In this document: positions 1 through 64,000 of the stretch, piece after piece | Layout of the letters: every line of letters starts with the position of its first letter | Position numbering within the stretch: the stretch's first letter is position 1 | Made by a program: the position numbers and the translations under genes | From: Apilactobacillus kunkeei DSM 12361 = ATCC 700308 | GTDB lineage: Bacteria; Bacillota; Bacilli; Lactobacillales; Lactobacillaceae | NCBI RefSeq assembly: GCF_001281265.1 | Contig: NZ_JXDB01000011.1 | Coordinates: forward strand, 1 to 64,000 | Direction of reading: 5' to 3' | DNA length: 64,000 nt | Notes under the pieces: model-generated | Databases searched by the model: none | Told to the model about the DNA's origin: nothing | The model's input: only the letters and a program-made list of their open reading frames with translations

Positions 1-470
1 CTTTGGGCACTTGAGCTACTTTGTGCTTCATTACTTGATGCACTGCTTTGCGCACTTGAGCTACTTTGTACTTCATGGCTTGAAGCACTGCTTTGCGCAC
101 TTGAGCTACTTTGTGTTTCATGACTTGATACACTGCTTTGCGCACTTGAGCTACTTTGTACTTCATGGCTTGAAGCACTGCTTTGCGCACTTGAGCTACT
201 TTGTGCTTCATAACTTGATGCACTGCTTTGCGCACTTGAGCTACTTTGTACTTCATGGCTTGAAGCACTGCTTTGCGCACTTGAGCTACTTTGTACTTCA
301 TGACTTGAAGCACTGCTTTGCGCACTTGAGCTACTTTGTACTTCATGACTTGATACACTGCTTTGCGCACTTGAGCTACTTTGTGCTTCATGGTTTGATG
401 CACTGCTTTGGGCACTTGAGCTAATTTGTGTTTCATGGTTTGATGCACTGCTTTGCGCACTTGAGCTTGA
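1..470 (-). repeat. 45-bp tandem repeat encoding a Ser-rich 15-residue unit
   Basis: About ten head-to-tail copies of a 45-bp unit, continuing past the left edge. In the glucansucrase frame each encodes [15 protein letters not shown] or a close variant; the changes cluster at the N/H-E-A/V/T positions. Copies are nearly identical at DNA level, suggesting recent expansion. The likely role is a flexible, possibly glycosylated cell-wall stalk, which is an inference from composition. Confidence 0.95.
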
Positions 471-3400
471 TTGAGTTCCTGTATTATCATCAAAACTATT
501 TCTATAAGTTAAAACATCCGGAAGCACAGAATTGTTTCCATTCAGTTTAAAGTAAGTTCCTGTGTTCCAATCTTTTAATACATATCCCATACCACGTCCA
601 AGAATGTTAGTTCCATTCATGTACTTGGCAGACCATTCTGTGATTGGTTGATCAGAAGGAATCGCCGAACGTTCTCCATCTGTCATAACAAGTAAATCAG
701 TAACATAATTCTTACTATTATATTGATATTTTTCTGAATCAAACAAGCTTGGATATTCTTGGTATAGCTTCTGCAAAAATGCTCCACCATATTTCTTTTG
801 ATAGTCACCACCACCAACAGTATTCACAACATATAATTGATTTCCAAATGGCAATGAAACTGTGTTACCAGTAAATCCTGCTCTTACAGCAGAAACAACT
901 TCTTGCCCCGGCAAATTATATAGTTGATTATAAACTACATCTGCCATGACCTGCATTCCGTTATCATGCAATGATTTAATTGTGTTTCTTAAATCTACAT
1001 CAGTTCCATATTTAGTGGGTTGACCAAATCCCAGGTCATATCTATCAGAGAACGCATAACCATTATTAATGGTTGCATCAACAAAAGTATGGTCATTACT
1101 AGACCTGTATTGTGGAGGAAGTTCAAAACTAGTAATACCCCAGTCTTTAAATAATGAAGCTTTTTGGGGGATTACTACATTCTCATATTCATTTTCATTT
1201 GTTGGTTCTGGTTGAAAATTTGAAAAGGCTTCAAAAATAACATTAGAATCTAAATCATCTCCTGAATGAAGTACTTTTCCATCATTATAAGATTTATTAC
1301 TAGATAATGTTCTCGAATCCTGATCATCAGATGCTCCTAAAGGAACCCATGCTGCAACATATCCGGCAACTTCTGGGTTTAAAACACCTCTAACACTTGT
1401 GTTGGCTTGTCCGTTAATATCCTTATTACTAAAAACAAGATCTCCATTACTATCTGTTTCGGCAATAGGAGCATTTTCATCAGAATCGTAATTTTTTATA
1501 CCATCATTTGTCGTTAACATTAATGCACGATACTTTTGATTTCTATGAGCAGCACCCATATGCAAAACAACAGTGTCTCCATCATTTAATTTCTTATTCT
1601 GGTCATTTCCAACAATCAAGCCGATTCCTTCATTACGCGTTTCTGCATTACCAGAATCGCTTTCACTACCAGCTCCCTTACCAAAACGTACACTTTCTAA
1701 GAAATTGTTATGATCTACAGACATTGATTGACCACCAGAAACGTATTTTTTTCTAGCTGTCAATAGTGAAACAATATCGTCATAATAAACGCTTTGTTTT
1801 TGCATAAATTGTCCATCATCCTGATACATATCACCATAATATATTCGTGGGACTGTACCTTTATTTGTCAACATAATTGCGTAAGCGCTAGGTATATTAT
1901 AATCATTATATTTTTTTTCAGAACTTCGTTGATCATCATAATATAATTTCAAACCTGCAGATAATTCAGAAGGAGTAAAATTCGTCCAGTCCTTGATTCC
2001 GGTTGCATCAACAATCGCTTCGCCAACTTTGTCTTGTATATCCTTATCATGCGCATGAACGATAGAATAGTTAGGCTGTCCAATTTCTTGTGAATTATTT
2101 TCATGATCGGCAATAACGACACCTGTATCCACTTCTTTTATAAAGTTATTCATATCTTGAGGATTTCTATCTTTGTGTATTAATCCATACGATATTGTTC
2201 TAAAAGGTGATTCCACTAACTCATCATTATTAGTTGATGTCGTTCCAGCATCGACACCTGCCTCCACAATTGACAAATGGCTATTTGCGTTATTAGAACT
2301 TTCAGTTAATTTATATTTTTGTTTCATGTAGTCATTACTTCTTTGGACAATATCATTATTTATAAAGGCATACGCATCAATTCTAATACTGTCAAAGTTT
2401 GCATTTGGATCATTGGCGGTAATAGTTCCAAAATTAGTTAAATAATATAACCAGTTTAAGTCTTCAGCCTGAACAGCTGGATTGGAATTATCCACATCAT
2501 TAGCAAGTAAGAAATCACATAAATTATTTGATATTCTATATGAAGAATTGGTATTTGGTGTTAGCTCGCTGTTAACATATTTAAAATATCCATTTTGTAA
2601 CAAAGCATCATCTTGTCCTGGTGATTCAGATAAAATATTCCAAATATATTGTTGCTTTACAAATGATGGTGTATCTCCATTTCCTTTAAATAACAGATCA
2701 TTTAACCAATCAGTATTTCCCGTTTGTGCAATTTTCTTTTCAATGTTAACCTGCGCATTTTGAGCAGCTTGATTTAACATTTGTTGATTGGACTGTAATG
2801 TATAATTGGTGCTCTTATCTAAGAGATTATTATTTTGCATTAACTTTAAATAATTAACTTGAACGTTTTTATTTGGCCACCATACTGTAATCATTGGTCG
2901 GAAATCATTACTATTTGAATTACGCCAAGTAGTACCATTATCTAATATTTGTTTTGGACGGTACCAAGTATCTGCTGTAAAGAATCCATCTACAACATTT
3001 TTGTAATCACTTAGGTTAACACTATTAGCTGCATTCCTTTGTGAAAAATCATTTGTTTCACTTTCACCAATATTGGTAAATAAATAAGTTCCATTACCAG
3101 AATTATCAAAATAATAAGTATTGCCATCAGCAATAATTTGTTTATTTTTAGCTTGATCTCCAGTTAATGAATCGAAGTATTGCAATTGACCATTATTAAA
3201 AATTAATCCTTTAACAACATTATTATTAGCATCCAAAAGCTTATTGTCACTAAATCTATTTGAGTTAATTACTTGGTCAACTTTGCCAACTAAATGTCCT
3301 TCTCCATTTTCAAAATAATAATTAACACCATCTATTTCAGCAGTACCACCTTTAATTTGAGTACCATCTGCATTAAAAAACAAATCTTGCCCGTCTATAT

Positions 3401-6400
3401 TCTGATATCCAGTAACCAAAATGCCGTCTTTGTTAGAATAGTAAACATTCCCATTGTGTAAAATAAAGCCATTCTTAACCTGGTTACCTGAATTTTCGTC
3501 AAAATACATTAATTTACCATCTAAACTAACAATCGAATTTTTTACTTGCGATCCATCCTCATTGAAATACATATTTTGCCCATTAACAAAATTATATCCC
3601 GTCAAAAGATGTCCTTGATTGTCCGCATAATATTCTTTGTCATCATGAATAATAAAATCGTCTTTTACTTCAGAACCATCAGTACCATTAAAATATACTT
3701 TATTCCCGTTAATATTAACAAATTGGTCTTTTACTTGTTTTCCGTCTGAATCAAAATATAGATTTCTTCCGCCTATGTTTTGATATCCATTTACAATATA
3801 TCCATCATTATTTGCATAATAGACATCTCCATCTAACAATACAAAACTATTTTTATAAAGGTTTCCACTATTAGCATCAAAATACATTTTATGATTATCT
3901 AATGAAATCATTCCACCTTTAACTTGTTTTCCATTATCATCGAAGTAAAGACTTTGGTTATTTATATTTTGTAATCCGTTTACCAATAGCCCGTTGGAAC
4001 CTGCATAGTACCAATTTCCATTGTAAGAAACAAATCGATTGTAAACTAAATTACCAGATCCATCGTCAAAATACATTTTTCGACCATTAAAATTAACTAT
4101 GTCTCCCTTAACTTGGTAACCATTATCATCAAAATATTGAACATAACCATTAACATTAACAATCCCAGTATCTAAAACACCGTTATTATTAACATGTACC
4201 ATTTGATTTATATTATTACTGTAATAATACCCGGGGTTATTTGCTAAAATTCCATTACTTTGATAATAATTCATCGTTCCATCACTATTAACTGAAATGA
4301 AGTCTCTTAAATTAACACCGTTTGATAGGAAGAAATACTTATTTCCATTGATAACTTGTGGAGAAGTAACAAAATCACCGTTATTATCAACATAGTACCA
4401 ATTGTGATTATCATCTTGAATAAAAGTATTTTTAGCAATAAATCCACCGGTGGAAACGTACTTCATCTTGCCATCAATAAGTTTTAAACCATATTCAACA
4501 TTATCACCTAATAATCCTTTGGGTAGATTAGAACTCTTTATGTTTGTGTTTCCATCATCTACAACAGTGTAGTAATTAGAATTTGGTGTACTACTTAATA
4601 CATACCCCGAACCTCGACCTTGGATATTTGAACCATTTAAATATTCAGCAGTCCAAATCTTTAACTTTTTAGAAGCATCGATTGGTTGTCCTGTTGAAAT
4701 TTGTTTTGTGGTAAATAAGTCAGGATATAATTTTTTTAGTTGTTCTAAGAACTCACCACCATACTTATATTGATAATCAGTTCCAGAACCCTTACTAAAC
4801 GCATCATACAAAACATTAATAAGATTTGAATTAAAGTTTGCATCTCCATAAGGATTTGTTCTAGTTGCGTTTACAATTTGTTGGTTTGGCAATGAATATA
4901 TCTGATCTGGAACGATATCAGCAAGTACTTTTATTCCTTGTGCATGTAGAGATTTAATTGCATCAATCAATTGTTCAGCCGTACCATACTTAGTTGGCGT
5001 ATCAAATCCTAGGTCATATCTATCATTAAATGAATAACCATTTTGTACAACCGAATCAATAAACGAACCATCTTTTGTTGACTTATATTGTGGTGGTAAT
5101 TCTAAATAAGTAAAACCTAAATTTTTAAAATCTTCTGCATTTTTTTGAATAACAACATTTTCATATTGATCAGTTGTTTGTGGAAAATTTTGAAAGTTAG
5201 AAAATGCTTCTAATATAACGTTCGAGTCAGATGCTTCATTAGAATGAATGGATTGACCATCAGTACTTGATTCTGAAGAAGGAGCAGTTCTAATGTCTTG
5301 ATTATCAGAAGCCCCTAGTGGTACCCACATTGATAAGTATCCAGATACTTGCGGGTTAGCATATCCCTTAATGATATTTCCATCTAATGTTAAGTCACCA
5401 TTATCATCTGTACGAACGACAACATAACCTTTTGAACTATCACTGTCAAAAGAATCAATTCCTGAATTTGAAGCCGTTAATAATTGACGATATTCTTGAT
5501 TCTTATGGGCTGCCCCCATATGAATAACAACTTTGTCTTTATCCGAAAGTGACAAAGTAGGATTATTACTTTCAACAACAGCTATTCCAGATGTTCTAGT
5601 TAGACTATCACCTAAGTCATCTGCATTTAATGCATCCTTCCCATATCTAACAGAAGTAAGAATCGTATCTTCACCATTATTAACCTTAACCGCTTCCATA
5701 TGTTGTCCACCAGCTACATACTTAACTCTTGATTTAAGCATTTCAGCAATAGCATCATAATATGGAGTCTTTTGTTCCATAAATTGACCGTCGTCAGTGT
5801 ATAGGTCACCATAGTAAACTCTTGGGGTTGTATCTTTATTTGTAAGGGTCAATGCATATGATGCGGGAATGTTATATTGTGTGTATTTTTTTACAGTGCT
5901 ATTTTCATCAGCATCGTATATCTTGAAAGCTTCTCTCATTTGTTCCCACGTTGGATTAGAAGCTGAAGCATGGGGATCAATGTTGTCAATAATAATTTGT
6001 GAAATGATGTCTTGAACACCTGCATCATGAGCCCTTACAATTTCATAATTTGGAATAGCTTTGTTAGTTGTATTGTCATCAGCTCTATCCACAATACCAG
6101 CATTAATAATAGTTGACATATCAGATCTAACAGAAGGATTGTACATTAAAATCGATCGTAATGAGCTTAAATAGTCACTATCAAGAGTCATTTGATTTGT
6201 TCCATGATCTTTTTGGTAATATGGGTCATTTCCACTCCAGTCTTCTAGAATAGAAAGATGATTATTAGAATTAACGTCATTGGCGTTAATTTTGTATGCA
6301 TCTCTAAAATATTGGCTAATGATATTTAGCACATCGGCGTCCATATTATCAACAGCATCAACACGCACGCCATCAAAATTTGCTGAACTATCTTTGTTAA

Positions 6401-7742
6401 CAATTGACCCAAAATTCATTAGGTAATGCAACCAATTGAGTGTTTCAGCTTGTACGACAGGATTAGAATTATCAACGTCGTTAGCCAACAAAAATTCAAA
6501 GCCTGGATCTTGTGTATGTGTATAATCAATTTTTCCATCTTGTTGAGTCGGATTTCTATTAAGTAATCTGTAGTTTGAGTTGGCATCTTTAGTTTCACTA
6601 TTGTTTCCAAAAAGAAGTGACCCACCTTGTAAACCATCTCCAGAATTATAGTCTTCACTGTCGATATTCCATTCATCCTGAGAATTTATGAAAGTAGTAA
6701 ATAAAGATCTAATCGCACTTAAATCACCATTATCTGCTTTAATTTTGTTTTCAATGCTTAATCTTACAGTTGCAGCTGCTTGGTTGATATCGTTTGCACT
6801 ACTATTATTATCAAAATGACCATTAACTAGACCATTTTTGCTCATATAATTTAAGTAATTAATTTCAACTGTCTTGTTAGGCCACCACACACTCAATAGT
6901 GGTCGAAAATCTGCATTAGTAGAATTTCTCCATTGAGTATCGCTTACTTGAATTTGCTTAGGACGATACCATGAGTCAGCTGTTAAAAAGCCATCAACAT
7001 TTGTAATTGATTTACCATCTGGGGTATAAATAGATAACTGATCTGATGAGTTGATTGAGCCATCCGAAAACTTTGAATCATCAAATGTAGTCAGATATCC
7101 ATTGGGTCCAAAATAATAGTATGTGTTGTTATCGTCAATTAAAGCAGACTTAACTTCATTATTATTTAAATCATAAAAATATGTCTTTCCATCAATGTTC
7201 TTTGTATGCGATTTTAAGTTTTGTGAAGCATTGGATGCTAAAGATACACTTAAAGAAACCGATTCATATGATTGCACAGAATTATTAGACTGTGATGCTG
7301 AATCAGATTTTTCTGACGAATTTGAACTCGTTGATGCTGATTTTGAACTTTGTGATTGATTTGAAACGTCTGAACTTATTGATGACGCATGTGAATTAGA
7401 TGATTGATTCATAACATTTGAACTTAATGAAGAAGTCACAACACTAGAGTTTGTTGAAGACGCTAAGCTTGATTTGTTTGAATTATCAGTGCTAGGTACA
7501 GACAAAGAACTTGATCCGTTTATGTAAGATGACGCTGAATATGCACTTTTAGCACTACCGGAATCTGTCGAAGCATAGCTACCTGAATATGTAATCTGAT
7601 TTTGACTAGCTTTTGCTGTAACATCATTAATATTTTGGAATAATACAATAGACATTGTTGCTGAAACAATACCTGCAACAACCCAGTTTTTTCCACTTTT
7701 ATACATTTTATAATGCAATTTTCTATCTTGATAATTATTCAT
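1..7742 (-). CDS. Two-catalytic-domain GH70 glucansucrase (dextransucrase plus branching-sucrase-like domain), C-terminus beyond window
   Basis: Open from ATG at 7742 to the left edge (2580 codons, no stop). Residues 12-20 match the KxYKxGKxW signal motif. A Ser-rich stretch (about 62-170) follows, then catalytic domain 1 (about 250-1080) in the circularly permuted GH70 order II-III-IV-I: nucleophile D462 in RVDAVDN, acid/base E500 in SILEDWS, transition-state D573 in VRAHD, then ADIVPDQ near 942. A glucan-binding block of YG-type repeats (about 1080-1550, roughly 64-residue super-repeats) leads into catalytic domain 2: D1789 in RIDAYAF, E1827 in SIVEAGV, D1899 in VHAHD, and ADVVYNQ near 2267. 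Domain 1 looks canonical; domain 2 keeps the triad but has divergent motifs, as in branching sucrases. Two-domain GH70 enzymes are known from Leuconostoc (DSR-E) and Lactobacillus kunkeei. A Ser-rich 15-residue repeat starts near 2423. Expected to be secreted and to make alpha-glucan from sucrose; linkage type cannot be read from sequence. Confidence 0.93.
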
Positions 7743-7946
7743 AAATACCACCTATATGTTATAAACTTATTATAATTTTTCAATATCATTGCAATAATAT
7801 TGTAACAAAAACGTATAAAAAAGTTAATAATATTTAAGATTTTATTAATATTATTATGGTAAGCGCAGAAATAACCCGTTATATCAACTTTTTATATTTA
7901 ATATTTTCTTAAAAAATAAAGCAATATATATTACATAATTATTACA
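7743..7946 (-). other. AT-rich upstream region of the glucansucrase gene
   Basis: Extremely AT-rich, with a TAGGTGG ribosome binding site just before the glucansucrase ATG and a TATAAT hexamer about 40 bases upstream. No -35 with good spacing could be found, so no promoter is called. No ORF or structured RNA was recognised. Confidence 0.4.
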
Positions 7947-7978
7947 AAAAAGAACACCCCTATTAGGGTGTTCTTTTT
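7947..7978 (-). terminator. Terminator of the FAH-family gene
   Basis: Inverted repeat GAACACCC / GGGTGTTC with a 6-base loop and T-runs on both sides, directly after the stop of the 7987-8787 gene. Confidence 0.85.
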
Positions 7979-7986
7979 CATAACTT

Positions 7987-8787
7987 TTATTTAACATTCA
8001 ATTTTACTTCACTAAACCCTTGATTAAATGTTGCTGTCCATTGTCCTTTGGTTAAGTGTGGAGGAAGCAGGAAGGTTCCTGAAGATACTCTTTGACCTGC
8101 CTCTAATCTTAGATCTTGTTCGTCTAGTTTTTTGACCAACCATTGAAGGGCATTCAGTGGATTACTTAATACTTCGGAAGATGATCCAGTCGCAACTTCT
8201 TCACCATCATGTCTTAGTGTAGTTGTAACATTTTCTAAATCATTAAGTGAGAAACTATTAGTATCAAATTCCTCTCCATAGACTACGTATCCGCCAACAG
8301 CAGCATCTGACATGACCATGTACTTAGACAGTGATGGGAACCAATCAGAAAATCTTGAGTCTGGAACTTCTACTCCTGATGACACTGTGGTCTTATTTGC
8401 TAAATCCTCTAGGCTATCGGTTGGCAATAATTGCTCTTTAGCTTTAAAGACCAGCTCAACTTCGGCCAGTGGATCCATAAGTTCACTGTTCAGTGATAAT
8501 GATACCGGTGATTGAACGAAATGTGATTTAACTTGAGCTCCATATAGTGGTTCGTTTGAATCGAACATATCTTGGGTTTGCTTACTAGTCAAACTGACCT
8601 TGTATCCACCAAGATCTTCATCTTTTAATTCCATTAATCTTCTTTGAACTCGATATGACGACTCTTCATCAGACACCATATCTTCCCATTCATCCATTTT
8701 TAATGGTTTCTTGGTCTTGTATGCTTCAAACAATGCGTTGGCTAATCTTTCTTCAGTTGCGGTTAATTCTAATTCAGTAGTTGTCAT
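7987..8787 (-). CDS. 2-keto-4-pentenoate hydratase / fumarylacetoacetate hydrolase family protein
   Basis: 266 residues, the usual length for MhpD-like hydratases. Residues near 105-115 (DPLAEVELVF) and 140-147 (GVEVPDSRF) fit the acidic metal-binding positions of the FAH fold, and the MSDAAVGGYVVYG segment matches the family's conserved 'DN(A)S.GG.V.G' region. Such enzymes hydrate or hydrolyse 2-oxo acids with Mg2+ or Mn2+ in the cytoplasm; the substrate here cannot be told. Start supported by AAAGGAG 9 bases before ATG. It has its own promoter and a T-box leader, so expression should follow the charging of one tRNA. That is odd for this family and hints at a link to amino acid metabolism. 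Confidence 0.8.
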   Translation of the reverse strand: MTTTELELTATEERLANALFEAYKTKKPLKMDEWEDMVSDEESSYRVQRRLMELKDEDLGGYKVSLTSKQTQDMFDSNEPLYGAQVKSHFVQSPVSLSLNSELMDPLAEVELVFKAKEQLLPTDSLEDLANKTTVSSGVEVPDSRFSDWFPSLSKYMVMSDAAVGGYVVYGEEFDTNSFSLNDLENVTTTLRHDGEEVATGSSSEVLSNPLNALQWLVKKLDEQDLRLEAGQRVSSGTFLLPPHLTKGQWTATFNQGFSEVKLNVK

Positions 8788-8804
8788 AATAATACGCTCC
8801 TTTT

Positions 8805-8891
8805 CTAGCAGCGTACCTTATTTGGTGACGCTGCAATCCAAAATAAAATATTAATCTGTCCATCATCTAACTCACTAATCGGTAATTGCAT
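8805..8891 (-). CDS. 28-residue ORF between T-box and hydratase gene
   Basis: ATG preceded by an AGGAAAGGAAGTGG Shine-Dalgarno region, ending 17 bases before the hydratase start. It begins MQLPISELDDGQ and ends in NKVRC. No family recognised. It could be a translated small protein, a leader peptide coupled to the downstream gene, or the remnant of a lost gene. The good ribosome binding site is the main support. Confidence 0.4.
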   Translation of the reverse strand: MQLPISELDDGQINILFWIAASPNKVRC

Positions 8892-8928
8892 TGTCACCAC
8901 TTCCTTTCCTAATCCTGATTGATAAATA

Positions 8929-9200
8929 AAAAAAGCGCCCTCAAACCCACACTTAATATGGGTCTAAGGACGCTTCCGCGTGTTACCACCTTTAATTTAA
9001 TAGTCTAAAAAGACTATCCTCTACGTACGGATAAAAATCGATACGCTGTCAACTTAACGGTTGCTACCGGCGCCACTTACTGTTGTTTCAGTGGGCTAAC
9101 TAAAGAATGATAACTTTTAATCAGGTTCGTTATGCTGTCACATCAACCCAGCACTCTCTTAAAACGATTCTGATTAGTTGTTCTTATAATCGCTATTTAT
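8929..9200 (-). ncRNA. T-box leader of the FAH-family gene
   Basis: The T-box core (AGGTGGTAACACGCGG, 8976-8991) is followed by a terminator hairpin (AGCGTCC...GGGCGCT with a T-run at 8929-8935). Upstream is a stem I with an AAGAGAG bulge, a TGCTG/CAGCA distal stem and a TAATCAG/CTGATTA basal stem. By hand folding the 3' side of the specifier loop reads AAC, which would mean Asn. The next base is C rather than the usual purine, so the specificity is tentative (ACC and CCT are alternatives). Confidence 0.88.
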
Positions 9201-9216
9201 TTATCTAATTGACCCT

Positions 9217-9244
9217 ATTATAAGAGTGTGATTAGAAAAGTCAA
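9217..9244 (-). promoter_or_regulatory. Promoter of the T-box/FAH transcript
   Basis: TTGACT (9239-9244), 16-base spacer, TATAAT (9217-9222) on the minus strand, just upstream of T-box stem I. It makes the FAH gene independent of the upstream peptide-binding gene. Confidence 0.75.
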
Positions 9245-9254
9245 CACTTTTTAA

Positions 9255-10892
9255 TTATTTTTTAATAAAAGTTTTCGTATAGTTCCATTGTGGACCAGCA
9301 GTGTTGTGAATAACGTCTTTAACGTAGCTCTTTTGTAGGTAGTAAGTTCTTACTTGATATAGTGGAGAAATTCCTTGATCATCGTTTAGTTCCTTACTTG
9401 CATCGATTAGATCTTGCCAACGTTTGCTTGCATCATTTGCATCTGTAGTGCCAGCCTTCTTTAATAATGCGTTGAACTTAGCATCGTTGTACTTACCAAA
9501 GTTGTAAGGTGTGTTTTGTTCAGGAATTTGTAGGAAGGTAATTGGGTCTTTGAAGTCTCCACCCCATGATGATAGTGAAATTTCGAAGTTACCCTTAGTT
9601 AGATTGTCGTTGGCTAACTTACCCGGAATTGTTCTTAGGTTTAAAGTGAAACCAGGAAGAACTGATTCAAGTTGTGCCTTTAAGTATTGTGTCGCAACTG
9701 GAGTGTTGGCATCATCAGTTGAAGCCATTAATGATAATGACACGTTCTTGATGCCTAATTCCTTTAATCCCTTTTCATAGTAATGTTTAGCTAACTTCTT
9801 GTTGTAAGCTAGCGAGTCTTTGCCGCCTTGTTGGTCAGCAAAATCCTTGCCAGTCTTTGGATCATTAGCTAAACCGTAAGGAACGAATCCAGTAATCTTT
9901 TTGGTGTTAAAACCAAGAATACTTTCGTTTAGTTGATCTCTATCGATTGCTAAAGAGATTGCCTTACGAATGTTTTTGTTGTTAATAATCTTTCTGTTTT
10001 GTTCATCAGGGTCGTTAAAGTTGTAACGTAGGAATGTAGTCATTGAATATGAGTAATCATGCAATTCTGAATTATTCTTGTAGTTCTTTAATTGTTCTGA
10101 TGATAATGCAGTCACATCAATCTTACCTTGGTTGTAAAGGTTCAAACTAGTGGTTGGGTTAGCTACAACAGTGTAGTTAATCTTCTTTAGTTTGATGTCC
10201 TTAGCATCCCAGTAATTATTGTTCTTTACATATGACCAAGTATCATTAGTTCCATTCCATCCCTCAATTGAGAATGGTCCTGAGTAAACCATGTACTTAG
10301 CATTAGTTCCATACTTATCACCATACTTATTAACGATAGCTTTGTCTTGTGGTCCGAATAATGGATAAGCCATCAAGGTCTTGAAGTATGCGATTGGTTT
10401 AGTTAACTTAATTTGAACTGTATGTTTGTTAAGAGCCTTAATCCCTAACTTATCAGGGTTCATCTTACCGTTAGTGATAGCTTCACCGTTTTCAACATCG
10501 TTGAATAAGTATGAGTACTCAGCCTTAGTTGCAGGTTTTACAGTTCGACGCCATGAATATACGAAGTCATTGGCAGTAATGTCCTTGCCGTTACTCCACT
10601 TGGCATCTCTGAGTTTAAATGTCCATGTCTTACCATCCTTACTAGTCTTAGCACTTTGCGCTAAATCTAGTGTTGGTTTTCCATCATCACCAAGCTTGTA
10701 AAAACTACTAAAGGCATTTCCTGTTGATCCATATCCAGTAGATGTTGATATATCTAAAGTACTTAATTGTGATGTGGCTGCTAAATTCAATGTTTGTGTC
10801 TTGGCATCGTTACCGCCTGAATTATTGCCACATGCTGCTAGCGTTACCCCTGCTAACGCTGTCATTGCTGATGCTACTAATAACTTTTTCAT
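9255..10892 (-). CDS. oppA: Oligopeptide ABC transporter substrate-binding lipoprotein (SBP 1)
   Basis: 545 residues, family SBP_bac_5. Lipoprotein signal with lipobox LAAC near residues 17-20 and a low-complexity linker after the Cys. The body carries the typical 'TWTFKLRDAKWSNGKDITANDF' type region (about 90-110) and a GFVPYGLA segment around residue 340. It should be anchored to the outer face of the membrane and capture peptides for an Opp-type permease. No OppB, C, D or F gene lies in this window, so it is an orphan binding protein. AGGAGTG ribosome binding site before ATG. The upstream leader (11112-10938) contains a three-Cys-codon ORF and a terminator, so transcription probably depends on cysteine supply. 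Confidence 0.93.
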   Translation of the reverse strand: MKKLLVASAMTALAGVTLAACGNNSGGNDAKTQTLNLAATSQLSTLDISTSTGYGSTGNAFSSFYKLGDDGKPTLDLAQSAKTSKDGKTWTFKLRDAKWSNGKDITANDFVYSWRRTVKPATKAEYSYLFNDVENGEAITNGKMNPDKLGIKALNKHTVQIKLTKPIAYFKTLMAYPLFGPQDKAIVNKYGDKYGTNAKYMVYSGPFSIEGWNGTNDTWSYVKNNNYWDAKDIKLKKINYTVVANPTTSLNLYNQGKIDVTALSSEQLKNYKNNSELHDYSYSMTTFLRYNFNDPDEQNRKIINNKNIRKAISLAIDRDQLNESILGFNTKKITGFVPYGLANDPKTGKDFADQQGGKDSLAYNKKLAKHYYEKGLKELGIKNVSLSLMASTDDANTPVATQYLKAQLESVLPGFTLNLRTIPGKLANDNLTKGNFEISLSSWGGDFKDPITFLQIPEQNTPYNFGKYNDAKFNALLKKAGTTDANDASKRWQDLIDASKELNDDQGISPLYQVRTYYLQKSYVKDVIHNTAGPQWNYTKTFIKK

Positions 10893-10931
10893 ATTTTTTC
10901 ACTCCTATGTGTTTGTATGTGCTCAATCAAA

Positions 10932-10985
10932 AGAAAAAGACCACTGCCCAAGGATAACAATAATGTTAGCCTCAAGCAGTGGTCT
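10932..10985 (-). terminator. Attenuator terminator before SBP 1
   Basis: A perfect 10-bp stem (AGACCACTGC / GCAGTGGTCT) with an inner TAACA/TGTTA pairing and a following T-run (TTTTTCTTTT), located between the cysteine leader ORF and the SBP 1 start. Its position inside the leader marks it as a regulatory terminator. Confidence 0.88.
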
Positions 10986-11034
10986 CTTATTCGTATAACT
11001 CAATTTTTATTAATTTCTGTCAAACTATCTCGAG

Positions 11035-11112
11035 TTACACGATTAAAAAGGTTACCACTTTTGTGCTAACGACAGTTTGACAACAACATGAAATTAACAT
11101 TACGTTCTTCAA
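11035..11112 (-). CDS. Cysteine leader peptide of SBP 1 (CCCQ motif)
   Basis: 25 codons from TTG at 11112 (AGAAGG 8 bases upstream), or 21 from an in-frame ATG at 11100. The ORF carries three consecutive TGT Cys codons (11080-11088) followed by CAA Gln, within MLISCCCQTVV, and ends GTG TAA. The last Cys codon plus CAA ACT (11074-11082) can form a perfect 9-bp helix with AGTTTGACA (11018-11026). The codons at the stop (GTGTAACTC, 11032-11040) can instead pair with GAGTTATAC (10993-11001). The two helices interleave and exclude each other. This is the architecture of a ribosome-stalling attenuator. No experimental family is known to me for this exact leader. Confidence 0.72.
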   Translation of the reverse strand: MKNVMLISCCCQTVVSTKVVTFLIV

Positions 11113-11149
11113 ATGGATAACCTTCTTTCGTACAGATTGATTATCTTGA

Positions 11150-11178
11150 ATAATACATGCTTACAAATGAGAAGTCAA
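11150..11178 (-). promoter_or_regulatory. Promoter of the SBP 1 cysteine leader
   Basis: TTGACT (11173-11178), 17-base spacer, TATTAT (11150-11155) on the minus strand, about 35 bases before the leader ORF. Confidence 0.8.
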
Positions 11179-11294
11179 CGATTGATTCTAATTATTTTTT
11201 AATATAAAGTAAAAGCACCTACTTTTTCATTGCTCTATCAGTAAAAGTTGTATACTATGAAGTAGCAAAGTAAACATGAGAAGGAATGAAAAAA

Positions 11295-11642
11295 ATGAAA
11301 AGTACATTTTCAAAAATTGTAATCGTCATTATCTTGTTATTCATTGCCATCATCGCTGCTATTAGTATCGCCACCAAGAATAGTAACGTTGATTCCACAT
11401 TGAAAGCAGTTAATCAAACCGTCGCTGTGACAAAGAAAAAACATAATGGTAAATATGAACTAATTGTTAAAAATAATCAAACAAGTCAATACAGTTTTCC
11501 TCGTCTTGATTCATTGAAGAAAGACACATACCAAAAAGGAACTAAACTAACATCTACCAAGTTAGTCCAAGATGAACAAACCAACTTCTACAAGATCAAT
11601 GATAATACTTACGTGCTATCTTCTGATGTAGATGTTAAATAA
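11295..11642 (+). CDS. Small membrane-anchored or secreted protein, unknown
   Basis: 115 residues from the ATG at 11295, which is 9 bases after GAAGGA; an ATG at 11286 lies too close to that site. One N-terminal hydrophobic segment (about residues 5-25, IVIVIILLFIAIIAAISI) is followed by a polar, Lys/Thr-rich extracellular domain of about 90 residues containing short beta-strand-like stretches (KYELIVKNN, NTYVLSSDVDVK). No family recognised. It is a single gene followed by a terminator and transcribed away from the SBP 1 leader. Confidence 0.75.
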   Translation: MKSTFSKIVIVIILLFIAIIAAISIATKNSNVDSTLKAVNQTVAVTKKKHNGKYELIVKNNQTSQYSFPRLDSLKKDTYQKGTKLTSTKLVQDEQTNFYKINDNTYVLSSDVDVK

Positions 11643-11672
11643 AAAGAGACCTCTGCGGAGGCCTCTTTTCTA
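11643..11672 (+). terminator. Terminator after the 115-residue gene
   Basis: AGAG-CCTC / GAGG-CTCT hairpin with TGCG loop and a T-run, starting at the stop codon. Confidence 0.8.
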
Positions 11673-11813
11673 ATTATGGATTAATAAACGTGGGACAAAG
11701 TCCCTGGAATAAAGTAATCTATCTTCTCTTACCTATTCATAAATTAATATAACATCTGATGATTAATTCCCTAAAAAACGTCGATTATTTTAGGATTAGT
11801 TTTTAATGCTACT

Positions 11814-13223
11814 TTATAAATTTAAGATAATAGTTTTAAATGTTTTAAAATAAAACGCTAATGTAACAGCGACATACGTAATGACATATGCAATCAGACT
11901 GATCCAGATATTACTGATGTGGCTAATGACAATAAATGCAAATGCCATGATCATCAAGTAATAGAAGTTCTTAATAAACTTCACTCCAGATTCAGCGTTC
12001 ATAAACCATTCAAGGGTTAGATACCATATCATTAACAGTGGAATTGATAATAGCGCGATTTTAAGCGTACTATGACTTAATCTAAATCCAACGTAGTAAA
12101 CGGCAAAGTCAAATACTAAGTTGGCTAATGAGATATAGCAGAAGTCCTTAATTTTCTTCGCCATGATGTAGTCATTGAATATATAAGACTGCACAATACA
12201 AGTAATCCCGACTCCCGGAAAGACGACACTTAAATATTGAACAGATTCACTATAACTAGCAATAAAATTGTTAACTATCCAAGCGATTGGATAGTACGAA
12301 GCAATGACGAAAAAGACAATTGCGTTAATGACTGCGATGTTTGAATCATGATTAGATACAACCGCTGATTTCCCCACCTTTTTCATGTACGGTAACATTA
12401 CCGAAGAAACGGCGTTAAACACAGTTAATAGCAAGGCCGCTAGTGAGTAAGCAAATGCATACTTACCATATTCACTAACCTTGAAAAACATTGAGATAAA
12501 TTGATTATCAGCGTTAACCATCACCATCGTAATTTGATACGAAATCATAATTGCGAAACCAACTCTGAAAAATACCCGGATATTTTTAAATTGGCTCGCC
12601 AAATTTTTACGTTCACCTAATATAATTTTCTTATATCTGACGAGGTAGTAGCAAAGTAATATAAACACAGCGAAGTTCATGTAAAACATGTAGTAAGTGA
12701 CGTTTACATTGAAAGCTGTAAATTTATATAGGTACAAAGCTAATAATAAAAAGAATAGATTGATAAATGATTGAAGTCTTGCGATAGATGCCAATTCACT
12801 AAAGCGCATAATACACTTAGAAAAGAACTGAAAATATGTTAGTGCATTCAATAAGAATGAATATATAGCAATTGCAATAATAATTTCTCGATTAATTTGC
12901 GGGATATTAATTAAGCATGCAAAGATACTCATTACAATGCTTAAGAATAACTCGAATATTAACAAGAATAGCGTATAGGTTCTAAACTTCTTAAACGAGA
13001 TATCTTCTATTTTTTTACCAGCATTTCGAATTAAAATCCCATCGATAAATCCCATGTGAAGCAATGGTACATACGTCGTATATAGTGAGAATATTTTATA
13101 GTAACCATATCCATCATGACCCAAGATAACAGGCGTAATAAATGATGATAAGACACTAATCATCAGTGATATTAAGTTACTGATCATTAGATTGATTATA
13201 TTTTTAACAAGTCCCTTATTCAT
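11814..13223 (-). CDS. wzx: Wzx-type oligosaccharide flippase
   Basis: 469 residues with about 12-14 hydrophobic segments, the size and profile of polysaccharide flippases of the MOP superfamily. The N-terminus (NLISLMISVLSSFITPVILG) is typical. It should move undecaprenyl-linked repeat units across the membrane. It is the last gene of the exopolysaccharide operon; AAAGGG before ATG. A weak hairpin (CCTAAAA / TTTTAGG, about 11772-11796) after the stop may end the transcript. The downstream 130 bases hold nothing else recognisable. Confidence 0.88.
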   Translation of the reverse strand: MNKGLVKNIINLMISNLISLMISVLSSFITPVILGHDGYGYYKIFSLYTTYVPLLHMGFIDGILIRNAGKKIEDISFKKFRTYTLFLLIFELFLSIVMSIFACLINIPQINREIIIAIAIYSFLLNALTYFQFFSKCIMRFSELASIARLQSFINLFFLLLALYLYKFTAFNVNVTYYMFYMNFAVFILLCYYLVRYKKIILGERKNLASQFKNIRVFFRVGFAIMISYQITMVMVNADNQFISMFFKVSEYGKYAFAYSLAALLLTVFNAVSSVMLPYMKKVGKSAVVSNHDSNIAVINAIVFFVIASYYPIAWIVNNFIASYSESVQYLSVVFPGVGITCIVQSYIFNDYIMAKKIKDFCYISLANLVFDFAVYYVGFRLSHSTLKIALLSIPLLMIWYLTLEWFMNAESGVKFIKNFYYLMIMAFAFIVISHISNIWISLIAYVITYVAVTLAFYFKTFKTIILNL

Positions 13224-13259
13224 TTACCCTTTTACACCTACATTCTCAATGAAAAATAC

Positions 13260-14477
13260 TTATTCTGTGTTTGAATCTCTCAATTCCGGCACTTTAATCT
13301 TAACTAGGATAAATGTAACCAATACTACTAAGGCACTAACGTAGAAGACCACGTTGTAATCCCAGATAGATGAAATAATACTTCCCATTAATGAACCAAT
13401 ACAAATACCAACGGCTTGTGCACCTTGATTTAGACTAAATGCCATCCCTGTAGATTCTGATGGTGTTCCCTTTGCCAGCAATGTTTGAACAGATGGAAAA
13501 ATTGCCGCATTTGAAACCCCAGTTAAGAATCTAAATACACCAAAGAATAGAACGGTTGGTGCAAAGCCTTGAGGGAAAATAAATAGAATTGCCAAGATGA
13601 ACCCAAGCGTTAGGATTTTGTTGGTACCATATCTGTCCCCTAGTCTTCCGAACCAAGGAGAAACAAGTACCATCCCAATACCTGGCATAGCTGCAACAAT
13701 CCCCGATACAACAGATACGTTTCCAGAGTTATTCATTAACTCTTTAACGTATAAGGTAATCAATGGATTGATTGAGTTGTTCATAATTTGAAGCGCGATT
13801 GAAATAATTAAAATCCAAACAACAAAGTGTGTGTTTGGGAAACGTTTGATAATTTTAACAAACGATTCCTTCTTTTCTTTTAGCTTAGCTGGATCTGGCT
13901 TGAAGTGTTCTTCTACGAAGAAGTAAGTTAGTAAAAAGAACAAAAATAGTAGTAATCCCGTTACCATAAATGAAACACGAATACTCAATAATCGTACTAA
14001 TAAACCACCAAAAATAGGTCCAACTAAAAATCCACTTGTGTATCCAGTTGATAGCCAACTTAATGCATATCCAGTCTTGTTTCTGGGTGTACTAGTTGCA
14101 ACCAATGCGATTGAGTTAGGGATAACCCCGTCAAAGAATCCTTGTAGACACTTTAGGATTAGAAGTTCCCAGACATTGGTACAAAAAGCCATTAAGAATA
14201 GCGTAACAGCTGAACCGAATGATGTTTGTAACACCATTCTCTTTCGTCCATGACGATCCGCAAATCGTCCCCACATGGCCGATGTAAAAATTACGACAAT
14301 AAAAGAAGAAGCATATACAATTCCACTAAGTAGTGAGAGTTGGCTCTTACTAAAATCGCCTAATTCAGAAATATATAGCGGTTGAAACGGAATAACTTCA
14401 CTAAAGGCAATCCCTGTTAGAAAAGTACCAAATAGCAATATCCAAAGATTCTTACGCCAATGTTTATTATCGTCCAA
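13260..14477 (-). CDS. MFS transporter (DHA1 multidrug or sugar efflux type) inside the exopolysaccharide operon
   Basis: 405 residues, 12 predicted membrane segments, with the MFS loop 2-3 motif around residue 68 (GRFADRHGRKRM) and its repeat in the second half (GRLGDRYGTNK). Start is TTG with GAGGAGG upstream. The gene sits between wzy and wzx in the same orientation with gaps of 69 and 37 bases, so it is probably co-transcribed. It has a clear paralogue at 61825-63075 in this window. Substrate unknown; an antibiotic, a sugar or a metabolite are all possible. An MFS exporter is not a normal part of a Wzx/Wzy pathway. Confidence 0.88.
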   Translation of the reverse strand: MDDNKHWRKNLWILLFGTFLTGIAFSEVIPFQPLYISELGDFSKSQLSLLSGIVYASSFIVVIFTSAMWGRFADRHGRKRMVLQTSFGSAVTLFLMAFCTNVWELLILKCLQGFFDGVIPNSIALVATSTPRNKTGYALSWLSTGYTSGFLVGPIFGGLLVRLLSIRVSFMVTGLLLFLFFLLTYFFVEEHFKPDPAKLKEKKESFVKIIKRFPNTHFVVWILIISIALQIMNNSINPLITLYVKELMNNSGNVSVVSGIVAAMPGIGMVLVSPWFGRLGDRYGTNKILTLGFILAILFIFPQGFAPTVLFFGVFRFLTGVSNAAIFPSVQTLLAKGTPSESTGMAFSLNQGAQAVGICIGSLMGSIISSIWDYNVVFYVSALVVLVTFILVKIKVPELRDSNTE

Positions 14478-14545
14478 AATTATTCCTCCTCTGTTTAAAG
14501 CAATTGTCTATAATAACATATACCCAGAGAAAAAATAATACCCGA

Positions 14546-15709
14546 TTATTGTTTCGTGCTAATTTTATTTACCATGAAGAATGAACAGATAATTGGTAGC
14601 AGTGCATAGTAGTCAATTAATGTTGATTCAAAGCTACCCTTGAAGATTAGCGCAATTAAAACAATATACAAAATATAGCAATCAGCCTTATGTGCGTTAA
14701 CAAATGATTTTGCGTATATATATGTATAAATTAAAGAACCGATAACACCAGTCGAGATCAAGTTGTAAACGTATTGGTTGTCTATCCAAATTGGATTACC
14801 CTGTGCGAAATCACTAACGTTGAATAGATTAAAACCAAATAACTTAAAAGCCTCATTTTGTAAAAATAAACGGTTGGAGGTTAAATCATTTAACTTCACG
14901 AAAAATGTACTGAATTGATTATAGTAAAACACAACCATGACCGAGGTTAAAGTCATAATCAATAAGATGAAAATTCCTAATAATGGCTTAAATGATTTGA
15001 TATTCTTGTTGAATACGAGCGGAATAATTAGTAGCACCATTAATATGAATGTCACTTGTGAACTTCTTGAATCTGCATATACGAATTCAATAAAGAATCC
15101 TGTGACAAACATAAGTAAGAACCAGAAAAAATTGCTGATTTTCTTTAAGTTTTGTAGACGTCCCGTACTATAGAAGAAAAGTAAAAATGAAATCAGAATG
15201 TATAAGCAGTACCCACCAAATGAATTAGGATGGTTAAATCCTAATGAACTTCTGATGGTGTCCCCTCTTGGAACATATACATCGTATTGACTGGGAAAAA
15301 TACCACAGAAAAACATCATTAAAACCAAAGCAATACAAACAAGTCTGGTGACAAAATCGACCTTAATAAATTTATTAAAGCTAACCGATTCGCTATTCAT
15401 GATTAAAAATGACAAGCAAATAATCTGAAGATTAATTGATTTAAAACCAATAACATCTAAAGCAAACAAGCCAACTAATGTGATTAAGCAACTCATTTTG
15501 ACTCGATCATTTATGTTTAACAATAAAAGGGTGGCTTGAAGAACAAGAAAGACGGAAATTCCAGCCCACCAAATCATTTTTACATATCCAGGTTCTGGAA
15601 GTTGATCAACACTATTAAATTCACTATACATATATAGCATTGATGCAGCCATTAAAACTATATACGAAAAAAGATATAATCGTTGTTTTATTATGTCTAT
15701 CCTATCCAC
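14546..15709 (-). CDS. wzy: Wzy-type polysaccharide polymerase
   Basis: 387 residues with about 10 hydrophobic segments and a large extracytoplasmic loop containing NHPNSFGGY, a hallmark of O-antigen ligase/polymerase (Wzy/WaaL) proteins. It should join lipid-linked repeat units outside the membrane. Start is GTG, with GGAGAATAAAC overlapping the stop region of the upstream transferase (gap 2 bases), indicating translational coupling. Confidence 0.87.
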   Translation of the reverse strand: MDRIDIIKQRLYLFSYIVLMAASMLYMYSEFNSVDQLPEPGYVKMIWWAGISVFLVLQATLLLLNINDRVKMSCLITLVGLFALDVIGFKSINLQIICLSFLIMNSESVSFNKFIKVDFVTRLVCIALVLMMFFCGIFPSQYDVYVPRGDTIRSSLGFNHPNSFGGYCLYILISFLLFFYSTGRLQNLKKISNFFWFLLMFVTGFFIEFVYADSRSSQVTFILMVLLIIPLVFNKNIKSFKPLLGIFILLIMTLTSVMVVFYYNQFSTFFVKLNDLTSNRLFLQNEAFKLFGFNLFNVSDFAQGNPIWIDNQYVYNLISTGVIGSLIYTYIYAKSFVNAHKADCYILYIVLIALIFKGSFESTLIDYYALLPIICSFFMVNKISTKQ

Positions 15710-15711
15710 GT

Positions 15712-16596
15712 TTATTCTCCTTTATTAGCTAAGTAATCCTTAAAGGTATCTGTAATGACCGCTTCATCATCAATCTTTCTACCAAACGCATAATCTGTAT
15801 TAACAACTGTCTTTAGACGATCAACGTCAGCGGTAGTGAAGACATATGGTTTACCATGACCATTAAGCCAATCGATATAACGACTTGCCATCGCACTTGA
15901 TCTGGTCATTCTGTAATCATCTGAATAGTAATCATACTTTTCAGTAAGACCTTTTGGTTTCAAATCGCGCAAGATGGTTTGAATAAAGAATTCATCACCG
16001 GTAAATGTGTTCTTAAACATCTTGAAATCCTTGAAATCAAGCACTCTTTTGACGTATTTAATGTCCATTGAGAACCAGTTACATCCCTTTTCCAATGTTT
16101 TGTGCTTCAATCTATCAACACCCAGGATTGTGTTTAGATACTCCAAGTTCTTAATAATCATGTAGAATCTAACACCGGTCTTTAGTTTCATGTATCTAAT
16201 TGGGTAATAGTACTTGGCACGGTTATAAATTTGTCTATCAATGTAATCTAGAAAGCCAATTGCATAAGGTTTCTTTTCAAAGTATGACTTGAAGTAATCA
16301 GGTGTCATTAATGGCATGTCATTTGATGAAATTAAGTGGACATAATCATAACGATGATTATTGTAGACTTCTTCTAACATCATGCGTTCAACCATGGTTT
16401 GGGTATCAGTACCCCAATAAACCTTGCGGCGATTTTTAGTGAAGTAGATTTGAGAGTGAACACTCTTAAATTCTGGAATATCAAATTTCTTATCCCAATG
16501 GATAAAAAAATCAATTTCTGGATCATCTAATACATCGATGGTATTTTGAACAATCTTTCCATCTCCGTATCCCATAATCATAACTGCGTGTTTCAT
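15712..16596 (-). CDS. GT14-like (core-2/I-branching type) glycosyltransferase B
   Basis: 294 residues. The N-terminal half has the beta-1,6-N-acetylglucosaminyltransferase pattern: MKHAVMIMGYGDG, DFFIHWDKK (about 30-38), YWGTDTQTMVE, and HLISSNDMPL (about 88-97). In bacteria this PF02485-type family adds sugars during exopolysaccharide assembly. GGGAGGAAACT precedes ATG. The neighbouring gene 16612-17472 is a divergent paralogue with the same blocks (HLISSNDFPL), so an ancestral duplication is likely. Donor and acceptor cannot be predicted. Confidence 0.82.
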   Translation of the reverse strand: MKHAVMIMGYGDGKIVQNTIDVLDDPEIDFFIHWDKKFDIPEFKSVHSQIYFTKNRRKVYWGTDTQTMVERMMLEEVYNNHRYDYVHLISSNDMPLMTPDYFKSYFEKKPYAIGFLDYIDRQIYNRAKYYYPIRYMKLKTGVRFYMIIKNLEYLNTILGVDRLKHKTLEKGCNWFSMDIKYVKRVLDFKDFKMFKNTFTGDEFFIQTILRDLKPKGLTEKYDYYSDDYRMTRSSAMASRYIDWLNGHGKPYVFTTADVDRLKTVVNTDYAFGRKIDDEAVITDTFKDYLANKGE

Positions 16597-16611
16597 AGTT
16601 TCCTCCCAATC

Positions 16612-17472
16612 TTAATCTTTCAATAATGACGATAAATCGTCGGCGTCGGTTACATTGTGTGCAAAGGCATAGTCTGCATTAACGACTTTACCCAATTCAT
16701 CTTTATTTGAATCCGAGAATTGATATGCCTTTTCATCAAACCAATTAATCTTTTTAGTCTTTACATAGTTAGCGTATCTAGCTGAATCTGAATAAGCCTT
16801 CATCAAGTTAAAACGATTTGAGTTAATTGTGTATTCAGGATTGTTAGTCTTTAAGTTCTTCAATGCGGTTTGCGCAAAGAAATTCTTTGGATTAATGGTA
16901 TGACGATAGTTATCAACCTTTTGTTCGTCTAGTTCGGTTACATATCCTCTTGGTAGTGAGAAGTAAGGACATCCCTTTACGACATCATCACTAGCAATTC
17001 TTTCAACGCCTAACAAGTGGTTTAATAACATGCATACTTTAACGAATGGAAAAGCAGTCCATACTCTTTGGTAGTTAAAGTTGTTAAATGGGTAGTAGAA
17101 AGCCAATGAATGTTGATCTTGAGAATCGGAGAATTCTACAAATCCTAATTTAACCGGTTTACTTGCGAAGTAATCCTTGAAGTATTGTTTGGTCATCAAT
17201 GGAAAATCATTGGATGAAATCAAATGGAAGTATTCATAATCACCCTTCAACGCTTGATTAATTAGAAGTTTTTCTTCTACTAGTTCAGCAAAAGTTTGGG
17301 CATGTACATTCTTATTGCATCCTACAAAGTTTAACTTTGAGTTCTTGGCGGTTAAACTACCGTCGTTTTTAGCGTGAATATAAAAATCGATATCTTTATC
17401 ATCCAGTAGATTGATTGTTTGTTGTAAAGTATCAAATCCACCATTGTTCATAACGAGAATTGCTTGTCTCAT
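16612..17472 (-). CDS. GT14-like (core-2/I-branching type) glycosyltransferase A
   Basis: 286 residues with the same motif order as its downstream paralogue: MRQAILVMNNGGFD, DFYIHAKND (about 29-37), HLISSNDFPL (about 87-96), and a C-terminal NADYAFAHNV matching TDYAFGRKI in the other copy. It lacks the WDK at the usual donor-site block, which reads HAKND, so donor specificity may differ. The intergenic gap to the next gene is 15 bases, as expected within the operon. Confidence 0.8.
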   Translation of the reverse strand: MRQAILVMNNGGFDTLQQTINLLDDKDIDFYIHAKNDGSLTAKNSKLNFVGCNKNVHAQTFAELVEEKLLINQALKGDYEYFHLISSNDFPLMTKQYFKDYFASKPVKLGFVEFSDSQDQHSLAFYYPFNNFNYQRVWTAFPFVKVCMLLNHLLGVERIASDDVVKGCPYFSLPRGYVTELDEQKVDNYRHTINPKNFFAQTALKNLKTNNPEYTINSNRFNLMKAYSDSARYANYVKTKKINWFDEKAYQFSDSNKDELGKVVNADYAFAHNVTDADDLSSLLKD

Positions 17473-17493
17473 TTCTTAATCAAATCCCTCTTA

Positions 17494-18261
17494 CTATATA
17501 AGTCTTATTAATCTCTTCAATTTAGCTGGTACCAATAACTTGGCGGCTGTTAGTACATTAATGTATTCGTAGAAAACTGGTAGGTTAAAAGCAAAAATAT
17601 ATTGATGTACTAATCTAATGGTATTCTTGCGATCTAAAAATTTAGTGTTAGTAAATGACTTACTATATTCCACTAACGGTCTCTTAATGTTGGCACCCTT
17701 ATAACCATTCTTGTATAGACGCATCCATAGTTCGTAATCTTCCACTCTTAGGTGATTGATAGCTTCAGAATAACCACCAATAGCTTTGATTACTGATGCT
17801 CGCATCATAATGGATGGGTGTACGTAGGGATTTCTCTTAATCAAGTCGAATTTGTCTGGATAACTTGGTAAATCAGTGACTAGGCTGTGGTCATCAAATA
17901 CTTCATCGGCATTTGAACCAACAAAACTATATTCCGGATTGTCTTGTAAAAACTTCAATTGAGTTTCAAATCGATCTGGCAATGAAAAATCATCATCGTC
18001 CATTCTAGCGATATAATCACCATTACATTGGCTAAGACATCTGTTTAGAGACTTTTGTAGTCCCATGTTGTGTTCGTTTTTAATTAACTTCACACGGTTA
18101 TCAGACTTGGCAATCTTTTGTAATGTGGTGTAAGTGTCATCGGTTGAACAATCATCACAAATGATAAATTCGATATCTCTGACTGTTTGTTGCAAGATTG
18201 ATTCAACTGATCGACTAATCTTCTTACCACGATTATAGGTGGACATAATTACTGAAATCAT
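17494..18261 (-). CDS. Family 2 glycosyltransferase
   Basis: 255 residues from ATG at 18261, chosen because AAGGAGAGCG sits just before it and the product then begins MISVIMSTYNRG as GT2 enzymes do; the longer frame to 18339 would overlap the upstream gene. GT-A motifs: DDCSTDDT (about 33-40) and the DXD-type ARMDDDD (about 88-94). The C-terminal LRVEDYELW is the usual ED acceptor-side block. It should add one sugar of the repeat unit on the cytoplasmic face. Confidence 0.92.
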   Translation of the reverse strand: MISVIMSTYNRGKKISRSVESILQQTVRDIEFIICDDCSTDDTYTTLQKIAKSDNRVKLIKNEHNMGLQKSLNRCLSQCNGDYIARMDDDDFSLPDRFETQLKFLQDNPEYSFVGSNADEVFDDHSLVTDLPSYPDKFDLIKRNPYVHPSIMMRASVIKAIGGYSEAINHLRVEDYELWMRLYKNGYKGANIKRPLVEYSKSFTNTKFLDRKNTIRLVHQYIFAFNLPVFYEYINVLTAAKLLVPAKLKRLIRLI

Positions 18262-18277
18262 TTCGCTCTCCTTAAAA

Positions 18278-19360
18278 CTATCCCTCATAAATTCTGCTGT
18301 ATTCTTGCACAAATGAATCCTTCGAATATAGACATTCAACGTCTTTACGTGCCATTACACCCTTACACAAGTTTTCATCCTTTTTGATGCTTGCGTATTG
18401 TTTATCAAACTCATCAACGGTTTTAAATTTAAATCCATTAGTGTCATTAATCACTTCTGAATTACCGCTAACATCGGTGACGAAACATTTCTTTCGTAAG
18501 GCCATCGCTTCCAATAACACGATTGGAAGACCTTCCCACTTAGATGTCAAAATAAAGTTGGCATATTCTTGAATGTTTCGCATCACTTCTTGATTGGAAA
18601 GCCATCCCGTCACCTTGATGTTGGATGCTGATAGTTCATCTCTCATTGGTCCATCACCAATCCAAATAAACTGCCATTCGGGGTGTCTTAAAGCAATTTG
18701 ATTAAACAATTTTGGATTCTTTTGTTCATTAATTCTACCGACAGTGTAGAAAACATTTGTCAATGTGTTGGAATCGCTATTTACAAATGAATCAATGTAA
18801 TCCAAATCAACACAATTATTTACATATTTAGAATCCTTATCAATCTTTTTGGCATACTTGTATTCTCCAATACCGCAAGCAATTGTTGTAGTATTAAGTT
18901 TGCTTAGTATTGCTTCAATAGCAAAGTATATATTTCTTTTTACAGGCGATTCGTTTCCCATCAAAAATGAGTAACCATGTGGTGTATAGAAGAATTGGGT
19001 GTTCTTCAAACTACGGGAATTAAATAGTTTGATTATTCTACCAATGGCCCCTGCTTTTGATGAATTCAAGTGCACGATATCAGGCTTGACGTCCATTATC
19101 TGTTGTTTAACTTCACAATACGCTCTGTAATCGTCACTTGGACTAACAGTACGTTGGAAATTATTTACTTCGATTAAGTTAACTCTGTTATCAAATAGCT
19201 CTCTCAAGTTATTAGGAGTTTGTTTTCTAACCCCGTAAAGCAAGGTAATATCATTCTTTTTAGCTAGTTCATTGCATAAAAGTAGTAGGTATGAGAGCAC
19301 TCCTCCTCCGAGCGACTCTACAACATACATAATTTTCAGTTTTTCTTTCTCTCTTGGCAT
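18278..19360 (-). CDS. Family 4 glycosyltransferase
   Basis: 360 residues, GT-B fold. The N-terminal domain begins KIMYVVESLGGGVLSYLL with the glycine-rich loop. The C-terminal donor domain contains WIGDGPMRDEL (about 232-242) and the EX7E-type SKWEGLPIVLLEAMAL (about 272-287). GGGAG lies 6 bases before ATG. It sits 15 bases from the sugar transferase gene and 16 from the GT2 gene. It should extend the lipid-linked intermediate made by the priming transferase. Confidence 0.92.
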   Translation of the reverse strand: MPREKEKLKIMYVVESLGGGVLSYLLLLCNELAKKNDITLLYGVRKQTPNNLRELFDNRVNLIEVNNFQRTVSPSDDYRAYCEVKQQIMDVKPDIVHLNSSKAGAIGRIIKLFNSRSLKNTQFFYTPHGYSFLMGNESPVKRNIYFAIEAILSKLNTTTIACGIGEYKYAKKIDKDSKYVNNCVDLDYIDSFVNSDSNTLTNVFYTVGRINEQKNPKLFNQIALRHPEWQFIWIGDGPMRDELSASNIKVTGWLSNQEVMRNIQEYANFILTSKWEGLPIVLLEAMALRKKCFVTDVSGNSEVINDTNGFKFKTVDEFDKQYASIKKDENLCKGVMARKDVECLYSKDSFVQEYSRIYEG

Positions 19361-19375
19361 AAAATCTCCCTGTTA

Positions 19376-20005
19376 CTAATACGCTTCATTTGGATAAATC
19401 ATAATCCAAATCGTCTTAAAACAAATCTTCATGTCTAACAAAAGACTCGCATGTTCAATATAATTAATATCTAGTTCTACCATTTCATCGAAGTCTAAGG
19501 AATTTCTTCCGCTGACTTGCCATAGACCGGTACATCCCGGTTTAACCTTTAGGCGTTCCTTATCGTGTTTACTGTATTGATTGACTTCTTCTGGCAAAGG
19601 TGGTCTGGGACCAACGACTGTCATGTTACCCAATAATACATTGATTAATTGTGGTAACTCATCGATACTATGTCGTCTAATAAAGCACCCTACCCTAGTT
19701 ACTCGAGGGTCATTGCTCATCTTGAACATCGCTCCATTAACTTCATTTTGTTCGGTTAATTCTTTTTTCTTAGCGTCAGCATTCTGACACATTGATCTGA
19801 ATTTGTAGATTCTAAAAGGTTTGCCATCCTTACCAATTCTTTCTTGGGTATAAAAAATGGGACCTCTATCATCTAAATAAATACAAAGTGATACCACCAA
19901 AGTCAGTGGCAACGTAATTAGTAACGCAAATAAACTAGCAGCAATATCAAATAATCTTTTAACAGTAAGGTAAAAATTACTATAAATATTTGAATGCTTT
20001 TCCAT
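19376..20005 (-). CDS. Undecaprenyl-phosphate sugar-1-phosphate (priming) transferase
   Basis: 209 residues, bacterial sugar transferase family (PF02397), short form with one N-terminal membrane hairpin (about 17-40). Motifs in order: FRIYKFRSM (about 63-71), DELPQLINVLLG (about 117-128), VGPRPPLPEE, and VKPGCTGLWQVSGRN (about 153-167). It starts repeat-unit synthesis by loading a sugar-1-phosphate on undecaprenyl phosphate. Whether it uses galactose or glucose cannot be told. Confidence 0.94.
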   Translation of the reverse strand: MEKHSNIYSNFYLTVKRLFDIAASLFALLITLPLTLVVSLCIYLDDRGPIFYTQERIGKDGKPFRIYKFRSMCQNADAKKKELTEQNEVNGAMFKMSNDPRVTRVGCFIRRHSIDELPQLINVLLGNMTVVGPRPPLPEEVNQYSKHDKERLKVKPGCTGLWQVSGRNSLDFDEMVELDINYIEHASLLLDMKICFKTIWIMIYPNEAY

Positions 20006-20025
20006 TTCTATTTAACCTACCTTCT

Positions 20026-20817
20026 CTATTTCCCCAAAAGCTTCTTAAAGAATATAGAAGCTGCGCTTTCTTTCTTAACTCTATCTATATTTCCAATTTC
20101 CATTATTTCGCCGTTCCATACCTTTTCAGCGTTTTGTTCATATTTCAAGGCAACGTCTTTGCCCTTCTTTTCTGCCAAGCGGTCAAATGCTTCCTTCATT
20201 CTAAAGCGACGACCCTCCATGTTATGGGCATCGGATGAAAACATGAAACCAAGACCTGCATCAACAATTTTGTCTGTAAAACGTTGAATGGTTGAACCAA
20301 AACCACCGACATAACTGGTAGCGGTGATTTGGGTTAAACATCCCTGACTGACTAAATCAAATAGGATGTCTGGATCTTGTTGAATGCCGTGATTACGTTC
20401 TGGATGAACGATGATTGGTACAATTCCCTTTACCTTCAATTCAAAAATCATGTTTTCTGCATATTCGGGCACCCCACTGTGTGGGAATTCAAGCATCATA
20501 TACTTCTTGTTAGCGCCGTCAGCGTACAACACATCATCTTCATCAATATCTTTTAAAAGATCCCCGTTGATGTGAACTTCTTGTCCCGGGCGTAACTCAA
20601 TACCGATATTATTATCGTTAAAGGTCTTTTGTAAGTTTTCAACCGCTATTTCAATGTCTTTTCTGTGATTTATATATTCGCCATCCATGTGATGGGGAGT
20701 TAGTAGAATTTTATTGATCCCCTCCGCCTCGGCTTCTCGTGCCATATCCAGAGCCATACTAATAGTCTTTGCCCCATCATCTACAGATGGCAACATGTGA
20801 CAATGTAAATCAATCAT
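20026..20817 (-). CDS. cpsB: Tyrosine-protein phosphatase CpsB/Wzb-like (PHP family)
   Basis: 263 residues beginning MIDLHCHMLPSVDDGAK, the metal-binding HxH of PHP phosphatases, with further metal ligands in LTPHHMDGEY, VHPERNHG and SSDAHN. It dephosphorylates the BY-kinase CpsD and so sets the polymerisation cycle. The gene is 10 bases from cpsD; GGAG lies 8 bases before ATG. Confidence 0.95.
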   Translation of the reverse strand: MIDLHCHMLPSVDDGAKTISMALDMAREAEAEGINKILLTPHHMDGEYINHRKDIEIAVENLQKTFNDNNIGIELRPGQEVHINGDLLKDIDEDDVLYADGANKKYMMLEFPHSGVPEYAENMIFELKVKGIVPIIVHPERNHGIQQDPDILFDLVSQGCLTQITATSYVGGFGSTIQRFTDKIVDAGLGFMFSSDAHNMEGRRFRMKEAFDRLAEKKGKDVALKYEQNAEKVWNGEIMEIGNIDRVKKESAASIFFKKLLGK

Positions 20818-20827
20818 TTAATAACTC

Positions 20828-21547
20828 CTACTTTGAATAATAGTAATAGTAATCGTTGGTCATGTTGTCCTTAGACATGTTCATCACAGCACCTAGGATG
20901 TTGGCGTTAACCTTCTTTAATTGTTCTACGGCCATCTTGGCACGCTTCTTTTCTGTCACGCCTTGTGGCAATACGAAAATGGTACCGTCAACTGTTGTAG
21001 ATACGATTGATGCATCAGTCATTGTGTTAACTGGTGGGACATCAACAATTACCAAGTCGTTTGGCTTGTTGAACTTATTGATAATATCAACAATCTTGCG
21101 GTTTCCTAGTAATGCGGATGCATTTGGTGGAATTGGACCACTGGTAATTACGTTTAGGTTATCGATTGAAGTGTATTTGATAGTGTCTTCAATTGTTGAG
21201 TTACCAGATAAGATGGTTGATAACCCCTTTTGATTGCTGATGTTAAAGCTCTTGTGAACGGTAGGCCTTCTCATATCAGCATCAACTAAAACAACGTTTC
21301 TACCTTGCTTAGCATAAGTAACAGCTAAATTGGCACTGAATGTTGACTTACCTTCTGAAGGATCACTTGACGTCACCATAATGCTCTTTAAATCACCATT
21401 GATGTTGGCGAATGAAATATTAGTCATTACGGTTCTGAATTGTTCAGATACTGATGATGTTGGGTACAATTCAGCTACCAAATTAACCCCAAATTTGGAA
21501 CTGTCATCATTTAATTTTTTCTTTGGACTCTTATTAAATAATCCCAT
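20828..21547 (-). CDS. cpsD: Capsular polysaccharide tyrosine autokinase CpsD
   Basis: 239 residues, BY-kinase. Walker A TSSDPSEGKST (about 59-69), Walker A' VVLVDADMRRP (about 85-95), Walker B DLVIVDVPP (about 156-164) and a C-terminal tyrosine cluster (NDYYYYYSK) that is the autophosphorylation site. As in other Firmicutes the membrane activator is the separate protein CpsC encoded just upstream. Confidence 0.96.
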   Translation of the reverse strand: MGLFNKSPKKKLNDDSSKFGVNLVAELYPTSSVSEQFRTVMTNISFANINGDLKSIMVTSSDPSEGKSTFSANLAVTYAKQGRNVVLVDADMRRPTVHKSFNISNQKGLSTILSGNSTIEDTIKYTSIDNLNVITSGPIPPNASALLGNRKIVDIINKFNKPNDLVIVDVPPVNTMTDASIVSTTVDGTIFVLPQGVTEKKRAKMAVEQLKKVNANILGAVMNMSKDNMTNDYYYYYSK

Positions 21548-21559
21548 TACACTCTTCCT

Positions 21560-22270
21560 TTATTTCTTAATTTGTTTACTGATAGTTTGCATATCAATGT
21601 CACTGATTGTTCCTAGGTTAATTAGGCCTAAGTCCTTTTCAATAAAGTCAGTAGTAGATATTGTCTTATCGTTGAATTCACCTAGTAGTGCTAAGAACAT
21701 TCCTAAGATAATACCAACCAGTGCACCAGCTAGTAGGCTAATCCCCTTCTTAGGGAAGATTGGCTTCTTGATTTCTCTAGCCTTTGAAATAATTGAAACG
21801 TTATTTACGTTCATAATGTTCTTGATTTTGGATTTAAAGGTAGAAGCAGTAATGTTAGCGATTCTAGCCGCTTGATTTGCATCGTGAGAAGTAACATTGA
21901 TGTTAATAACTTGTGAATTTGTGTCAGTTGAAACATTTAATTCACTGTCCTTATAAATCTTGTTACCAACCTTATGCTTCACTGAATTACCAACTGTTTG
22001 ACTGCTTAAAATACTTTTATATGTATTAACTAGTTGCAAGTCGGTAGATTGAATTTGTTGTTGTTCTGCTGCTTGAGTATCACGATCCAATCTTTGACTA
22101 ACGATAATTTCTGATGTCGCTTGGTATTTTGGTTTTACGACAAAGAATACTCCGATTGCAAAAACCAATACTGTAACTACAACCGTAGAAATTATCAATT
22201 TGATATGTTTAGACAAAATACGAAAGATTTTGTTTAATTCTTCTAAAGAATTAGTTTCTTGTTTCTCCAC
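21560..22270 (-). CDS. cpsC: Wzz/CpsC-type chain length determinant and kinase activator
   Basis: 236 residues. Two membrane segments (about 25-48 and 176-198) flank an extracytoplasmic domain with coiled-coil-like residues; a proline-rich KKPIFPKKG precedes the second membrane helix, typical of Wzz. The cytoplasmic tail would contact CpsD. Start is GTG after GAAGGGTG. It is the first gene of the exopolysaccharide operon. Confidence 0.93.
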   Translation of the reverse strand: MEKQETNSLEELNKIFRILSKHIKLIISTVVVTVLVFAIGVFFVVKPKYQATSEIIVSQRLDRDTQAAEQQQIQSTDLQLVNTYKSILSSQTVGNSVKHKVGNKIYKDSELNVSTDTNSQVININVTSHDANQAARIANITASTFKSKIKNIMNVNNVSIISKAREIKKPIFPKKGISLLAGALVGIILGMFLALLGEFNDKTISTTDFIEKDLGLINLGTISDIDMQTISKQIKK

Positions 22271-22334
22271 TGTAAAGCACCCTTCTATTAGTTATTTTAA
22301 ATAGCTGCATTAATTAAACTATAAACAATTGTTC

Positions 22335-22340
22335 ATTATA
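22335..22340 (-). promoter_or_regulatory. Probable -10 element of the exopolysaccharide operon
   Basis: TATAAT in GATGATATAATG, 65 bases before the cpsC start. No clear -35 is visible at 17 bases, so the promoter may need an activator or have a weak -35. Confidence 0.45.
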
Positions 22341-22449
22341 TCATCTTAAAAACGCTAAAAAAGGGAACTAGACAAATATAACTGTAGTCTAATTAAGATT
22401 TAAACGTTTTATAACTCAATTTAAATTTTCCTTTTTTGAACAGATGTAT

Positions 22450-22485
22450 AAAAAAAGATACGACAAAAATGTCGTATCTTTTTTA
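22450..22485 (-). terminator. Terminator of the LCP ligase gene
   Basis: AAAAAAGATACGAC / GTCGTATCTTTTTT hairpin, 9 bases after the LCP stop, separating it from the exopolysaccharide operon. Confidence 0.9.
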
Positions 22486-22493
22486 TTTTTTAT

Positions 22494-23471
22494 TTAATCT
22501 TTCAAGCTTTCGTTGATTAGGCTAGAAATTCGGTTTTGTTCGGTACCGGAAACATCTTGGAATGATACACCGTCCAGCATTTCACCGGTTCCATGTGCGT
22601 AATCACTCTTAATGTTTTTATTAGTGCCCCTGTAATGCAATGCTAATTGAAGCATGTCGCTCATGGTCAAATTAGTTTTCAAGTTATGAGAAATTGAGTT
22701 TAAAAAGTCGGAATTAATCACAGTTTTGTATGAGATGGCCTTCTTCATTAAGGCTTCTAATACTAATCTTTGTCTGTATTGACGACCGTAATCACCTTGT
22801 GGATCTTGGTATCTCATGTTGGAGAACCACATTGCTTTGTTTCCATCCATGTGTTCTAGCTTACCCTTAGTATAGTGTTGGCCTTCATAACTAAATGTTA
22901 ATGGAGAAACAACATCGACTCCGCCCACTTGATCGATAGCCTTCTTAAGTCCACCTAGACTCAAAGTAACGTAGTAGTCGACTGGAATACTGAAGTGACT
23001 TTCGATGGCATTAATTGCTTCTTTGGAACCACCGTAAGTGTATGCAGCATTGATCTTTGATGGTGAGTATTGTGGGAAATCAGGTAAATTAACCTTCATA
23101 TCACGTGGGATACTTACCATTGTAGTTGTATTGGTCTTTGGATTTAAGGTCACAATCATCATACTATCTGTACGACCCTTGTCACTTCTACCATCGAAAT
23201 CGGTATCGGTACCCATAAATAGTAATGATACTGGTTTTTCAGACTTCAAAAGTGAATCGGCATCCCTAACCGTTTTCGCTCCAGAGGGTTGATATACTGC
23301 ATCAGCGGTCTTTTTCACGTTATGGTAAGCAGCAAATGCACCTACTCCCAATAACACAATCAATAACGCAATAATCCATAAAACAACTTTTTTCCAAGTC
23401 TTCATGTGTTTCTTGGATGTACTTTTGTTGTTTCTTCGACTCATGTTTTCGTCGTTATTCAAAACACTCAC
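22494..23471 (-). CDS. LytR-CpsA-Psr family cell wall polymer ligase
   Basis: 325 residues. A Lys/Arg-rich cytoplasmic N-terminus, one membrane helix (about 28-48) and an extracellular LCP domain containing LLFMGTDTDFDGRSDKGRTD (about 82-101), MVSIPRDMKVNLP and KINAAYTYGG, the pyrophosphate- and polyprenyl-binding blocks. LCP proteins move finished polymers from undecaprenyl phosphate to peptidoglycan. Here the neighbour suggests exopolysaccharide or capsule attachment. The start is GTG at 23471; a TTG four codons later is an alternative. It is a separate transcription unit with its own terminator. Confidence 0.93.
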   Translation of the reverse strand: MSVLNNDENMSRRNNKSTSKKHMKTWKKVVLWIIALLIVLLGVGAFAAYHNVKKTADAVYQPSGAKTVRDADSLLKSEKPVSLLFMGTDTDFDGRSDKGRTDSMMIVTLNPKTNTTTMVSIPRDMKVNLPDFPQYSPSKINAAYTYGGSKEAINAIESHFSIPVDYYVTLSLGGLKKAIDQVGGVDVVSPLTFSYEGQHYTKGKLEHMDGNKAMWFSNMRYQDPQGDYGRQYRQRLVLEALMKKAISYKTVINSDFLNSISHNLKTNLTMSDMLQLALHYRGTNKNIKSDYAHGTGEMLDGVSFQDVSGTEQNRISSLINESLKD

Positions 23472-23569
23472 TCTTTTCTTTCATAATTAATATTCATAAT
23501 TTCCGTGAACAATTATACATCAATAATTTTTGCATAATCCACTTAACTCCTAATTCTATATGCCTATAA

Positions 23570-23662
23570 TTACAAATTCAAGACTGGAAAAATCATGTAG
23601 ATACCAAAAGCCATGACAATTAATGAAAGAATAATTACGATTTTTTTGTAAATTCCCTTCAT
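23570..23662 (-). CDS. 30-residue membrane protein after the Nramp-like gene
   Basis: ATG at 23662 starts 6 bases after the stop of the Nramp-like gene. The product is MKGIYKKIVIILSLIVMAFG followed by a short tail ending PVLNL: two Lys-rich positives, then one membrane helix. There is no strong Shine-Dalgarno of its own, so translation would rely on coupling. The amino-acid pattern (basic start, single helix) looks real, but it could be chance. Confidence 0.45.
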   Translation of the reverse strand: MKGIYKKIVIILSLIVMAFGIYMIFPVLNL

Positions 23663-23668
23663 TTTGTA

Positions 23669-24850
23669 TCAATCTGGCAACGCCTTGGTCTCAAGCATTA
23701 ATAGAAATCCTAGTACAATTGGTACCATTAAGGCGTTAATTACTTCGACGGTAATTGCGATTGAAACTAAGTCCTCATTGAACAATACCAACAAGGCGCT
23801 GACAATTAATACCAATGAATACATTGAATAAAATCCCAGATTGGAACGATTAATGCGTTCGTTTAAACTGTGTTTCCAATCCAATACTTCAGTCATGCCC
23901 CATGTTCCGGCTAGAACAACCACAATGGCAGCAACCAATGCCCCACCTAGGATACTTGATCCCATAATTGCTTTAGCGGGTGCCATCCCGATATATCTAC
24001 CGATTGAGGTTACCAAGTCACCAACGGTTTCTTCGGTGGCATGAAGTTGACTATGAAACACGGTCGCAGCAAATAATACGATGAAACCAATCATAATTCC
24101 TTGAGTAATAAAGGTTCCCACCATTGTATCTGTCTGTTCCTTTTTAATCATGTGACGCTTTAGCCCCTTATCAACTACTGCACTTTGTTGGTAAAAAATC
24201 ATCCATGGCATAATTACTGCACCAACGTTTGCGGCTACCAGATATACATAGCCATCGTCGTGGATTGGAATCGATTGAATTCCGTTCATGATTGAATCCA
24301 TGTTTGGATGCACCATGAAAATCCCGATGACAAATGCTAATTCAAACAAACCAAAGATAATCCCAATCTTTTCAACTCGACGGTAACTACCTAAGAAGGC
24401 AATTAGGATTAGGCCAAAAGCACTTAGAGGGACTGTAATCCATTTGGAAATTCCAAACAATTCACCGACTCCGGCAATTCCGATAAACTCGGTCAAAAGT
24501 GCTCCAATCGTTGAAATCATTAAGGTAATTGCTGAGACATATGCCCAAAATTTGCCAAAGTATTCGCGGATTAATTCACCGTGACCCTTCTTTGTGACGA
24601 TTCCTAATCGAACCGTCATTTCTTGTACCATAAATAGAATTGGAATTAACAACAACTGAGGTAAAATCATGGAATAACCATAACTAGCTCCGGACTGTGC
24701 CGCCGTAATTAAGCACCCTGCATCGGTATCGGCAAGCATAACAATCAACCCCGGGCCAATCACAATTAACCACTTTTTTAACTCCAACCAAAACCGTTTC
24801 AAACGATCGCTCAAAGTGTCGTTAATTTCTGAATCTATTCTTTCTTTCAT
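23669..24850 (-). CDS. Divergent Nramp (SLC11)-family metal ion transporter
   Basis: 393 residues from ATG at 24850 (GAAAGGAT upstream), 11 predicted membrane segments. The TM1 site that normally reads DPGN is here DTDAG (ADTDAGCLITAAQSGASYGY), and the TM6 site that normally reads MPH reads IMPWMIFYQQS. Changes at exactly these metal-binding positions set it apart from classical Mn/Fe carriers and resemble the Nramp-related group that includes Mg2+ carriers. Substrate therefore uncertain. It is a single gene apart from the small ORF after it. Confidence 0.82.
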   Translation of the reverse strand: MKERIDSEINDTLSDRLKRFWLELKKWLIVIGPGLIVMLADTDAGCLITAAQSGASYGYSMILPQLLLIPILFMVQEMTVRLGIVTKKGHGELIREYFGKFWAYVSAITLMISTIGALLTEFIGIAGVGELFGISKWITVPLSAFGLILIAFLGSYRRVEKIGIIFGLFELAFVIGIFMVHPNMDSIMNGIQSIPIHDDGYVYLVAANVGAVIMPWMIFYQQSAVVDKGLKRHMIKKEQTDTMVGTFITQGIMIGFIVLFAATVFHSQLHATEETVGDLVTSIGRYIGMAPAKAIMGSSILGGALVAAIVVVLAGTWGMTEVLDWKHSLNERINRSNLGFYSMYSLVLIVSALLVLFNEDLVSIAITVEVINALMVPIVLGFLLMLETKALPD

Positions 24851-24924
24851 CAATGAGTATCCTTTCAATTTATTTATCACTCTCAACAGTCAGGGTATTC
24901 AATTGTACAAAAAAAATTTCCAAT

Positions 24925-24960
24925 AAAAAAGGGTTGTTATTTTTCATAACAACCCCTTTA
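24925..24960 (-). terminator. Terminator of the GT-C transferase gene
   Basis: AAAAGGGTTGTTAT / ATAACAACCCCTTT hairpin directly after the stop of the 24962-26329 gene. Confidence 0.88.
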
Positions 24961-24961
24961 T

Positions 24962-26329
24962 CTATTTACTTGAACTTTGATCAACGTTATCAAACAACCC
25001 GTAGAATAGCTTTTGATTATCTTTTCCTAGGATTCTAGCAACGTTGAAATTTTTAATATAAACACGTTTATTAATTGATTTAATATAAACCGTTTTTTCA
25101 ACAATTGAATTCGGACTTTGGTTTGGATTTAGGTGAATCACATTATTTGGATTTTCCTTATATTGCTCAACTGAATCCGCTAAATTGTAACTTGGCATGA
25201 TGTAATTATTGAATTGATTACTGCCTAGGAAGCCAACGTTCATTCCAATAATGATGGTTAGTCCCACCGCCAATATCGATGTCATAAAGTAATTAGACAA
25301 ACGACTCAGTGGCTTCTTCATCATTTGAGACACAATCGTCATCATGAAGAAGATGACCACTGCATATGCTGGATAAGCGTATCTTGCAATGTAAATTGGT
25401 CTTACCGCTACAGAAATTGCAATCCCAGTCAAAGTGGTTAATACGAAGACCAACAGTACAATTGTAAGTGTTGATTTGAACTTCTTGGACATGTTTAGAT
25501 ATGCCCAAATCGTTGGATAGATTAGTAATACCATAAAGGCAATCGCATAGTATTGACCACCGTTGTCGGTAAAGACATCCGCAAATAAGTTTACAAAATT
25601 ATTGATGATGTTATCGACGTTGACCGGTGGAATCCAATAAGAAGATGACACCTGTTGGGCTTGTGCAAATGCGACAACTCCCCATGGAACAAACATTACT
25701 AAAAATACGACAATCCCACGTAGAATGGCGTTTCCATCGTATCTATTAAATTGGAATTTAACGAAGTATAAGAACAGCATCCATCCCGCTGCAACGGCCG
25801 CAAAGTAATGGGTATATGATGCAAACGACGCAAAGATGACCGCTAAGAAAATGTGACCAATCTTCTGCGAATTATCGTAGTGCTGCAATTGATTCAATAC
25901 CAACGCTAGAAACAGTGCAGCTAGAGCGTACATTCTAATCTGCGTAGAGTATCTCATAATACTTGGTGCTAAGAAAAATCCCGCCCATTGGATAGCGTTA
26001 GCCCCTGGTACACCCAAGTTTTTTACCGTCTTTGACAGTGTTAAAAACGTTAAGATAGCTAATATGTATGAAAATAATCGCGCAATAATGACCTTAGTGA
26101 ATAACGAATTTGTCCAAAAAGCAGTGATACTCAAGAAGAATCTTAATGCTATATAGTAAAACGGTGGATGCACATCCATCGAATCCAGTCTGATTATATC
26201 CCCGTAGTTATGTCCTACCAATGCCATCGTGAAACTTTCGTCACGCCAAATTGTTGGGTGCATGAAAAATAGCATATATGCAATTGATATTAAAAATAGA
26301 CCCAATGTAAGTTTGGCCTTCTTGTTCAT
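24962..26329 (-). CDS. GT-C fold membrane glycosyltransferase (GT39/ArnT-like)
   Basis: 455 residues with about 10-11 membrane segments. The first extracytoplasmic loop has WRDESFTMAL (about 28-37) with the catalytic acidic pair and DVHPPFYYIALRF (about 52-64), the signature of polyprenyl-phosphate-sugar dependent transferases. It should glycosylate a cell-envelope polymer or protein outside the membrane. A short C-terminal soluble part follows the last helix. AGAGGTG precedes ATG. Confidence 0.87.
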   Translation of the reverse strand: MNKKAKLTLGLFLISIAYMLFFMHPTIWRDESFTMALVGHNYGDIIRLDSMDVHPPFYYIALRFFLSITAFWTNSLFTKVIIARLFSYILAILTFLTLSKTVKNLGVPGANAIQWAGFFLAPSIMRYSTQIRMYALAALFLALVLNQLQHYDNSQKIGHIFLAVIFASFASYTHYFAAVAAGWMLFLYFVKFQFNRYDGNAILRGIVVFLVMFVPWGVVAFAQAQQVSSSYWIPPVNVDNIINNFVNLFADVFTDNGGQYYAIAFMVLLIYPTIWAYLNMSKKFKSTLTIVLLVFVLTTLTGIAISVAVRPIYIARYAYPAYAVVIFFMMTIVSQMMKKPLSRLSNYFMTSILAVGLTIIIGMNVGFLGSNQFNNYIMPSYNLADSVEQYKENPNNVIHLNPNQSPNSIVEKTVYIKSINKRVYIKNFNVARILGKDNQKLFYGLFDNVDQSSSK

Positions 26330-26405
26330 CAGACGATCACACCTCTTTATTTATTACTACTAATTATATCAGAGCTGAGAAGGTGTGTCTTTTTTTGCTA
26401 CTGAA

Positions 26406-26765
26406 TTATTGCACAATCAAAATCTGTTGAATGGATAATACCATTTCGTCGTCTTCGGTCATGATTGTGACCTGGTTGGGCTGCAAATTTATTACAATTC
26501 CGTTTATTACGCTCTTATTTCCATCATCATTAACATAGGTAACCTCCGTCTTTGCGTGGTTTTCACCCTTGTGTTCTAGTTCCTCGTGAACACTTTGAAA
26601 ATCCATATACATAAAGCTATCGTCGAACGATTCTTTGTGCTCTTTTCTAAGTGCACTAACGTGATCAGAAAGCATGAATCCTTGCCACTTTAGCATTCCC
26701 CTGTCGTGATAGTAATAGTCAAAGAAGTTTTGAACCGTCTTGTCGTCAATGTAGTGATTTAACAA
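26406..26765 (-). CDS. YolD-like protein
   Basis: 119 residues. The DRGMLKWQGFMLSDH block (about 21-35) matches the YolD-like family, whose members sit next to UvrX/DinB polymerases in Firmicutes. The C-terminal half (GIVINLQPNQVTIMTEDDEMVLSIQQI) is beta-rich. It lies 2 bases after the 116-residue gene, in the UvrX transcript. Role in the SOS response is inferred from context; biochemical function unknown. Confidence 0.8.
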   Translation of the reverse strand: MLNHYIDDKTVQNFFDYYYHDRGMLKWQGFMLSDHVSALRKEHKESFDDSFMYMDFQSVHEELEHKGENHAKTEVTYVNDDGNKSVINGIVINLQPNQVTIMTEDDEMVLSIQQILIVQ

Positions 26766-26767
26766 CT

Positions 26768-27094
26768 TTATCCAACCTTTCTTTTGGGACGTTGAATGTA
26801 GGAATTACGACTGTCCCATTTAATCCCTTCAAATCCAGCGAAAACTATGGTTAACTTTAGGTCCTTTTCGATTAGGTTTAGGATTTCTTCCAAGTCAGCA
26901 ATCCAGGTGCTTTCCACGTGATGAAGTGGTGTTACTCGAGTGATGTGACCTGGTTTATATCTAATCATGTAAAAATTAAATTGATGATCGTAGTGATCAA
27001 AAACGACCTTAATTCTGTATTGAACGTTATATTCGCGCTTAAATAATGGTTTTGCTCTATCTAATATTAACTTTGCTGTTTGTTGATTAGTCAT
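26768..27094 (-). CDS. Hypothetical protein in the UvrX cassette
   Basis: 108 residues from the ATG at 27094, chosen because GGAGG is 8 bases upstream; this start overlaps the UvrX stop by 8 bases (ATGACTAA), a sign of coupling. Mixed alpha/beta composition, with YRIKVVFDHYDHQFNFYMIRY near the N-terminus and a very basic end (RPKRKVG). No membrane segment. No family recognised. Its position between the polymerase and YolD suggests a third translesion-associated partner. Confidence 0.75.
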   Translation of the reverse strand: MTNQQTAKLILDRAKPLFKREYNVQYRIKVVFDHYDHQFNFYMIRYKPGHITRVTPLHHVESTWIADLEEILNLIEKDLKLTIVFAGFEGIKWDSRNSYIQRPKRKVG

Positions 27095-28385
27095 ATGCAT
27101 TTCCTCCATTGTGACCACCTACTAATCCGGAACGTTTTAACATTGTCCCACCCTTTTCGAGACTGTGGCCTTTAAAAATAGCAGTGGCGCCAAACTTATC
27201 CCTGATTTCATCCGCTACTTTATCGACTTTTGATTTTTTAATTTGCACTTCTGGGTCATCGAAAATATCTAATTGTTGTGCATTACTGCTGCTTAGTCTG
27301 GTATATGAGACACCGACATTTCTGACCCGTTCGCCGTGCCAATACTTATGAAATAAATCCATGACTGTTCCAACCAATTCACGGTTGTCAGAAGTCGTGG
27401 TAATTTTTTGCTCGTGTGAAATACTGGTCCGATTGCTTCCTTCACTTTCCACGTACGAAAAGCCAAGATAAAGATGAACACAGCTGGTTTGTTTATTTCT
27501 GTGACGCAAACGAGATGCCACCTGTTCGGCAATTTCCGTAATAACCACTTCTAGTTCATGTTTATCCTTGTAGTCCCTTGGTAGGACCTGCGAATTAGAT
27601 AATCCCTTATCCTTGATTGGTACCTTTTGATCTAATTGAGCACGGTCAATTCCCCATGCAATCGCAAAAAGTTGATATCCCATGACTCCGAGGTGTGCCT
27701 TTAATTGGTATGGGTCGGTTCTCGCTAATTCACCTAAGTTGTGAATACCCAGTTTAGCTAGATTTTCAGCGGTATGCTTACCGATACTCCAAATCTTATC
27801 GATGGGTTCAATTGGCCAAACATTCTTGGCAAAAGTGTCATAACTTAGTTGGCCAACTAAATCCTTATTGTGTTTAGCAAACAAGTCCAACGCTAGCTTG
27901 GCCTGCACTGGATTATCACCAATTCCTACTGTCGTATATAGACCAAGACGTTGTCTAACTGTCTTTTGGATTTTTCTGGCTACCTGTGCGGGACTATCCC
28001 CAAACAAGTGCCATGTGTGGGTCAAATCCAAGATGGTCTCGTCAATCGAGTATGGAAAGCAATGCTCTTCATCGGCGAACTCGTGAAAAATTTTATTGAT
28101 TGCCAAATTCTTTTGAATGTACAAATTCATTCTTGGAGGAACCACAATTAATGAATCATCCCAGGGCAAATCACGTTTTCTAGTTACGTTCGTAATGTGG
28201 AATCGCTTCTTTGCAGTTGGTGACGATGCTAAGATTAATCCGCCGTTCGTATTGTCTTGATCAGACATCACCACTAGGCTGGCAGTGAGCGGATTCAAGC
28301 CTAATTGAACACACTCAACACTGGCATAAAACGACTTATTATCAATGACCATAAAAACCCCTTTGGGTTCATTTGAATAATCCAT
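27087..28385 (-). CDS. uvrX: Y-family DNA polymerase (UvrX/UmuC-like)
   Basis: 432 residues. The palm has VFMVIDNKSFYASVE (about 10-24, first catalytic Asp) and PYSIDETILDLT (about 106-117, second Asp/Glu pair). A helix-hairpin-helix region follows (IWSIGKHTAENLAKLGIHNLGEL, about 196-218) and the little-finger domain forms the C-terminal half. It performs error-prone synthesis across lesions. GGAGGAACTCC precedes ATG. A LexA-type box overlaps its promoter. Confidence 0.95.
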   Translation of the reverse strand: MDYSNEPKGVFMVIDNKSFYASVECVQLGLNPLTASLVVMSDQDNTNGGLILASSPTAKKRFHITNVTRKRDLPWDDSLIVVPPRMNLYIQKNLAINKIFHEFADEEHCFPYSIDETILDLTHTWHLFGDSPAQVARKIQKTVRQRLGLYTTVGIGDNPVQAKLALDLFAKHNKDLVGQLSYDTFAKNVWPIEPIDKIWSIGKHTAENLAKLGIHNLGELARTDPYQLKAHLGVMGYQLFAIAWGIDRAQLDQKVPIKDKGLSNSQVLPRDYKDKHELEVVITEIAEQVASRLRHRNKQTSCVHLYLGFSYVESEGSNRTSISHEQKITTTSDNRELVGTVMDLFHKYWHGERVRNVGVSYTRLSSSNAQQLDIFDDPEVQIKKSKVDKVADEIRDKFGATAIFKGHSLEKGGTMLKRSGLVGGHNGGNAYD

Positions 28386-28418
28386 TTGGAGTTCCTCCTT
28401 TCAGTAAAATATATTATA

Positions 28419-28432
28419 CGAACAAACGTTCT
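28419..28432 (-). promoter_or_regulatory. LexA (SOS) box of the uvrX operon
   Basis: CGAACAAACGTTCT matches the Gram-positive LexA consensus CGAACNNNNGTTCG with one mismatch. On the minus strand a TATAAT lies directly downstream, so LexA would cover the promoter 35-50 bases before uvrX. Confidence 0.85.
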
Positions 28433-28446
28433 TTTTTGCAAACAAA

Positions 28447-28475
28447 AAAAACAGACCGTTTTTTTCGATCTGTCA
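28447..28475 (-). terminator. Terminator of the SemiSWEET gene
   Basis: ACAGATCG / CGGTCTGT hairpin followed by eight Ts on the minus strand. Confidence 0.8.
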
Positions 28476-28488
28476 TCATAAGCCTTTT

Positions 28489-28803
28489 TTAATGAATAAA
28501 CACTGTAACAAGTGTTATTAAACCAAAAATAACTCCCGGAACATTTGAAATAATTAAAGGCCAATCTTTATAGGTCTTAAACCAACCGTATAGTGTCCAC
28601 AAGGTAGCATTAATAGTGGCAACAAAAGGTTGGATTGGGCTAACTGGGTTACCAGAAAAGTTTTGTATAATCTCTGGAATGTAAGCGATGTACATTAATG
28701 ATGAAGTAAAGATAGCAACTTTACTCATAATCTTTAGATTACGAATGCGGTTATCAGACACTTCTCTTCGTTGATTCTTTGGAACATAATTATCAATCTT
28801 CAT
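28489..28803 (-). CDS. SemiSWEET sugar transporter
   Basis: 104 residues. A polar N-terminus of about 27 residues precedes three membrane helices forming a single MtN3/PQ-loop unit, with YIAYIPEIIQNFSGN (about 38-52), PVSPIQPFVATINATLWTLYG (about 53-73) and WPLIISNVPGVIFG (about 81-94). SemiSWEETs work as dimers and move sugars down their gradient. GAGGAGATATATACA precedes ATG. Single gene. Confidence 0.88.
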   Translation of the reverse strand: MKIDNYVPKNQRREVSDNRIRNLKIMSKVAIFTSSLMYIAYIPEIIQNFSGNPVSPIQPFVATINATLWTLYGWFKTYKDWPLIISNVPGVIFGLITLVTVFIH

Positions 28804-28942
28804 TGTATATATCTCCTCTATGCATACTGAAAAATTGACAGCTATTTTTGGGTTTATAGTATATTAATATTATATCACTGTCGTTTCAAGAGGTTTATTA
28901 AGAAAAGTATAAAATTGGTTAAACTTCTTTACCAAATTTAAT

Positions 28943-28971
28943 TTGACTTTTTTCTAATCCAGTTTTAATAT
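28943..28971 (+). promoter_or_regulatory. Promoter of brnQ copy 1
   Basis: TTGACT (28943-28948), 17-base spacer, TAATAT (28966-28971), just upstream of the T-box. Confidence 0.6.
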
Positions 28972-28980
28972 AATGAAAAA

Positions 28981-29244
28981 TAAGCGATTGCAATGAGAAA
29001 GTTGAGTAATAACTGATATCAAACAAAGCGAGCTTCGTCTGGTGAAAGGAAGTGCTGGTTAGGTTATGAAAATCCCTTTCGAGCGATGTACTGAACAAAA
29101 AGTAAAGTGCATGGGGAGCGCCCCTTACAGCGTCAGCGTATGTTAGTACGTCAAGGTAGCTTTTTTAAGCTATGAATGTAAGGTGGTACCGTGTCGAATG
29201 ACGCCCTTAGTCTAATTGTAAATTAGATTAAGGGCGTTTTTTTG
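28981..29244 (+). ncRNA. T-box leader of brnQ copy 1
   Basis: T-box core AGGTGGTACCGTG at 29181-29193, followed by a terminator (ACGCCCTTA / TAAGGGCGT with seven Ts). Stem I has GAGTAA near its base and an AGCGAG bulge. Hand folding places TGG-TTA-GGTTA on the 3' side of the specifier loop, suggesting TTA (Leu). The base after the codon is G, as expected. Specificity is tentative. Confidence 0.93.
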
Positions 29245-29361
29245 TACACTACAATTTGTTCATTAATACATAAAAAGGAGATGATGGCATGGATAGTCCG
29301 ATTGATATTTTACACATAGTGATTCAATTCAAACACATACAATTTTTAAAGGAGATTTATT

Positions 29362-30738
29362 ATGGAAGACTTAAACAAAAAGCCATTATCATTCAAACAA
29401 TATCTAGTCGTTAGTTCACTTTTATTCGCACTGTTCTTTGGTGCTGGTAACTTAATTTTCCCACTTCATTTAGGACAACTAGCAGGGGCTCATTGGTTCA
29501 CAGCAATGCTTGGTTTCTTATGTACAGGAGTGGTATTACCTTTACTATCAGTTCTAGCCATCAGTGTGACTCGTTCAAAGGGTGTATATGACATTGGAAC
29601 GCCACTGGGATCGACTTTTGCATTGGTATTCATGGTATTAATCCACGCCACCATCGGACCTTTATTTGGTACCCCTCGTACCGCTACCGTTCCATTTGCA
29701 GTCGGTGTGCAACCATTACTACCAAGTAACTTTGTCCACTATGGTTTGCTCGTATTCTCATTTCTATTCTTCCTAGCTGCATTCCTTCTTTCATATAAGG
29801 AATCATCAATCATGGCCAGCGTTGGTAAACTATTGAACCCAATATTTTTAGTGTTACTATTCGTTGTATTCTTCTTAGCATTCTTACATCCAATGAGTTC
29901 AGCAGGTATCCAACCAGTCACCTCAGCATACCAAAACGGATCATTCTTCAATGGTTTCTTAGAAGGTTATAACACTATGGATGCCCTAGCTGGACTTGCC
30001 TTTGGCGTTACTGTCGTAACTGCCGTTAATCAACTAGGTAAGACTAATCCTCTTAGCAACGCCAAGGTAACTGCAAAAGCCGGGTTCCTAGCTGAGTCAC
30101 TAGTTGGATTAATCTACGTTGTCCTAATCTGGTTGGGTGCCACTACCCTAGGTCAATTCAAGGCATCAGCAGATGGTGGCGTCGCCTTTAACCAACTAAT
30201 GACTTACTACCTAGGTGCGACCGGACACGCACTATTAGCGACATTATTAACTCTTACATGTCTAACTACTGCAATGGGGTTAGTTGCCGCATTCGCTCAA
30301 GATTTCCACAAACATTTCCCAAAATTAAGCTACGTTCAATGGTTAGGACTAATGTGTGTATCATCATTTCTAACTGCTAACTTCGGACTAGATACCATCA
30401 TCCAATGGTCAACTCCAATGTTAATGTTTTTATACCCATTCGCAATGGTATTGATCCTACTATCAGTATTTTCACCACTATTCAAACGTGATTCAGCCGT
30501 CTACTTCTGGGTGGTATTATTAACCACTGTACCTGCATTAATGGACATGTTAGCTTCATTCCCACCTGTCGTATCACAAAGTGCGTTCGCCAAGATGGTT
30601 GGAAACTTCCAACAAAGTTATCTACCATTGGCATCAATCGGAATGGATTGGGTGCCATTTGCAATCGTTGGTTTACTATTTGGCCTAATGTGTCACTGGT
30701 ACAAAAATAAAAAATATTTACAAACCGTTACAGAATAA
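29362..30738 (+). CDS. brnQ: Branched-chain amino acid carrier BrnQ, copy 1
   Basis: 458 residues, 12 predicted membrane segments, LIVCS family. The N-terminal LFALFFGAGNLIFPLHLGQLAG (TM1) and ATIGPLFGTPRTATV (about 95-109) are conserved blocks. It imports Leu, Ile or Val by cation symport. AAAGGAGATTTATT precedes ATG. It is a close paralogue of copy 2 at 31902 and has its own T-box and terminator, so the two copies can be set separately. Confidence 0.95.
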   Translation: MEDLNKKPLSFKQYLVVSSLLFALFFGAGNLIFPLHLGQLAGAHWFTAMLGFLCTGVVLPLLSVLAISVTRSKGVYDIGTPLGSTFALVFMVLIHATIGPLFGTPRTATVPFAVGVQPLLPSNFVHYGLLVFSFLFFLAAFLLSYKESSIMASVGKLLNPIFLVLLFVVFFLAFLHPMSSAGIQPVTSAYQNGSFFNGFLEGYNTMDALAGLAFGVTVVTAVNQLGKTNPLSNAKVTAKAGFLAESLVGLIYVVLIWLGATTLGQFKASADGGVAFNQLMTYYLGATGHALLATLLTLTCLTTAMGLVAAFAQDFHKHFPKLSYVQWLGLMCVSSFLTANFGLDTIIQWSTPMLMFLYPFAMVLILLSVFSPLFKRDSAVYFWVVLLTTVPALMDMLASFPPVVSQSAFAKMVGNFQQSYLPLASIGMDWVPFAIVGLLFGLMCHWYKNKKYLQTVTE

Positions 30739-30755
30739 CGTTTATACAAACAATC

Positions 30756-30787
30756 AGAGTTGAGCAAAATGTTCAACTCTTTTTTTA
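30756..30787 (+). terminator. Terminator after brnQ copy 1
   Basis: AGAGTTGA / TTCAACTCT hairpin with a T7 run. Confidence 0.85.
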
Positions 30788-30833
30788 TTGTTCAAGAGTG
30801 ATAACATACTTAAATAAGAGAGGAAGTGCTATT

Positions 30834-31487
30834 TTGAAAAGTAAAAAAGTAATCATTTCTGTTATATCAATTGTTGCTGTAATAATCCTTGGAACAGTGG
30901 CGTTTGCATCAGTTAAACATACCGACCAAACCCATAAAACTGCTGAATCAAGCAGCTCAAAGGCAACAAGTTCTACTGTAACAACTAGCAGTAGTTCGTC
31001 TTCTATGTCATCTAGTTCAAGTAGCAAAAAAGAAACTGCTAAGCCAAAAGAACAACTAAAGCAATACACTATTCCAATTCCCGCTAGTCCAATTTACAAA
31101 CCTATCACCCATGATTTCTACGGTAATTGGTACTATGGTAATCAAGCCAAGATTCAAGTTGGTGACTACATCTTTAGAGGTGATCACCCAACCGACCCAG
31201 TATCTGGTCCCGGTCCATTGGTAATGGAAAGATATCGCACAACTAACGCCGTGTACATCAGATCATTATATGAAATTAACACATACTGGCCTGCAACACT
31301 TAAGGTCAACGGCGACGAAAGTTACAATGTGATGGTCACAAGTAACGCCGATAAGTTCACTGATTTCAAGATTTACACATCAGTTCCTACTAAGCAACCA
31401 ATTAAGGAATATGTCTTTAAGCAAAGTCATCCTGAATTAGTAGACAAAAAATTCATTTCTACCGATGAATTAGATTCTCTAAAATAA
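30834..31487 (+). CDS. Secreted or membrane-anchored Ser-rich protein, unknown
   Basis: 217 residues from TTG at 30834, chosen because AGAGGAAG is 7 bases upstream; an in-frame GTG at 30798 has no such site. Residues 1-25 are a basic start and one hydrophobic helix (VIISVISIVAVIILGTVAF). A Ser/Thr-rich linker of about 40 residues follows, then a globular domain of about 140 residues rich in aromatic pairs (YGNWYYGNQAKIQVGDYIF). No family recognised. It lies between the two brnQ genes as its own unit. Confidence 0.78.
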   Translation: MKSKKVIISVISIVAVIILGTVAFASVKHTDQTHKTAESSSSKATSSTVTTSSSSSSMSSSSSSKKETAKPKEQLKQYTIPIPASPIYKPITHDFYGNWYYGNQAKIQVGDYIFRGDHPTDPVSGPGPLVMERYRTTNAVYIRSLYEINTYWPATLKVNGDESYNVMVTSNADKFTDFKIYTSVPTKQPIKEYVFKQSHPELVDKKFISTDELDSLK

Positions 31488-31490
31488 AAT

Positions 31491-31519
31491 TTGACTTTCA
31501 TAAATTTTACTGATATATT
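31491..31519 (+). promoter_or_regulatory. Promoter of brnQ copy 2
   Basis: TTGACT (31491-31496), exactly 17 bases, TATATT (31514-31519). It starts only a few bases after the stop of the upstream gene. Confidence 0.75.
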
Positions 31520-31546
31520 TTTTATATTCAATAAATCAGTTTAAAA

Positions 31547-31806
31547 AAGCGATGAAAAAGCAGAGTAACAATTCGGCTAGTTCAAGAGATTCCCTACTTT
31601 CTGGAAACGGGATAACTACTAAATTGCGAAAGTATCTTTGGAGCTATATACCGAAATTCATTGGAGAGTAACGTATATTGGGTACACCCATTACAGTGTT
31701 AGCGTATGTTAGTACGTGAAGTGGCTAGACTATTTGTCTAGCAATTAAAGGTGGTACCGTGCACAAAGCACCCTTGGTTCAATACGAACTAAGGGTGCTT
31801 TTTTAT
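31547..31806 (+). ncRNA. T-box leader of brnQ copy 2
   Basis: T-box core AGGTGGTACCGTG at 31749-31761 and terminator AGCACCCTT / AAGGGTGCTTTTTT. In stem I, CAATT pairs AATTG and TAGTT pairs AACTA, leaving CTA on the 3' side followed by A, so the specifier reads CTA (Leu). An AAGAGA bulge and a TCCC/GGGA distal stem fit the class. The specifier assignment is better supported here than in copy 1. Confidence 0.94.
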
Positions 31807-31901
31807 TGCTTTAAAAAAAGGAGATGATGGTTATGAAAAACGTTGTGAGTAGTTAACACATATAACAATTCAAGAACACAATTATTAAAGGAGCGCTTAT
31901 T

Positions 31902-33284
31902 ATGCAAGACGAAATCAAAGACATTAATACACAACCATTGTCGATCAAACAATATCTAATCATCGGTTCAATGTTATTCGCACTATTCTTTGGTGCGGGT
32001 AACCTAATCTTCCCAATTCACTTGGGACAACTATCAGGTGCCAACTGGGTACCTGCCATGCTAGGTTTTCTAGCCTCTGGGGTATTATTACCACTACTTT
32101 CAGTTCTATCAATCAGTATCTCTCGTGCCAAAGGAGTATATGACATCGCCAAACCATTGGGCCCAGCATTTGCAATTATTTTCTTGGTATTAGTTCATTC
32201 AACATTGGGACCATTATTTGCCACACCCAGAACTGCCAGTGTTAACTTTACCGTTGGGATTCAACCATTCATCCCTAATCACTACATCAAACTAGCAATG
32301 TTTATCTTCACCGCACTATTCTTCATTGCTACATTCTACCTATCGTATCGAACTTCCAGTATCATCGATAGCCTAGGTAAAATTTTAAATCCATTATTCT
32401 TGGCACTATTATTCCTAGCATTCCTATTGGCATTCTTACATCCAATGGGCGCTGCTTCAGCACAACCCGTGACTCAAGCTTACCAACACCAATCATTCTT
32501 CAATGGTTTCTTACAAGGTTACAACACCATGGATGCATTGGCCGGATTAGCATTTGGAGTTACCGTTGTTTCCGCTGTTAACCAACTAGGAAAAACATCC
32601 CCTAAGTCAAACGCCAAGGTAACCGCCAGAGCTGGACTAATCTCAGAAGCATTAGTTGGAATCATCTACATCATCCTAATCTGGATTGGTGCTACTTCAT
32701 TGAACCTATTTAAGATTAGTACCGATGATGGTGGAACTACTTTTAACCAATTCATGGGGCACTACTTGGGAATCACTGGCCACGCTTTATTAGCAACACT
32801 AATGACTCTAACCTGTGTTACCACAGCCGTAGGTTTAGTTGCTGCATTTGCTCAAGACTTCCATGAACACTTCCCTCGTTTCTCATACCATCAATGGTTA
32901 GCATTTAACTGTTTCGTATCATTTATCATAGCAAACGAAGGATTATCACTTATCATTACTTGGTCAACTCCAGTACTGATGTTCCTATACCCATTTGCGA
33001 TTGTATTGATCATCCTAGCACTATGCTCACCACTTTTTAAGAAGGATAGAAACGTTTATCTATTCACCATTATCTTTACTCTAATCCCAGCATTCTTCGA
33101 TATGTTGGCAGCCTTACCACCAGTCATTTCAAACATCTCTTTCATCCGCGCCTTAATCAATGCGGAACAAAAGATTTTACCGTTTGCCTCAATTGGTATG
33201 GACTGGGTAATTCCAGCTATCATAGGTGCCATCATCGGATTAATTATTTACAAGACTTCCGGTCATAAGAAGTCTAAAATTTAA
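31902..33284 (+). CDS. brnQ: Branched-chain amino acid carrier BrnQ, copy 2
   Basis: 460 residues, 12 membrane segments. It is similar to copy 1 throughout (LFALFFGAGNLIFPIHLGQLSG in TM1; HALLATLMTLTCVTTAVGLVAAFAQDF region near 290). Differences cluster in the extramembrane loops and the last third. AAAGGAGCGCTTATT precedes ATG. The separate T-box and promoter show that the duplication included the control region or that both acquired T-boxes. Confidence 0.95.
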   Translation: MQDEIKDINTQPLSIKQYLIIGSMLFALFFGAGNLIFPIHLGQLSGANWVPAMLGFLASGVLLPLLSVLSISISRAKGVYDIAKPLGPAFAIIFLVLVHSTLGPLFATPRTASVNFTVGIQPFIPNHYIKLAMFIFTALFFIATFYLSYRTSSIIDSLGKILNPLFLALLFLAFLLAFLHPMGAASAQPVTQAYQHQSFFNGFLQGYNTMDALAGLAFGVTVVSAVNQLGKTSPKSNAKVTARAGLISEALVGIIYIILIWIGATSLNLFKISTDDGGTTFNQFMGHYLGITGHALLATLMTLTCVTTAVGLVAAFAQDFHEHFPRFSYHQWLAFNCFVSFIIANEGLSLIITWSTPVLMFLYPFAIVLIILALCSPLFKKDRNVYLFTIIFTLIPAFFDMLAALPPVISNISFIRALINAEQKILPFASIGMDWVIPAIIGAIIGLIIYKTSGHKKSKI

Positions 33285-33292
33285 TAAAAACT

Positions 33293-33323
33293 TAACGGCT
33301 ATCCACTGGGGTAGCCGTTTTAT
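33293..33323 (+). terminator. Terminator after brnQ copy 2
   Basis: AACGGCTA / TAGCCGTT hairpin with a following T-run. Confidence 0.85.
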
Positions 33324-33375
33324 TTGTGGTAAAAAGTGCTAAAATAAAGTTGTATAAATTACGTGGAGGCGCAAT

Positions 33376-34020
33376 ATGAAAAAATTATCAATTATTGGAT
33401 TTGCTTTATTAGCAGTTGTAACACTTAGCGCATGTTCAAATTCCAAGACTAAGCAAAAAGCGGATCAATCAACTAAACCCACTAAGTACGTCAAACTAGT
33501 AAACGAAAACAACCAAACCAAATTGGTCACTAAAAAAGGTAGCATTACTTTCTACAAGACCTACCGCGGTACTAGCTATGATAACAATGGTAAGAAACGT
33601 TTCGACATGGCTCTATACAGTTTCAAAGCCACTAACAATTCAGATAAGATGCTAACCGCTGGTCAAATCGTAAACAACACAAAACTACTTGCTTCGGCTA
33701 AAATCGATGGTAAGGACAAGAAACTAGATCAACCTCTTGCCTACTCTTCTGCTTACACTAACAAGAACGCAAAAGAACAAGCTAAATTGAATCACTATGA
33801 ACAAAGTTGGGAAAACGAACCAATTCGTCCTCATCAAACTATTATCATAACAAGTCCAGATGCCTTTAGATTAGTCGATAACGGTAATAATGAATATATT
33901 CATGTAGTTACCCAAGGCAATGACACTAAAAAATCAGTTATCAGTCAAAAACACAATAAACTATCACTATCACAAATTCATGCTAAAAAAGTGAATAAAG
34001 CTATCGACATCGTGAAGTAA
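33376..34020 (+). CDS. Lipoprotein of unknown function
   Basis: 214 residues. Lipoprotein signal peptide with lipobox LSAC (Cys20) and a Lys/Thr-rich linker, then a beta-rich domain of about 170 residues (GSITFYKTYRGTSYDNNGKKRF, ALYSFKATNNSDKML) reminiscent of DUF4352/DUF5067-type extracellular domains; this resemblance is by eye. GGAGGCGCAAT precedes ATG. Single gene between two terminators. Confidence 0.8.
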   Translation: MKKLSIIGFALLAVVTLSACSNSKTKQKADQSTKPTKYVKLVNENNQTKLVTKKGSITFYKTYRGTSYDNNGKKRFDMALYSFKATNNSDKMLTAGQIVNNTKLLASAKIDGKDKKLDQPLAYSSAYTNKNAKEQAKLNHYEQSWENEPIRPHQTIIITSPDAFRLVDNGNNEYIHVVTQGNDTKKSVISQKHNKLSLSQIHAKKVNKAIDIVK

Positions 34021-34021
34021 T

Positions 34022-34057
34022 AAAAAAACGTTGAGAAATTAATCTCAACGTTTTTTA
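34022..34057 (+). terminator. Terminator after the lipoprotein gene
   Basis: AAAAAACGTTGAGA / TCTCAACGTTTTTT, nearly symmetric, so it may also serve the LemA gene from the other side. Confidence 0.9.
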
Positions 34058-34074
34058 TTTTTGCGTATATATTA

Positions 34075-34686
34075 TTAGAAGTTCACTGATGGTGCGTTTT
34101 GAGCGTTTGAATCAGCTGTGAAGTAGTTAACCTTCTTGTGACCAGTCATACCAGCAACGATTGAACCTGGGAACTTAACAATCTTATCGTTGTAAGCTCT
34201 AGCTGCTTGGTTGTATCTGTTTCTTTCAACACTGATACGGTTTTCACTACCTTCTAGTTGAACCATCAATGTTTGCATGTTTGAGTTAGATGCAAGGTTG
34301 GGATATGCCTCCTTAATTGATCCAACCAAGATGTTCAATGAACGTTCTTGAGTGTTTAAGGCGTTCACCTTATCGGAAGTTGAACTAGCATTATTGTATT
34401 GGTTCTTTGCATTGTAATATTGAGTACGTGCCTTAGTGATGTCACTGTACACTGATTTTTCTTGTTTTTGTTGACCCTTAACGGCATTCACCAAGTTAGG
34501 GATTAAATCAGCACGACGTTGTAGTACAGTTTGAACTTGCCCTAATTGTTCTTCAACGCCTTGTTCACTGGTAGCCATGCTATTAGCAGACTTGATGAAG
34601 CCACCAATTAAAGCGAATAGTAAAACAACAACAACTGCTAGTGATATGAACCAGCCTTTTTTATAAAATGGTTTATTTTCAATCAT
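34075..34686 (-). CDS. lemA: LemA family protein
   Basis: 203 residues from ATG at 34686, selected because TTAAGGAGAAAAATT precedes it; a longer frame overlaps the upstream gene. One N-terminal membrane helix (about 10-32), then the long helical bundle with the family block GQVQTVLQRRADLIPNLV (about 49-66) and EGSENRISVERNRYNQA. LemA proteins are membrane proteins of unclear function, often beside TPM-domain proteins, as here. Confidence 0.93.
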   Translation of the reverse strand: MIENKPFYKKGWFISLAVVVVLLFALIGGFIKSANSMATSEQGVEEQLGQVQTVLQRRADLIPNLVNAVKGQQKQEKSVYSDITKARTQYYNAKNQYNNASSTSDKVNALNTQERSLNILVGSIKEAYPNLASNSNMQTLMVQLEGSENRISVERNRYNQAARAYNDKIVKFPGSIVAGMTGHKKVNYFTADSNAQNAPSVNF

Positions 34687-34702
34687 AATTTTTCTCCTTA
34701 AT

Positions 34703-35554
34703 TTAAATTGAGGAACCTCCGCCCCCAAAGTTTCCGCCGCCTCCAGACGAGCTAAATCCACCTGATGATCCGCCACCAAATGAATCGCCTCTAGAGTTAC
34801 CTAATCCACCGAGCAATGCTCCTAACAAGAATGCATCTCCGGCATCATGTCGACCTCCGGATCCTCCACCATTGCGGTGGTTATCGTCATCATCGTCATT
34901 ACTTTTTATCACCCAGATGGCAGTTCCAATAATAACTAAAATAACTATCACCAATAATATTCCAGCCAAATTATTATTATGGTTTTGTGATACTTCTGCT
35001 TTGGCTTCATTTAAAGACTTATTAGCATAACGTTTATCCAAAATTAATGCAACTTGGTTAAAAGTATTTTGTAGACCTTGATTAATCTCATCATTATTAT
35101 TGGATTTTAATAATGATTTATTGGCCTGTAAAATCTGATTGGTGGTAGCATCTGGTAGGATGTCTTCTACCCCGTATCCGGTGGAGATACGGACATTGTT
35201 CTTACCACCGTTTTGGGCAAATAGGATTAATACCCCATTATCCAAGCCTTTCTTACCAAACTTCCATCTAGCATTATCTAGCAAGCTATCTGAATAGCCG
35301 TCGATATCTTGATTCCCGGTACTTTTCACGGTCATCATGACAATTTGAGGCTGTGTTTTAGTTTTTTGATATTCTTTTTCTTTATTAATTACCAATTGTT
35401 TTGTCTTATCTGTCAATATATTGGCATAATCATCAACAACATACTCTTTGGTAGGTGTTGGATTAGTGCTTTCCGCGTGGGTTGTAATTGGCACAAACCA
35501 CATTAAAGCAACCAATGGCAAGACAATCGAAGCCAGCCATTTCAGTCTTTTCAA
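34703..35554 (-). CDS. TPM-domain membrane protein (YgcG family)
   Basis: 283 residues from TTG at 35554, chosen for GAGGAGATAGA just upstream. Signal peptide, then the TPM domain (about 35-160: YVVDDYANILTD, GNQDIDGYSDSLL, NGVLILFAQNG, VRISTGYGVEDILPD), a membrane helix near 200-220 and a C-terminal Gly/Ser tail (GGGSSGGFSSSGGGG). This is the classic partner of LemA, 17 bases upstream of it. TPM domains are linked to membrane-protein turnover or lipid handling; role here unknown. Confidence 0.9.
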   Translation of the reverse strand: MKRLKWLASIVLPLVALMWFVPITTHAESTNPTPTKEYVVDDYANILTDKTKQLVINKEKEYQKTKTQPQIVMMTVKSTGNQDIDGYSDSLLDNARWKFGKKGLDNGVLILFAQNGGKNNVRISTGYGVEDILPDATTNQILQANKSLLKSNNNDEINQGLQNTFNQVALILDKRYANKSLNEAKAEVSQNHNNNLAGILLVIVILVIIGTAIWVIKSNDDDDDNHRNGGGSGGRHDAGDAFLLGALLGGLGNSRGDSFGGGSSGGFSSSGGGGNFGGGGSSI

Positions 35555-35679
35555 TCTATCTCCTCGCTTCCCCCTTTTGATTAGCTTCAATATTACATAA
35601 ATCCATATTAATAGTAAAGTTTTTTATTTTCGCAAAAATGATTATAATAGATATATAAATTCAAGTCAGGAGTTTTCAA

Positions 35680-36852
35680 ATGGACGCTATTGAATTGGGA
35701 AAAGATAAAGCCCAACAATTAAATAAATTCATCGAATTAGCTACTCAATGTATCGATGACAATAAAAGAGACGACGCCATTTCTTTACTAAGCTCTGCTA
35801 TTTCACAATACCCAGCAGGTATTATGACTACTGAAGAAATCGAAGGAAAAATTCCAAGTCGTTCTGAAATTTTAACTAAACTAGGAATTATTTTTACAGA
35901 ATCTGGATCATCATTAGACCCTACCGGAGTACATCTATTTCAACAAGCAATCTTATACGATCGTAAATATGTTGCTGCCAATTACTATCTAGGTAAAATC
36001 CTAATGAATAACGGCAACATTGCCGAAGCTAACGAACTAATGGAACGCGCTTTGCACAATAGTGTCGAAGGCGACCGTTTCTATGGTCCCGCTCAAAAAT
36101 CAATCGAAGAAATGACCGATATGACCGACAGCAATGATCCAATCTTTGCCATCGACTACTTGATTGGACAATCAATGTCTCACGCGCTAATCGATAGTCC
36201 CATCGGAACATTTAAGAAGATGAGCTTCGATAAGATTGAAAATAAATACGATGCCAATGTACAAATGTTTCCAACTGATGCCACTACCGAAAAGTTAAAC
36301 AACATTCGTGAATTCAATTCTAACCATGGTTTTGAACAAACCAGTTTCGAAGAATTCCTACCAGCTCACCTACCATTATTTGAAGAACATAACCAACTTT
36401 CATTGATGCTAGGTGAAGGCTACACCCTAATCGATATGGGGGCAGAAATCTATGACGTTTGCGGTCTAAACATCGAACCTCAATTGACGTTTACTTTCTA
36501 CAAACTGATTAATAATGAAACAAACTGTTACTCATACCTATTATTAGCCGGGAAGAGTCCATTGGAATTAAAGGACAGACAACTAAGTAAAAACGACAAT
36601 TTTGAATACGACACCCGTATTTTTGACGTCTACAAGAACAAGATTTTCTTTGACTCAGACAATATGATTAAGTTCTCCCTTGCATTAGCCAAGGACTACT
36701 TCAACGATGACATTACTTTGGATAACATCTCAGATAAGTCCATTAGCGGTGTTAAGGACGAAACATTTAACCAATTACTAGAAATCCACGATGACTTCAA
36801 CATTAACGATTCACGTGTTCGAATCATCATCGATACAGATATCAAGGCATAA
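35680..36852 (+). CDS. TPR-containing cytoplasmic protein, unknown
   Basis: 390 residues, acidic, no membrane segments. The first 160 residues are helical with TPR-like spacing (AISLLSSAISQYPAG, AANYYLGKILMNNGNIAEANELMERAL near 103-128). The remaining 230 residues look alpha/beta and match no family I recognise. GGAG precedes ATG. Single gene with a terminator shared with pnuC. Confidence 0.75.
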   Translation: MDAIELGKDKAQQLNKFIELATQCIDDNKRDDAISLLSSAISQYPAGIMTTEEIEGKIPSRSEILTKLGIIFTESGSSLDPTGVHLFQQAILYDRKYVAANYYLGKILMNNGNIAEANELMERALHNSVEGDRFYGPAQKSIEEMTDMTDSNDPIFAIDYLIGQSMSHALIDSPIGTFKKMSFDKIENKYDANVQMFPTDATTEKLNNIREFNSNHGFEQTSFEEFLPAHLPLFEEHNQLSLMLGEGYTLIDMGAEIYDVCGLNIEPQLTFTFYKLINNETNCYSYLLLAGKSPLELKDRQLSKNDNFEYDTRIFDVYKNKIFFDSDNMIKFSLALAKDYFNDDITLDNISDKSISGVKDETFNQLLEIHDDFNINDSRVRIIIDTDIKA

Positions 36853-36853
36853 T

Positions 36854-36884
36854 AAAAAAGCTACCAATAATTGGTAGCTTTTTT
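36854..36884. terminator. Bidirectional terminator between the TPR gene and pnuC
   Basis: AAAAAAGCTACCAA / TTGGTAGCTTTTTT, symmetric and placed between convergent genes. Confidence 0.92.
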
Positions 36885-36893
36885 ATGTGATTA

Positions 36894-37646
36894 TTAAGCC
36901 TCAGATTCCACTTTTTCAGCGTAAGCTTGTTCTTCCTTCATTAAACGTTTCTTTTCGCGTTCGTTGAACCATGGTGAAACAGTGAAGGCTAAGATATCGT
37001 TGGCAACGTAAATTGCTGAGTTAACAAACATAGCAAGAGTTGCTGATCCTTCTCTGAAAGTGATGAACCATAGAACGACTTGGGCCAGACCTGAAGCTAA
37101 CCACCAGAAGTATTGGTTGTTGTAACGTAAGAAACAGATGATTCCGGCAGTTAAACAAACTGCAAAACTAAAGGCATCGTAGAATGGACGTGGTTCGTTA
37201 GTAAGTGCTTTGATTGCGAAACCAGAAATTAGGTAAACGGCTAGAGTGAAGATAATTGAAATTGCCCAACTCTTTGCAGTGAACTTTCTGATTTTTGAAA
37301 CCATGTTAACGTTCCAATCAGTACTCAATAGCACAGGAATATCTAGTGTAATAACGTATGCTAATTGTTCACCGATACTTAAATAGTTCTTTGCTGAGAA
37401 ACCAACAATGATGAAACAAATTGCTGATAGAATTCCCAACACCCCGTTAACTGACTTAGCAGCGTTAATTGCAAGAACACATAGTACCCCTAAAGTAGTA
37501 CCGATGAAAGTTAAAATTGAAAGCCATGTAATTGGTGCATTTACCAATGTCATAACTTGAGCACCTAAACTAAAGAAGAATAAGTAGTAATTTTGTTGTG
37601 GCCAACCCTTTAGTTGGTGGGCCAAAAATTTAAAATAAGCTGACAC
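36894..37646 (-). CDS. pnuC: Nicotinamide riboside/mononucleotide transporter PnuC
   Basis: 250 residues, 7-8 membrane segments, with the PnuC blocks FAVCLTAGIICFLRYNNQYFWW (about 155-176) and QVVLWF. A charged cytoplasmic tail ends the protein. It imports an NAD precursor by facilitated diffusion. Start is GTG after AGGGG. The 5' region holds strong palindromes (37686-37734), candidate operator sites for an NAD-sensing regulator. Confidence 0.88.
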   Translation of the reverse strand: MSAYFKFLAHQLKGWPQQNYYLFFFSLGAQVMTLVNAPITWLSILTFIGTTLGVLCVLAINAAKSVNGVLGILSAICFIIVGFSAKNYLSIGEQLAYVITLDIPVLLSTDWNVNMVSKIRKFTAKSWAISIIFTLAVYLISGFAIKALTNEPRPFYDAFSFAVCLTAGIICFLRYNNQYFWWLASGLAQVVLWFITFREGSATLAMFVNSAIYVANDILAFTVSPWFNEREKKRLMKEEQAYAEKVESEA

Positions 37647-37685
37647 AATGAAAAACCCCTATCTCTATATTTGGAACCTAAAATA

Positions 37686-37734
37686 TGTATGCATACAATA
37701 TATAGTGTCCTATGTTAAAAACAACACTATATAT
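37686..37734 (-). promoter_or_regulatory. Nested palindromes upstream of pnuC
   Basis: TGTATGCATACA (37686-37697, perfect 12-bp palindrome) adjoins ATATATAGTGT (37698-37708), which is repeated inverted as ACACTATATAT at 37724-37734. A further inverted repeat, ATTACCG / CGGTAAT, lies at 37788-37807. These may be operators or a leader hairpin; no regulator can be named. Confidence 0.5.
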
Positions 37735-37847
37735 ACTACCATGCTCAATATTTTTTTCAAGGGTCCCAAAAGCGAGATAAGGGTCAAATTACCGAAATTA
37801 CGGTAATAATTAAATATTAATTTTTTATTTTTTGAAACTATCTATGG

Positions 37848-38201
37848 TTATTTTGCATCGATAACGACAGAACCTGCTAGAATACTGATCAACATAAACA
37901 CAATAATTCCGACCGCGGAATCGTCAAACAGTTTTACTGACAGAATCACTGAAATTAATAGAACCAAAAAGAATACGATTGATTCTAACAACTGGTTACT
38001 TGATTGCTTTTGAACGTGAAAAAGAAAATAAATTACCCTGTTGGTCCTGTTAAACATGACTATCAAGAAGTATACCAATAGCAATAACAATCCAGTGAGC
38101 AACCAATTGAATTTCAGCAATTCTGATACCAAAACTACAATGGATAGTGGCACCCATAAGACAAGTAGTTCTGCGATAAAAAATCTTAAGTCAATATGCA
38201 T
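37848..38201 (-). CDS. Small four-helix membrane protein, unknown
   Basis: 117 residues with four hydrophobic helices (about 7-28, 31-53, 68-88, 92-112) and a basic loop between helices 2 and 3 (NRTNRVIYFLFHVQKQ). GTAGGAGTGG precedes ATG. No family recognised. Divergent from fumC. Confidence 0.7.
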   Translation of the reverse strand: MHIDLRFFIAELLVLWVPLSIVVLVSELLKFNWLLTGLLLLLVYFLIVMFNRTNRVIYFLFHVQKQSSNQLLESIVFFLVLLISVILSVKLFDDSAVGIIVFMLISILAGSVVIDAK

Positions 38202-38321
38202 GATATATTGCCACTCCTACATAATATGTACATTCTATTGTATCATTTGGGTAATGTTTTCGGTAGTAAGAGATAAGGAAAATAGCTATAATTATCGTAT
38301 ATTCTAATAAAAGGACTTGAT

Positions 38322-39692
38322 ATGATGGAATTTCGTATTGAACACGATTCATTAGGTGAGGTCAAAGTCCCTAAAGACGCTTTATTTGGCCCCCAAACGC
38401 AACGTAGTCTACATAATTTTAACATTGGTCGTACCATGCCGATGGAAGTCATCTATGCACTTTTGAAGATTAAGAAAGCCGTCGCTTTTGTTAACCACAA
38501 AAATCATACACTAGATGATGAAAAATATATTGCCATCAACAAAGCAATCAACAAGCTAATCGATGGTGACTATAAAGATGCCTTCCCACTTCACGTTTAT
38601 CAAACTGGGAGTGGAACCCAGACCAACATGAATATCAACGAAGTAGTCGCAAATATGGCCAACAAACTACATCCAAACGCCCACGTTCATCCAAATGATC
38701 ACGTCAATCAATCACAAAGCTCAAATGACACTTTCCCTACTGCCATGATGATGGCAGCATATCAGGCCACCAACAGTGTCATTAAGACCGTTGAAAACTT
38801 AATCGCATCATTTGATAAGAAACAAACTGAGTTTGCATCAATCATCAAGATTGGTCGTACCCACCTACAAGATGCTACCCCTATTACAGTCGGCCAAGAA
38901 ATCAGTGGTTGGAAATCAACACTAGAACACGACGTTATGACGCTAAACGCCATCAAACAATCACTGTTAGAATTACCAATTGGGGGAACCGCCGTCGGTA
39001 CTGGTCTTAACACCAAGAATGGTTTCGACCAAGACGTTGTCGATACTATAAACAATAACGAAAACAACAACTACAAGGTAGCTGAAAACAAGTTCCATGG
39101 TCTAGCCGACCATTCAGAAATTACTTCAGTTCACGGTATTTTTAAGACCTTGGCATCCGATTTAATCAAGATTGGAAACGACATCCGTTTTCTTTCTTCC
39201 GGACCACGTGCTGGATACAACGAACTATCAATTCCAAGCAACGAACCGGGATCTTCAATCATGCCCGGTAAGGTCAACCCCACTCAAATCGAAGCATTGA
39301 CAATGGTCTCCGCGAAGGTCTTTGGAAACGACGCTACCATCACTTTTGCTAACAGCCAAGGAAACTTCGAGATGAACGTCTACAAACCAATCATCATCGA
39401 CAGCTTCTTGGAAAGCACCGAGTTGTTGAACGAATCAATCAATTCATTCACCGAAAAACTAGTCGATGGTCTAACCGTAAACGTCGATCATATCAAGGAA
39501 CTATTGAACAATTCGTTGATGCTAGTGACAGCCCTAAGTCCCCATATTGGTTATGAAAAGAGTGCCAAAATTGCACAATGGGCTGAAAAAAATAACACCA
39601 CTCTAAAGGAATCAGCTAAACACTTTAATATTGACGAAGCCGATTTTAAAAAATGGGTTAATGTTTCAAAGATGACTCATCCAAACAAATAA
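38322..39692 (+). CDS. fumC: Fumarate hydratase class II
   Basis: 456 residues, the usual length. Active-site regions in order: TGSGTQTNMN (about 95-104), SQSSNDTFPTAM (about 127-138), GRTHLQDATP (about 180-189) and the family signature GSSIMPGKVNPTQ (about 307-319). It interconverts fumarate and malate as a homotetramer. AAAGGAC lies 6 bases before ATG. Single gene. Confidence 0.97.
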   Translation: MMEFRIEHDSLGEVKVPKDALFGPQTQRSLHNFNIGRTMPMEVIYALLKIKKAVAFVNHKNHTLDDEKYIAINKAINKLIDGDYKDAFPLHVYQTGSGTQTNMNINEVVANMANKLHPNAHVHPNDHVNQSQSSNDTFPTAMMMAAYQATNSVIKTVENLIASFDKKQTEFASIIKIGRTHLQDATPITVGQEISGWKSTLEHDVMTLNAIKQSLLELPIGGTAVGTGLNTKNGFDQDVVDTINNNENNNYKVAENKFHGLADHSEITSVHGIFKTLASDLIKIGNDIRFLSSGPRAGYNELSIPSNEPGSSIMPGKVNPTQIEALTMVSAKVFGNDATITFANSQGNFEMNVYKPIIIDSFLESTELLNESINSFTEKLVDGLTVNVDHIKELLNNSLMLVTALSPHIGYEKSAKIAQWAEKNNTTLKESAKHFNIDEADFKKWVNVSKMTHPNK

Positions 39693-39704
39693 TTTTACGT
39701 AAAC

Positions 39705-39739
39705 AAAAAGCAATGCCTTTATCATGCATTGCTTTTTTT
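39705..39739 (+). terminator. Terminator after fumC
   Basis: AAAAGCAATGC / GCATTGCTTTTTT hairpin, also near the 3' end of the convergent CPBP gene. Confidence 0.88.
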
Positions 39740-40445
39740 AATGATAATAATAGTAACCAATAATCGATATTGTAACAGCATTTAATACTATGTGCATCAA
39801 AATTGCGGCCTTTACGTTTCTAGTCTGGTTATATAACCATGCCATCCAAAAACCATATTGGGCAAAGAAGATAAACGAGAATAAATTATGATATCTCATA
39901 TGGAATAAACCATAGAATAATGCAGAAACAATCTCGCCTAACCATCGCCACTTGTCGGAGAACGCCACGTCTAGGATGTAGGCTCTAAATACCAGTTCTT
40001 CTAGAATGGGTGACAAGAAGACAAACCCCAGAACCAATAAGATCAAAGACCAAGTATTGTTGTATAAGTCTTTTGAGAAGTGGATCGCCTCAATCCGAAA
40101 ACGGTTTTGGAAGAAAATATCAAACATGAAAATATAAGCTTGGGCAATTAAGAATGACATCACAGTTGCGAAAGCTGTTAGTTGATAGTCCTTTAGACTT
40201 AGCATCTTAAATATATTCCCGTTACCGTAACGTCTGTACGCGTAAACCGCAAAGTTTAGCATAATGATGTATGCGCCAAAGAATTCAATAGTTAAAGTCA
40301 CATTATTAACGTTGACCTGATTAGATTGAATATATTGAACTGGAATAAACTGAATTGAACTAGCAACCATGCAGATTAGGCAAAAGCCAATGAAACCACG
40401 TTTTAAGAGGTGGTCCGATCTCCAAGTGTCACTGTTACGCACCAT
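39738..40445 (-). CDS. CPBP family intramembrane metalloprotease, copy A
   Basis: 235 residues, 6-7 membrane helices. The CPBP (CAAX protease/Abi) motifs are complete: EELVFRAYI (about 149-157), FYGLFHMRYHN (about 175-185) and HIVLNAV (about 218-224). In lactobacilli such proteins often give immunity to bacteriocins or process small peptides. AAGGATGA precedes ATG. Followed 100 bases upstream by a second CPBP gene in the same orientation. Confidence 0.88.
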   Translation of the reverse strand: MVRNSDTWRSDHLLKRGFIGFCLICMVASSIQFIPVQYIQSNQVNVNNVTLTIEFFGAYIIMLNFAVYAYRRYGNGNIFKMLSLKDYQLTAFATVMSFLIAQAYIFMFDIFFQNRFRIEAIHFSKDLYNNTWSLILLVLGFVFLSPILEELVFRAYILDVAFSDKWRWLGEIVSALFYGLFHMRYHNLFSFIFFAQYGFWMAWLYNQTRNVKAAILMHIVLNAVTISIIGYYYYH

Positions 40446-40544
40446 TCATCCTTCTTTCTAGATGTTATCAATGAAAACATTTTTAAACTCTTAATTTTTA
40501 TACTCTTATATAATACTCAAAAGGTATTTTACCATTTAACGGTG

Positions 40545-41342
40545 CTATAAATTCTTAAGTTTTGGTAAAATTTTGTTATCGGATGGCTTGTGATTAATAA
40601 TCGAGACCGCCACGATTGAATATATCAAGACGTACATAGATAGGCCCCACCATTGATCAGTTTGGACATTTGTATAATTAGTTGCTGACATCCCCTTAAT
40701 CAATGTCACCAAGAAGTCATAGATAAAATGAAGTGCCATTGGGACGATGATGGTACCACTCTTAATGTATACGGCACCCAATAACATTCCTAACGCGGCG
40801 GCATTAACTACTTGAAGTGAGGTAAAGCCGAATGATTGGCTAGTAAGGTTAATGTAGTGGAAGCCACCAAAAATAAACGCAGAGATAACCAAACTGGTGA
40901 TGACTCGCCATTGATCAGTTGATTTTCTTGTCATTAATTTTAATACAAACGCTAAAATGATCCCTCTAAACATTAACTCTTCGGGCAATGCAGCAATTGT
41001 GCCGACGTCTAAAGCAATCCAGAAGTTCTTATGTGTAAAACACGCAAGCACGATGGTAAAGCAGACCACTAGAAATACTAGCCACCCTACCTTGGTTTCA
41101 CTAGGTTTGAAAAATATCTTTTGTTTGATAATCCAGTAGTTCAATAAACAAATCACCAAAATTGAGACAATCTTGTAGATGTTTAAATAAGTGTAGAAGT
41201 TTTGAACTGGGTTAAAGGCAAATAGATGAAAAACAAATTTATAAACGTGAGGCATCACATAATCATCGATTAACAATTCAGCAATCAAGATGATTGGAAT
41301 TAAAATCCATTTCCAATTATCTTTAATCTTTTGGTTTAACAT
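40545..41342 (-). CDS. CPBP family intramembrane metalloprotease, copy B
   Basis: 265 residues, 7-8 membrane helices, motifs EELMFRGIILAF (about 120-131), FGGFHYINL (about 158-166) and HFIYDFL (about 206-212). It is distantly related to copy A, so this is a family pair, not a recent duplication. GGATGTGATTAA precedes ATG. It lies next to a LytTR regulatory pair and an ABC exporter, a context consistent with self-immunity or peptide processing. Confidence 0.88.
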   Translation of the reverse strand: MLNQKIKDNWKWILIPIILIAELLIDDYVMPHVYKFVFHLFAFNPVQNFYTYLNIYKIVSILVICLLNYWIIKQKIFFKPSETKVGWLVFLVVCFTIVLACFTHKNFWIALDVGTIAALPEELMFRGIILAFVLKLMTRKSTDQWRVITSLVISAFIFGGFHYINLTSQSFGFTSLQVVNAAALGMLLGAVYIKSGTIIVPMALHFIYDFLVTLIKGMSATNYTNVQTDQWWGLSMYVLIYSIVAVSIINHKPSDNKILPKLKNL

Positions 41343-41400
41343 TTAATCACATCCGTTAAATTAATTATAGGTTCATTCTATCATACTAAGTTCAAACAAA

Positions 41401-41430
41401 ATAAAAGCAGCCATAGGCTGCTTTTTATTT
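41401..41430 (-). terminator. Terminator of the LytTR/DUF3021 operon
   Basis: AAAAGCAGCC / GGCTGCTTTTT hairpin at the end of the DUF3021 gene. Confidence 0.88.
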
Positions 41431-41838
41431 ATTTTTTTGTTTCTTAAGGTTCATGATTTCGTTATTAATTTCTTTTGTTGAACGGTGGAAAATGACCATA
41501 CTAATGGTACAAGTAATTGCATAGATTAATATAAATTCAATAGTAAACACAGAAAAAACATATGGATTCCAAAAATCCAAATCGGGGGTAATTAAACGAT
41601 TTAAGGCAATAATAATTATATAAGTTAAAATGCCATGAATAGCTAATTGAAAAACAAAACCAATCTTTTCACTCTTAAACACAATACTTACCAATCCGAT
41701 TAATCCACTAGCTAATAGAAATACCATTCTATCAGATATTCCATACGATCTACTATATAATCCAGTGACAACATATATTAATGATCCAAACATCATTCCA
41801 AAAAAGAAACGCTTAAGTAGATTCCAAAACAAGTTCAT
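41425..41838 (-). CDS. DUF3021-type membrane protein (LytTR partner)
   Basis: 137 residues with four membrane helices and a basic cytoplasmic tail (MNLKKQKNK). This family is almost always encoded next to a LytTR regulator, as here (6-base gap). By analogy with LytTR regulatory systems it would hold the regulator inactive at the membrane. Ribosome binding site AAGGATGTG lies inside the regulator's stop region. Confidence 0.88.
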   Translation of the reverse strand: MNLFWNLLKRFFFGMMFGSLIYVVTGLYSRSYGISDRMVFLLASGLIGLVSIVFKSEKIGFVFQLAIHGILTYIIIIALNRLITPDLDFWNPYVFSVFTIEFILIYAITCTISMVIFHRSTKEINNEIMNLKKQKNK

Positions 41839-41844
41839 AGCTGT

Positions 41845-42300
41845 TCACATCCTTAGACTCTTCTTCAACCCAGGTAAATACTTTCGACTAGCATGTAACT
41901 TTATATCGTTAGATAAAAATAAGGTCATATTCCCCGAAAAAGCAGTTTCCATATAATTTAAATGATCAATATTTATAATCGCTGACTTACTAATTTGAAC
42001 AAAGTGATGTTTCTTAAGCTTTTCATACATCTCTTTTAATGTTCCAGTCGTTACAAAGTGTTCCGAAGTGGTGTAGATATTCAGTTCATTTTCAAAAATT
42101 TCAATCCCAACGATATCATCAACAGAAATAATTTGAACACGATTGTTAGTATTAATTGGAATATAATTATCATTCTGAATTGATACATTCTGCAACATTG
42201 ATAGTAGTTCAATAACTTCAGGGGTTAATTCTTTTGCACTAACTAAAACATTTATTTCGTCATCATCTAATTGACTATCCTGTTTAAAATCAACTTTCAT
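41845..42300 (-). CDS. LytTR family transcriptional regulator (no receiver domain)
   Basis: 151 residues. The N-terminal 45 residues are short and acidic, with no response-regulator receiver domain. The LytTR DNA-binding domain covers about 45-148 (IISVDDIVGIEIFENELNIYTT, HFVQISKSAIINIDHL, LHASRKYLPGLKKSL). Such stand-alone LytTR proteins are controlled by a membrane partner, here DUF3021. AAAGGAGGTGGG precedes ATG. A LytTR-type direct repeat lies before the operon's first gene, suggesting autoregulation. Confidence 0.93.
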   Translation of the reverse strand: MKVDFKQDSQLDDDEINVLVSAKELTPEVIELLSMLQNVSIQNDNYIPINTNNRVQIISVDDIVGIEIFENELNIYTTSEHFVTTGTLKEMYEKLKKHHFVQISKSAIINIDHLNYMETAFSGNMTLFLSNDIKLHASRKYLPGLKKSLRM

Positions 42301-42334
42301 CTATCTACCCACCTCCTTTTACATCATATCATAA

Positions 42335-43195
42335 CTATTTCGTCTTTTTTGATAATCCAGTAAGTAGTACAAAAACAACAAAGAACATTCCAATAAATAG
42401 TCCACATACTAGCATGCTTCCCATTGAATTTGCTAATCCATTAATTTTAAGACCCATTGTGGCTTTAAAGTCTTCTAAAACTTGACCATTCACATCATGA
42501 AAGCTTTCTTCTAACTGCGATTTCATCAGGATATTTCTTAACATGGATGCATCGTATAAAGCAGGAGTGAACTTTAAAAGTTTGCTAGCACCACCTGAAA
42601 GAAATCCAAGTGGCATATAAACACCCGCAAAGAACCCAGCAGAACTTGAAATAATCGCATTTAAAGATGGCAATACAGATTCTTTTTTAACAAACATCAA
42701 TATAATCATGTTAAAAAGTGTCCATACTACACTTCCAATTATCATGGCTCCAATTAACTGCCCAAATATCGATAAGTCAAAATGAATTTGATCAAGTAAC
42801 ATAAACAAACCAGTTAAAATGATGTAAACGATAATTTGCATCATTAATCCAATTATCGCTGCACTGATGATATAGCTCATATCAATAATTGATTTACTAG
42901 CATTGGTCATCATCAAATCATTCATACGTTTACTTTCAATATCATAAATTCTTTGATGAAGTGCATCACCTGTAGTTGTAATTGCAGTAATTGCAATTGT
43001 ACCACCCATCAACCAATAATCTAGTAGTTGCATACCACTATCGATATTGTTCCATTCCCTTTGAATATTTGTCTTTAAGAAAAGGAGATATAAAACAACC
43101 GCGATTAGTGATCCCATAAGCGAAAATAAAATTCTTTTTCTATCGCCAAAATATAATTTGAAATTACGCTTAATTAGACTTAATAGTATCATCAC
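42335..43195 (-). CDS. ABC-2 type exporter permease
   Basis: 286 residues, six membrane helices with a large loop after helix 1, ABC-2 membrane family. A GVYMPLGFLSGGASKLLKFTPALYDASMLRNI segment (about 193-224) is characteristic of drug/lipid exporters. It overlaps the ATPase stop by 4 bases (GTGA), so the two are coupled. Substrate unknown. Confidence 0.9.
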   Translation of the reverse strand: MMILLSLIKRNFKLYFGDRKRILFSLMGSLIAVVLYLLFLKTNIQREWNNIDSGMQLLDYWLMGGTIAITAITTTGDALHQRIYDIESKRMNDLMMTNASKSIIDMSYIISAAIIGLMMQIIVYIILTGLFMLLDQIHFDLSIFGQLIGAMIIGSVVWTLFNMIILMFVKKESVLPSLNAIISSSAGFFAGVYMPLGFLSGGASKLLKFTPALYDASMLRNILMKSQLEESFHDVNGQVLEDFKATMGLKINGLANSMGSMLVCGLFIGMFFVVFVLLTGLSKKTK

Positions 43196-44073
43196 TTAAT
43201 CTCCCTTCCAGTTAAAGTGATAAAAATATCATCCATTGAGCCGTGAACATATTCAAAATCATCAATGTTATTTTGAAATTCTTGAATAATCTTGATTGCT
43301 TCTCGATATGAATTAATATTTAAAATAACCTTATTATCATTTGATATTGTTCCGTCATACTTAGATAAGCTATCTATAGTAGCTAAATCATTTGTGTATA
43401 TCGTTAATTTATTTTGCGCATACATTACTTTTAAATTATCAACAGTATCAGATGCAACAATTTTGCCCTTTTCCAATACATATATCCAATCAGATTGATT
43501 AGCTTCCTCCAAATAATGAGTAGTCAATATGATTGTTAGTCCCATTTTATGCCTAAATTCGTTTAGAACTTCCCAAATCTTATTCCTTGTTTGGATATCT
43601 AAACCTGTTGATGGTTCATCTAAAAATAATAGTTTCGGTTTACTTAGCAATGCACGGGCAATGTCAACCCGTCGTCTTTGCCCGCCAGATAAGTCACCAT
43701 ATTTCTGTTTTTGGATGCTCTTGATTTCTAACTTATCCAATAAATCTTTTTGAAAATTTTCATCATATTTTTTGTAAAGTCTACCAGCTATTTTTAAGTT
43801 ATCCTCCACAGTTAAAAACTTATCCAAAACACTATTTTGGAAAACCACACCAAGTGAATCATTATAGCCTTTATCACCTGGTGTAAGTCCATTCAAAATA
43901 ATACTTCCAGCATCTGGTTTTAATAAACCAATCATCATGTTAATAGTTGTCGACTTACCAGCGCCATTGTGACCTAAAAATGAAACTAATTGACCTTCAT
44001 TAATTTTTAAATCAATGTGATCAACTGCTATTTTATTTTTAAATCGTTTTGTTAATCCGTTTACTTCTAACAT
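43192..44073 (-). CDS. ABC exporter ATPase
   Basis: 293 residues from ATG at 44073, with TTAGGAGGTTATAAA directly upstream; a longer frame to 44199 runs through the promoter and is not used. Walker A GHNGAGKSTT (about 33-42), Q-loop VFQNS, signature LSGGQRRRVDIARAL (about 133-147), Walker B KLLFLDEPSTGLD (about 151-163) and H-loop TTHYLEEA. First gene of the four-gene ABC-LytTR-DUF3021 operon. Confidence 0.95.
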   Translation of the reverse strand: MLEVNGLTKRFKNKIAVDHIDLKINEGQLVSFLGHNGAGKSTTINMMIGLLKPDAGSIILNGLTPGDKGYNDSLGVVFQNSVLDKFLTVEDNLKIAGRLYKKYDENFQKDLLDKLEIKSIQKQKYGDLSGGQRRRVDIARALLSKPKLLFLDEPSTGLDIQTRNKIWEVLNEFRHKMGLTIILTTHYLEEANQSDWIYVLEKGKIVASDTVDNLKVMYAQNKLTIYTNDLATIDSLSKYDGTISNDNKVILNINSYREAIKIIQEFQNNIDDFEYVHGSMDDIFITLTGREIK

Positions 44074-44138
44074 TTTATAACCTCCTAATCGATATGATAA
44101 TCTTACGTCAATTCGACAAATTAATAATAAAATTTCAT

Positions 44139-44168
44139 ATAAGTGGTATTTTTTGCTAGCTAAACGGT
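44139..44168 (-). promoter_or_regulatory. LytTR-type direct-repeat operator
   Basis: On the minus strand ACCGTTTAG (44160-44168) and ACCACTTAT (44139-44147) are separated by 12 bases, giving two helical turns between starts. ACCGTTTAG fits the LytTR half-site consensus [TA][AC][CA]GTTN[AG][TG]; the second is weaker (6 of 9 identical). It lies about 65-95 bases before the ATPase start. Confidence 0.62.
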
Positions 44169-44181
44169 AATAATCACAATA

Positions 44182-44216
44182 TAAAAACCACAAGCCCATT
44201 GGACCTGTGGTTTTTA
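44182..44216 (-). terminator. Terminator of the PTPS-related membrane protein gene
   Basis: AAAAACCACA / TGTGGTTTTT hairpin after the 44224 stop. Confidence 0.9.
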
Positions 44217-44223
44217 TCGTTTA

Positions 44224-45909
44224 TTATTTATTATTTTTAAATACATATTTTCTGATCAACGCTGTTATCAAAATAATAATTCCGACAACTGCAAATAAAT
44301 ATGAAAGTAGTTCCTTCTTAGTTCGGTGAACGATAATCTGGACATGATGACGACCAGCTGAAAGATGGGAAACCGTTAGTAAAGCATTATGATTAGCTAT
44401 TGTTTTAACAACTTTACCATCAACAATCACTTCATAAGAAATCCCTTTGTAGTGTAGGAAAGGCAATGTTAGTTTCTTAATTTTAACCGGTGCTTTAAAT
44501 GAGTACTTACCATCACCTAATAACTTTACTTTTAATCGTCGATTACCGTTATAGGTAGCAATATGTTTGTTGGTATTACCATAATACTTCATTGCTGCGC
44601 TTGGATAGTAGTCACTCACCCCAACGTCACTAAAAATCATATTGTTGAAATCCTGATTATTATTCAAACGGTACTTCTTACCATCTTCATAAAATTTGTG
44701 ATTCAACTCAAGATTATTCTTGGTTTCATTAACAACTGATTGTTGAGCATTAAATTGCAACAATACAATTCCAATCGTTGCAACAACAATTGCAGTCCAT
44801 GTAAATGTTTCTTTTTTGAAAATTCTCACAACGATTTCGGCAAAGATGTAGCAGAAGATTAGTTGCGGAATGATGTTTAAACGCCAAGTGAATTGGAGGG
44901 AATCATTAATGCCAGTCTTCGCAATCAAATCCCACGGGAATAATTTACTGCATAGGACTAGAAAACCAATTCCGACAAATAATAGTTGCTTTGAGTATTT
45001 GCCTAAACGCCTGAAGAAGATAATTCCAAACACCAATCCCAATAAATTAATTATATTGAAAAATGGACCTACGCTATTTTGAATAATTGATAGGTACCAG
45101 ACATATGTGTCTGTTCCAGTCACTTTCCAATAAGATGGTGGGAAGTTAATCGAGTTGTTTCCGACGATAATGATAAACGGAATCCAGTATAGTGCTGTTA
45201 ATAATACGGTTAATACGACTGCCTTCGCAAGTGCAATTAACTTATCCTTGTGTAGTAGCTTAACGATGTTAATCAGTGCCATGACGATTAAGAAGAAAAT
45301 CGCAATCGCGGTATTTACCACATGACACATAATGATGGCACTCATCCCAAGACTCAATTCAATCCAGTCGCTTTTTTCCAATAGGGTTAAGAAACCAAAT
45401 AGAATTAATGGTAGGTAAATCATTGATGATGATCGACCGATATCATAACTGATGACGGCGTGAAACAAAATGGTCGCAGCCAATGTGTATCCGGATGCGA
45501 AAATGAAACTAATCTTTTTGTTGTGGTTATAGCTGTAACTAGCAAAGTAAGACACTAGCAATGCAAAGAAGTTTCTTAGCATCAAGACGGTATAAACCAG
45601 TGGAATAAATGACTTGATTACCAAAGAAAGGACCGCAATTGGTAACATCCCTAATTGTGGGTATAACGCCATCACGGCAGAACCAGTTTGATTATATTGG
45701 TTTAATGCAACAAGTGGAAACGGACTCTTGTTAACTAATGATTCACGCAAGTCCCAAATACGTTCCCAGTGGAAATGCATGTCGGATCCCATGACAATAA
45801 ACTTGTAGTGCCACATGATTGAGACACTTAATAATGACATGACCATAAAAATCAATATTATAATCCCATGATTACAAAAAAAGTCATGCAGTCTATTTTT
45901 TAGATTCAT
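44224..45909 (-). CDS. Large membrane protein, GT-C-like (6-pyruvoyl-tetrahydropterin-synthase-related family)
   Basis: 561 residues. About 12 membrane helices fill the first 370 residues; the extracellular part (about 385-525) is beta-rich and is followed by a final helix. The first loop reads GSDMHFHWERIWDLRESL (about 41-58), with acidic and His residues where GT-C enzymes have catalytic groups. This matches the PTPS-related/YfhO-like membrane family, thought to glycosylate cell-envelope polymers. AGGGGAATTTAATTATA precedes ATG. Confidence 0.78.
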   Translation of the reverse strand: MNLKNRLHDFFCNHGIIILIFMVMSLLSVSIMWHYKFIVMGSDMHFHWERIWDLRESLVNKSPFPLVALNQYNQTGSAVMALYPQLGMLPIAVLSLVIKSFIPLVYTVLMLRNFFALLVSYFASYSYNHNKKISFIFASGYTLAATILFHAVISYDIGRSSSMIYLPLILFGFLTLLEKSDWIELSLGMSAIIMCHVVNTAIAIFFLIVMALINIVKLLHKDKLIALAKAVVLTVLLTALYWIPFIIIVGNNSINFPPSYWKVTGTDTYVWYLSIIQNSVGPFFNIINLLGLVFGIIFFRRLGKYSKQLLFVGIGFLVLCSKLFPWDLIAKTGINDSLQFTWRLNIIPQLIFCYIFAEIVVRIFKKETFTWTAIVVATIGIVLLQFNAQQSVVNETKNNLELNHKFYEDGKKYRLNNNQDFNNMIFSDVGVSDYYPSAAMKYYGNTNKHIATYNGNRRLKVKLLGDGKYSFKAPVKIKKLTLPFLHYKGISYEVIVDGKVVKTIANHNALLTVSHLSAGRHHVQIIVHRTKKELLSYLFAVVGIIILITALIRKYVFKNNK

Positions 45910-45981
45910 TATAATTAAATTCCCCTAATCATTCTTTAATATTCCCTAATTATACCATTATTATAAAAAACTAGAATTTAA

Positions 45982-46022
45982 AAAATAAAAATGTCACCCA
46001 TTATCGGATGACATTTTTATTT
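45982..46022 (-). terminator. Terminator of SBP 2
   Basis: AAAATGTCATCCGA / GGGTGACATTTTT hairpin (minus strand) after the SBP 2 stop. Confidence 0.88.
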
Positions 46023-46023
46023 T

Positions 46024-47640
46024 TTATTTAACGTAAGTTTCAGAGAAATCCCAGATTGGGCCATTTCCGTAAAAACGCACATTATGAATATCGCTCTTAA
46101 TCAATTCAGCTTGAGCTGGTTGGAATAGTGGAATTAGACCTTGGTCATTTAATAATACCTTTTGGGCGTCTACTAAATCGTTCCAGCGTTTTGCTGGGTT
46201 CAAAGCGTCATCGTCATTTGATTTATCAATCAACTTGTCGTATTCAGCGTTACTCCACTTAGCAGTATTCATTGAATTAGTTGAGTATCTAATATTTAGT
46301 GGTGAAATAGGATCACTAATTGATGGACTCCAACCTGTAACTGCTACTTGATATTGGCCACTTAAGAATCTTGCGGTCGCTACTGTGTTTGGAAGTAATG
46401 TTAGATTAACTTTCAAACCAGGTAGCTTAGAAAATTGGTTTTGAATGAATTCAACAATAGGTTTAGCATCATCACCATTATTACTATTAATGGAAATGGT
46501 TAAGTTCTTTTTACCAATTTCACTTAAACCTTTTTTCCATAGCTTCTTAGCTTGTTCAACGTTACCGTTGACTGCGTCAGAAACGCTAGCGTAGTCGTTA
46601 AAGTCCTTACCGTTACGTGATGCCAAAGTATCTGGCACAATTCCACGTGCTTGAGTTGAACCGTTACCTAAAACATCGTTTAGTAGTTCTTTTCTATTGA
46701 TGATTAACGATAGTGCCTTTCTGATGTTAACGTTTCTAAACGCAGGTTCGTTCTTGTTACTTAGTGATAGGTATCTTACACTGTAAATCTTTCTTAAATG
46801 GAAGTCCTTTGAGTTCTTGTAGCTGCTATATTGTTGCTTACCAACTAAAGTAGTTTGATCTAACTTACCGCTTTGGTATTCGTTCAAAGCAGTTTGTGGG
46901 TCCTTGATTACTGTGTACTTGATGCTGTCAAGTTTTGTCTTGTCAGCATTGTAGTATTCCTTGTTCTTGGTTAAAGTCCATGAATCGTTAGTACCAGTCC
47001 AGTTAGTAATCTTAAATGCACCATTGTATATCATTTTGCTACTTGTAGTACCATAGCTTTTACCGTATTTCTTAACAATGCTTTCTGATTGTGGGTAGAA
47101 CACTGGTAATACTAATAGGTTCAAGAAGTATGGTTGTGGTTTAATTAACTTAATTTGTAGCTTGTACTTACCGATTGCCTTCACGCCCAACTGATCTGGT
47201 GATAGTTGTGACTTAGAGATGGCTGTGTAGTTTTCAATGTTAGCCATGTAGTAAGCTTCTTGTGAAGCGGTCTTTGGATCAGCACTACGTTTGATACCGT
47301 ATTCGAAATCCTTTGCTGTTAATTCTTGGCCATTACTCCACTTAGTGTGTTTCAAATCAAATGTGTATGTCTTACCATCCTTTGAAACATGGTAGCTCTT
47401 GGCGGTTGCTAGACGCACCTTGTTACTACCATCTGGAGATACTAAACCCGAAAAAGCATTATAAACGGCTTGTTGAGTGTTAGTGTCAACAGCTTTTGAT
47501 GGATCAAGTGACGCAATGGATGCGTTGGTCATCCAGTTCAGGTGTTTTTTATTACTTGATTGACTCTTACCACAAGCGGTTAATACCAAACCAAGTAATG
47601 CAGTGGTAACGATGATTGATAATATCCGTGACTTTTTCAT
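46024..47640 (-). CDS. oppA: Oligopeptide ABC transporter substrate-binding lipoprotein (SBP 2)
   Basis: 538 residues from ATG at 47640 (AAAGGAG 7 bases upstream; an ATG two codons earlier is too close). Lipobox LTAC (Cys near 23), SBP_bac_5 fold with YTFDLKHTKWSNGQELTAKDFEYG (about 91-114). Very similar to SBP 3 next door and more distantly to SBP 1. No permease or ATPase genes nearby. The leader upstream (47847-47702) has a three-Cys-codon ORF and terminator, so import of Cys-containing peptides is a plausible role. Confidence 0.93.
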   Translation of the reverse strand: MKKSRILSIIVTTALLGLVLTACGKSQSSNKKHLNWMTNASIASLDPSKAVDTNTQQAVYNAFSGLVSPDGSNKVRLATAKSYHVSKDGKTYTFDLKHTKWSNGQELTAKDFEYGIKRSADPKTASQEAYYMANIENYTAISKSQLSPDQLGVKAIGKYKLQIKLIKPQPYFLNLLVLPVFYPQSESIVKKYGKSYGTTSSKMIYNGAFKITNWTGTNDSWTLTKNKEYYNADKTKLDSIKYTVIKDPQTALNEYQSGKLDQTTLVGKQQYSSYKNSKDFHLRKIYSVRYLSLSNKNEPAFRNVNIRKALSLIINRKELLNDVLGNGSTQARGIVPDTLASRNGKDFNDYASVSDAVNGNVEQAKKLWKKGLSEIGKKNLTISINSNNGDDAKPIVEFIQNQFSKLPGLKVNLTLLPNTVATARFLSGQYQVAVTGWSPSISDPISPLNIRYSTNSMNTAKWSNAEYDKLIDKSNDDDALNPAKRWNDLVDAQKVLLNDQGLIPLFQPAQAELIKSDIHNVRFYGNGPIWDFSETYVK

Positions 47641-47689
47641 ATCCATACTCCTTTGTTCAATAAATACTCTTTACATAGATGGCCATCTA

Positions 47690-47744
47690 AAAAAAGAAAA
47701 AGGGCGTCATGATTCTACGCTAAAAAGCCGAACCATGACACCCC
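47690..47744 (-). terminator. Attenuator terminator before SBP 2
   Basis: GGGTGTCATGGTTC (47730-47743) pairs with GAATCATGACGCCC (47702-47715) including two G-U pairs, followed by a long T-run. Its 5' arm also pairs with the leader ORF (see leader entry). Confidence 0.9.
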
Positions 47745-47775
47745 GTTATAATCTAATTAAAAAACGTCTTCTTGA

Positions 47776-47847
47776 TTAGAATATAAGAATAGAGTTCATG
47801 CTTCGATATTGACAACAACACATTTGTTCTTCGTTAAACATCTTCAT
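47776..47847 (-). CDS. Cysteine leader peptide of SBP 2 (CCCQ motif)
   Basis: 23 codons plus stop, ATG at 47847 with AAGGAGGGG 6 bases upstream. The peptide starts MKMFNEEQMCCCQY; the three TGT codons lie at 47812-47820 and CAA follows, as in the SBP 1 leader. Just after them CGAAGCATGA (47796-47805) is complementary, with one mismatch, to TCATGGTTCG in the 5' arm of the terminator (47729-47738), giving a possible antiterminator. Stop codon about 32 bases before the terminator. No T-box elements are present in this leader. Confidence 0.8.
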   Translation of the reverse strand: MKMFNEEQMCCCQYRSMNSILIF

Positions 47848-47875
47848 TATGAACCCCTCCTTATGATTTATAAGT

Positions 47876-47904
47876 ATAATACATCCGAACGAAATTTTTG
47901 ACAA
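47876..47904 (-). promoter_or_regulatory. Promoter of the SBP 2 cysteine leader
   Basis: TTGTCA (47899-47904), 17-base spacer, TATTAT (47876-47881), about 30 bases before the leader ATG. The -10 is identical to that of the SBP 1 leader. Confidence 0.82.
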
Positions 47905-48037
47905 CCATAAATATTCGATATAATTATCCAAAAAGCACGAACTATTCTTTTTATTTTATAACAATCATAAAAATTATATACGCGACAAAGCTGTCAAACG
48001 TTGATAAATCAACATTTAATATAAAGCTAAAACAAAA
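47905..48037. other. Intergenic AT-rich stretch between SBP 2 leader and SBP 3 end
   Basis: AT-rich, no ORF or structured element recognised apart from the flanking promoter and terminator. Confidence 0.4.
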
Positions 48038-48070
48038 TAAAAGTCACCAAAAATTTTGGCGACTTTTATG
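48038..48070 (-). terminator. Terminator of SBP 3
   Basis: AAAAGTCGCCAAAA / TTTTGGTGACTTTT hairpin after the SBP 3 stop. Confidence 0.85.
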
Positions 48071-48072
48071 AT

Positions 48073-49695
48073 TTATTTAATGTAAGCGTGAGAGAAATCC
48101 CAAACCGGACCATTTCCTAAGTACTTAACACCATGAATATTAGTTTTCATTAGTTCTGGTTGGGCCTTTTGAATTAATGGAATAATTCCTTGATCGTTTA
48201 AGATTACCTTTTGAGCATTTACTAAATCAAAGAAACGTTTATTTTGATTATTAGCATCTTCATTATTCGAACGATCAATGTACATATCATACATTGCGTT
48301 GCCCCATTTAGAAGTATTAATTGGACTGTTTGAAACCTTAGTTTGTAGAGGTGAGATTGGATCACTAATTGATGGATCCCATCCTGAAACTGAAAGTTCG
48401 TAATCAGATTTTAGTGAACGACCAGAAGCGACGTTGTTAGGTAAGATTTGAGCAGTTACCTTTAGTCCTGGAAGTTTATCTAATTCAGTTTGTAAGAATT
48501 CAGTGACAGCACGACTAGTTTGGTCGTTATTATTCATGATCGAGATGGATACTGATTTCTTACCGATTTTCTTTAATCCCTTGGCCCATAGTTGCTTAGC
48601 CTTGGTCAAGTTACCAGTAGTAGCATCTTTAACAGTTGCATAGTCATTGAAGTCCTTACCGTTCATGTAAGCCAAAGTATCTGGAACCAATCCTCTGGCA
48701 GCAAATGAACCGTCTCCTAAAACATTTTGAGTTAATTCTTCACGATTAATTGCTAATGATAAAGCTTTTCTTAAGTTCTTGTTTTTTAGAGCAGGAACTT
48801 TGCTTTGATTAATGGATAGATATTGAACCATAAACTGCTTATGGTTCACAAAATCTTTATTATTCTTGTAGGTGTTAACTTGTTGTTTACCTGCTAATAG
48901 TGTTTGATCCAACTTACCTGATTGGTATTCATCCAATGCAGTTTGTGGATCCTTAATCACTGAATAGTTGATGGCCTTTAATTTCACGTTAGCATTATCA
49001 TAGTAGCCTTTATTCTTGGATAATGTCCAAGCATCGTTGCTACCTTTCCAGTTTTTAACGGCAAATGGACCATCATATACCATCTTATCTGATGTTGTTC
49101 CGTAAGCAGTACCGTATTTTTCAACTAACGTCTTTTGTTGAGGATAAAAGACAGGTAATGCTAAGACATTTATAAAATCAGCTTGTGGTTTAGTTAAAGT
49201 AATTTGCAACTTATTGTCGCCCATTGCTTTAACTCCCAATTTATCAGCTGACATTGAACCTGTCTTCACTTTATCGTAATTCATAATATTAGCCATGTAG
49301 TATGCCATTTGTGAAGCAGTCTTAGGATCAGCGCTACGTTTGATTCCGTACTCAAAATCACCGGCAGTAACCTTCTTACCATTGCTCCACTTAGTGTTTC
49401 TTAAGGTGAAAGTGTAAGTCTTTCCACCATTAGTAACCTTGTAATTCTTTGCAATTGCTAGGTCAATTTTATTTCCTTTATCGGGAGTAACTAAACCACG
49501 CATTGCGTTGTATAAAACTTGATCACTGGTAACATCAACGGCCTTAGAAGGATCTAAAGTGGTCAATGTTGTATTACTCATCCAATTCAATGAATCTGTT
49601 CTAGATGTTGTATCTGATGATTTACCGCAAGCGGCAAGCACCATTGTTGCAGCAATGGCCACTACACCTAGTTTTGCAATTGACTTGAATTTCAT
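48073..49695 (-). CDS. oppA: Oligopeptide ABC transporter substrate-binding lipoprotein (SBP 3)
   Basis: 540 residues, lipobox LAAC (Cys near 23), SBP_bac_5 with TLRNTKWSNGKKVTAGDFEYG (about 96-116) and a conserved SWDPSISDPISPL-type segment near 430 shared with SBP 2. It seems to be the tandem duplicate of SBP 2. Unlike SBP 1 and SBP 2 there is no Cys leader or attenuator upstream; the promoter region is short and ends with GACAGGGGGATGAAC before ATG. It may therefore serve as the constitutive copy, which is an inference. Confidence 0.93.
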   Translation of the reverse strand: MKFKSIAKLGVVAIAATMVLAACGKSSDTTSRTDSLNWMSNTTLTTLDPSKAVDVTSDQVLYNAMRGLVTPDKGNKIDLAIAKNYKVTNGGKTYTFTLRNTKWSNGKKVTAGDFEYGIKRSADPKTASQMAYYMANIMNYDKVKTGSMSADKLGVKAMGDNKLQITLTKPQADFINVLALPVFYPQQKTLVEKYGTAYGTTSDKMVYDGPFAVKNWKGSNDAWTLSKNKGYYDNANVKLKAINYSVIKDPQTALDEYQSGKLDQTLLAGKQQVNTYKNNKDFVNHKQFMVQYLSINQSKVPALKNKNLRKALSLAINREELTQNVLGDGSFAARGLVPDTLAYMNGKDFNDYATVKDATTGNLTKAKQLWAKGLKKIGKKSVSISIMNNNDQTSRAVTEFLQTELDKLPGLKVTAQILPNNVASGRSLKSDYELSVSGWDPSISDPISPLQTKVSNSPINTSKWGNAMYDMYIDRSNNEDANNQNKRFFDLVNAQKVILNDQGIIPLIQKAQPELMKTNIHGVKYLGNGPVWDFSHAYIK

Positions 49696-49881
49696 AAAAG
49701 TTCATCCCCCTGTCTGAAAACTATTTCATCATAATTTTCCACAATATGTTATCAAAAATAGCACATCTAAAAAGTCAATGCAATCAAAAATATCGTGCCC
49801 TAATTATTATAAGTGGCAATTATTACATAAAATGATAGAATATCTATATTATCACAATATTTTAACAAGGGACTGATTCAT

Positions 49882-50610
49882 ATGCGTATTGGAGTTACAT
49901 CAGATATCATCTTTAGTCAGGATGAACCTTTCCGTCAAAGAGAAGGACATTTTGCTCAAAGGACTTTGATGAACTGTTTGCTAGAAAATAACATCACTCC
50001 AGTTATCTTTCCAGTTGGAAAGCCAAGCATGGCTGCCGAATTATTAGAAACTGTCGATGGTGTAATTTTTACCGGTGGTCCAGATGTATTGCCCAAATAT
50101 TACGGCGAAGAACCAATTGCTCAAATTGGTCGTACATTTGAAACCAGAGATGAATTCGAATTAGCGTTAGTTAAGCAAGCAATTAGAATGCACAAACCAA
50201 TCTTAGCAATTTGCCGTGGATTACAAATCGTAAACGTTGCAATGGGTGGAACTTTGTACCAAGACATTGGTGCTCAATTCACCCCACAAAACGGATTACC
50301 TCAATTACAGCATGAACAAAAGGCAATCGGATACTCTCCAGTGCATCACATCAGTATTGATGACGATTCACTATTAGCCAAGACATTTGGCACTCGTGCA
50401 TTTGTCAATTCATTCCATCATGAAGCTGCTAAGGACGTTGCTGAAGGACTTCATGTAGTGGCTCGTGCCGATGATGGTATGATTGAAGGCTTAGAAAATG
50501 ACGACAAGTCAATCCAATGTGTGCAATGGCATCCAGAAAATATGTGGGATCAATACGATGAAGAAAACCAACTATTCGTTGACTTCTTCAACCGCGTTCA
50601 CCACTTCTAG
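49882..50610 (+). CDS. Gamma-glutamyl-gamma-aminobutyrate hydrolase family protein (class I GATase-like)
   Basis: 242 residues, peptidase C26 family. Oxyanion region FTGGPDVLP (about 63-71), nucleophile elbow AICRGLQI with Cys111, LYQDIGAQF, and the His/Glu dyad in QWHPENMW near 217-224. Relatives hydrolyse gamma-glutamyl amides in polyamine or peptide metabolism. GGGACTGATTCAT precedes ATG. Single gene with a shared terminator. Confidence 0.92.
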   Translation: MRIGVTSDIIFSQDEPFRQREGHFAQRTLMNCLLENNITPVIFPVGKPSMAAELLETVDGVIFTGGPDVLPKYYGEEPIAQIGRTFETRDEFELALVKQAIRMHKPILAICRGLQIVNVAMGGTLYQDIGAQFTPQNGLPQLQHEQKAIGYSPVHHISIDDDSLLAKTFGTRAFVNSFHHEAAKDVAEGLHVVARADDGMIEGLENDDKSIQCVQWHPENMWDQYDEENQLFVDFFNRVHHF

Positions 50611-50616
50611 ACAAAA

Positions 50617-50650
50617 TAAAAAAGTCGACCTAAGCAGGTCGGCTTTTTTT
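50617..50650. terminator. Terminator between convergent genes
   Basis: AAAAGTCGACC / GGTCGGCTTTTT hairpin between the GATase gene and the methyltransferase gene. Confidence 0.85.
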
Positions 50651-51353
50651 ATTTGTTGGTAACTTTGATTGCACGTAAGAAGAAGAAACGTTCGAATCTT
50701 CTGTGCATGTATTCAACTTTTAGTCCTCTGTTTTCAAACTCGTTGGCATATTTCTTTGTCATACGAGGAGTGTTTACCATAAAGATAGTTCCCTTATCAG
50801 CAATTACACGAGCAATTTCAAAAGCAATATCTTTATAAACAGCCCTCTTAGGTGTGCTTAATTGATTACCATTTGCTGAAATGGCTGTAATAACATCGAA
50901 TTCATTATCGTCAAAAGGTAGATTTTCAATATCTGCAGTGGTGATTTCAATGCGATCTTTAACATTTTCTAAGTATGCATTTTTTTCAAGGCGTTTGATG
51001 GTGTATTGATACTTGTCTTCAACACCATAGACTCTATTTAATTTAGTATCACGAGCTAGCTTGATTAATGCGTAGCCAGTACCTGTACCTAAATCCAATC
51101 CCTTACTCTTTCCTTCAAACTTGTTTTCATCAACGAATTGACGAACAAAGTTCTTCTTAAAGGTAACACTCCTAAATAGTGCCCAAATTGCAATTAAAAT
51201 TAGGATTAAAACGTAAATGTAAAATCTTTTTTTGTGGTCTAAAGCAATTGATCCTAAAAGGCATAGTGCACCAACGATTGCAGCAGCAATAATGTATGGT
51301 TCATCAGTCTTATATCTGTACCAATGTTTTACCCAACCGGTAAATTTTTTCAT
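50649..51353 (-). CDS. Membrane-anchored class I SAM-dependent methyltransferase
   Basis: 234 residues. Two membrane helices (about 19-36 and 44-62) precede a Rossmann methyltransferase domain: motif I KGLDLGTGTGYALIKLA (about 85-101), GVEDKYQ, ADIENLPFDDNEFDVITA (about 140-157). The substrate may be a membrane lipid or quinone-like compound, which is not shown by the sequence. AAAGGATACATAATA precedes ATG. Confidence 0.87.
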   Translation of the reverse strand: MKKFTGWVKHWYRYKTDEPYIIAAAIVGALCLLGSIALDHKKRFYIYVLILILIAIWALFRSVTFKKNFVRQFVDENKFEGKSKGLDLGTGTGYALIKLARDTKLNRVYGVEDKYQYTIKRLEKNAYLENVKDRIEITTADIENLPFDDNEFDVITAISANGNQLSTPKRAVYKDIAFEIARVIADKGTIFMVNTPRMTKKYANEFENRGLKVEYMHRRFERFFFLRAIKVTNK

Positions 51354-51452
51354 TATTATGTATCCTTTCTAAAAAACACTCTGAATATATAATAACAAAT
51401 ATAATCCAAATTACTTAAAAAATAAATTGATTTTTCAAATTAAATCGACGAA

Positions 51453-52010
51453 TTAAGAATTCTTTAAAGCATTTAAACTAAGATTTAACATCTCAATGAA
51501 GCTGGATTCTGCTCTCACTTCGGGGCTCTTAAACCAACCAGTTCCAACGTTCAAAATATCGCCAACCACCAGGCTTCTAATTAGTCGACTAGCCTTTAGT
51601 AACTTATCTGAATCGATGTAACTTTCAAGCATGCGATCAATCAATATTTTCAACTCGTTAAAGGCATCTGTAACAATCTTATATTGATTGGTACGGTGAT
51701 GTGAAATTACAAATTGAGCCATGTTAATGTGTCTTACGCCCATCTTTCTAAACGTCAGCGCTAGTGAGAGCACGCCATCATGACCACTCTTGCCAAAAGT
51801 CTTTTCTTGAGCAATTTTACAAGCTGATGAAATAACGGTCCCGACAATTGCATACTCTAATTCCTTTTGGTTCTTAAAGTAGTTATATAACGATTGAGAC
51901 GTAATCTTCATCTTCCTAGAAATAGTGGAAAATGTAATTTTTTCACCCTTTTCAATCATGATGATTGCGGTCTTGGTAATATCTTTTTTTGAAATCGTTG
52001 CTGTTCTCAC
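51453..52010 (-). CDS. TetR/AcrR family transcriptional regulator
   Basis: 185 residues from GTG at 52010, chosen because GGGGG lies 7 bases upstream; the ATG at 52028 has no such site. N-terminal helix-turn-helix (FSTISRKMKITSQSLYNYFKNQKELEYAI, about 27-55), then a helical ligand domain. Divergent from the TauE/SafE gene with a palindromic operator between them, so it probably represses that exporter and itself. Confidence 0.9.
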   Translation of the reverse strand: MRTATISKKDITKTAIIMIEKGEKITFSTISRKMKITSQSLYNYFKNQKELEYAIVGTVISSACKIAQEKTFGKSGHDGVLSLALTFRKMGVRHINMAQFVISHHRTNQYKIVTDAFNELKILIDRMLESYIDSDKLLKASRLIRSLVVGDILNVGTGWFKSPEVRAESSFIEMLNLSLNALKNS

Positions 52011-52038
52011 ATCGATGCCCCCAAGCATATAAATTGAT

Positions 52039-52075
52039 AATTACATATTGAATGCTATAATTACATATTGTAATT
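52039..52075. promoter_or_regulatory. Putative TetR operator between regulator and TauE/SafE gene
   Basis: AATTACATATTGTAATT (52059-52075; perfect 7-bp arms, 3-base spacer) and a partial copy AATTACATATTGAAT starting at 52039, exactly 20 bases apart, in the divergent promoter region. Confidence 0.72.
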
Positions 52076-52123
52076 AATAAAAAACGAAAAAGCAAATAAC
52101 TTTATTTAGAGAGGATTATTATC

Positions 52124-52876
52124 ATGTCTAGTATTATCTTTTTAATCGTCTTTGGTGTTGCAGTCGGAATGCTAACTATCCTATTAGGCGGTGGTGGCGG
52201 TGCCATCTATCTGGGAATTTTAACCGGTGTCATCGGTCTAAACGCCGCTAACGCAGCATCTACATCCTTGGTAACTAGTTTGCCACCATTAATCATCGGA
52301 GCAATCAGTTACTACCGCCAAGGAAAAATTGATGTAAAAATCGGAAACCAAATGCTAATTGCCGCACTACCATCTGTAGTCGCTGGTTCCATACTATCTC
52401 ACTTCATCCCCGATTCTTTCTACAAATGGATTATCGGTTTAATCATGATTATTCTAGGTGTTAACATGCTTAGAAAAACCAAACAGGTTTCCGAAGCAGC
52501 CATCAATAATAACGGAAATGACCGACTAAAGGCTTCCCTATACGGATGTTTAGCCGGTCTAATGGTCGGAGTTGCCGGAATGAGTGGTGGCGCGGTCATC
52601 ACCGCCGGACTATTCATCCTAGGGCTTGAAACCTTCAACGCAACTGCCACATCAACATACGTATTGGCATTCATGTCCACCGTTGGTATGTTATTCCACT
52701 TAGCAGGTGGATCAATCGATTGGTATGCTGGTTTACCACTAACCTCCGGTGCAATCGTCGGTGCCATTGTTGCTCCAATGTTAGCAAGTGGTCTTGCCAA
52801 GAGCCCAATCAGTAAGTACTTAAAACCATTTATTGGTATAATGCTGGTCTTACTTGGCATTAAATCATTACTATAA
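52124..52876 (+). CDS. TauE/SafE (TSUP) family membrane transporter
   Basis: 250 residues with 7-8 membrane helices. The two-fold family repeat is visible: GGGGGAIYLGILTGVIGLNAANA near the N-terminus and GVAGMSGGAVITAGLFILGLETFNATATS (about 149-177). Relatives export sulfite, sulfoacetate, thiosulfate or organic acids. AGAGAGGATTATTATC precedes ATG. Likely regulated by the divergent TetR protein. Confidence 0.9.
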   Translation: MSSIIFLIVFGVAVGMLTILLGGGGGAIYLGILTGVIGLNAANAASTSLVTSLPPLIIGAISYYRQGKIDVKIGNQMLIAALPSVVAGSILSHFIPDSFYKWIIGLIMIILGVNMLRKTKQVSEAAINNNGNDRLKASLYGCLAGLMVGVAGMSGGAVITAGLFILGLETFNATATSTYVLAFMSTVGMLFHLAGGSIDWYAGLPLTSGAIVGAIVAPMLASGLAKSPISKYLKPFIGIMLVLLGIKSLL

Positions 52877-52879
52877 AAT

Positions 52880-52911
52880 TAAAAGACCTGAAGTTTGTCA
52901 GGCCTTTTTTT
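52880..52911. terminator. Terminator between convergent genes
   Basis: AAAAGACCTGA / TCAGGCCTTTTTTT hairpin. Confidence 0.85.
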
Positions 52912-52916
52912 GATTG

Positions 52917-53636
52917 TTATTTAATTGCTTTTAGTTCTTGTTGAGTTAACCACTTGTGGTTCTTCATAACCATCTTAGTCTTAGTATCCTTGAAAGTTAC
53001 TACGTAAGCAGGTCCTTTGTGAACCTTAACAATCTTACCCTTAGCACCCTTCATATCGTACATGTGATCGGCTAAAACAGTAACCTTCTTACCAGCTTTT
53101 AGGGCACCCTTTGCTTTTAGTTCGCTAGCTACTACCCACTTGTGGTTCTTAACCATCTTGCCACCGTTTGTTGGCATGAAGTCAATTTCGTATAGGTCGG
53201 TCTTGTATACACCGGCAACAGTTGCCTTAGCGTTGTACATCCCTTCCATGTGCTTAGCCTTTAGTGTTACCTTTTGGCCAACGTGGAATTTAGCATGAGT
53301 AGCTTTCTTCAAGCCCTTTGGTAGTTTAGAGTTCATGTTCATTTCTAAACCATCCATCATCATGCCACTCATCATTGAGTGTTTCATATTCATCTTCTTC
53401 GAAGATTTTTTAGTCATCTTCATAGTTGATTTCTTGGCAGTAGTCTTCTTTGCTGACTTCTTAGTCATCTTCATAGTTGATTTCTTGGTAGACTTCTTAG
53501 TAGTCTTCTTTTCCATCTTCATTGATGACATGTCGTGCATGTTACTCATTGAATCAGCACTTACAGCTACACCAGATAGTAACGATAGTGATAAAGCAGC
53601 AACTGAAAGTGAAGTCATAATGTTTCTTTTCTTCAT
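52917..53636 (-). CDS. Secreted Met/His/Lys-rich protein with two YdhK (DUF1541) domains
   Basis: 239 residues. Signal peptide (about 1-27), then a low-complexity region (about 28-100) rich in Met, His and Lys with repeated KKSTMKMTKKS and an M-rich HSMMSGMMMDG. Two DUF1541 repeats follow: about 112-173 (FHVGQKVTLKAKHMEGMYNA...KNHKWVVASEL) and about 178-237 (KAGKKVTVLADHMYDMKGA...KNHKWLTQQEL). Met/His clusters suggest copper or other soft-metal binding outside the cell; that is inference. Divergent from the secreted 53832 gene. Confidence 0.87.
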   Translation of the reverse strand: MKKRNIMTSLSVAALSLSLLSGVAVSADSMSNMHDMSSMKMEKKTTKKSTKKSTMKMTKKSAKKTTAKKSTMKMTKKSSKKMNMKHSMMSGMMMDGLEMNMNSKLPKGLKKATHAKFHVGQKVTLKAKHMEGMYNAKATVAGVYKTDLYEIDFMPTNGGKMVKNHKWVVASELKAKGALKAGKKVTVLADHMYDMKGAKGKIVKVHKGPAYVVTFKDTKTKMVMKNHKWLTQQELKAIK

Positions 53637-53831
53637 TATTTGGCACCCCTTATAAAATATGTTTTACATTAAATAATCTTGCTTGATTAAGAATATATCA
53701 AATTGGATCATCTTTGTCTACAAATGTAACCCGAAACAATTAAAAAGATTACAATCTTCTGAAAATGTAGAAAAATATCTAATTATAAGTTAAGATAGTC
53801 ATAATATTTAATTTGAAAGAAGGATTCATAC

Positions 53832-54989
53832 ATGAAATTTCAAAAAAGCATCATGACCGCTTTAGCCGGTGCTGTCCTAATCACCACACCTGCTGTTGCC
53901 GCCAATGCCAGCTCACTACCAAGCAAATCTTCCAGTTACTGGAATAAGGCACGTGTCGTTACCACTACCAAAAAAATTGAGGCAACTGAACACAAGGTAG
54001 TGAAGAAGAAGATTTCTAAGAAAGTTCTAAAGAAGGTTAACATCAAAAAGGGAGCCAAAATCTCTGTCACACACGTGAAGGGCAATGTTTGGAAAATTAC
54101 TGGAATTAAGACTGCTAAGAACACTGTTTTAACAACTAGCCAAGCCAAAACTACTTGGATGAAACAAGTTACTAAAAAGAACACCGCTAAAAAAGCTACC
54201 ACGGTAACTGTTAACACTAACAAGAACGTTCCTTTATACGCGGTTACCAAGAAGACCACTATTTACGGATACGCTGTTAAGAACAACACCATCCAATCCA
54301 AGAAGATTATCAAAAAGAGCACCATTGCTAAAAACCAAGTTATTTTAGTTAGAAAATTAAATAACGGTCAATGGATGTTAATCGGTGGAAGCGTTCCTGA
54401 AATCAAGAACGGTATCTGGATTACTAAGACCACTAAATCAAACTGGATTAAACGCGTTCCTGTTTACACTACCAGTAAGAAGACTGTTCCTACCAACGAC
54501 TTAAGCACTAAGGCTGCTAACGATGCTTACTATGCATTGAACGCACCAATCAGCACAGGTAAGACCGTTCTTAAATTTGGTGATTCAGTGAAGGCAATGA
54601 AGATTGACGATTCAAACGAAATGCTTGTAATAGGTGGTAAGAGTTACAAGGTTACAATCAACAACAACCAACCTTATGCCATCACATCAAACACTTTAGT
54701 ATTAAAACTAGCTAACGGAAACACTGGACTACAATCACTATACAACCCTGGTGATAGTCGTGTAATTCTTCCAAAAACTTATACACCTTCAAATGGTGAT
54801 CAATGGTTCCAATACAATCCAAAGCAAGGTAACTACATGGTTTACGTATATGCAAGTTCTCTTGAAGGTTGGTTGTATCGTGAAGTATATACACCAAAGC
54901 AAACTACAACTAACAACACAAATTCAAACACTACCAACAATAACCAAGCAAAAGATACTGGAAATACTAATACAACTACTTCTAAGTAA
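53832..54989 (+). CDS. Secreted Lys/Thr-rich surface protein, unknown
   Basis: 385 residues. Sec signal peptide with AANA/S cleavage region (about 1-27). The body is very Lys/Thr-rich, with repeated beta-strand modules (NVWKITGIKTAKNTVLTTSQ, QWMLIGGSVPEIKNGIWITK), and ends in an Asn/Thr-rich tail without LPxTG. Probably bound to the wall by charge. No family recognised. GAAGGATTCATAC precedes ATG. Confidence 0.82.
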   Translation: MKFQKSIMTALAGAVLITTPAVAANASSLPSKSSSYWNKARVVTTTKKIEATEHKVVKKKISKKVLKKVNIKKGAKISVTHVKGNVWKITGIKTAKNTVLTTSQAKTTWMKQVTKKNTAKKATTVTVNTNKNVPLYAVTKKTTIYGYAVKNNTIQSKKIIKKSTIAKNQVILVRKLNNGQWMLIGGSVPEIKNGIWITKTTKSNWIKRVPVYTTSKKTVPTNDLSTKAANDAYYALNAPISTGKTVLKFGDSVKAMKIDDSNEMLVIGGKSYKVTINNNQPYAITSNTLVLKLANGNTGLQSLYNPGDSRVILPKTYTPSNGDQWFQYNPKQGNYMVYVYASSLEGWLYREVYTPKQTTTNNTNSNTTNNNQAKDTGNTNTTTSK

Positions 54990-55027
54990 TAAAAAAGGAC
55001 TGACAAATATGTCAGTCCTTTTTATTT
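54990..55027. terminator. Terminator between convergent genes
   Basis: AAAAAAGGACTGACA / TGTCAGTCCTTTTT hairpin. Confidence 0.9.
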
Positions 55028-55741
55028 TTATTCAGCTTCTCCGATAGCACCAGCAATGTCATCATTTGAGAAATCATGTTTCATGAAGTCGTCATTTGAT
55101 GATGGTAATTTTTGAACTAATTCATCAAGCTTTTGTACTTTAATATCGCCAGAAACCATCTCGAAATCAAGTAAATGACCACCTACTGATTTATCATCAG
55201 CCAAGAAATGAAGATGGAATCCACCAACAGATGGTCCATTGAATAGCTGTGGTGAGTAGTATCCAATTACTGTACCCTCAACATCTTCTTTTTCAAATTC
55301 ATTTTGTTCATGAGCACATTCAACAAGTGTTGGATATGGTTTTGATTGTTTATGAACTGATCTTGTCTTTACAGACTTAAATGTCCCGTGGGCACGAACT
55401 GAGAAGAAAACATTATTCCAATCTAGTTCAGAGGACACTTTTTCTTCTAAGTCTTCCATTTTTACTAATGCATGAACATTGGCTAAATGTTCAAAACTAG
55501 CAAAATGAACATCAGCAAATGGAACAGTGAAATCACCATCTAGTTCATTGACGTTTCCTTGACCATCGATTTGATATGCCACACCGTCTAAGATGACAAG
55601 TTCACCATCTAGACCGTCACCAGTTCCAATACCCGTGTCACCGTGTTTTAATAATTCTTTTAATGGTAATGTTCCTTCAAACAATCCAGGAACTAACATT
55701 GCTAACGTACCGTATTGGTATAAAGTATTAGCGTTATTCAT
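55028..55741 (-). CDS. budA: Alpha-acetolactate decarboxylase
   Basis: 237 residues. Family blocks: LYQYGTLAMLVPGLFEGTLPL (about 6-26), GTGDGLDGELVILDG, and the zinc-binding GGFHLHFLADDKSVGGHLLDF (about 174-194). It converts alpha-acetolactate to acetoin, which disposes of pyruvate and limits acidification. AGGAGATGAAAAGTA precedes ATG. No acetolactate synthase gene is adjacent. Confidence 0.95.
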   Translation of the reverse strand: MNNANTLYQYGTLAMLVPGLFEGTLPLKELLKHGDTGIGTGDGLDGELVILDGVAYQIDGQGNVNELDGDFTVPFADVHFASFEHLANVHALVKMEDLEEKVSSELDWNNVFFSVRAHGTFKSVKTRSVHKQSKPYPTLVECAHEQNEFEKEDVEGTVIGYYSPQLFNGPSVGGFHLHFLADDKSVGGHLLDFEMVSGDIKVQKLDELVQKLPSSNDDFMKHDFSNDDIAGAIGEAE

Positions 55742-55801
55742 TACTTTTCATCTCCTAATTAATTTATTCCAGTTTATCACAACGTCTTATAAATGGATAA
55801 A

Positions 55802-55834
55802 AAAATAACCGATACCTACGAAAGTATCGGTTAT
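55802..55834 (-). terminator. Hairpin terminator upstream of budA
   Basis: A perfect AATAACCGATAC / GTATCGGTTATT stem followed by seven Ts on the minus strand, 60-90 bases before budA. It ends a transcript from the region 55840-56640, or attenuates budA. Confidence 0.78.
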
Positions 55835-56642
55835 TGATGTAAAAATTAAAATTACCCAGTGCCTTGAATAATTTTAATTTACGATCAGCTTATTTATGGA
55901 ATATCGATTCACGTAAGAACTGGTTTGCTCTTTGCTTACTAATTATATTCAGGGAAGAATTCATAATCGTTTTTTGGAGTGAGCATACCATGAAAGTGCA
56001 TAATAATATTTATATGAACACATGCAAACGTAATAAATGTTTCAACTTTATTTATCTACTTATGGACGAGAGAATTAATTTACAAACTCGGGGAAATTCA
56101 TAAATTAACGGATTTCATCTTTTAATTACCAGCGCGACTTGATAATTAATAGACTTAGAGATAGTTTTATAAGAAAGTGTATGAATAAAGTTCTCAAAGA
56201 AAGTTAGACTAAGGTTACACGATTTCATGGTATTAATTTGTTGTGGCTCTTAGTGAATCGATGCACCACCAAAATTTATTATTATTGGTGTTATGTTATG
56301 CTACAATTCCACGATTTTTAAGCAATTCTGAAGGTGCATAAATCACTTGATAGACAAATCAGGGGCATCCAAATCAAGCAATCATATTCTAATAAATAAA
56401 CATCTAGAGTTTAATCACAAAGATTAAACAAAGAGAAGACTAGCAATCTTAACAGTTGCGATAACGATTAAGCTGTTAACCAACTCTTCGAAGATAATAA
56501 TATAATTTTGGCAAAACACTGTCAAAACGGCAATTAATAGACTTTTATCATATTAATATTTGTTAAATCAGCTATAAAACAAGCTTTTATTTTTTTAATT
56601 GCACAATAAGTCTATTTGATGCATTTAAAACTTAACCAAAAA
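55835..56642. other. About 0.8 kb without an intact gene; probably a decayed element
   Basis: Only short frames with no ribosome binding sites. On the minus strand around 56046-55936 a frame reads KVETFITFACVHINI ... and ends in PEYN before tandem stops, which resembles the C-terminal end of some transposases, but the frames upstream are broken by many stops. No inverted terminal repeats were found. No tRNA or T-box elements were recognised. Confidence 0.35.
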
Positions 56643-56690
56643 TAAAAAAGAGAAGAAAATCTTAACATTTTCCTCTCTTTTATTTTTTAA
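56643..56690 (-). terminator. Terminator of glpF
   Basis: AAAAGAGAGGAAAAT / ATTTTCTTCTCTTTT hairpin after the glpF stop. Confidence 0.85.
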
Positions 56691-56693
56691 TGA

Positions 56694-57416
56694 TTAAAAT
56701 ATAGTTTTATATAGGATTGCAGCAAGAGTTGCCCCAATGATTGGAGCTACGATTGGCACCCAACTATACTTCCAATGTGAACCACCCTTGTTCTTAAATG
56801 GACAAAAAGCGTGCACAATTCTTGGCATGATATCTCTGGCTGGATTCAATGCTGGTCCGGTAGGCCCACCAAATGAAATAACCAAACACATTACTAGAAA
56901 ACCTAATGCAATAAAGTCAGCACGTGGATCTAGTTTGTCGGCAGTCATTGCTAACGCACCCAATACCAATAAGAAAGTTCCGATTAATTCGTTAATGAAA
57001 CCATTTAAGTAACTGTGAGCCGAGTCAATGGTTGCAAAAGTTCCTAAAACACATTCACAGTTAGTAGTCTTGTCATAATATGGCTTGTAAGTAAGTACCA
57101 CCGCGATTTGACCAACTGTTGCACCTAACAATTGAGCAACAATATATGGTAATACTTCATGCCATGGAAATTGGTTTGTAAAAGCCAAAGCAAGTGTCAT
57201 TGCTGGATTAATTTGGGCTCCAGAAATTGTCGCAAACATCATTGCGGGAATCATAACCCCGATTCCGTATCCAAAACCAATTAATACCCATCCACCATGG
57301 AACCCTTTAGTTCCCTTCAATTCTACGTTAGCAACAGAACCGTTACCTAACGCCACCATGATGGCTGTTCCAATAAATTCAGCGATGCATCTAGTTAATA
57401 ACGTGTAATGATCCAA
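56694..57416 (-). CDS. glpF: Glycerol uptake facilitator (MIP/aquaglyceroporin)
   Basis: 240 residues, six membrane helices and two half-helices with NPA boxes: SGAQINPAMTLA (about 66-77) and GPALNPARDIMPR (about 185-197). The D after the second NPAR fits the glycerol-conducting subgroup. Start is TTG with AAAGGAG 9 bases upstream. It admits glycerol and small solutes. No glpK is adjacent in the window. Confidence 0.93.
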   Translation of the reverse strand: MDHYTLLTRCIAEFIGTAIMVALGNGSVANVELKGTKGFHGGWVLIGFGYGIGVMIPAMMFATISGAQINPAMTLALAFTNQFPWHEVLPYIVAQLLGATVGQIAVVLTYKPYYDKTTNCECVLGTFATIDSAHSYLNGFINELIGTFLLVLGALAMTADKLDPRADFIALGFLVMCLVISFGGPTGPALNPARDIMPRIVHAFCPFKNKGGSHWKYSWVPIVAPIIGATLAAILYKTIF

Positions 57417-58077
57417 AATTTTCTACTCCTTTATATAAACTACACAGTATTTACTCCATCATCTTTATCTTGCTCAAGTTCTTCCATCCGTTTGATAAAC
57501 GGCAACGCTCCTACAAACCAACCTGGAGGCATAAAAAAAGAGTTGCAAAATCAGAATCGACTTTATAACTCTCGCCGTAATTTCTTCTCCAAACTAATAT
57601 GTAGTAATTTGTTGATAGTATGTTAAACCATAACAGTATATCGATAATCTTGTTGAAACGAGTTATTAGACAGCGTGTATAACTTTTTGATTATTGTTAT
57701 TTCCTTAAGATTTTAAATAATCAAGTCAAAATCTTTCCAACAACTCATCAAAAGTAATTATATGACCCACACTACTGTTTTTCAATAACTAATAAAGATT
57801 ATTTAACTATTTTCTATAAACATTTAGCGCTTGCTTATAATTCAACGATTTCATGTTAAGTTAAGCTTATACAAAGCACCCTTTCTATAAAAACTTTTTA
57901 TATCAATCTTAATTAAAATATATTTTAAACTTTTTTGTATAAACTTAATTAAATTTGCAAAAACTTAAGTATTTATCTAACTAGATAAGATTATAATTAT
58001 AAGTATGGCAAAGATTTAATGTAATTTACATTACTCAGCCCTGAATAGTAAAAATTTATAAGGGGGATTTAATCATA
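57417..58077. other. 0.66-kb intergenic region with a possible broken coding remnant
   Basis: Minus-strand bases about 57580-57440 read YKVDSDFATLFF in one frame and PPGWFVGALPFIKRMEELEQ in the next, joined across a T7 run, ending DGVNTV stop 18 bases before the glpF Shine-Dalgarno. This looks like a frameshifted C-terminus of a membrane protein. The rest (57600-58040) is AT-rich with no recognisable gene. A TetR-controlled promoter for the 58078 gene must lie in its right part. Confidence 0.4.
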
Positions 58078-58647
58078 ATGTTTATTAAAAGCAAATCCAA
58101 GAAAAGAATCGTAATGTCTTTTCTAAATTTATCGGCTCACCAAGACATTAACACAATTAGTACAAACGACATCATCGAAAACGCAAATATTTCTCGTGGT
58201 ACTTTTTACAATCACTTCAAGAATAAAATCGACATCGTTAACTTCATCGAAACTAGCATCAGCCATTCTTTAGATGAACAATTTGTTAACGTTGATAAAA
58301 ACTATGATAACTTTTTCTACATTTTAAGCGAAAAGGTATTCCCAATTGTCTATGATGATCGTGAATACATCAAGGTTCTATACGAATTCTATGAACCCCA
58401 ATTATTTTCGTTTTTAAGTAGCCACTATTCTAAATTCTTAGTTCCTTATTTCGAGAACTATGATGAAAAGAAATACGGAATTCCTAAGTACTATGTGTTA
58501 ACTTTCTTCTTCAGGGTCATTTTAGACGCAATTATGTCATGGATTTCACAACCGATTCCATTGTCAGTTGAAGAATTCAAGAAGGTGTTCTACCGCCTAA
58601 TCAACACTTCAATGACTGAAATTTGTGGAATTGTTATTAGAAGATAA
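58078..58647 (+). CDS. TetR/AcrR family transcriptional regulator
   Basis: 189 residues. The N-terminal HTH reads ISTNDIIENANISRGTFYNHFKNKIDIVNFI (about 28-58), with the TFYNHFKNK core of the family; the C-terminal 120 residues resemble the TetR_C domain of the DhaS/YsiA-like group. AAGGGGGATTTAATCATA precedes ATG. No adjacent divergent target is evident, so its regulon is unknown. Confidence 0.9.
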   Translation: MFIKSKSKKRIVMSFLNLSAHQDINTISTNDIIENANISRGTFYNHFKNKIDIVNFIETSISHSLDEQFVNVDKNYDNFFYILSEKVFPIVYDDREYIKVLYEFYEPQLFSFLSSHYSKFLVPYFENYDEKKYGIPKYYVLTFFFRVILDAIMSWISQPIPLSVEEFKKVFYRLINTSMTEICGIVIRR

Positions 58648-58677
58648 AAAAAAGAAGCCTAGAAGGCTTCTTTTTTA
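58646..58677. terminator. Terminator between convergent genes
   Basis: AAAAAGAAGCCT / AGGCTTCTTTTTT hairpin. Confidence 0.9.
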
Positions 58678-58678
58678 T

Positions 58679-59191
58679 TTATTTTACGAACTTGACGATT
58701 TCAGAATTGAATGAATCTAAATCATCAGGAGTTCTGCTTGTAACTAGTTTGTGTTTTTCATCTACTACAACGGGTTCATCATGAACTTCTGCGCCGGCAT
58801 AAAATAGGTCATATCTAATTGTTGTGTATGCCGTTAACTTCAATTCACTTGCTAAACCGGTTTGAATAAAGAATTGAGGACCGTGACAAATTGCAAACAC
58901 TGGCTTATTAGCCAATAGAAAACGTTTTACAAAATCGTTGAAACGATCATCTGCTCTCAATGCATCTGGAGAGCCTCCGCCGGGTAATAGCAATGCGTCA
59001 TAATCGTCGAAGTTGGCGTCATCGATACCTAAATCAACCTTTTGTGTATCACCATGTTCGCCGGTAATTGTGTTTCCGGCCATGTCTTCGATAATTTCAA
59101 CTTCATGACCCGCATCCTTTAATGCCTTCATAGGTGAAGTTAATTCAGAATCTTCGTATCCGCTGGTAACAATTGCAGCAATCTTACTCAT
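58679..59191 (-). CDS. DJ-1/PfpI family protein (YhbO-like)
   Basis: 170 residues, a full-length PfpI domain. The nucleophile elbow is AICHGPQF with Cys102 followed by His, and LLLPGGGSPD (about 67-76) forms the oxyanion side; Glu13 or Glu16 in GYEDSE would support the Cys. Such proteins act in stress protection, as glyoxalases, deglycases or proteases. AGGAGGTTGTATCT precedes ATG. Confidence 0.93.
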   Translation of the reverse strand: MSKIAAIVTSGYEDSELTSPMKALKDAGHEVEIIEDMAGNTITGEHGDTQKVDLGIDDANFDDYDALLLPGGGSPDALRADDRFNDFVKRFLLANKPVFAICHGPQFFIQTGLASELKLTAYTTIRYDLFYAGAEVHDEPVVVDEKHKLVTSRTPDDLDSFNSEIVKFVK

Positions 59192-59361
59192 AGATACAAC
59201 CTCCTTTTTCTTTCTTCACCATCCATGGTATTAGGGAAAGTCATTGATTACAAGTTTTTGGTTTAAAAAAATGGTTAAATTATGAATAAATAATTTAAAT
59301 TATTGATATTTAGCCACTAGTTTGATTAAAATACTAATAGAACATATTGAGGAGATATAGT

Positions 59362-59964
59362 ATGAATAAAATTTTTAAGATTTTCCTAGCGCTTTTTACC
59401 TGCCTACTTGTATTAAGTGCTTGTGGTAAGAAGAAGGCTGAAGATACCAACCAAACAATTTCTGGTCCAAAGCCTTCCCTATCAGACGCTTTGAATACAT
59501 CAGGTATCTCATTAGAAAAGTACCAACAAATCAAATACACCGATCAACAATTACACGGTGGTTCAAGTTACAAGAAGGTTGTTAGCCTATTAGGTAACCC
59601 ATCTAAGACTACCAACACTACCCTTACCAATAACGCTCAGGCAAAGCAATACACTTGGCAAATGGGTGGAAACGCACAACTACAATACATATTTGTAATT
59701 GTTTACAAGGACAAGGTTTTAAGCAAAGGTTACCAACAAAATACCGCTGCTAAAATTGTCAAGAAAGCAAAAATTGACAAAATTGCTAAAAATACCTCAT
59801 TCTCAGACGTTCAAGCAACTCTAGGATCACCACTTTCACAACAAGAAGCAGATGGAATGTCATTTATGACCTACCAATATGACAATTCACATGCTTACAA
59901 CCTAACCTTTAAGGATAAAAAGCTTAGCGAAAAGCAATCCGTTAGCCTAAATAATAATAACTAA
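59362..59964 (+). CDS. Lipoprotein with two BamE/SmpA-like repeats (DUF3862 type)
   Basis: 200 residues from ATG at 59362 (GAGGAGATATAGT upstream). Lipobox LSAC (Cys near 20). Two repeats with the pattern 'GSSYKKVVSLLGNPSKTT...YTW' (about 66-100) and 'NTSFSDVQATLGSPLSQQ...MTYQY' (about 142-173), as in DUF3862 lipoproteins. Extracytoplasmic, function unknown. Single gene. Confidence 0.83.
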   Translation: MNKIFKIFLALFTCLLVLSACGKKKAEDTNQTISGPKPSLSDALNTSGISLEKYQQIKYTDQQLHGGSSYKKVVSLLGNPSKTTNTTLTNNAQAKQYTWQMGGNAQLQYIFVIVYKDKVLSKGYQQNTAAKIVKKAKIDKIAKNTSFSDVQATLGSPLSQQEADGMSFMTYQYDNSHAYNLTFKDKKLSEKQSVSLNNNN

Positions 59965-59997
59965 AAAAAGAACCGATATTATGTCGGTTCTTTTTTA
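59963..59997. terminator. Terminator between convergent genes
   Basis: AAAAAAGAACCGA / TCGGTTCTTTTTT hairpin. Confidence 0.9.
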
Positions 59998-60276
59998 CAT
60001 GATATCAATATATCCTTCATCCCTTAACGATTCTAGTGTTTCCAATAAATCATCGGTACTCATGTTATCTAGTTGTTCTAAGAATTGTTTTTCGTAGGTG
60101 TCGATTAAATCATCAAAATAAGACTTAATTGTTTTTGGTTCCAATTGACGATACATTCTCATCTTATCTTCTGGCTTACGAAGGTCGAATTGATAGTATT
60201 GTTGGAATTTTGTAACGTACCATGCTCCCTTAATCTTCGCACGATATGTCATAATTCTTTCGTCTGTCCAATACAT
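59995..60276 (-). CDS. Small hypothetical protein
   Basis: 93 residues, charged, mostly helical, rich in Tyr, with a helical C-terminal half (SYFDDLIDTYEKQFLEQLDN). GAGGTGATTAT precedes ATG. No membrane segment and no family recognised. Confidence 0.7.
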   Translation of the reverse strand: MYWTDERIMTYRAKIKGAWYVTKFQQYYQFDLRKPEDKMRMYRQLEPKTIKSYFDDLIDTYEKQFLEQLDNMSTDDLLETLESLRDEGYIDIM

Positions 60277-60352
60277 ATAATCACCTCATTTTATTCGCTG
60301 TAATAGAATAATTATATAACAAATTAAAATTAGATGACAAAATTTTACCAAT

Positions 60353-60386
60353 AAAAAAAGATATCCAAATGGATATCTTTTTATTT
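60353..60386 (-). terminator. Terminator of the OYE reductase gene
   Basis: AAAAAGATATCCA / TGGATATCTTTTT hairpin. Confidence 0.9.
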
Positions 60387-60387
60387 T

Positions 60388-61422
60388 TTACTTTTGACCA
60401 CGTTCGTAAGACGCATCAAAGACCTTAAAGTCATGATCATGTAATTCTTTTGCGGCATCTGCCAACCAGTTAGTGTTTCTTAGCAATGCGCGTCCTTCCA
60501 TAATCAAGTCGGCTTGATTGTTTTGTAGGATGTATTCGGCTAACCCTGGGTTGTCTAGCAAACCAACAGTTGAGACATCAATATTTACCGCTCTTTTAAG
60601 TTCAGTGGCAAACGGAGTTTGATATCCGTCATGAACTGGGAAGTTAGGTCCCTTTGGAAGTAAGCCACCGGTTGAAACGTCGATTAGTTTTATGCCGGCT
60701 TCTTCTAACCACTTACCGATTTGTTGCCAGTCTGCCATAGTATTTTGTAATCCACTGTCATCGTAATCAATTAATGATAAACGAATCCATACAGGGCCAG
60801 CGAAGTTATCCTTCACAGCATCAATGACTTCAGAAACAATACGGAAACGATTTTCTAGGCTACCACCGTATTCATCATCACGTTTATTTGAAACGGCTGA
60901 TAAGAATTGGTTCAACAAGTACCCGTGAGCACCATGAATTTCAATCATGTCTACCCCGGCATCATTAGCACGTTTGGCAGCTTGACCGAATTCATTAACG
61001 ATGTTTGCGATATCTTCCTTGGTTAGTTCAACCGGTGTATTGCTGTCGTCACTAAATGCGATTGAACTTGGTGCAACCGGAACATCTTCATCGGCAGCTT
61101 TTCTACCAGCATGGTTCAATTGAACTCCTACCTTTGAACCTAGGTAGTGAAGTGAGTCAACCAAATGGCTGAATTCACTCACTTGTTCGTCATTCCATAA
61201 TCCTAGGTCATTATTACTAATACGACCTCTTGGATCAACAGCTGTGGATTCGGTAATAATCAATCCAACGCCACTAATTGCACGCATCCCATAGTGTGCA
61301 AAGTGAAATGGTGTTGCAATTCCATTTTCACGAATCACTTCATATGTACACATCGGTGACATCACAACTCGATTCTTAAGAGATAGTCCACCAACATTTG
61401 CCGGTGCAAGTAATTTTGACAT
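60388..61422 (-). CDS. namA: NADPH dehydrogenase / old yellow enzyme (NamA/YqjM type)
   Basis: 344 residues from ATG at 61422 (AAAGGA 8 bases upstream; ATG at 61428 is too close). TIM-barrel FMN enzyme: KNRVVMSPMCTYE (about 16-28), QLNHAGRKA (about 98-106), EIHGAHGYLLNQFLSAVSNKR (about 171-191) and YGGSLENRFR. The Cys in SPMCT is the one that tunes FMN in YqjM. It reduces activated C=C bonds, likely in stress defence. Single gene. Confidence 0.94.
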   Translation of the reverse strand: MSKLLAPANVGGLSLKNRVVMSPMCTYEVIRENGIATPFHFAHYGMRAISGVGLIITESTAVDPRGRISNNDLGLWNDEQVSEFSHLVDSLHYLGSKVGVQLNHAGRKAADEDVPVAPSSIAFSDDSNTPVELTKEDIANIVNEFGQAAKRANDAGVDMIEIHGAHGYLLNQFLSAVSNKRDDEYGGSLENRFRIVSEVIDAVKDNFAGPVWIRLSLIDYDDSGLQNTMADWQQIGKWLEEAGIKLIDVSTGGLLPKGPNFPVHDGYQTPFATELKRAVNIDVSTVGLLDNPGLAEYILQNNQADLIMEGRALLRNTNWLADAAKELHDHDFKVFDASYERGQK

Positions 61423-61507
61423 ATCCATCTTCCTTTCGCTTACTTAATGTAAGCCATTATACACGGATAATTATTAAAATAAAAGAAAAAGACACCCTCT
61501 CGGATGC

Positions 61508-61762
61508 CTACTTAGTCAATGCTTTCATCGCGTTATTGAAACAATCTAGTGAACAGTTAATTTCACCTTTAATGATTCTAAACTTACGATCAACATATTC
61601 TTGTGTTATTTCACGCTCATCTGTTTCATTTAAGTATTCCACCAAATGGTCGATGTCTCGAACGACATTGCTGTCACGATTGGTCCCATCTAGTGCGTTT
61701 ATGATGTGTGAACGCGTTCTCTTTAATGTTAGTAAATTGTTATCAATTTCTTCTCTAGTCAT
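61508..61762 (-). CDS. Small hypothetical protein
   Basis: 84 residues, acidic, all-helical (EEIDNNLLTLKRTRSHIINALDG, DIDHLVEYLNE), with one Cys near the C-terminus. TTTGGAGGTGGATTGCG precedes ATG. No family recognised. Confidence 0.68.
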   Translation of the reverse strand: MTREEIDNNLLTLKRTRSHIINALDGTNRDSNVVRDIDHLVEYLNETDEREITQEYVDRKFRIIKGEINCSLDCFNNAMKALTK

Positions 61763-61824
61763 CGCAATCCACCTCCAAATATTATCCTATTAATTATAAT
61801 GATGTTTCATCAATTAACAAATAT

Positions 61825-63075
61825 TTAGTTCTTGTCGGTTTCAATTGACTTGATATTCTTGCGAACTAGGAACAAGTTGATTCCGGCTAAAATAGTGGTA
61901 GCAATGAAGACACCACGGTAGCCACCGATTAATACGACCGCTGAACCAATCATTGGTCCAGTCACGTTTCCGGCTGCTTGGAAGCTTTGGTTCCAACTAA
62001 AGACCTGGCTGATTCGATCATGAGGACTGTACTTAGCTAAAATTGCTTGAACTGTTGGCAACAATGCCGCATCGGAAATCCCGATTAGAAAACGCAAGGT
62101 CCCTAATTGCCAGACATTTTGCACGAATGTTGTTAGGAAGAAAACACCCATTGAAAACACTAGCCCAAATTTCAATATTTGATGCGAACCAATCTTATCA
62201 CCCAAACGGCCAAAGAATGGAGCTACTGATATCATCGCTACCCCGTTGATGGCTTGAATAATTCCGGCGGTCAACGCAATGTTGGTCGATGTCGGATCTA
62301 ATTGTTTAACGTACAAACTCAAGATTGGTGAGATTGAGTTATTAGTTGCTTGAATAAATAAGGTGGTTAAAAACATTCCAAATAAGATTTGCTTAGTTGG
62401 AATACCAGATAAGAAATGGGGTTGCCTTTCCCCTTTTTCGTGTGGCACTGGTTTAAAGTTTTCATGAACGAAAAAGATACTTAGAACAAATGCTACCAAC
62501 ATTGCTAGACCAGTAATCAAGAATGTATAACGGTAGCCAAATGTATCGGCGATTAATCCACCAATCATTGGTCCGATTAATGTTCCCGATACGTTTCCTG
62601 TCGCTAGTTTTCCAGAAGCATGTCCCACGTGACTCTTTGGCGTTTCAGCAGCCACCAAGGCGTTGGCATTACTGATGAATCCAGAAAAGACCCCTTGTAA
62701 AAGACGAAGAACAATCAATTGCCATGCACTTGTTACCAGACTCATTGCACCAATTACGACGGCCATCCCCAATGATGCTCTAAGTAACATTGGCTTTCGA
62801 CCATACTTATCAGCTAGGATTCCCCATAATGGTGAAACAATCATTTTCACAAGAAATGGCGCTGCAAATGCCATCCCACTGTAAATTGATGTTTGCGTGG
62901 CGTTGTAATCGCCCAGTTGACCTATAAATAATGCAATGAATGGACTAATACTGCTAAATCCGATTCCAGCTACGAATGTCCCAAACCATAAGACGTTTAG
63001 GTTTTGTTTCCAGTTTATCGCTCGATCACCCAAGGGTGAACTCATCTCCTTAATTTTTTGAATTCTTTGACACAT
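61825..63075 (-). CDS. MFS transporter (DHA1 type), paralogue of the exopolysaccharide-operon MFS
   Basis: 416 residues from ATG at 63075. 12 membrane helices, loop 2-3 motif GILADKYGRKPM (about 80-91) and GRLGDKIGSHQ in the second half; similar along its length to the 13260-14477 protein. On the minus strand TTACAG, 17 bases and TATAAT place the transcription start within a few bases of this ATG, which has no Shine-Dalgarno. An internal AAGGAG 30 bases downstream could serve a TTG at codon 15, which matches the start of the paralogue. The true start is therefore open. Confidence 0.85.
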   Translation of the reverse strand: MCQRIQKIKEMSSPLGDRAINWKQNLNVLWFGTFVAGIGFSSISPFIALFIGQLGDYNATQTSIYSGMAFAAPFLVKMIVSPLWGILADKYGRKPMLLRASLGMAVVIGAMSLVTSAWQLIVLRLLQGVFSGFISNANALVAAETPKSHVGHASGKLATGNVSGTLIGPMIGGLIADTFGYRYTFLITGLAMLVAFVLSIFFVHENFKPVPHEKGERQPHFLSGIPTKQILFGMFLTTLFIQATNNSISPILSLYVKQLDPTSTNIALTAGIIQAINGVAMISVAPFFGRLGDKIGSHQILKFGLVFSMGVFFLTTFVQNVWQLGTLRFLIGISDAALLPTVQAILAKYSPHDRISQVFSWNQSFQAAGNVTGPMIGSAVVLIGGYRGVFIATTILAGINLFLVRKNIKSIETDKN

Positions 63076-63210
63076 AATTAAGCATTATAACACTTAAGGA
63101 AAGTTTCTGTAATTATTAAGTAATTTTTAAGATTACAACTATATATTTGAGGTAAATACCAATTGTGATAATATTATTTAAACAAAACTTTCAATAAGGA
63201 GTGAAATACC

Positions 63211-63432
63211 ATGCAACAAACTCAAAGTTTCTTTATGCTTTTCGCATATGGTGTCTTTTTATTTGGAGCCATCTGTATGGGAATTGGCTGGTTCTTTTTC
63301 AAGCTTCGCGCGATGTCCAATCAACCTGCCTGGGACGGAATTGGTGGAAAGTTAATTAAATTTGGTTTATTTATTGTTGTTATCGGGGTAATCCTAGTTG
63401 GATTAGCTGTATATTTATTAGGAAGTAAATAG
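63211..63432 (+). CDS. Small two-helix membrane protein, unknown
   Basis: 73 residues with two membrane helices (about 8-30 and 47-70) joined by a short polar loop with RAMSNQPAWDGIGGK. AAGGAGTGAAATACC precedes ATG. The downstream secreted gene starts 11 bases after its stop, so the two are likely co-transcribed. No family recognised. Confidence 0.75.
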   Translation: MQQTQSFFMLFAYGVFLFGAICMGIGWFFFKLRAMSNQPAWDGIGGKLIKFGLFIVVIGVILVGLAVYLLGSK

Positions 63433-63442
63433 GTGAAATACT

Positions 63443-64000
63443 ATGAAAAAAACAATTAAAATGATTGCCGCTGCTGCTTTAATCGGTTCTGTGATTGCTT
63501 CTTCAGCACCAGCTGTAACTACTCATGCAAGTTCCACTAAAAAGGAATCTTCATTAATTAAAAAATTCAAACAACAAACTACTGATGATGCTATTATCGC
63601 AACTACCAAATCAATCAGTAAATTAACTACCGCTGACTTAAACAACTTTATTCCAACTCAAGCGATGAAGGTTTCAGGCAACCAAGTTACCGATCCTGGT
63701 TCTGACGCTAATTTCGTAACTAAAATTAACTACAAAGCTAAGAAGAACCCTAAAAACGTAATTAAGTTACCTAAAGGATACACTAACGCAGCCTTGAAAA
63801 AGGCAGCTAGTGAAAAATCAATCGGTAACTACAAGGTTCAAGTTGCAATGGGTAAGCTTGGTCTAAAGGGGCTAGCAATGAACTCCTTTACACCAAGCAA
63901 GAAAGATCTAAGCCGAAACGTTAACCTAAACAAGATGACTTACAGTCAAAGAAAAGAACTTACTAAATTTGCCCTAAGCATCTTAAACCCAGCTATCAAA
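63443..64000 (+). CDS. Secreted protein with SEC10/PgrA surface-exclusion-type domain (partial, runs off right edge)
   Basis: 186 codons present, open at the right edge. Signal peptide (about 1-30) ending in THASS, a Lys-rich stretch, then a region matching PgrA-type proteins of lactobacilli: VIKLPKGYTNAALKK (about 109-123), SKKDLSRNVNLNKMTYSQRKEL (about 152-173) and LTKFALSILNPAI at the edge. This domain is usually followed by a CAP/SCP-like fold, which would lie beyond the window. TAGGTGAAATACT precedes ATG. Confidence 0.8.
   Translation, partial: MKKTIKMIAAAALIGSVIASSAPAVTTHASSTKKESSLIKKFKQQTTDDAIIATTKSISKLTTADLNNFIPTQAMKVSGNQVTDPGSDANFVTKINYKAKKNPKNVIKLPKGYTNAALKKAASEKSIGNYKVQVAMGKLGLKGLAMNSFTPSKKDLSRNVNLNKMTYSQRKELTKFALSILNPAIK

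Follow-up and report, generated by a model that had tools for sequence, protein, structure and literature searches.

Background

In attenuators of the trp/his type, a leader ORF with its own ribosome binding site (RBS) carries several clustered codons of a single amino acid and is followed by an intrinsic terminator and by an antiterminator exclusive with it, with read-through when the cognate tRNA is lacking. For cysteine, Canestrari et al. reportedly described in 2020 polycysteine leaderless short ORFs of mycobacteria which, going by the title, act in cysteine-responsive attenuation. Leaders of cys operons have also been predicted in Actinobacteria, where conserved terminator hairpins were looked for without success and Rho was suspected (PMC1262725). 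The uORFC-8-2 motif, found before cysS of Rhodobacterales, is described as having tandem Cys codons and an intrinsic terminator, and ribosome-mediated attenuation was proposed for it (PMC8632094). In bacilli, His leader peptides precede two hisS paralogs, where they replace T-boxes; as of 2010 the authors were aware of such systems only in Proteobacteria and Actinobacteria, apart from ermC, and saw the His leader as a novelty for Firmicutes (PMC2965389).

Here we describe two leaders in a stretch of 64,000 nucleotides from Apilactobacillus kunkeei (the window, that is, the whole stretch of DNA that was analysed). Judged from its sequence, each of them is very probably a transcription attenuator of the trp/his type, mediated by the ribosome and responsive to cysteine, that controls an uptake gene. 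With the mycobacterial and actinobacterial leaders they share a short ORF with Cys codons before genes of sulfur nutrition and, by the title, attenuation. They lie outside the leaderless polycysteine family, as far as the title and the cys-operon passages characterize these leaders, since here the ORF is led by a Shine-Dalgarno (SD) sequence and followed by a terminator hairpin; the target is a peptide-binding protein and not a biosynthetic one. The uORFC-8-2 motif is alike in its tandem Cys codons, intrinsic terminator and proposed ribosome-mediated attenuation. It belongs to another phylum, precedes cysS and has its Cys codons inside the first stem, whereas here the first region is the leader RBS and the downstream gene belongs to PF00496. 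The His leaders are likewise ordinary amino-acid leader-peptide attenuation in Firmicutes, but differ in the amino acid (histidine), in the genes and in belonging to bacilli. Finally, the T-box (RF00230) also senses uncharged tRNA and antiterminates, but it binds the tRNA directly and has no ORF; the window has three T-boxes at the gathering threshold, none of them at either Cys leader.

The proposed mechanism is classical, while the lineage, the target and the RBS-closing arm differ from the known systems. It is apparently undescribed in lactobacilli: the preliminary description of this DNA knew of no such attenuator there, and our search of open-licence papers found none, although others may exist.

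Two leaders in one window

The regions are named as follows: 1 is the leader RBS, 2 the part of the leader that follows the Cys codons up to the stop, 3 and 4 the arms of the terminator. The parts of leader 1 are:

47904..47876, minus strand: promoter-like TTGTCA-17-TATTAT, 10/12 match to consensus
47862..47856, minus strand: Shine-Dalgarno AAGGAGG of leader ORF 1, 8 nt before the ATG, from the sequence
47847..47776, minus strand: leader ORF 1, 23 codons, MKMFNEEQMCCCQYRSMNSILIF and stop, from the sequence and 9/9 genus orthologs
47820..47812, minus strand: three Cys codons TGT TGT TGT, then CAA, from the sequence
47864..47839, minus strand: region 1, RBS and start of leader 1, pairs with 47808-47783 (1:2), -17.3 kcal/mol, p 0.008
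47806..47791, minus strand: region 2, post-Cys segment, pairs with region 3 or region 1
47744..47726, minus strand: region 3, terminator 5' arm (hairpin)
47721..47701, minus strand: region 4, terminator 3' arm (hairpin)
47700..47689, minus strand: U-run of the terminator, TTTTCTTTTTTT, from the sequence
47646..46024, minus strand: putatively regulated gene 1, OppA-type substrate-binding lipoprotein (SBP2), PF00496 E 4.5e-75

The primed 23-codon ORF with its three Cys codons and CAA is present just as it had been described, and the gene is indeed of the peptide-binding lipoprotein type. Of the consensus promoter claimed, the sequence stands at 10 of 12 positions; since the region 46000-50000 has 15 such matches and its shuffles average 15.9, this one is weak evidence alone. 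The claimed terminator is a hairpin of -26.7 kcal/mol (47744..47701, GGGGTGTCATGGTTCGGCTTTTTAGCGTAGAATCATGACGCCCT) followed by the U-run, and it was left unlisted by a simple terminator scan, as was the hairpin of leader 2. The fold of 47876-47680 as a whole has a z of -4.13 against shuffles. The complementarity between 47796-47805 and 47729-47738, which had been proposed as an antiterminator, is real and longer than thought: 47806-47791 pairs with 47744-47728 at -17.5 kcal/mol (p 0.002, 1000 dinucleotide shuffles). It had also been argued that three adjacent Cys codons are rare. In the 47 ORFs of the window Cys accounts for 85 of 14368 residues (~0.6%), none adjacent, and a CCC run would be expected ~4e-6 times in an ORF of 23 codons. 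Two features go beyond the preliminary description: the leader RBS is another pairing partner of the post-Cys segment, and the window holds a second copy.

That copy, leader 2 (11132..10935, minus strand), has the layout of leader 1 and also precedes a PF00496 gene. TGTTGTTGT occurs four times in the window against 1.26 expected, and two of the occurrences are the Cys runs of leaders 1 and 2, whose peptides have little in common beyond CCCQ. Its parts are:

11178..11150, minus strand: promoter-like TTGACT-17-TATTAT, 10/12; 3 matches in 401 bases against 2.0 in shuffles
11132..11111, minus strand: region 1, weak RBS AGAAGG and TTG start, pairs with region 2, -21.0 kcal/mol, p 0.001
11112..11035, minus strand: leader ORF 2, TTG start, MKNVMLISCCCQTVVSTKVVTFLIV and stop, from the sequence and genus orthologs
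11088..11080, minus strand: three Cys codons, from the sequence
11070..11046, minus strand: region 2, GUUAGC...GUGGU, pairs with the terminator 5' arm, -19.3 kcal/mol, p 0.016
10988..10935, minus strand: terminator hairpin, then TCTTTTG, -34.1 kcal/mol
10892..9255, minus strand: putatively regulated gene 2, OppA-type substrate-binding lipoprotein (SBP3), PF00496 E 4e-75

Both genes reach about 253 bits with PF00496 (cut-off 32.4), and the NCBIfam matches of SBP2 and SBP3 are far below their cut-offs. Both copies have an ORF with an SD (a weak one in copy 2), a conserved cluster of Cys codons, an intrinsic terminator between leader and gene, and an antiterminator exclusive with it.

OppA-type proteins can import pheromones. 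Given that the short ORF adjoins an OppA-type gene, and that PrgZ is among the matches listed, one could think of a secreted signal peptide that is re-imported by the adjoining protein. In our opinion this is very improbable: no signal sequence was apparent by eye, a terminator separates the ORF from the gene, and the codons after the Cys run take part in RNA pairing.

Two other features of the window may be mentioned here. Directly after the leader 1 terminator lies a palindrome, AGATGGCCATCT (47677-47688), which is exact and in the same place in 9 of 16 genus genomes, even where the flanks have diverged; two of these nine carry one extra copy elsewhere, and the reversed pattern has 0 matches. 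It is a candidate for an operator or for a 5' hairpin of the read-through mRNA. At the window start, the ORF at 11-424 is built of a repeated unit (an example has 15 residues).

Proposed mechanism

We propose that each leader works as follows. With Cys-tRNA charged, the pioneer ribosome would pass the Cys codons, reach the stop and cover part of region 2; with region 2 partly covered, the terminator 3:4 would form and the uptake gene would stay low. With Cys-tRNA short, we infer that the ribosome stalls when the first Cys codon enters its A site, its leading edge being then just before region 2. Region 2 could then pair with the 5' arm (2:3) while the 3' arm has yet to be transcribed, and RNA polymerase would read into the SBP gene. 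Were the leader untranslated, region 2 would fold onto the leader RBS (1:2), which would mean termination by default. The stall geometry is based on the usual ribosome footprint: in leader 1, the leading edge of a ribosome whose A site is at the first Cys codon should be at ~47806, leaving segment 2 free, while a ribosome at the stop codon should cover only the 3' part of segment 2. The SBP may then import Cys-containing peptides, cysteine or glutathione into a cell that has no clear cysteine synthase.

Alternative pairings

To limit close relatives, 26 representatives were hand-picked from 52 leaders, and the pairings were compared with 1000 dinucleotide shuffles of segment 2. Pairing 1:2 has p<=0.05 in 20 of the 26 (6/6 in the genus, 14/20 outside) and pairing 2:3, the antiterminator, in 14 (6/6 and 8/20); the Fisher values, 2e-26 for 1:2 and 7e-15 for 2:3, are overstated because lineages share ancestry. 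The 2:3 duplex is not significant in 12 of the 26, namely the representatives of g24, g5, g16 and g38, two of g21 and one of g23. Neither pairing is significant in both representatives of g24, in G019 (g5) and in G101 (g21), whose start was set too far upstream. At the named loci, 1:2 gives p 0.003 in L. salivarius UCC118, 0.065 in L. intestinalis and 0.003 in L. amylolyticus, and 2:3 is not significant there (0.387, 0.129 and 0.399, respectively). The stretch after the stop, considered as an alternative antiterminator and serving as negative control, pairs with the terminator arm in 0/26. By a loose rule that has no shuffled control, a hairpin with a T-run was found for 52 of 54 leaders (the set without G071 and G029), the exceptions being G066 and G093.

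Leader 2 was aligned over 12 sequences (11 from the genus and G080), with the structure taken from one of them, which favours that structure. Standard pairs make up 95% of the cells in 3:4, 91% in 2:3 and 81% in 1:2; slid by 1-3, the same alignment gives 37-55%, 33-52% and 37-52%. Both-side changes occur in 11 of the 24 pairs of 3:4 (1 to 7 in the slid versions), with no gain over the slid versions for 1:2 (5 against up to 6) and 2:3 (2 against up to 3). Since these last two are within the slid range, covariation favours only 3:4 of leader 2. The alignment of leader 1, with 7 of the 9 sequences (without G009 and LMbo), has 98% standard pairs in 3:4, 98% in 2:3 and 95% in 1:2, and few pairs vary.

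We also simulated a stall at the point where the transcript still lacks the 3' arm. Segment 2 then holds a mean of 0.70 of arm 3 against 0.27 when shuffled, with 50 of 52 loci above their own shuffle mean; the 20 genus loci give 0.80 against 0.25. Without a ribosome the mean is 0.37; the 'stop' value of zero in the simulation is fixed by the script itself. At equilibrium a completed terminator prevails in 47 of the 52 simulated stalls, both window copies among them (0.93 and 0.91), therefore the switch would have to be kinetic.

Conservation in Apilactobacillus

The named relatives of the window are A. kunkeei LMbo (99%), A. waqarii, A. nanyangensis, A. zhangqiuensis and A. quenuiae. Nine of the 16 genus genomes have an ortholog of gene 1 (at least 64% identical), and leader 1 stands before all nine. 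Seven of the peptides are near-identical; the variants are MKFNNVYEINECCCQIPNGELYSFI (G003) and MFNKQFQCCMNKTDFNVFKWIII (A. quenuiae, G009). The preliminary description had named loss of the TGT run with the terminator kept as a result that would speak against its reading, and such a loss was sought in these relatives: the Cys run is retained in 9/9, in one as two Cys codons and in one with a synonymous TGC for the first Cys, while other residues vary. Leader 2 likewise precedes gene 2 at all 11 genus loci fetched.

The upstream stretches of 60 genus SBP genes, and of 7 more, were collected. A further SBP of G008 (L105, 37% to gene 1) has no leader upstream. Among the other upstreams (K set), the leader rule given below finds a CC in 5 of 54, against 0.78 in shuffles; all five are one ORF, MITAVCCSVSK, at least about 300 bases from the gene and with no terminator by eye, and we rejected them.

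Distribution in the Lactobacillaceae

A profile search with the leader peptides in 301 family genomes gave matches in 91 at E<=0.5. One, in G080 (E 0.053), is a real leader; the 16 loci inspected outside the genus (L115-L130) looked by eye like chance frames, and because of this we moved to the regions upstream of SBP orthologs. Relatives of gene 2 at E<=1e-125 are present in 55 of 151 family genomes (17/40 genera), and the set outside the genus consists of the 46 best orthologs, one per genome, from 15 genera. In an order-wide search of 246 genomes, 10 gave SBP3 relatives at E<=1e-140, and all of these belong to the Lactobacillaceae.

As a rule for a leader we took an SD match of at least 4, an ORF of 8-60 codons and adjacent Cys, at most 430 bases upstream. 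Such ORFs precede 34 of the 46 SBP3 orthologs outside the genus, in 12 of 15 genera (shuffles, 1.68/46), and 1 of 20 more distant paralogs (Fisher 2e-7 against 34/46), this one being a 49-residue ORF with one CC. Without two doubtful calls, G073 and G093, the count is 32/46 and 11 genera. G071 is counted through a second short CCC ORF by the gene, its first ORF (MLMQCCC) being below the rule length, and the rule missed Cys-rich ORFs in G029 and G101. It finds no leader before the orthologs of g30 (0/5), g25 (0/4) and g33 (0/1). Named carriers are L. salivarius UCC118 (pMP118), IBB3154 and 2D, Lactobacillus intestinalis DSM 6629 and L. amylolyticus L5 (CCCC), the upstreams of named plasmid records coming from 7 of 40 matching records; no leader was seen in Latilactobacillus curvatus TMW 1.27, nor before the 39% paralog of L. 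plantarum SS6. A cysteine attenuator on peptide-binding proteins is probable in about a dozen genera of Lactobacillaceae. At two loci of g21, L160 and L161, a second short CCC ORF (MAKSCCCWMMTKN and MKKACCCRMLRGSI) lies between terminator and gene.

It could be argued that this is a real attenuator in which the Cys codons are incidental and translation in general is sensed, given that the RBS pairing, significant in 20 of 26 representatives, ties the terminator to leader translation. We think this very improbable. Cys makes up 0.6% of window residues, yet its doublets stand at 34 of the 46 outside loci, while the corresponding counts are 12 for Met, 11 for Ser and 10 for Asn.

The 52 leaders use TGT 163 times and TGC 45 times for Cys. 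Between genera the patterns run from CC to CCCC and include CCxC, CCxCC and CxCC, with few other residues in common. CCxC, CCxCC and CCC resemble metal-binding clusters, and it is conceivable that the Cys cluster works as a peptide and not as codons, a nascent or free peptide that responds to a bound metal or to thiol stress by arresting the ribosome on which it is made. This seems very improbable to us, since the spacing and number of Cys vary along with most other residues, and what replaces the leader at four orthologs is a T-box (see below). Stalling on the Cys codons for want of charged tRNA, as first proposed, would bring about read-through at these loci, and this reading is supported by the conserved Cys run, by the second leader family in other genera and by pairings beyond chance in the genus representatives and in part of those outside.

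T-boxes at orthologous genes

Two of the window T-boxes, at 28984-29211 and 31543-31778 (plus strand), have AUC and GUA in the specifier columns and stand, by eye, before two BrnQ-like transporters; the third, at 8963-9199 (minus strand), lies between gene 2 and a hydratase-like ORF at 7987-8787. At four SBP3 orthologs, L163, L164 and L166 (g30) and L177 (g33), a T-box with AUG in the specifier columns replaces the Cys leader. The reading comes from Rfam alignments, in the columns where the two brnQ T-boxes have AUC and GUA, and by it these four T-boxes look Met-specific. In L163, L164 and L166 the stretch from T-box to gene contains a short ORF with WRGSSRG, similar in all three, e.g. MTRIRFHKIIAWLVFWRGSSRGSKAI (translated by eye).

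The genome has 27 T-boxes, none recognised by eye before a cysS. Reading the specifier by a regular expression succeeded in 8 of the 27; in four of these the specifier agrees with the gene that follows, identified by eye (valS, two brnQ, argG), and in three it disagrees. A GAC specifier before a hisS-like ORF would, we presume, fit only if aspS follows.

It is possible, although we would sooner doubt it than rely on it, that there is a family-wide Cys attenuon of the Lactobacillaceae, a one-shot sensor on a dedicated OppA-type importer of Cys-peptides or glutathione, and that lineages swap the Cys leader for a Met T-box. The sensor would be one-shot in that it reads the pioneer ribosome only, because the segment that switches the terminator would, once emerged, also close the leader's own RBS. 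If the attenuator reading is true, Firmicutes would have a further, widespread leader-peptide attenuator, carried by well-studied strains as well, L. salivarius UCC118 among them. It would present one gene with a sensor that differs by lineage, a Cys leader peptide or a T-box that looks Met-specific. It would also name a signal, cysteine, for otherwise anonymous peptide-binding proteins, and make testable the practical question of which protein feeds cysteine to lactobacilli unable to make it.

Cysteine supply and gene neighbourhood

The genome of the window (G000) has no clear cysteine synthase. Its PALP (CysK) match is weak (E 1.2e-9) and lies in a 513-residue frame which we take for threonine synthase. 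Among the 16 genus genomes the PALP match is strong, of unchecked identity, in two, weak in five and absent in nine, so that 14, G000 included, have no strong match. Cys_Met_Meta_PP is full-length in 4 of the 16; G000 has partial matches only (E 1.4e-8 and 6.6e-5). L. kunkeei MP2 was judged from its genome to be auxotrophic for methionine or cysteine (PMC4841242), and in Listeria the OppA-like CtaP has been linked with the transport of cysteine (PMC10269559).

As for the neighbourhood, sufC and sufD follow the gene in three L. salivarius records, two of which have a cysteine desulfurase within the stretch read. G037 has by eye the same-looking genes after the gene, and G014 has a SUF-like cluster ~1.6 kb upstream; no SUF cluster was seen in seven other genome neighbourhoods nor in four other plasmid records. 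The loci with SUF clusters, on L. salivarius megaplasmids and in G037 and G014, are L266, L267, L271, L265 and L149. In G030, metQ/N/I-like genes (by eye) are ~2 kb away.
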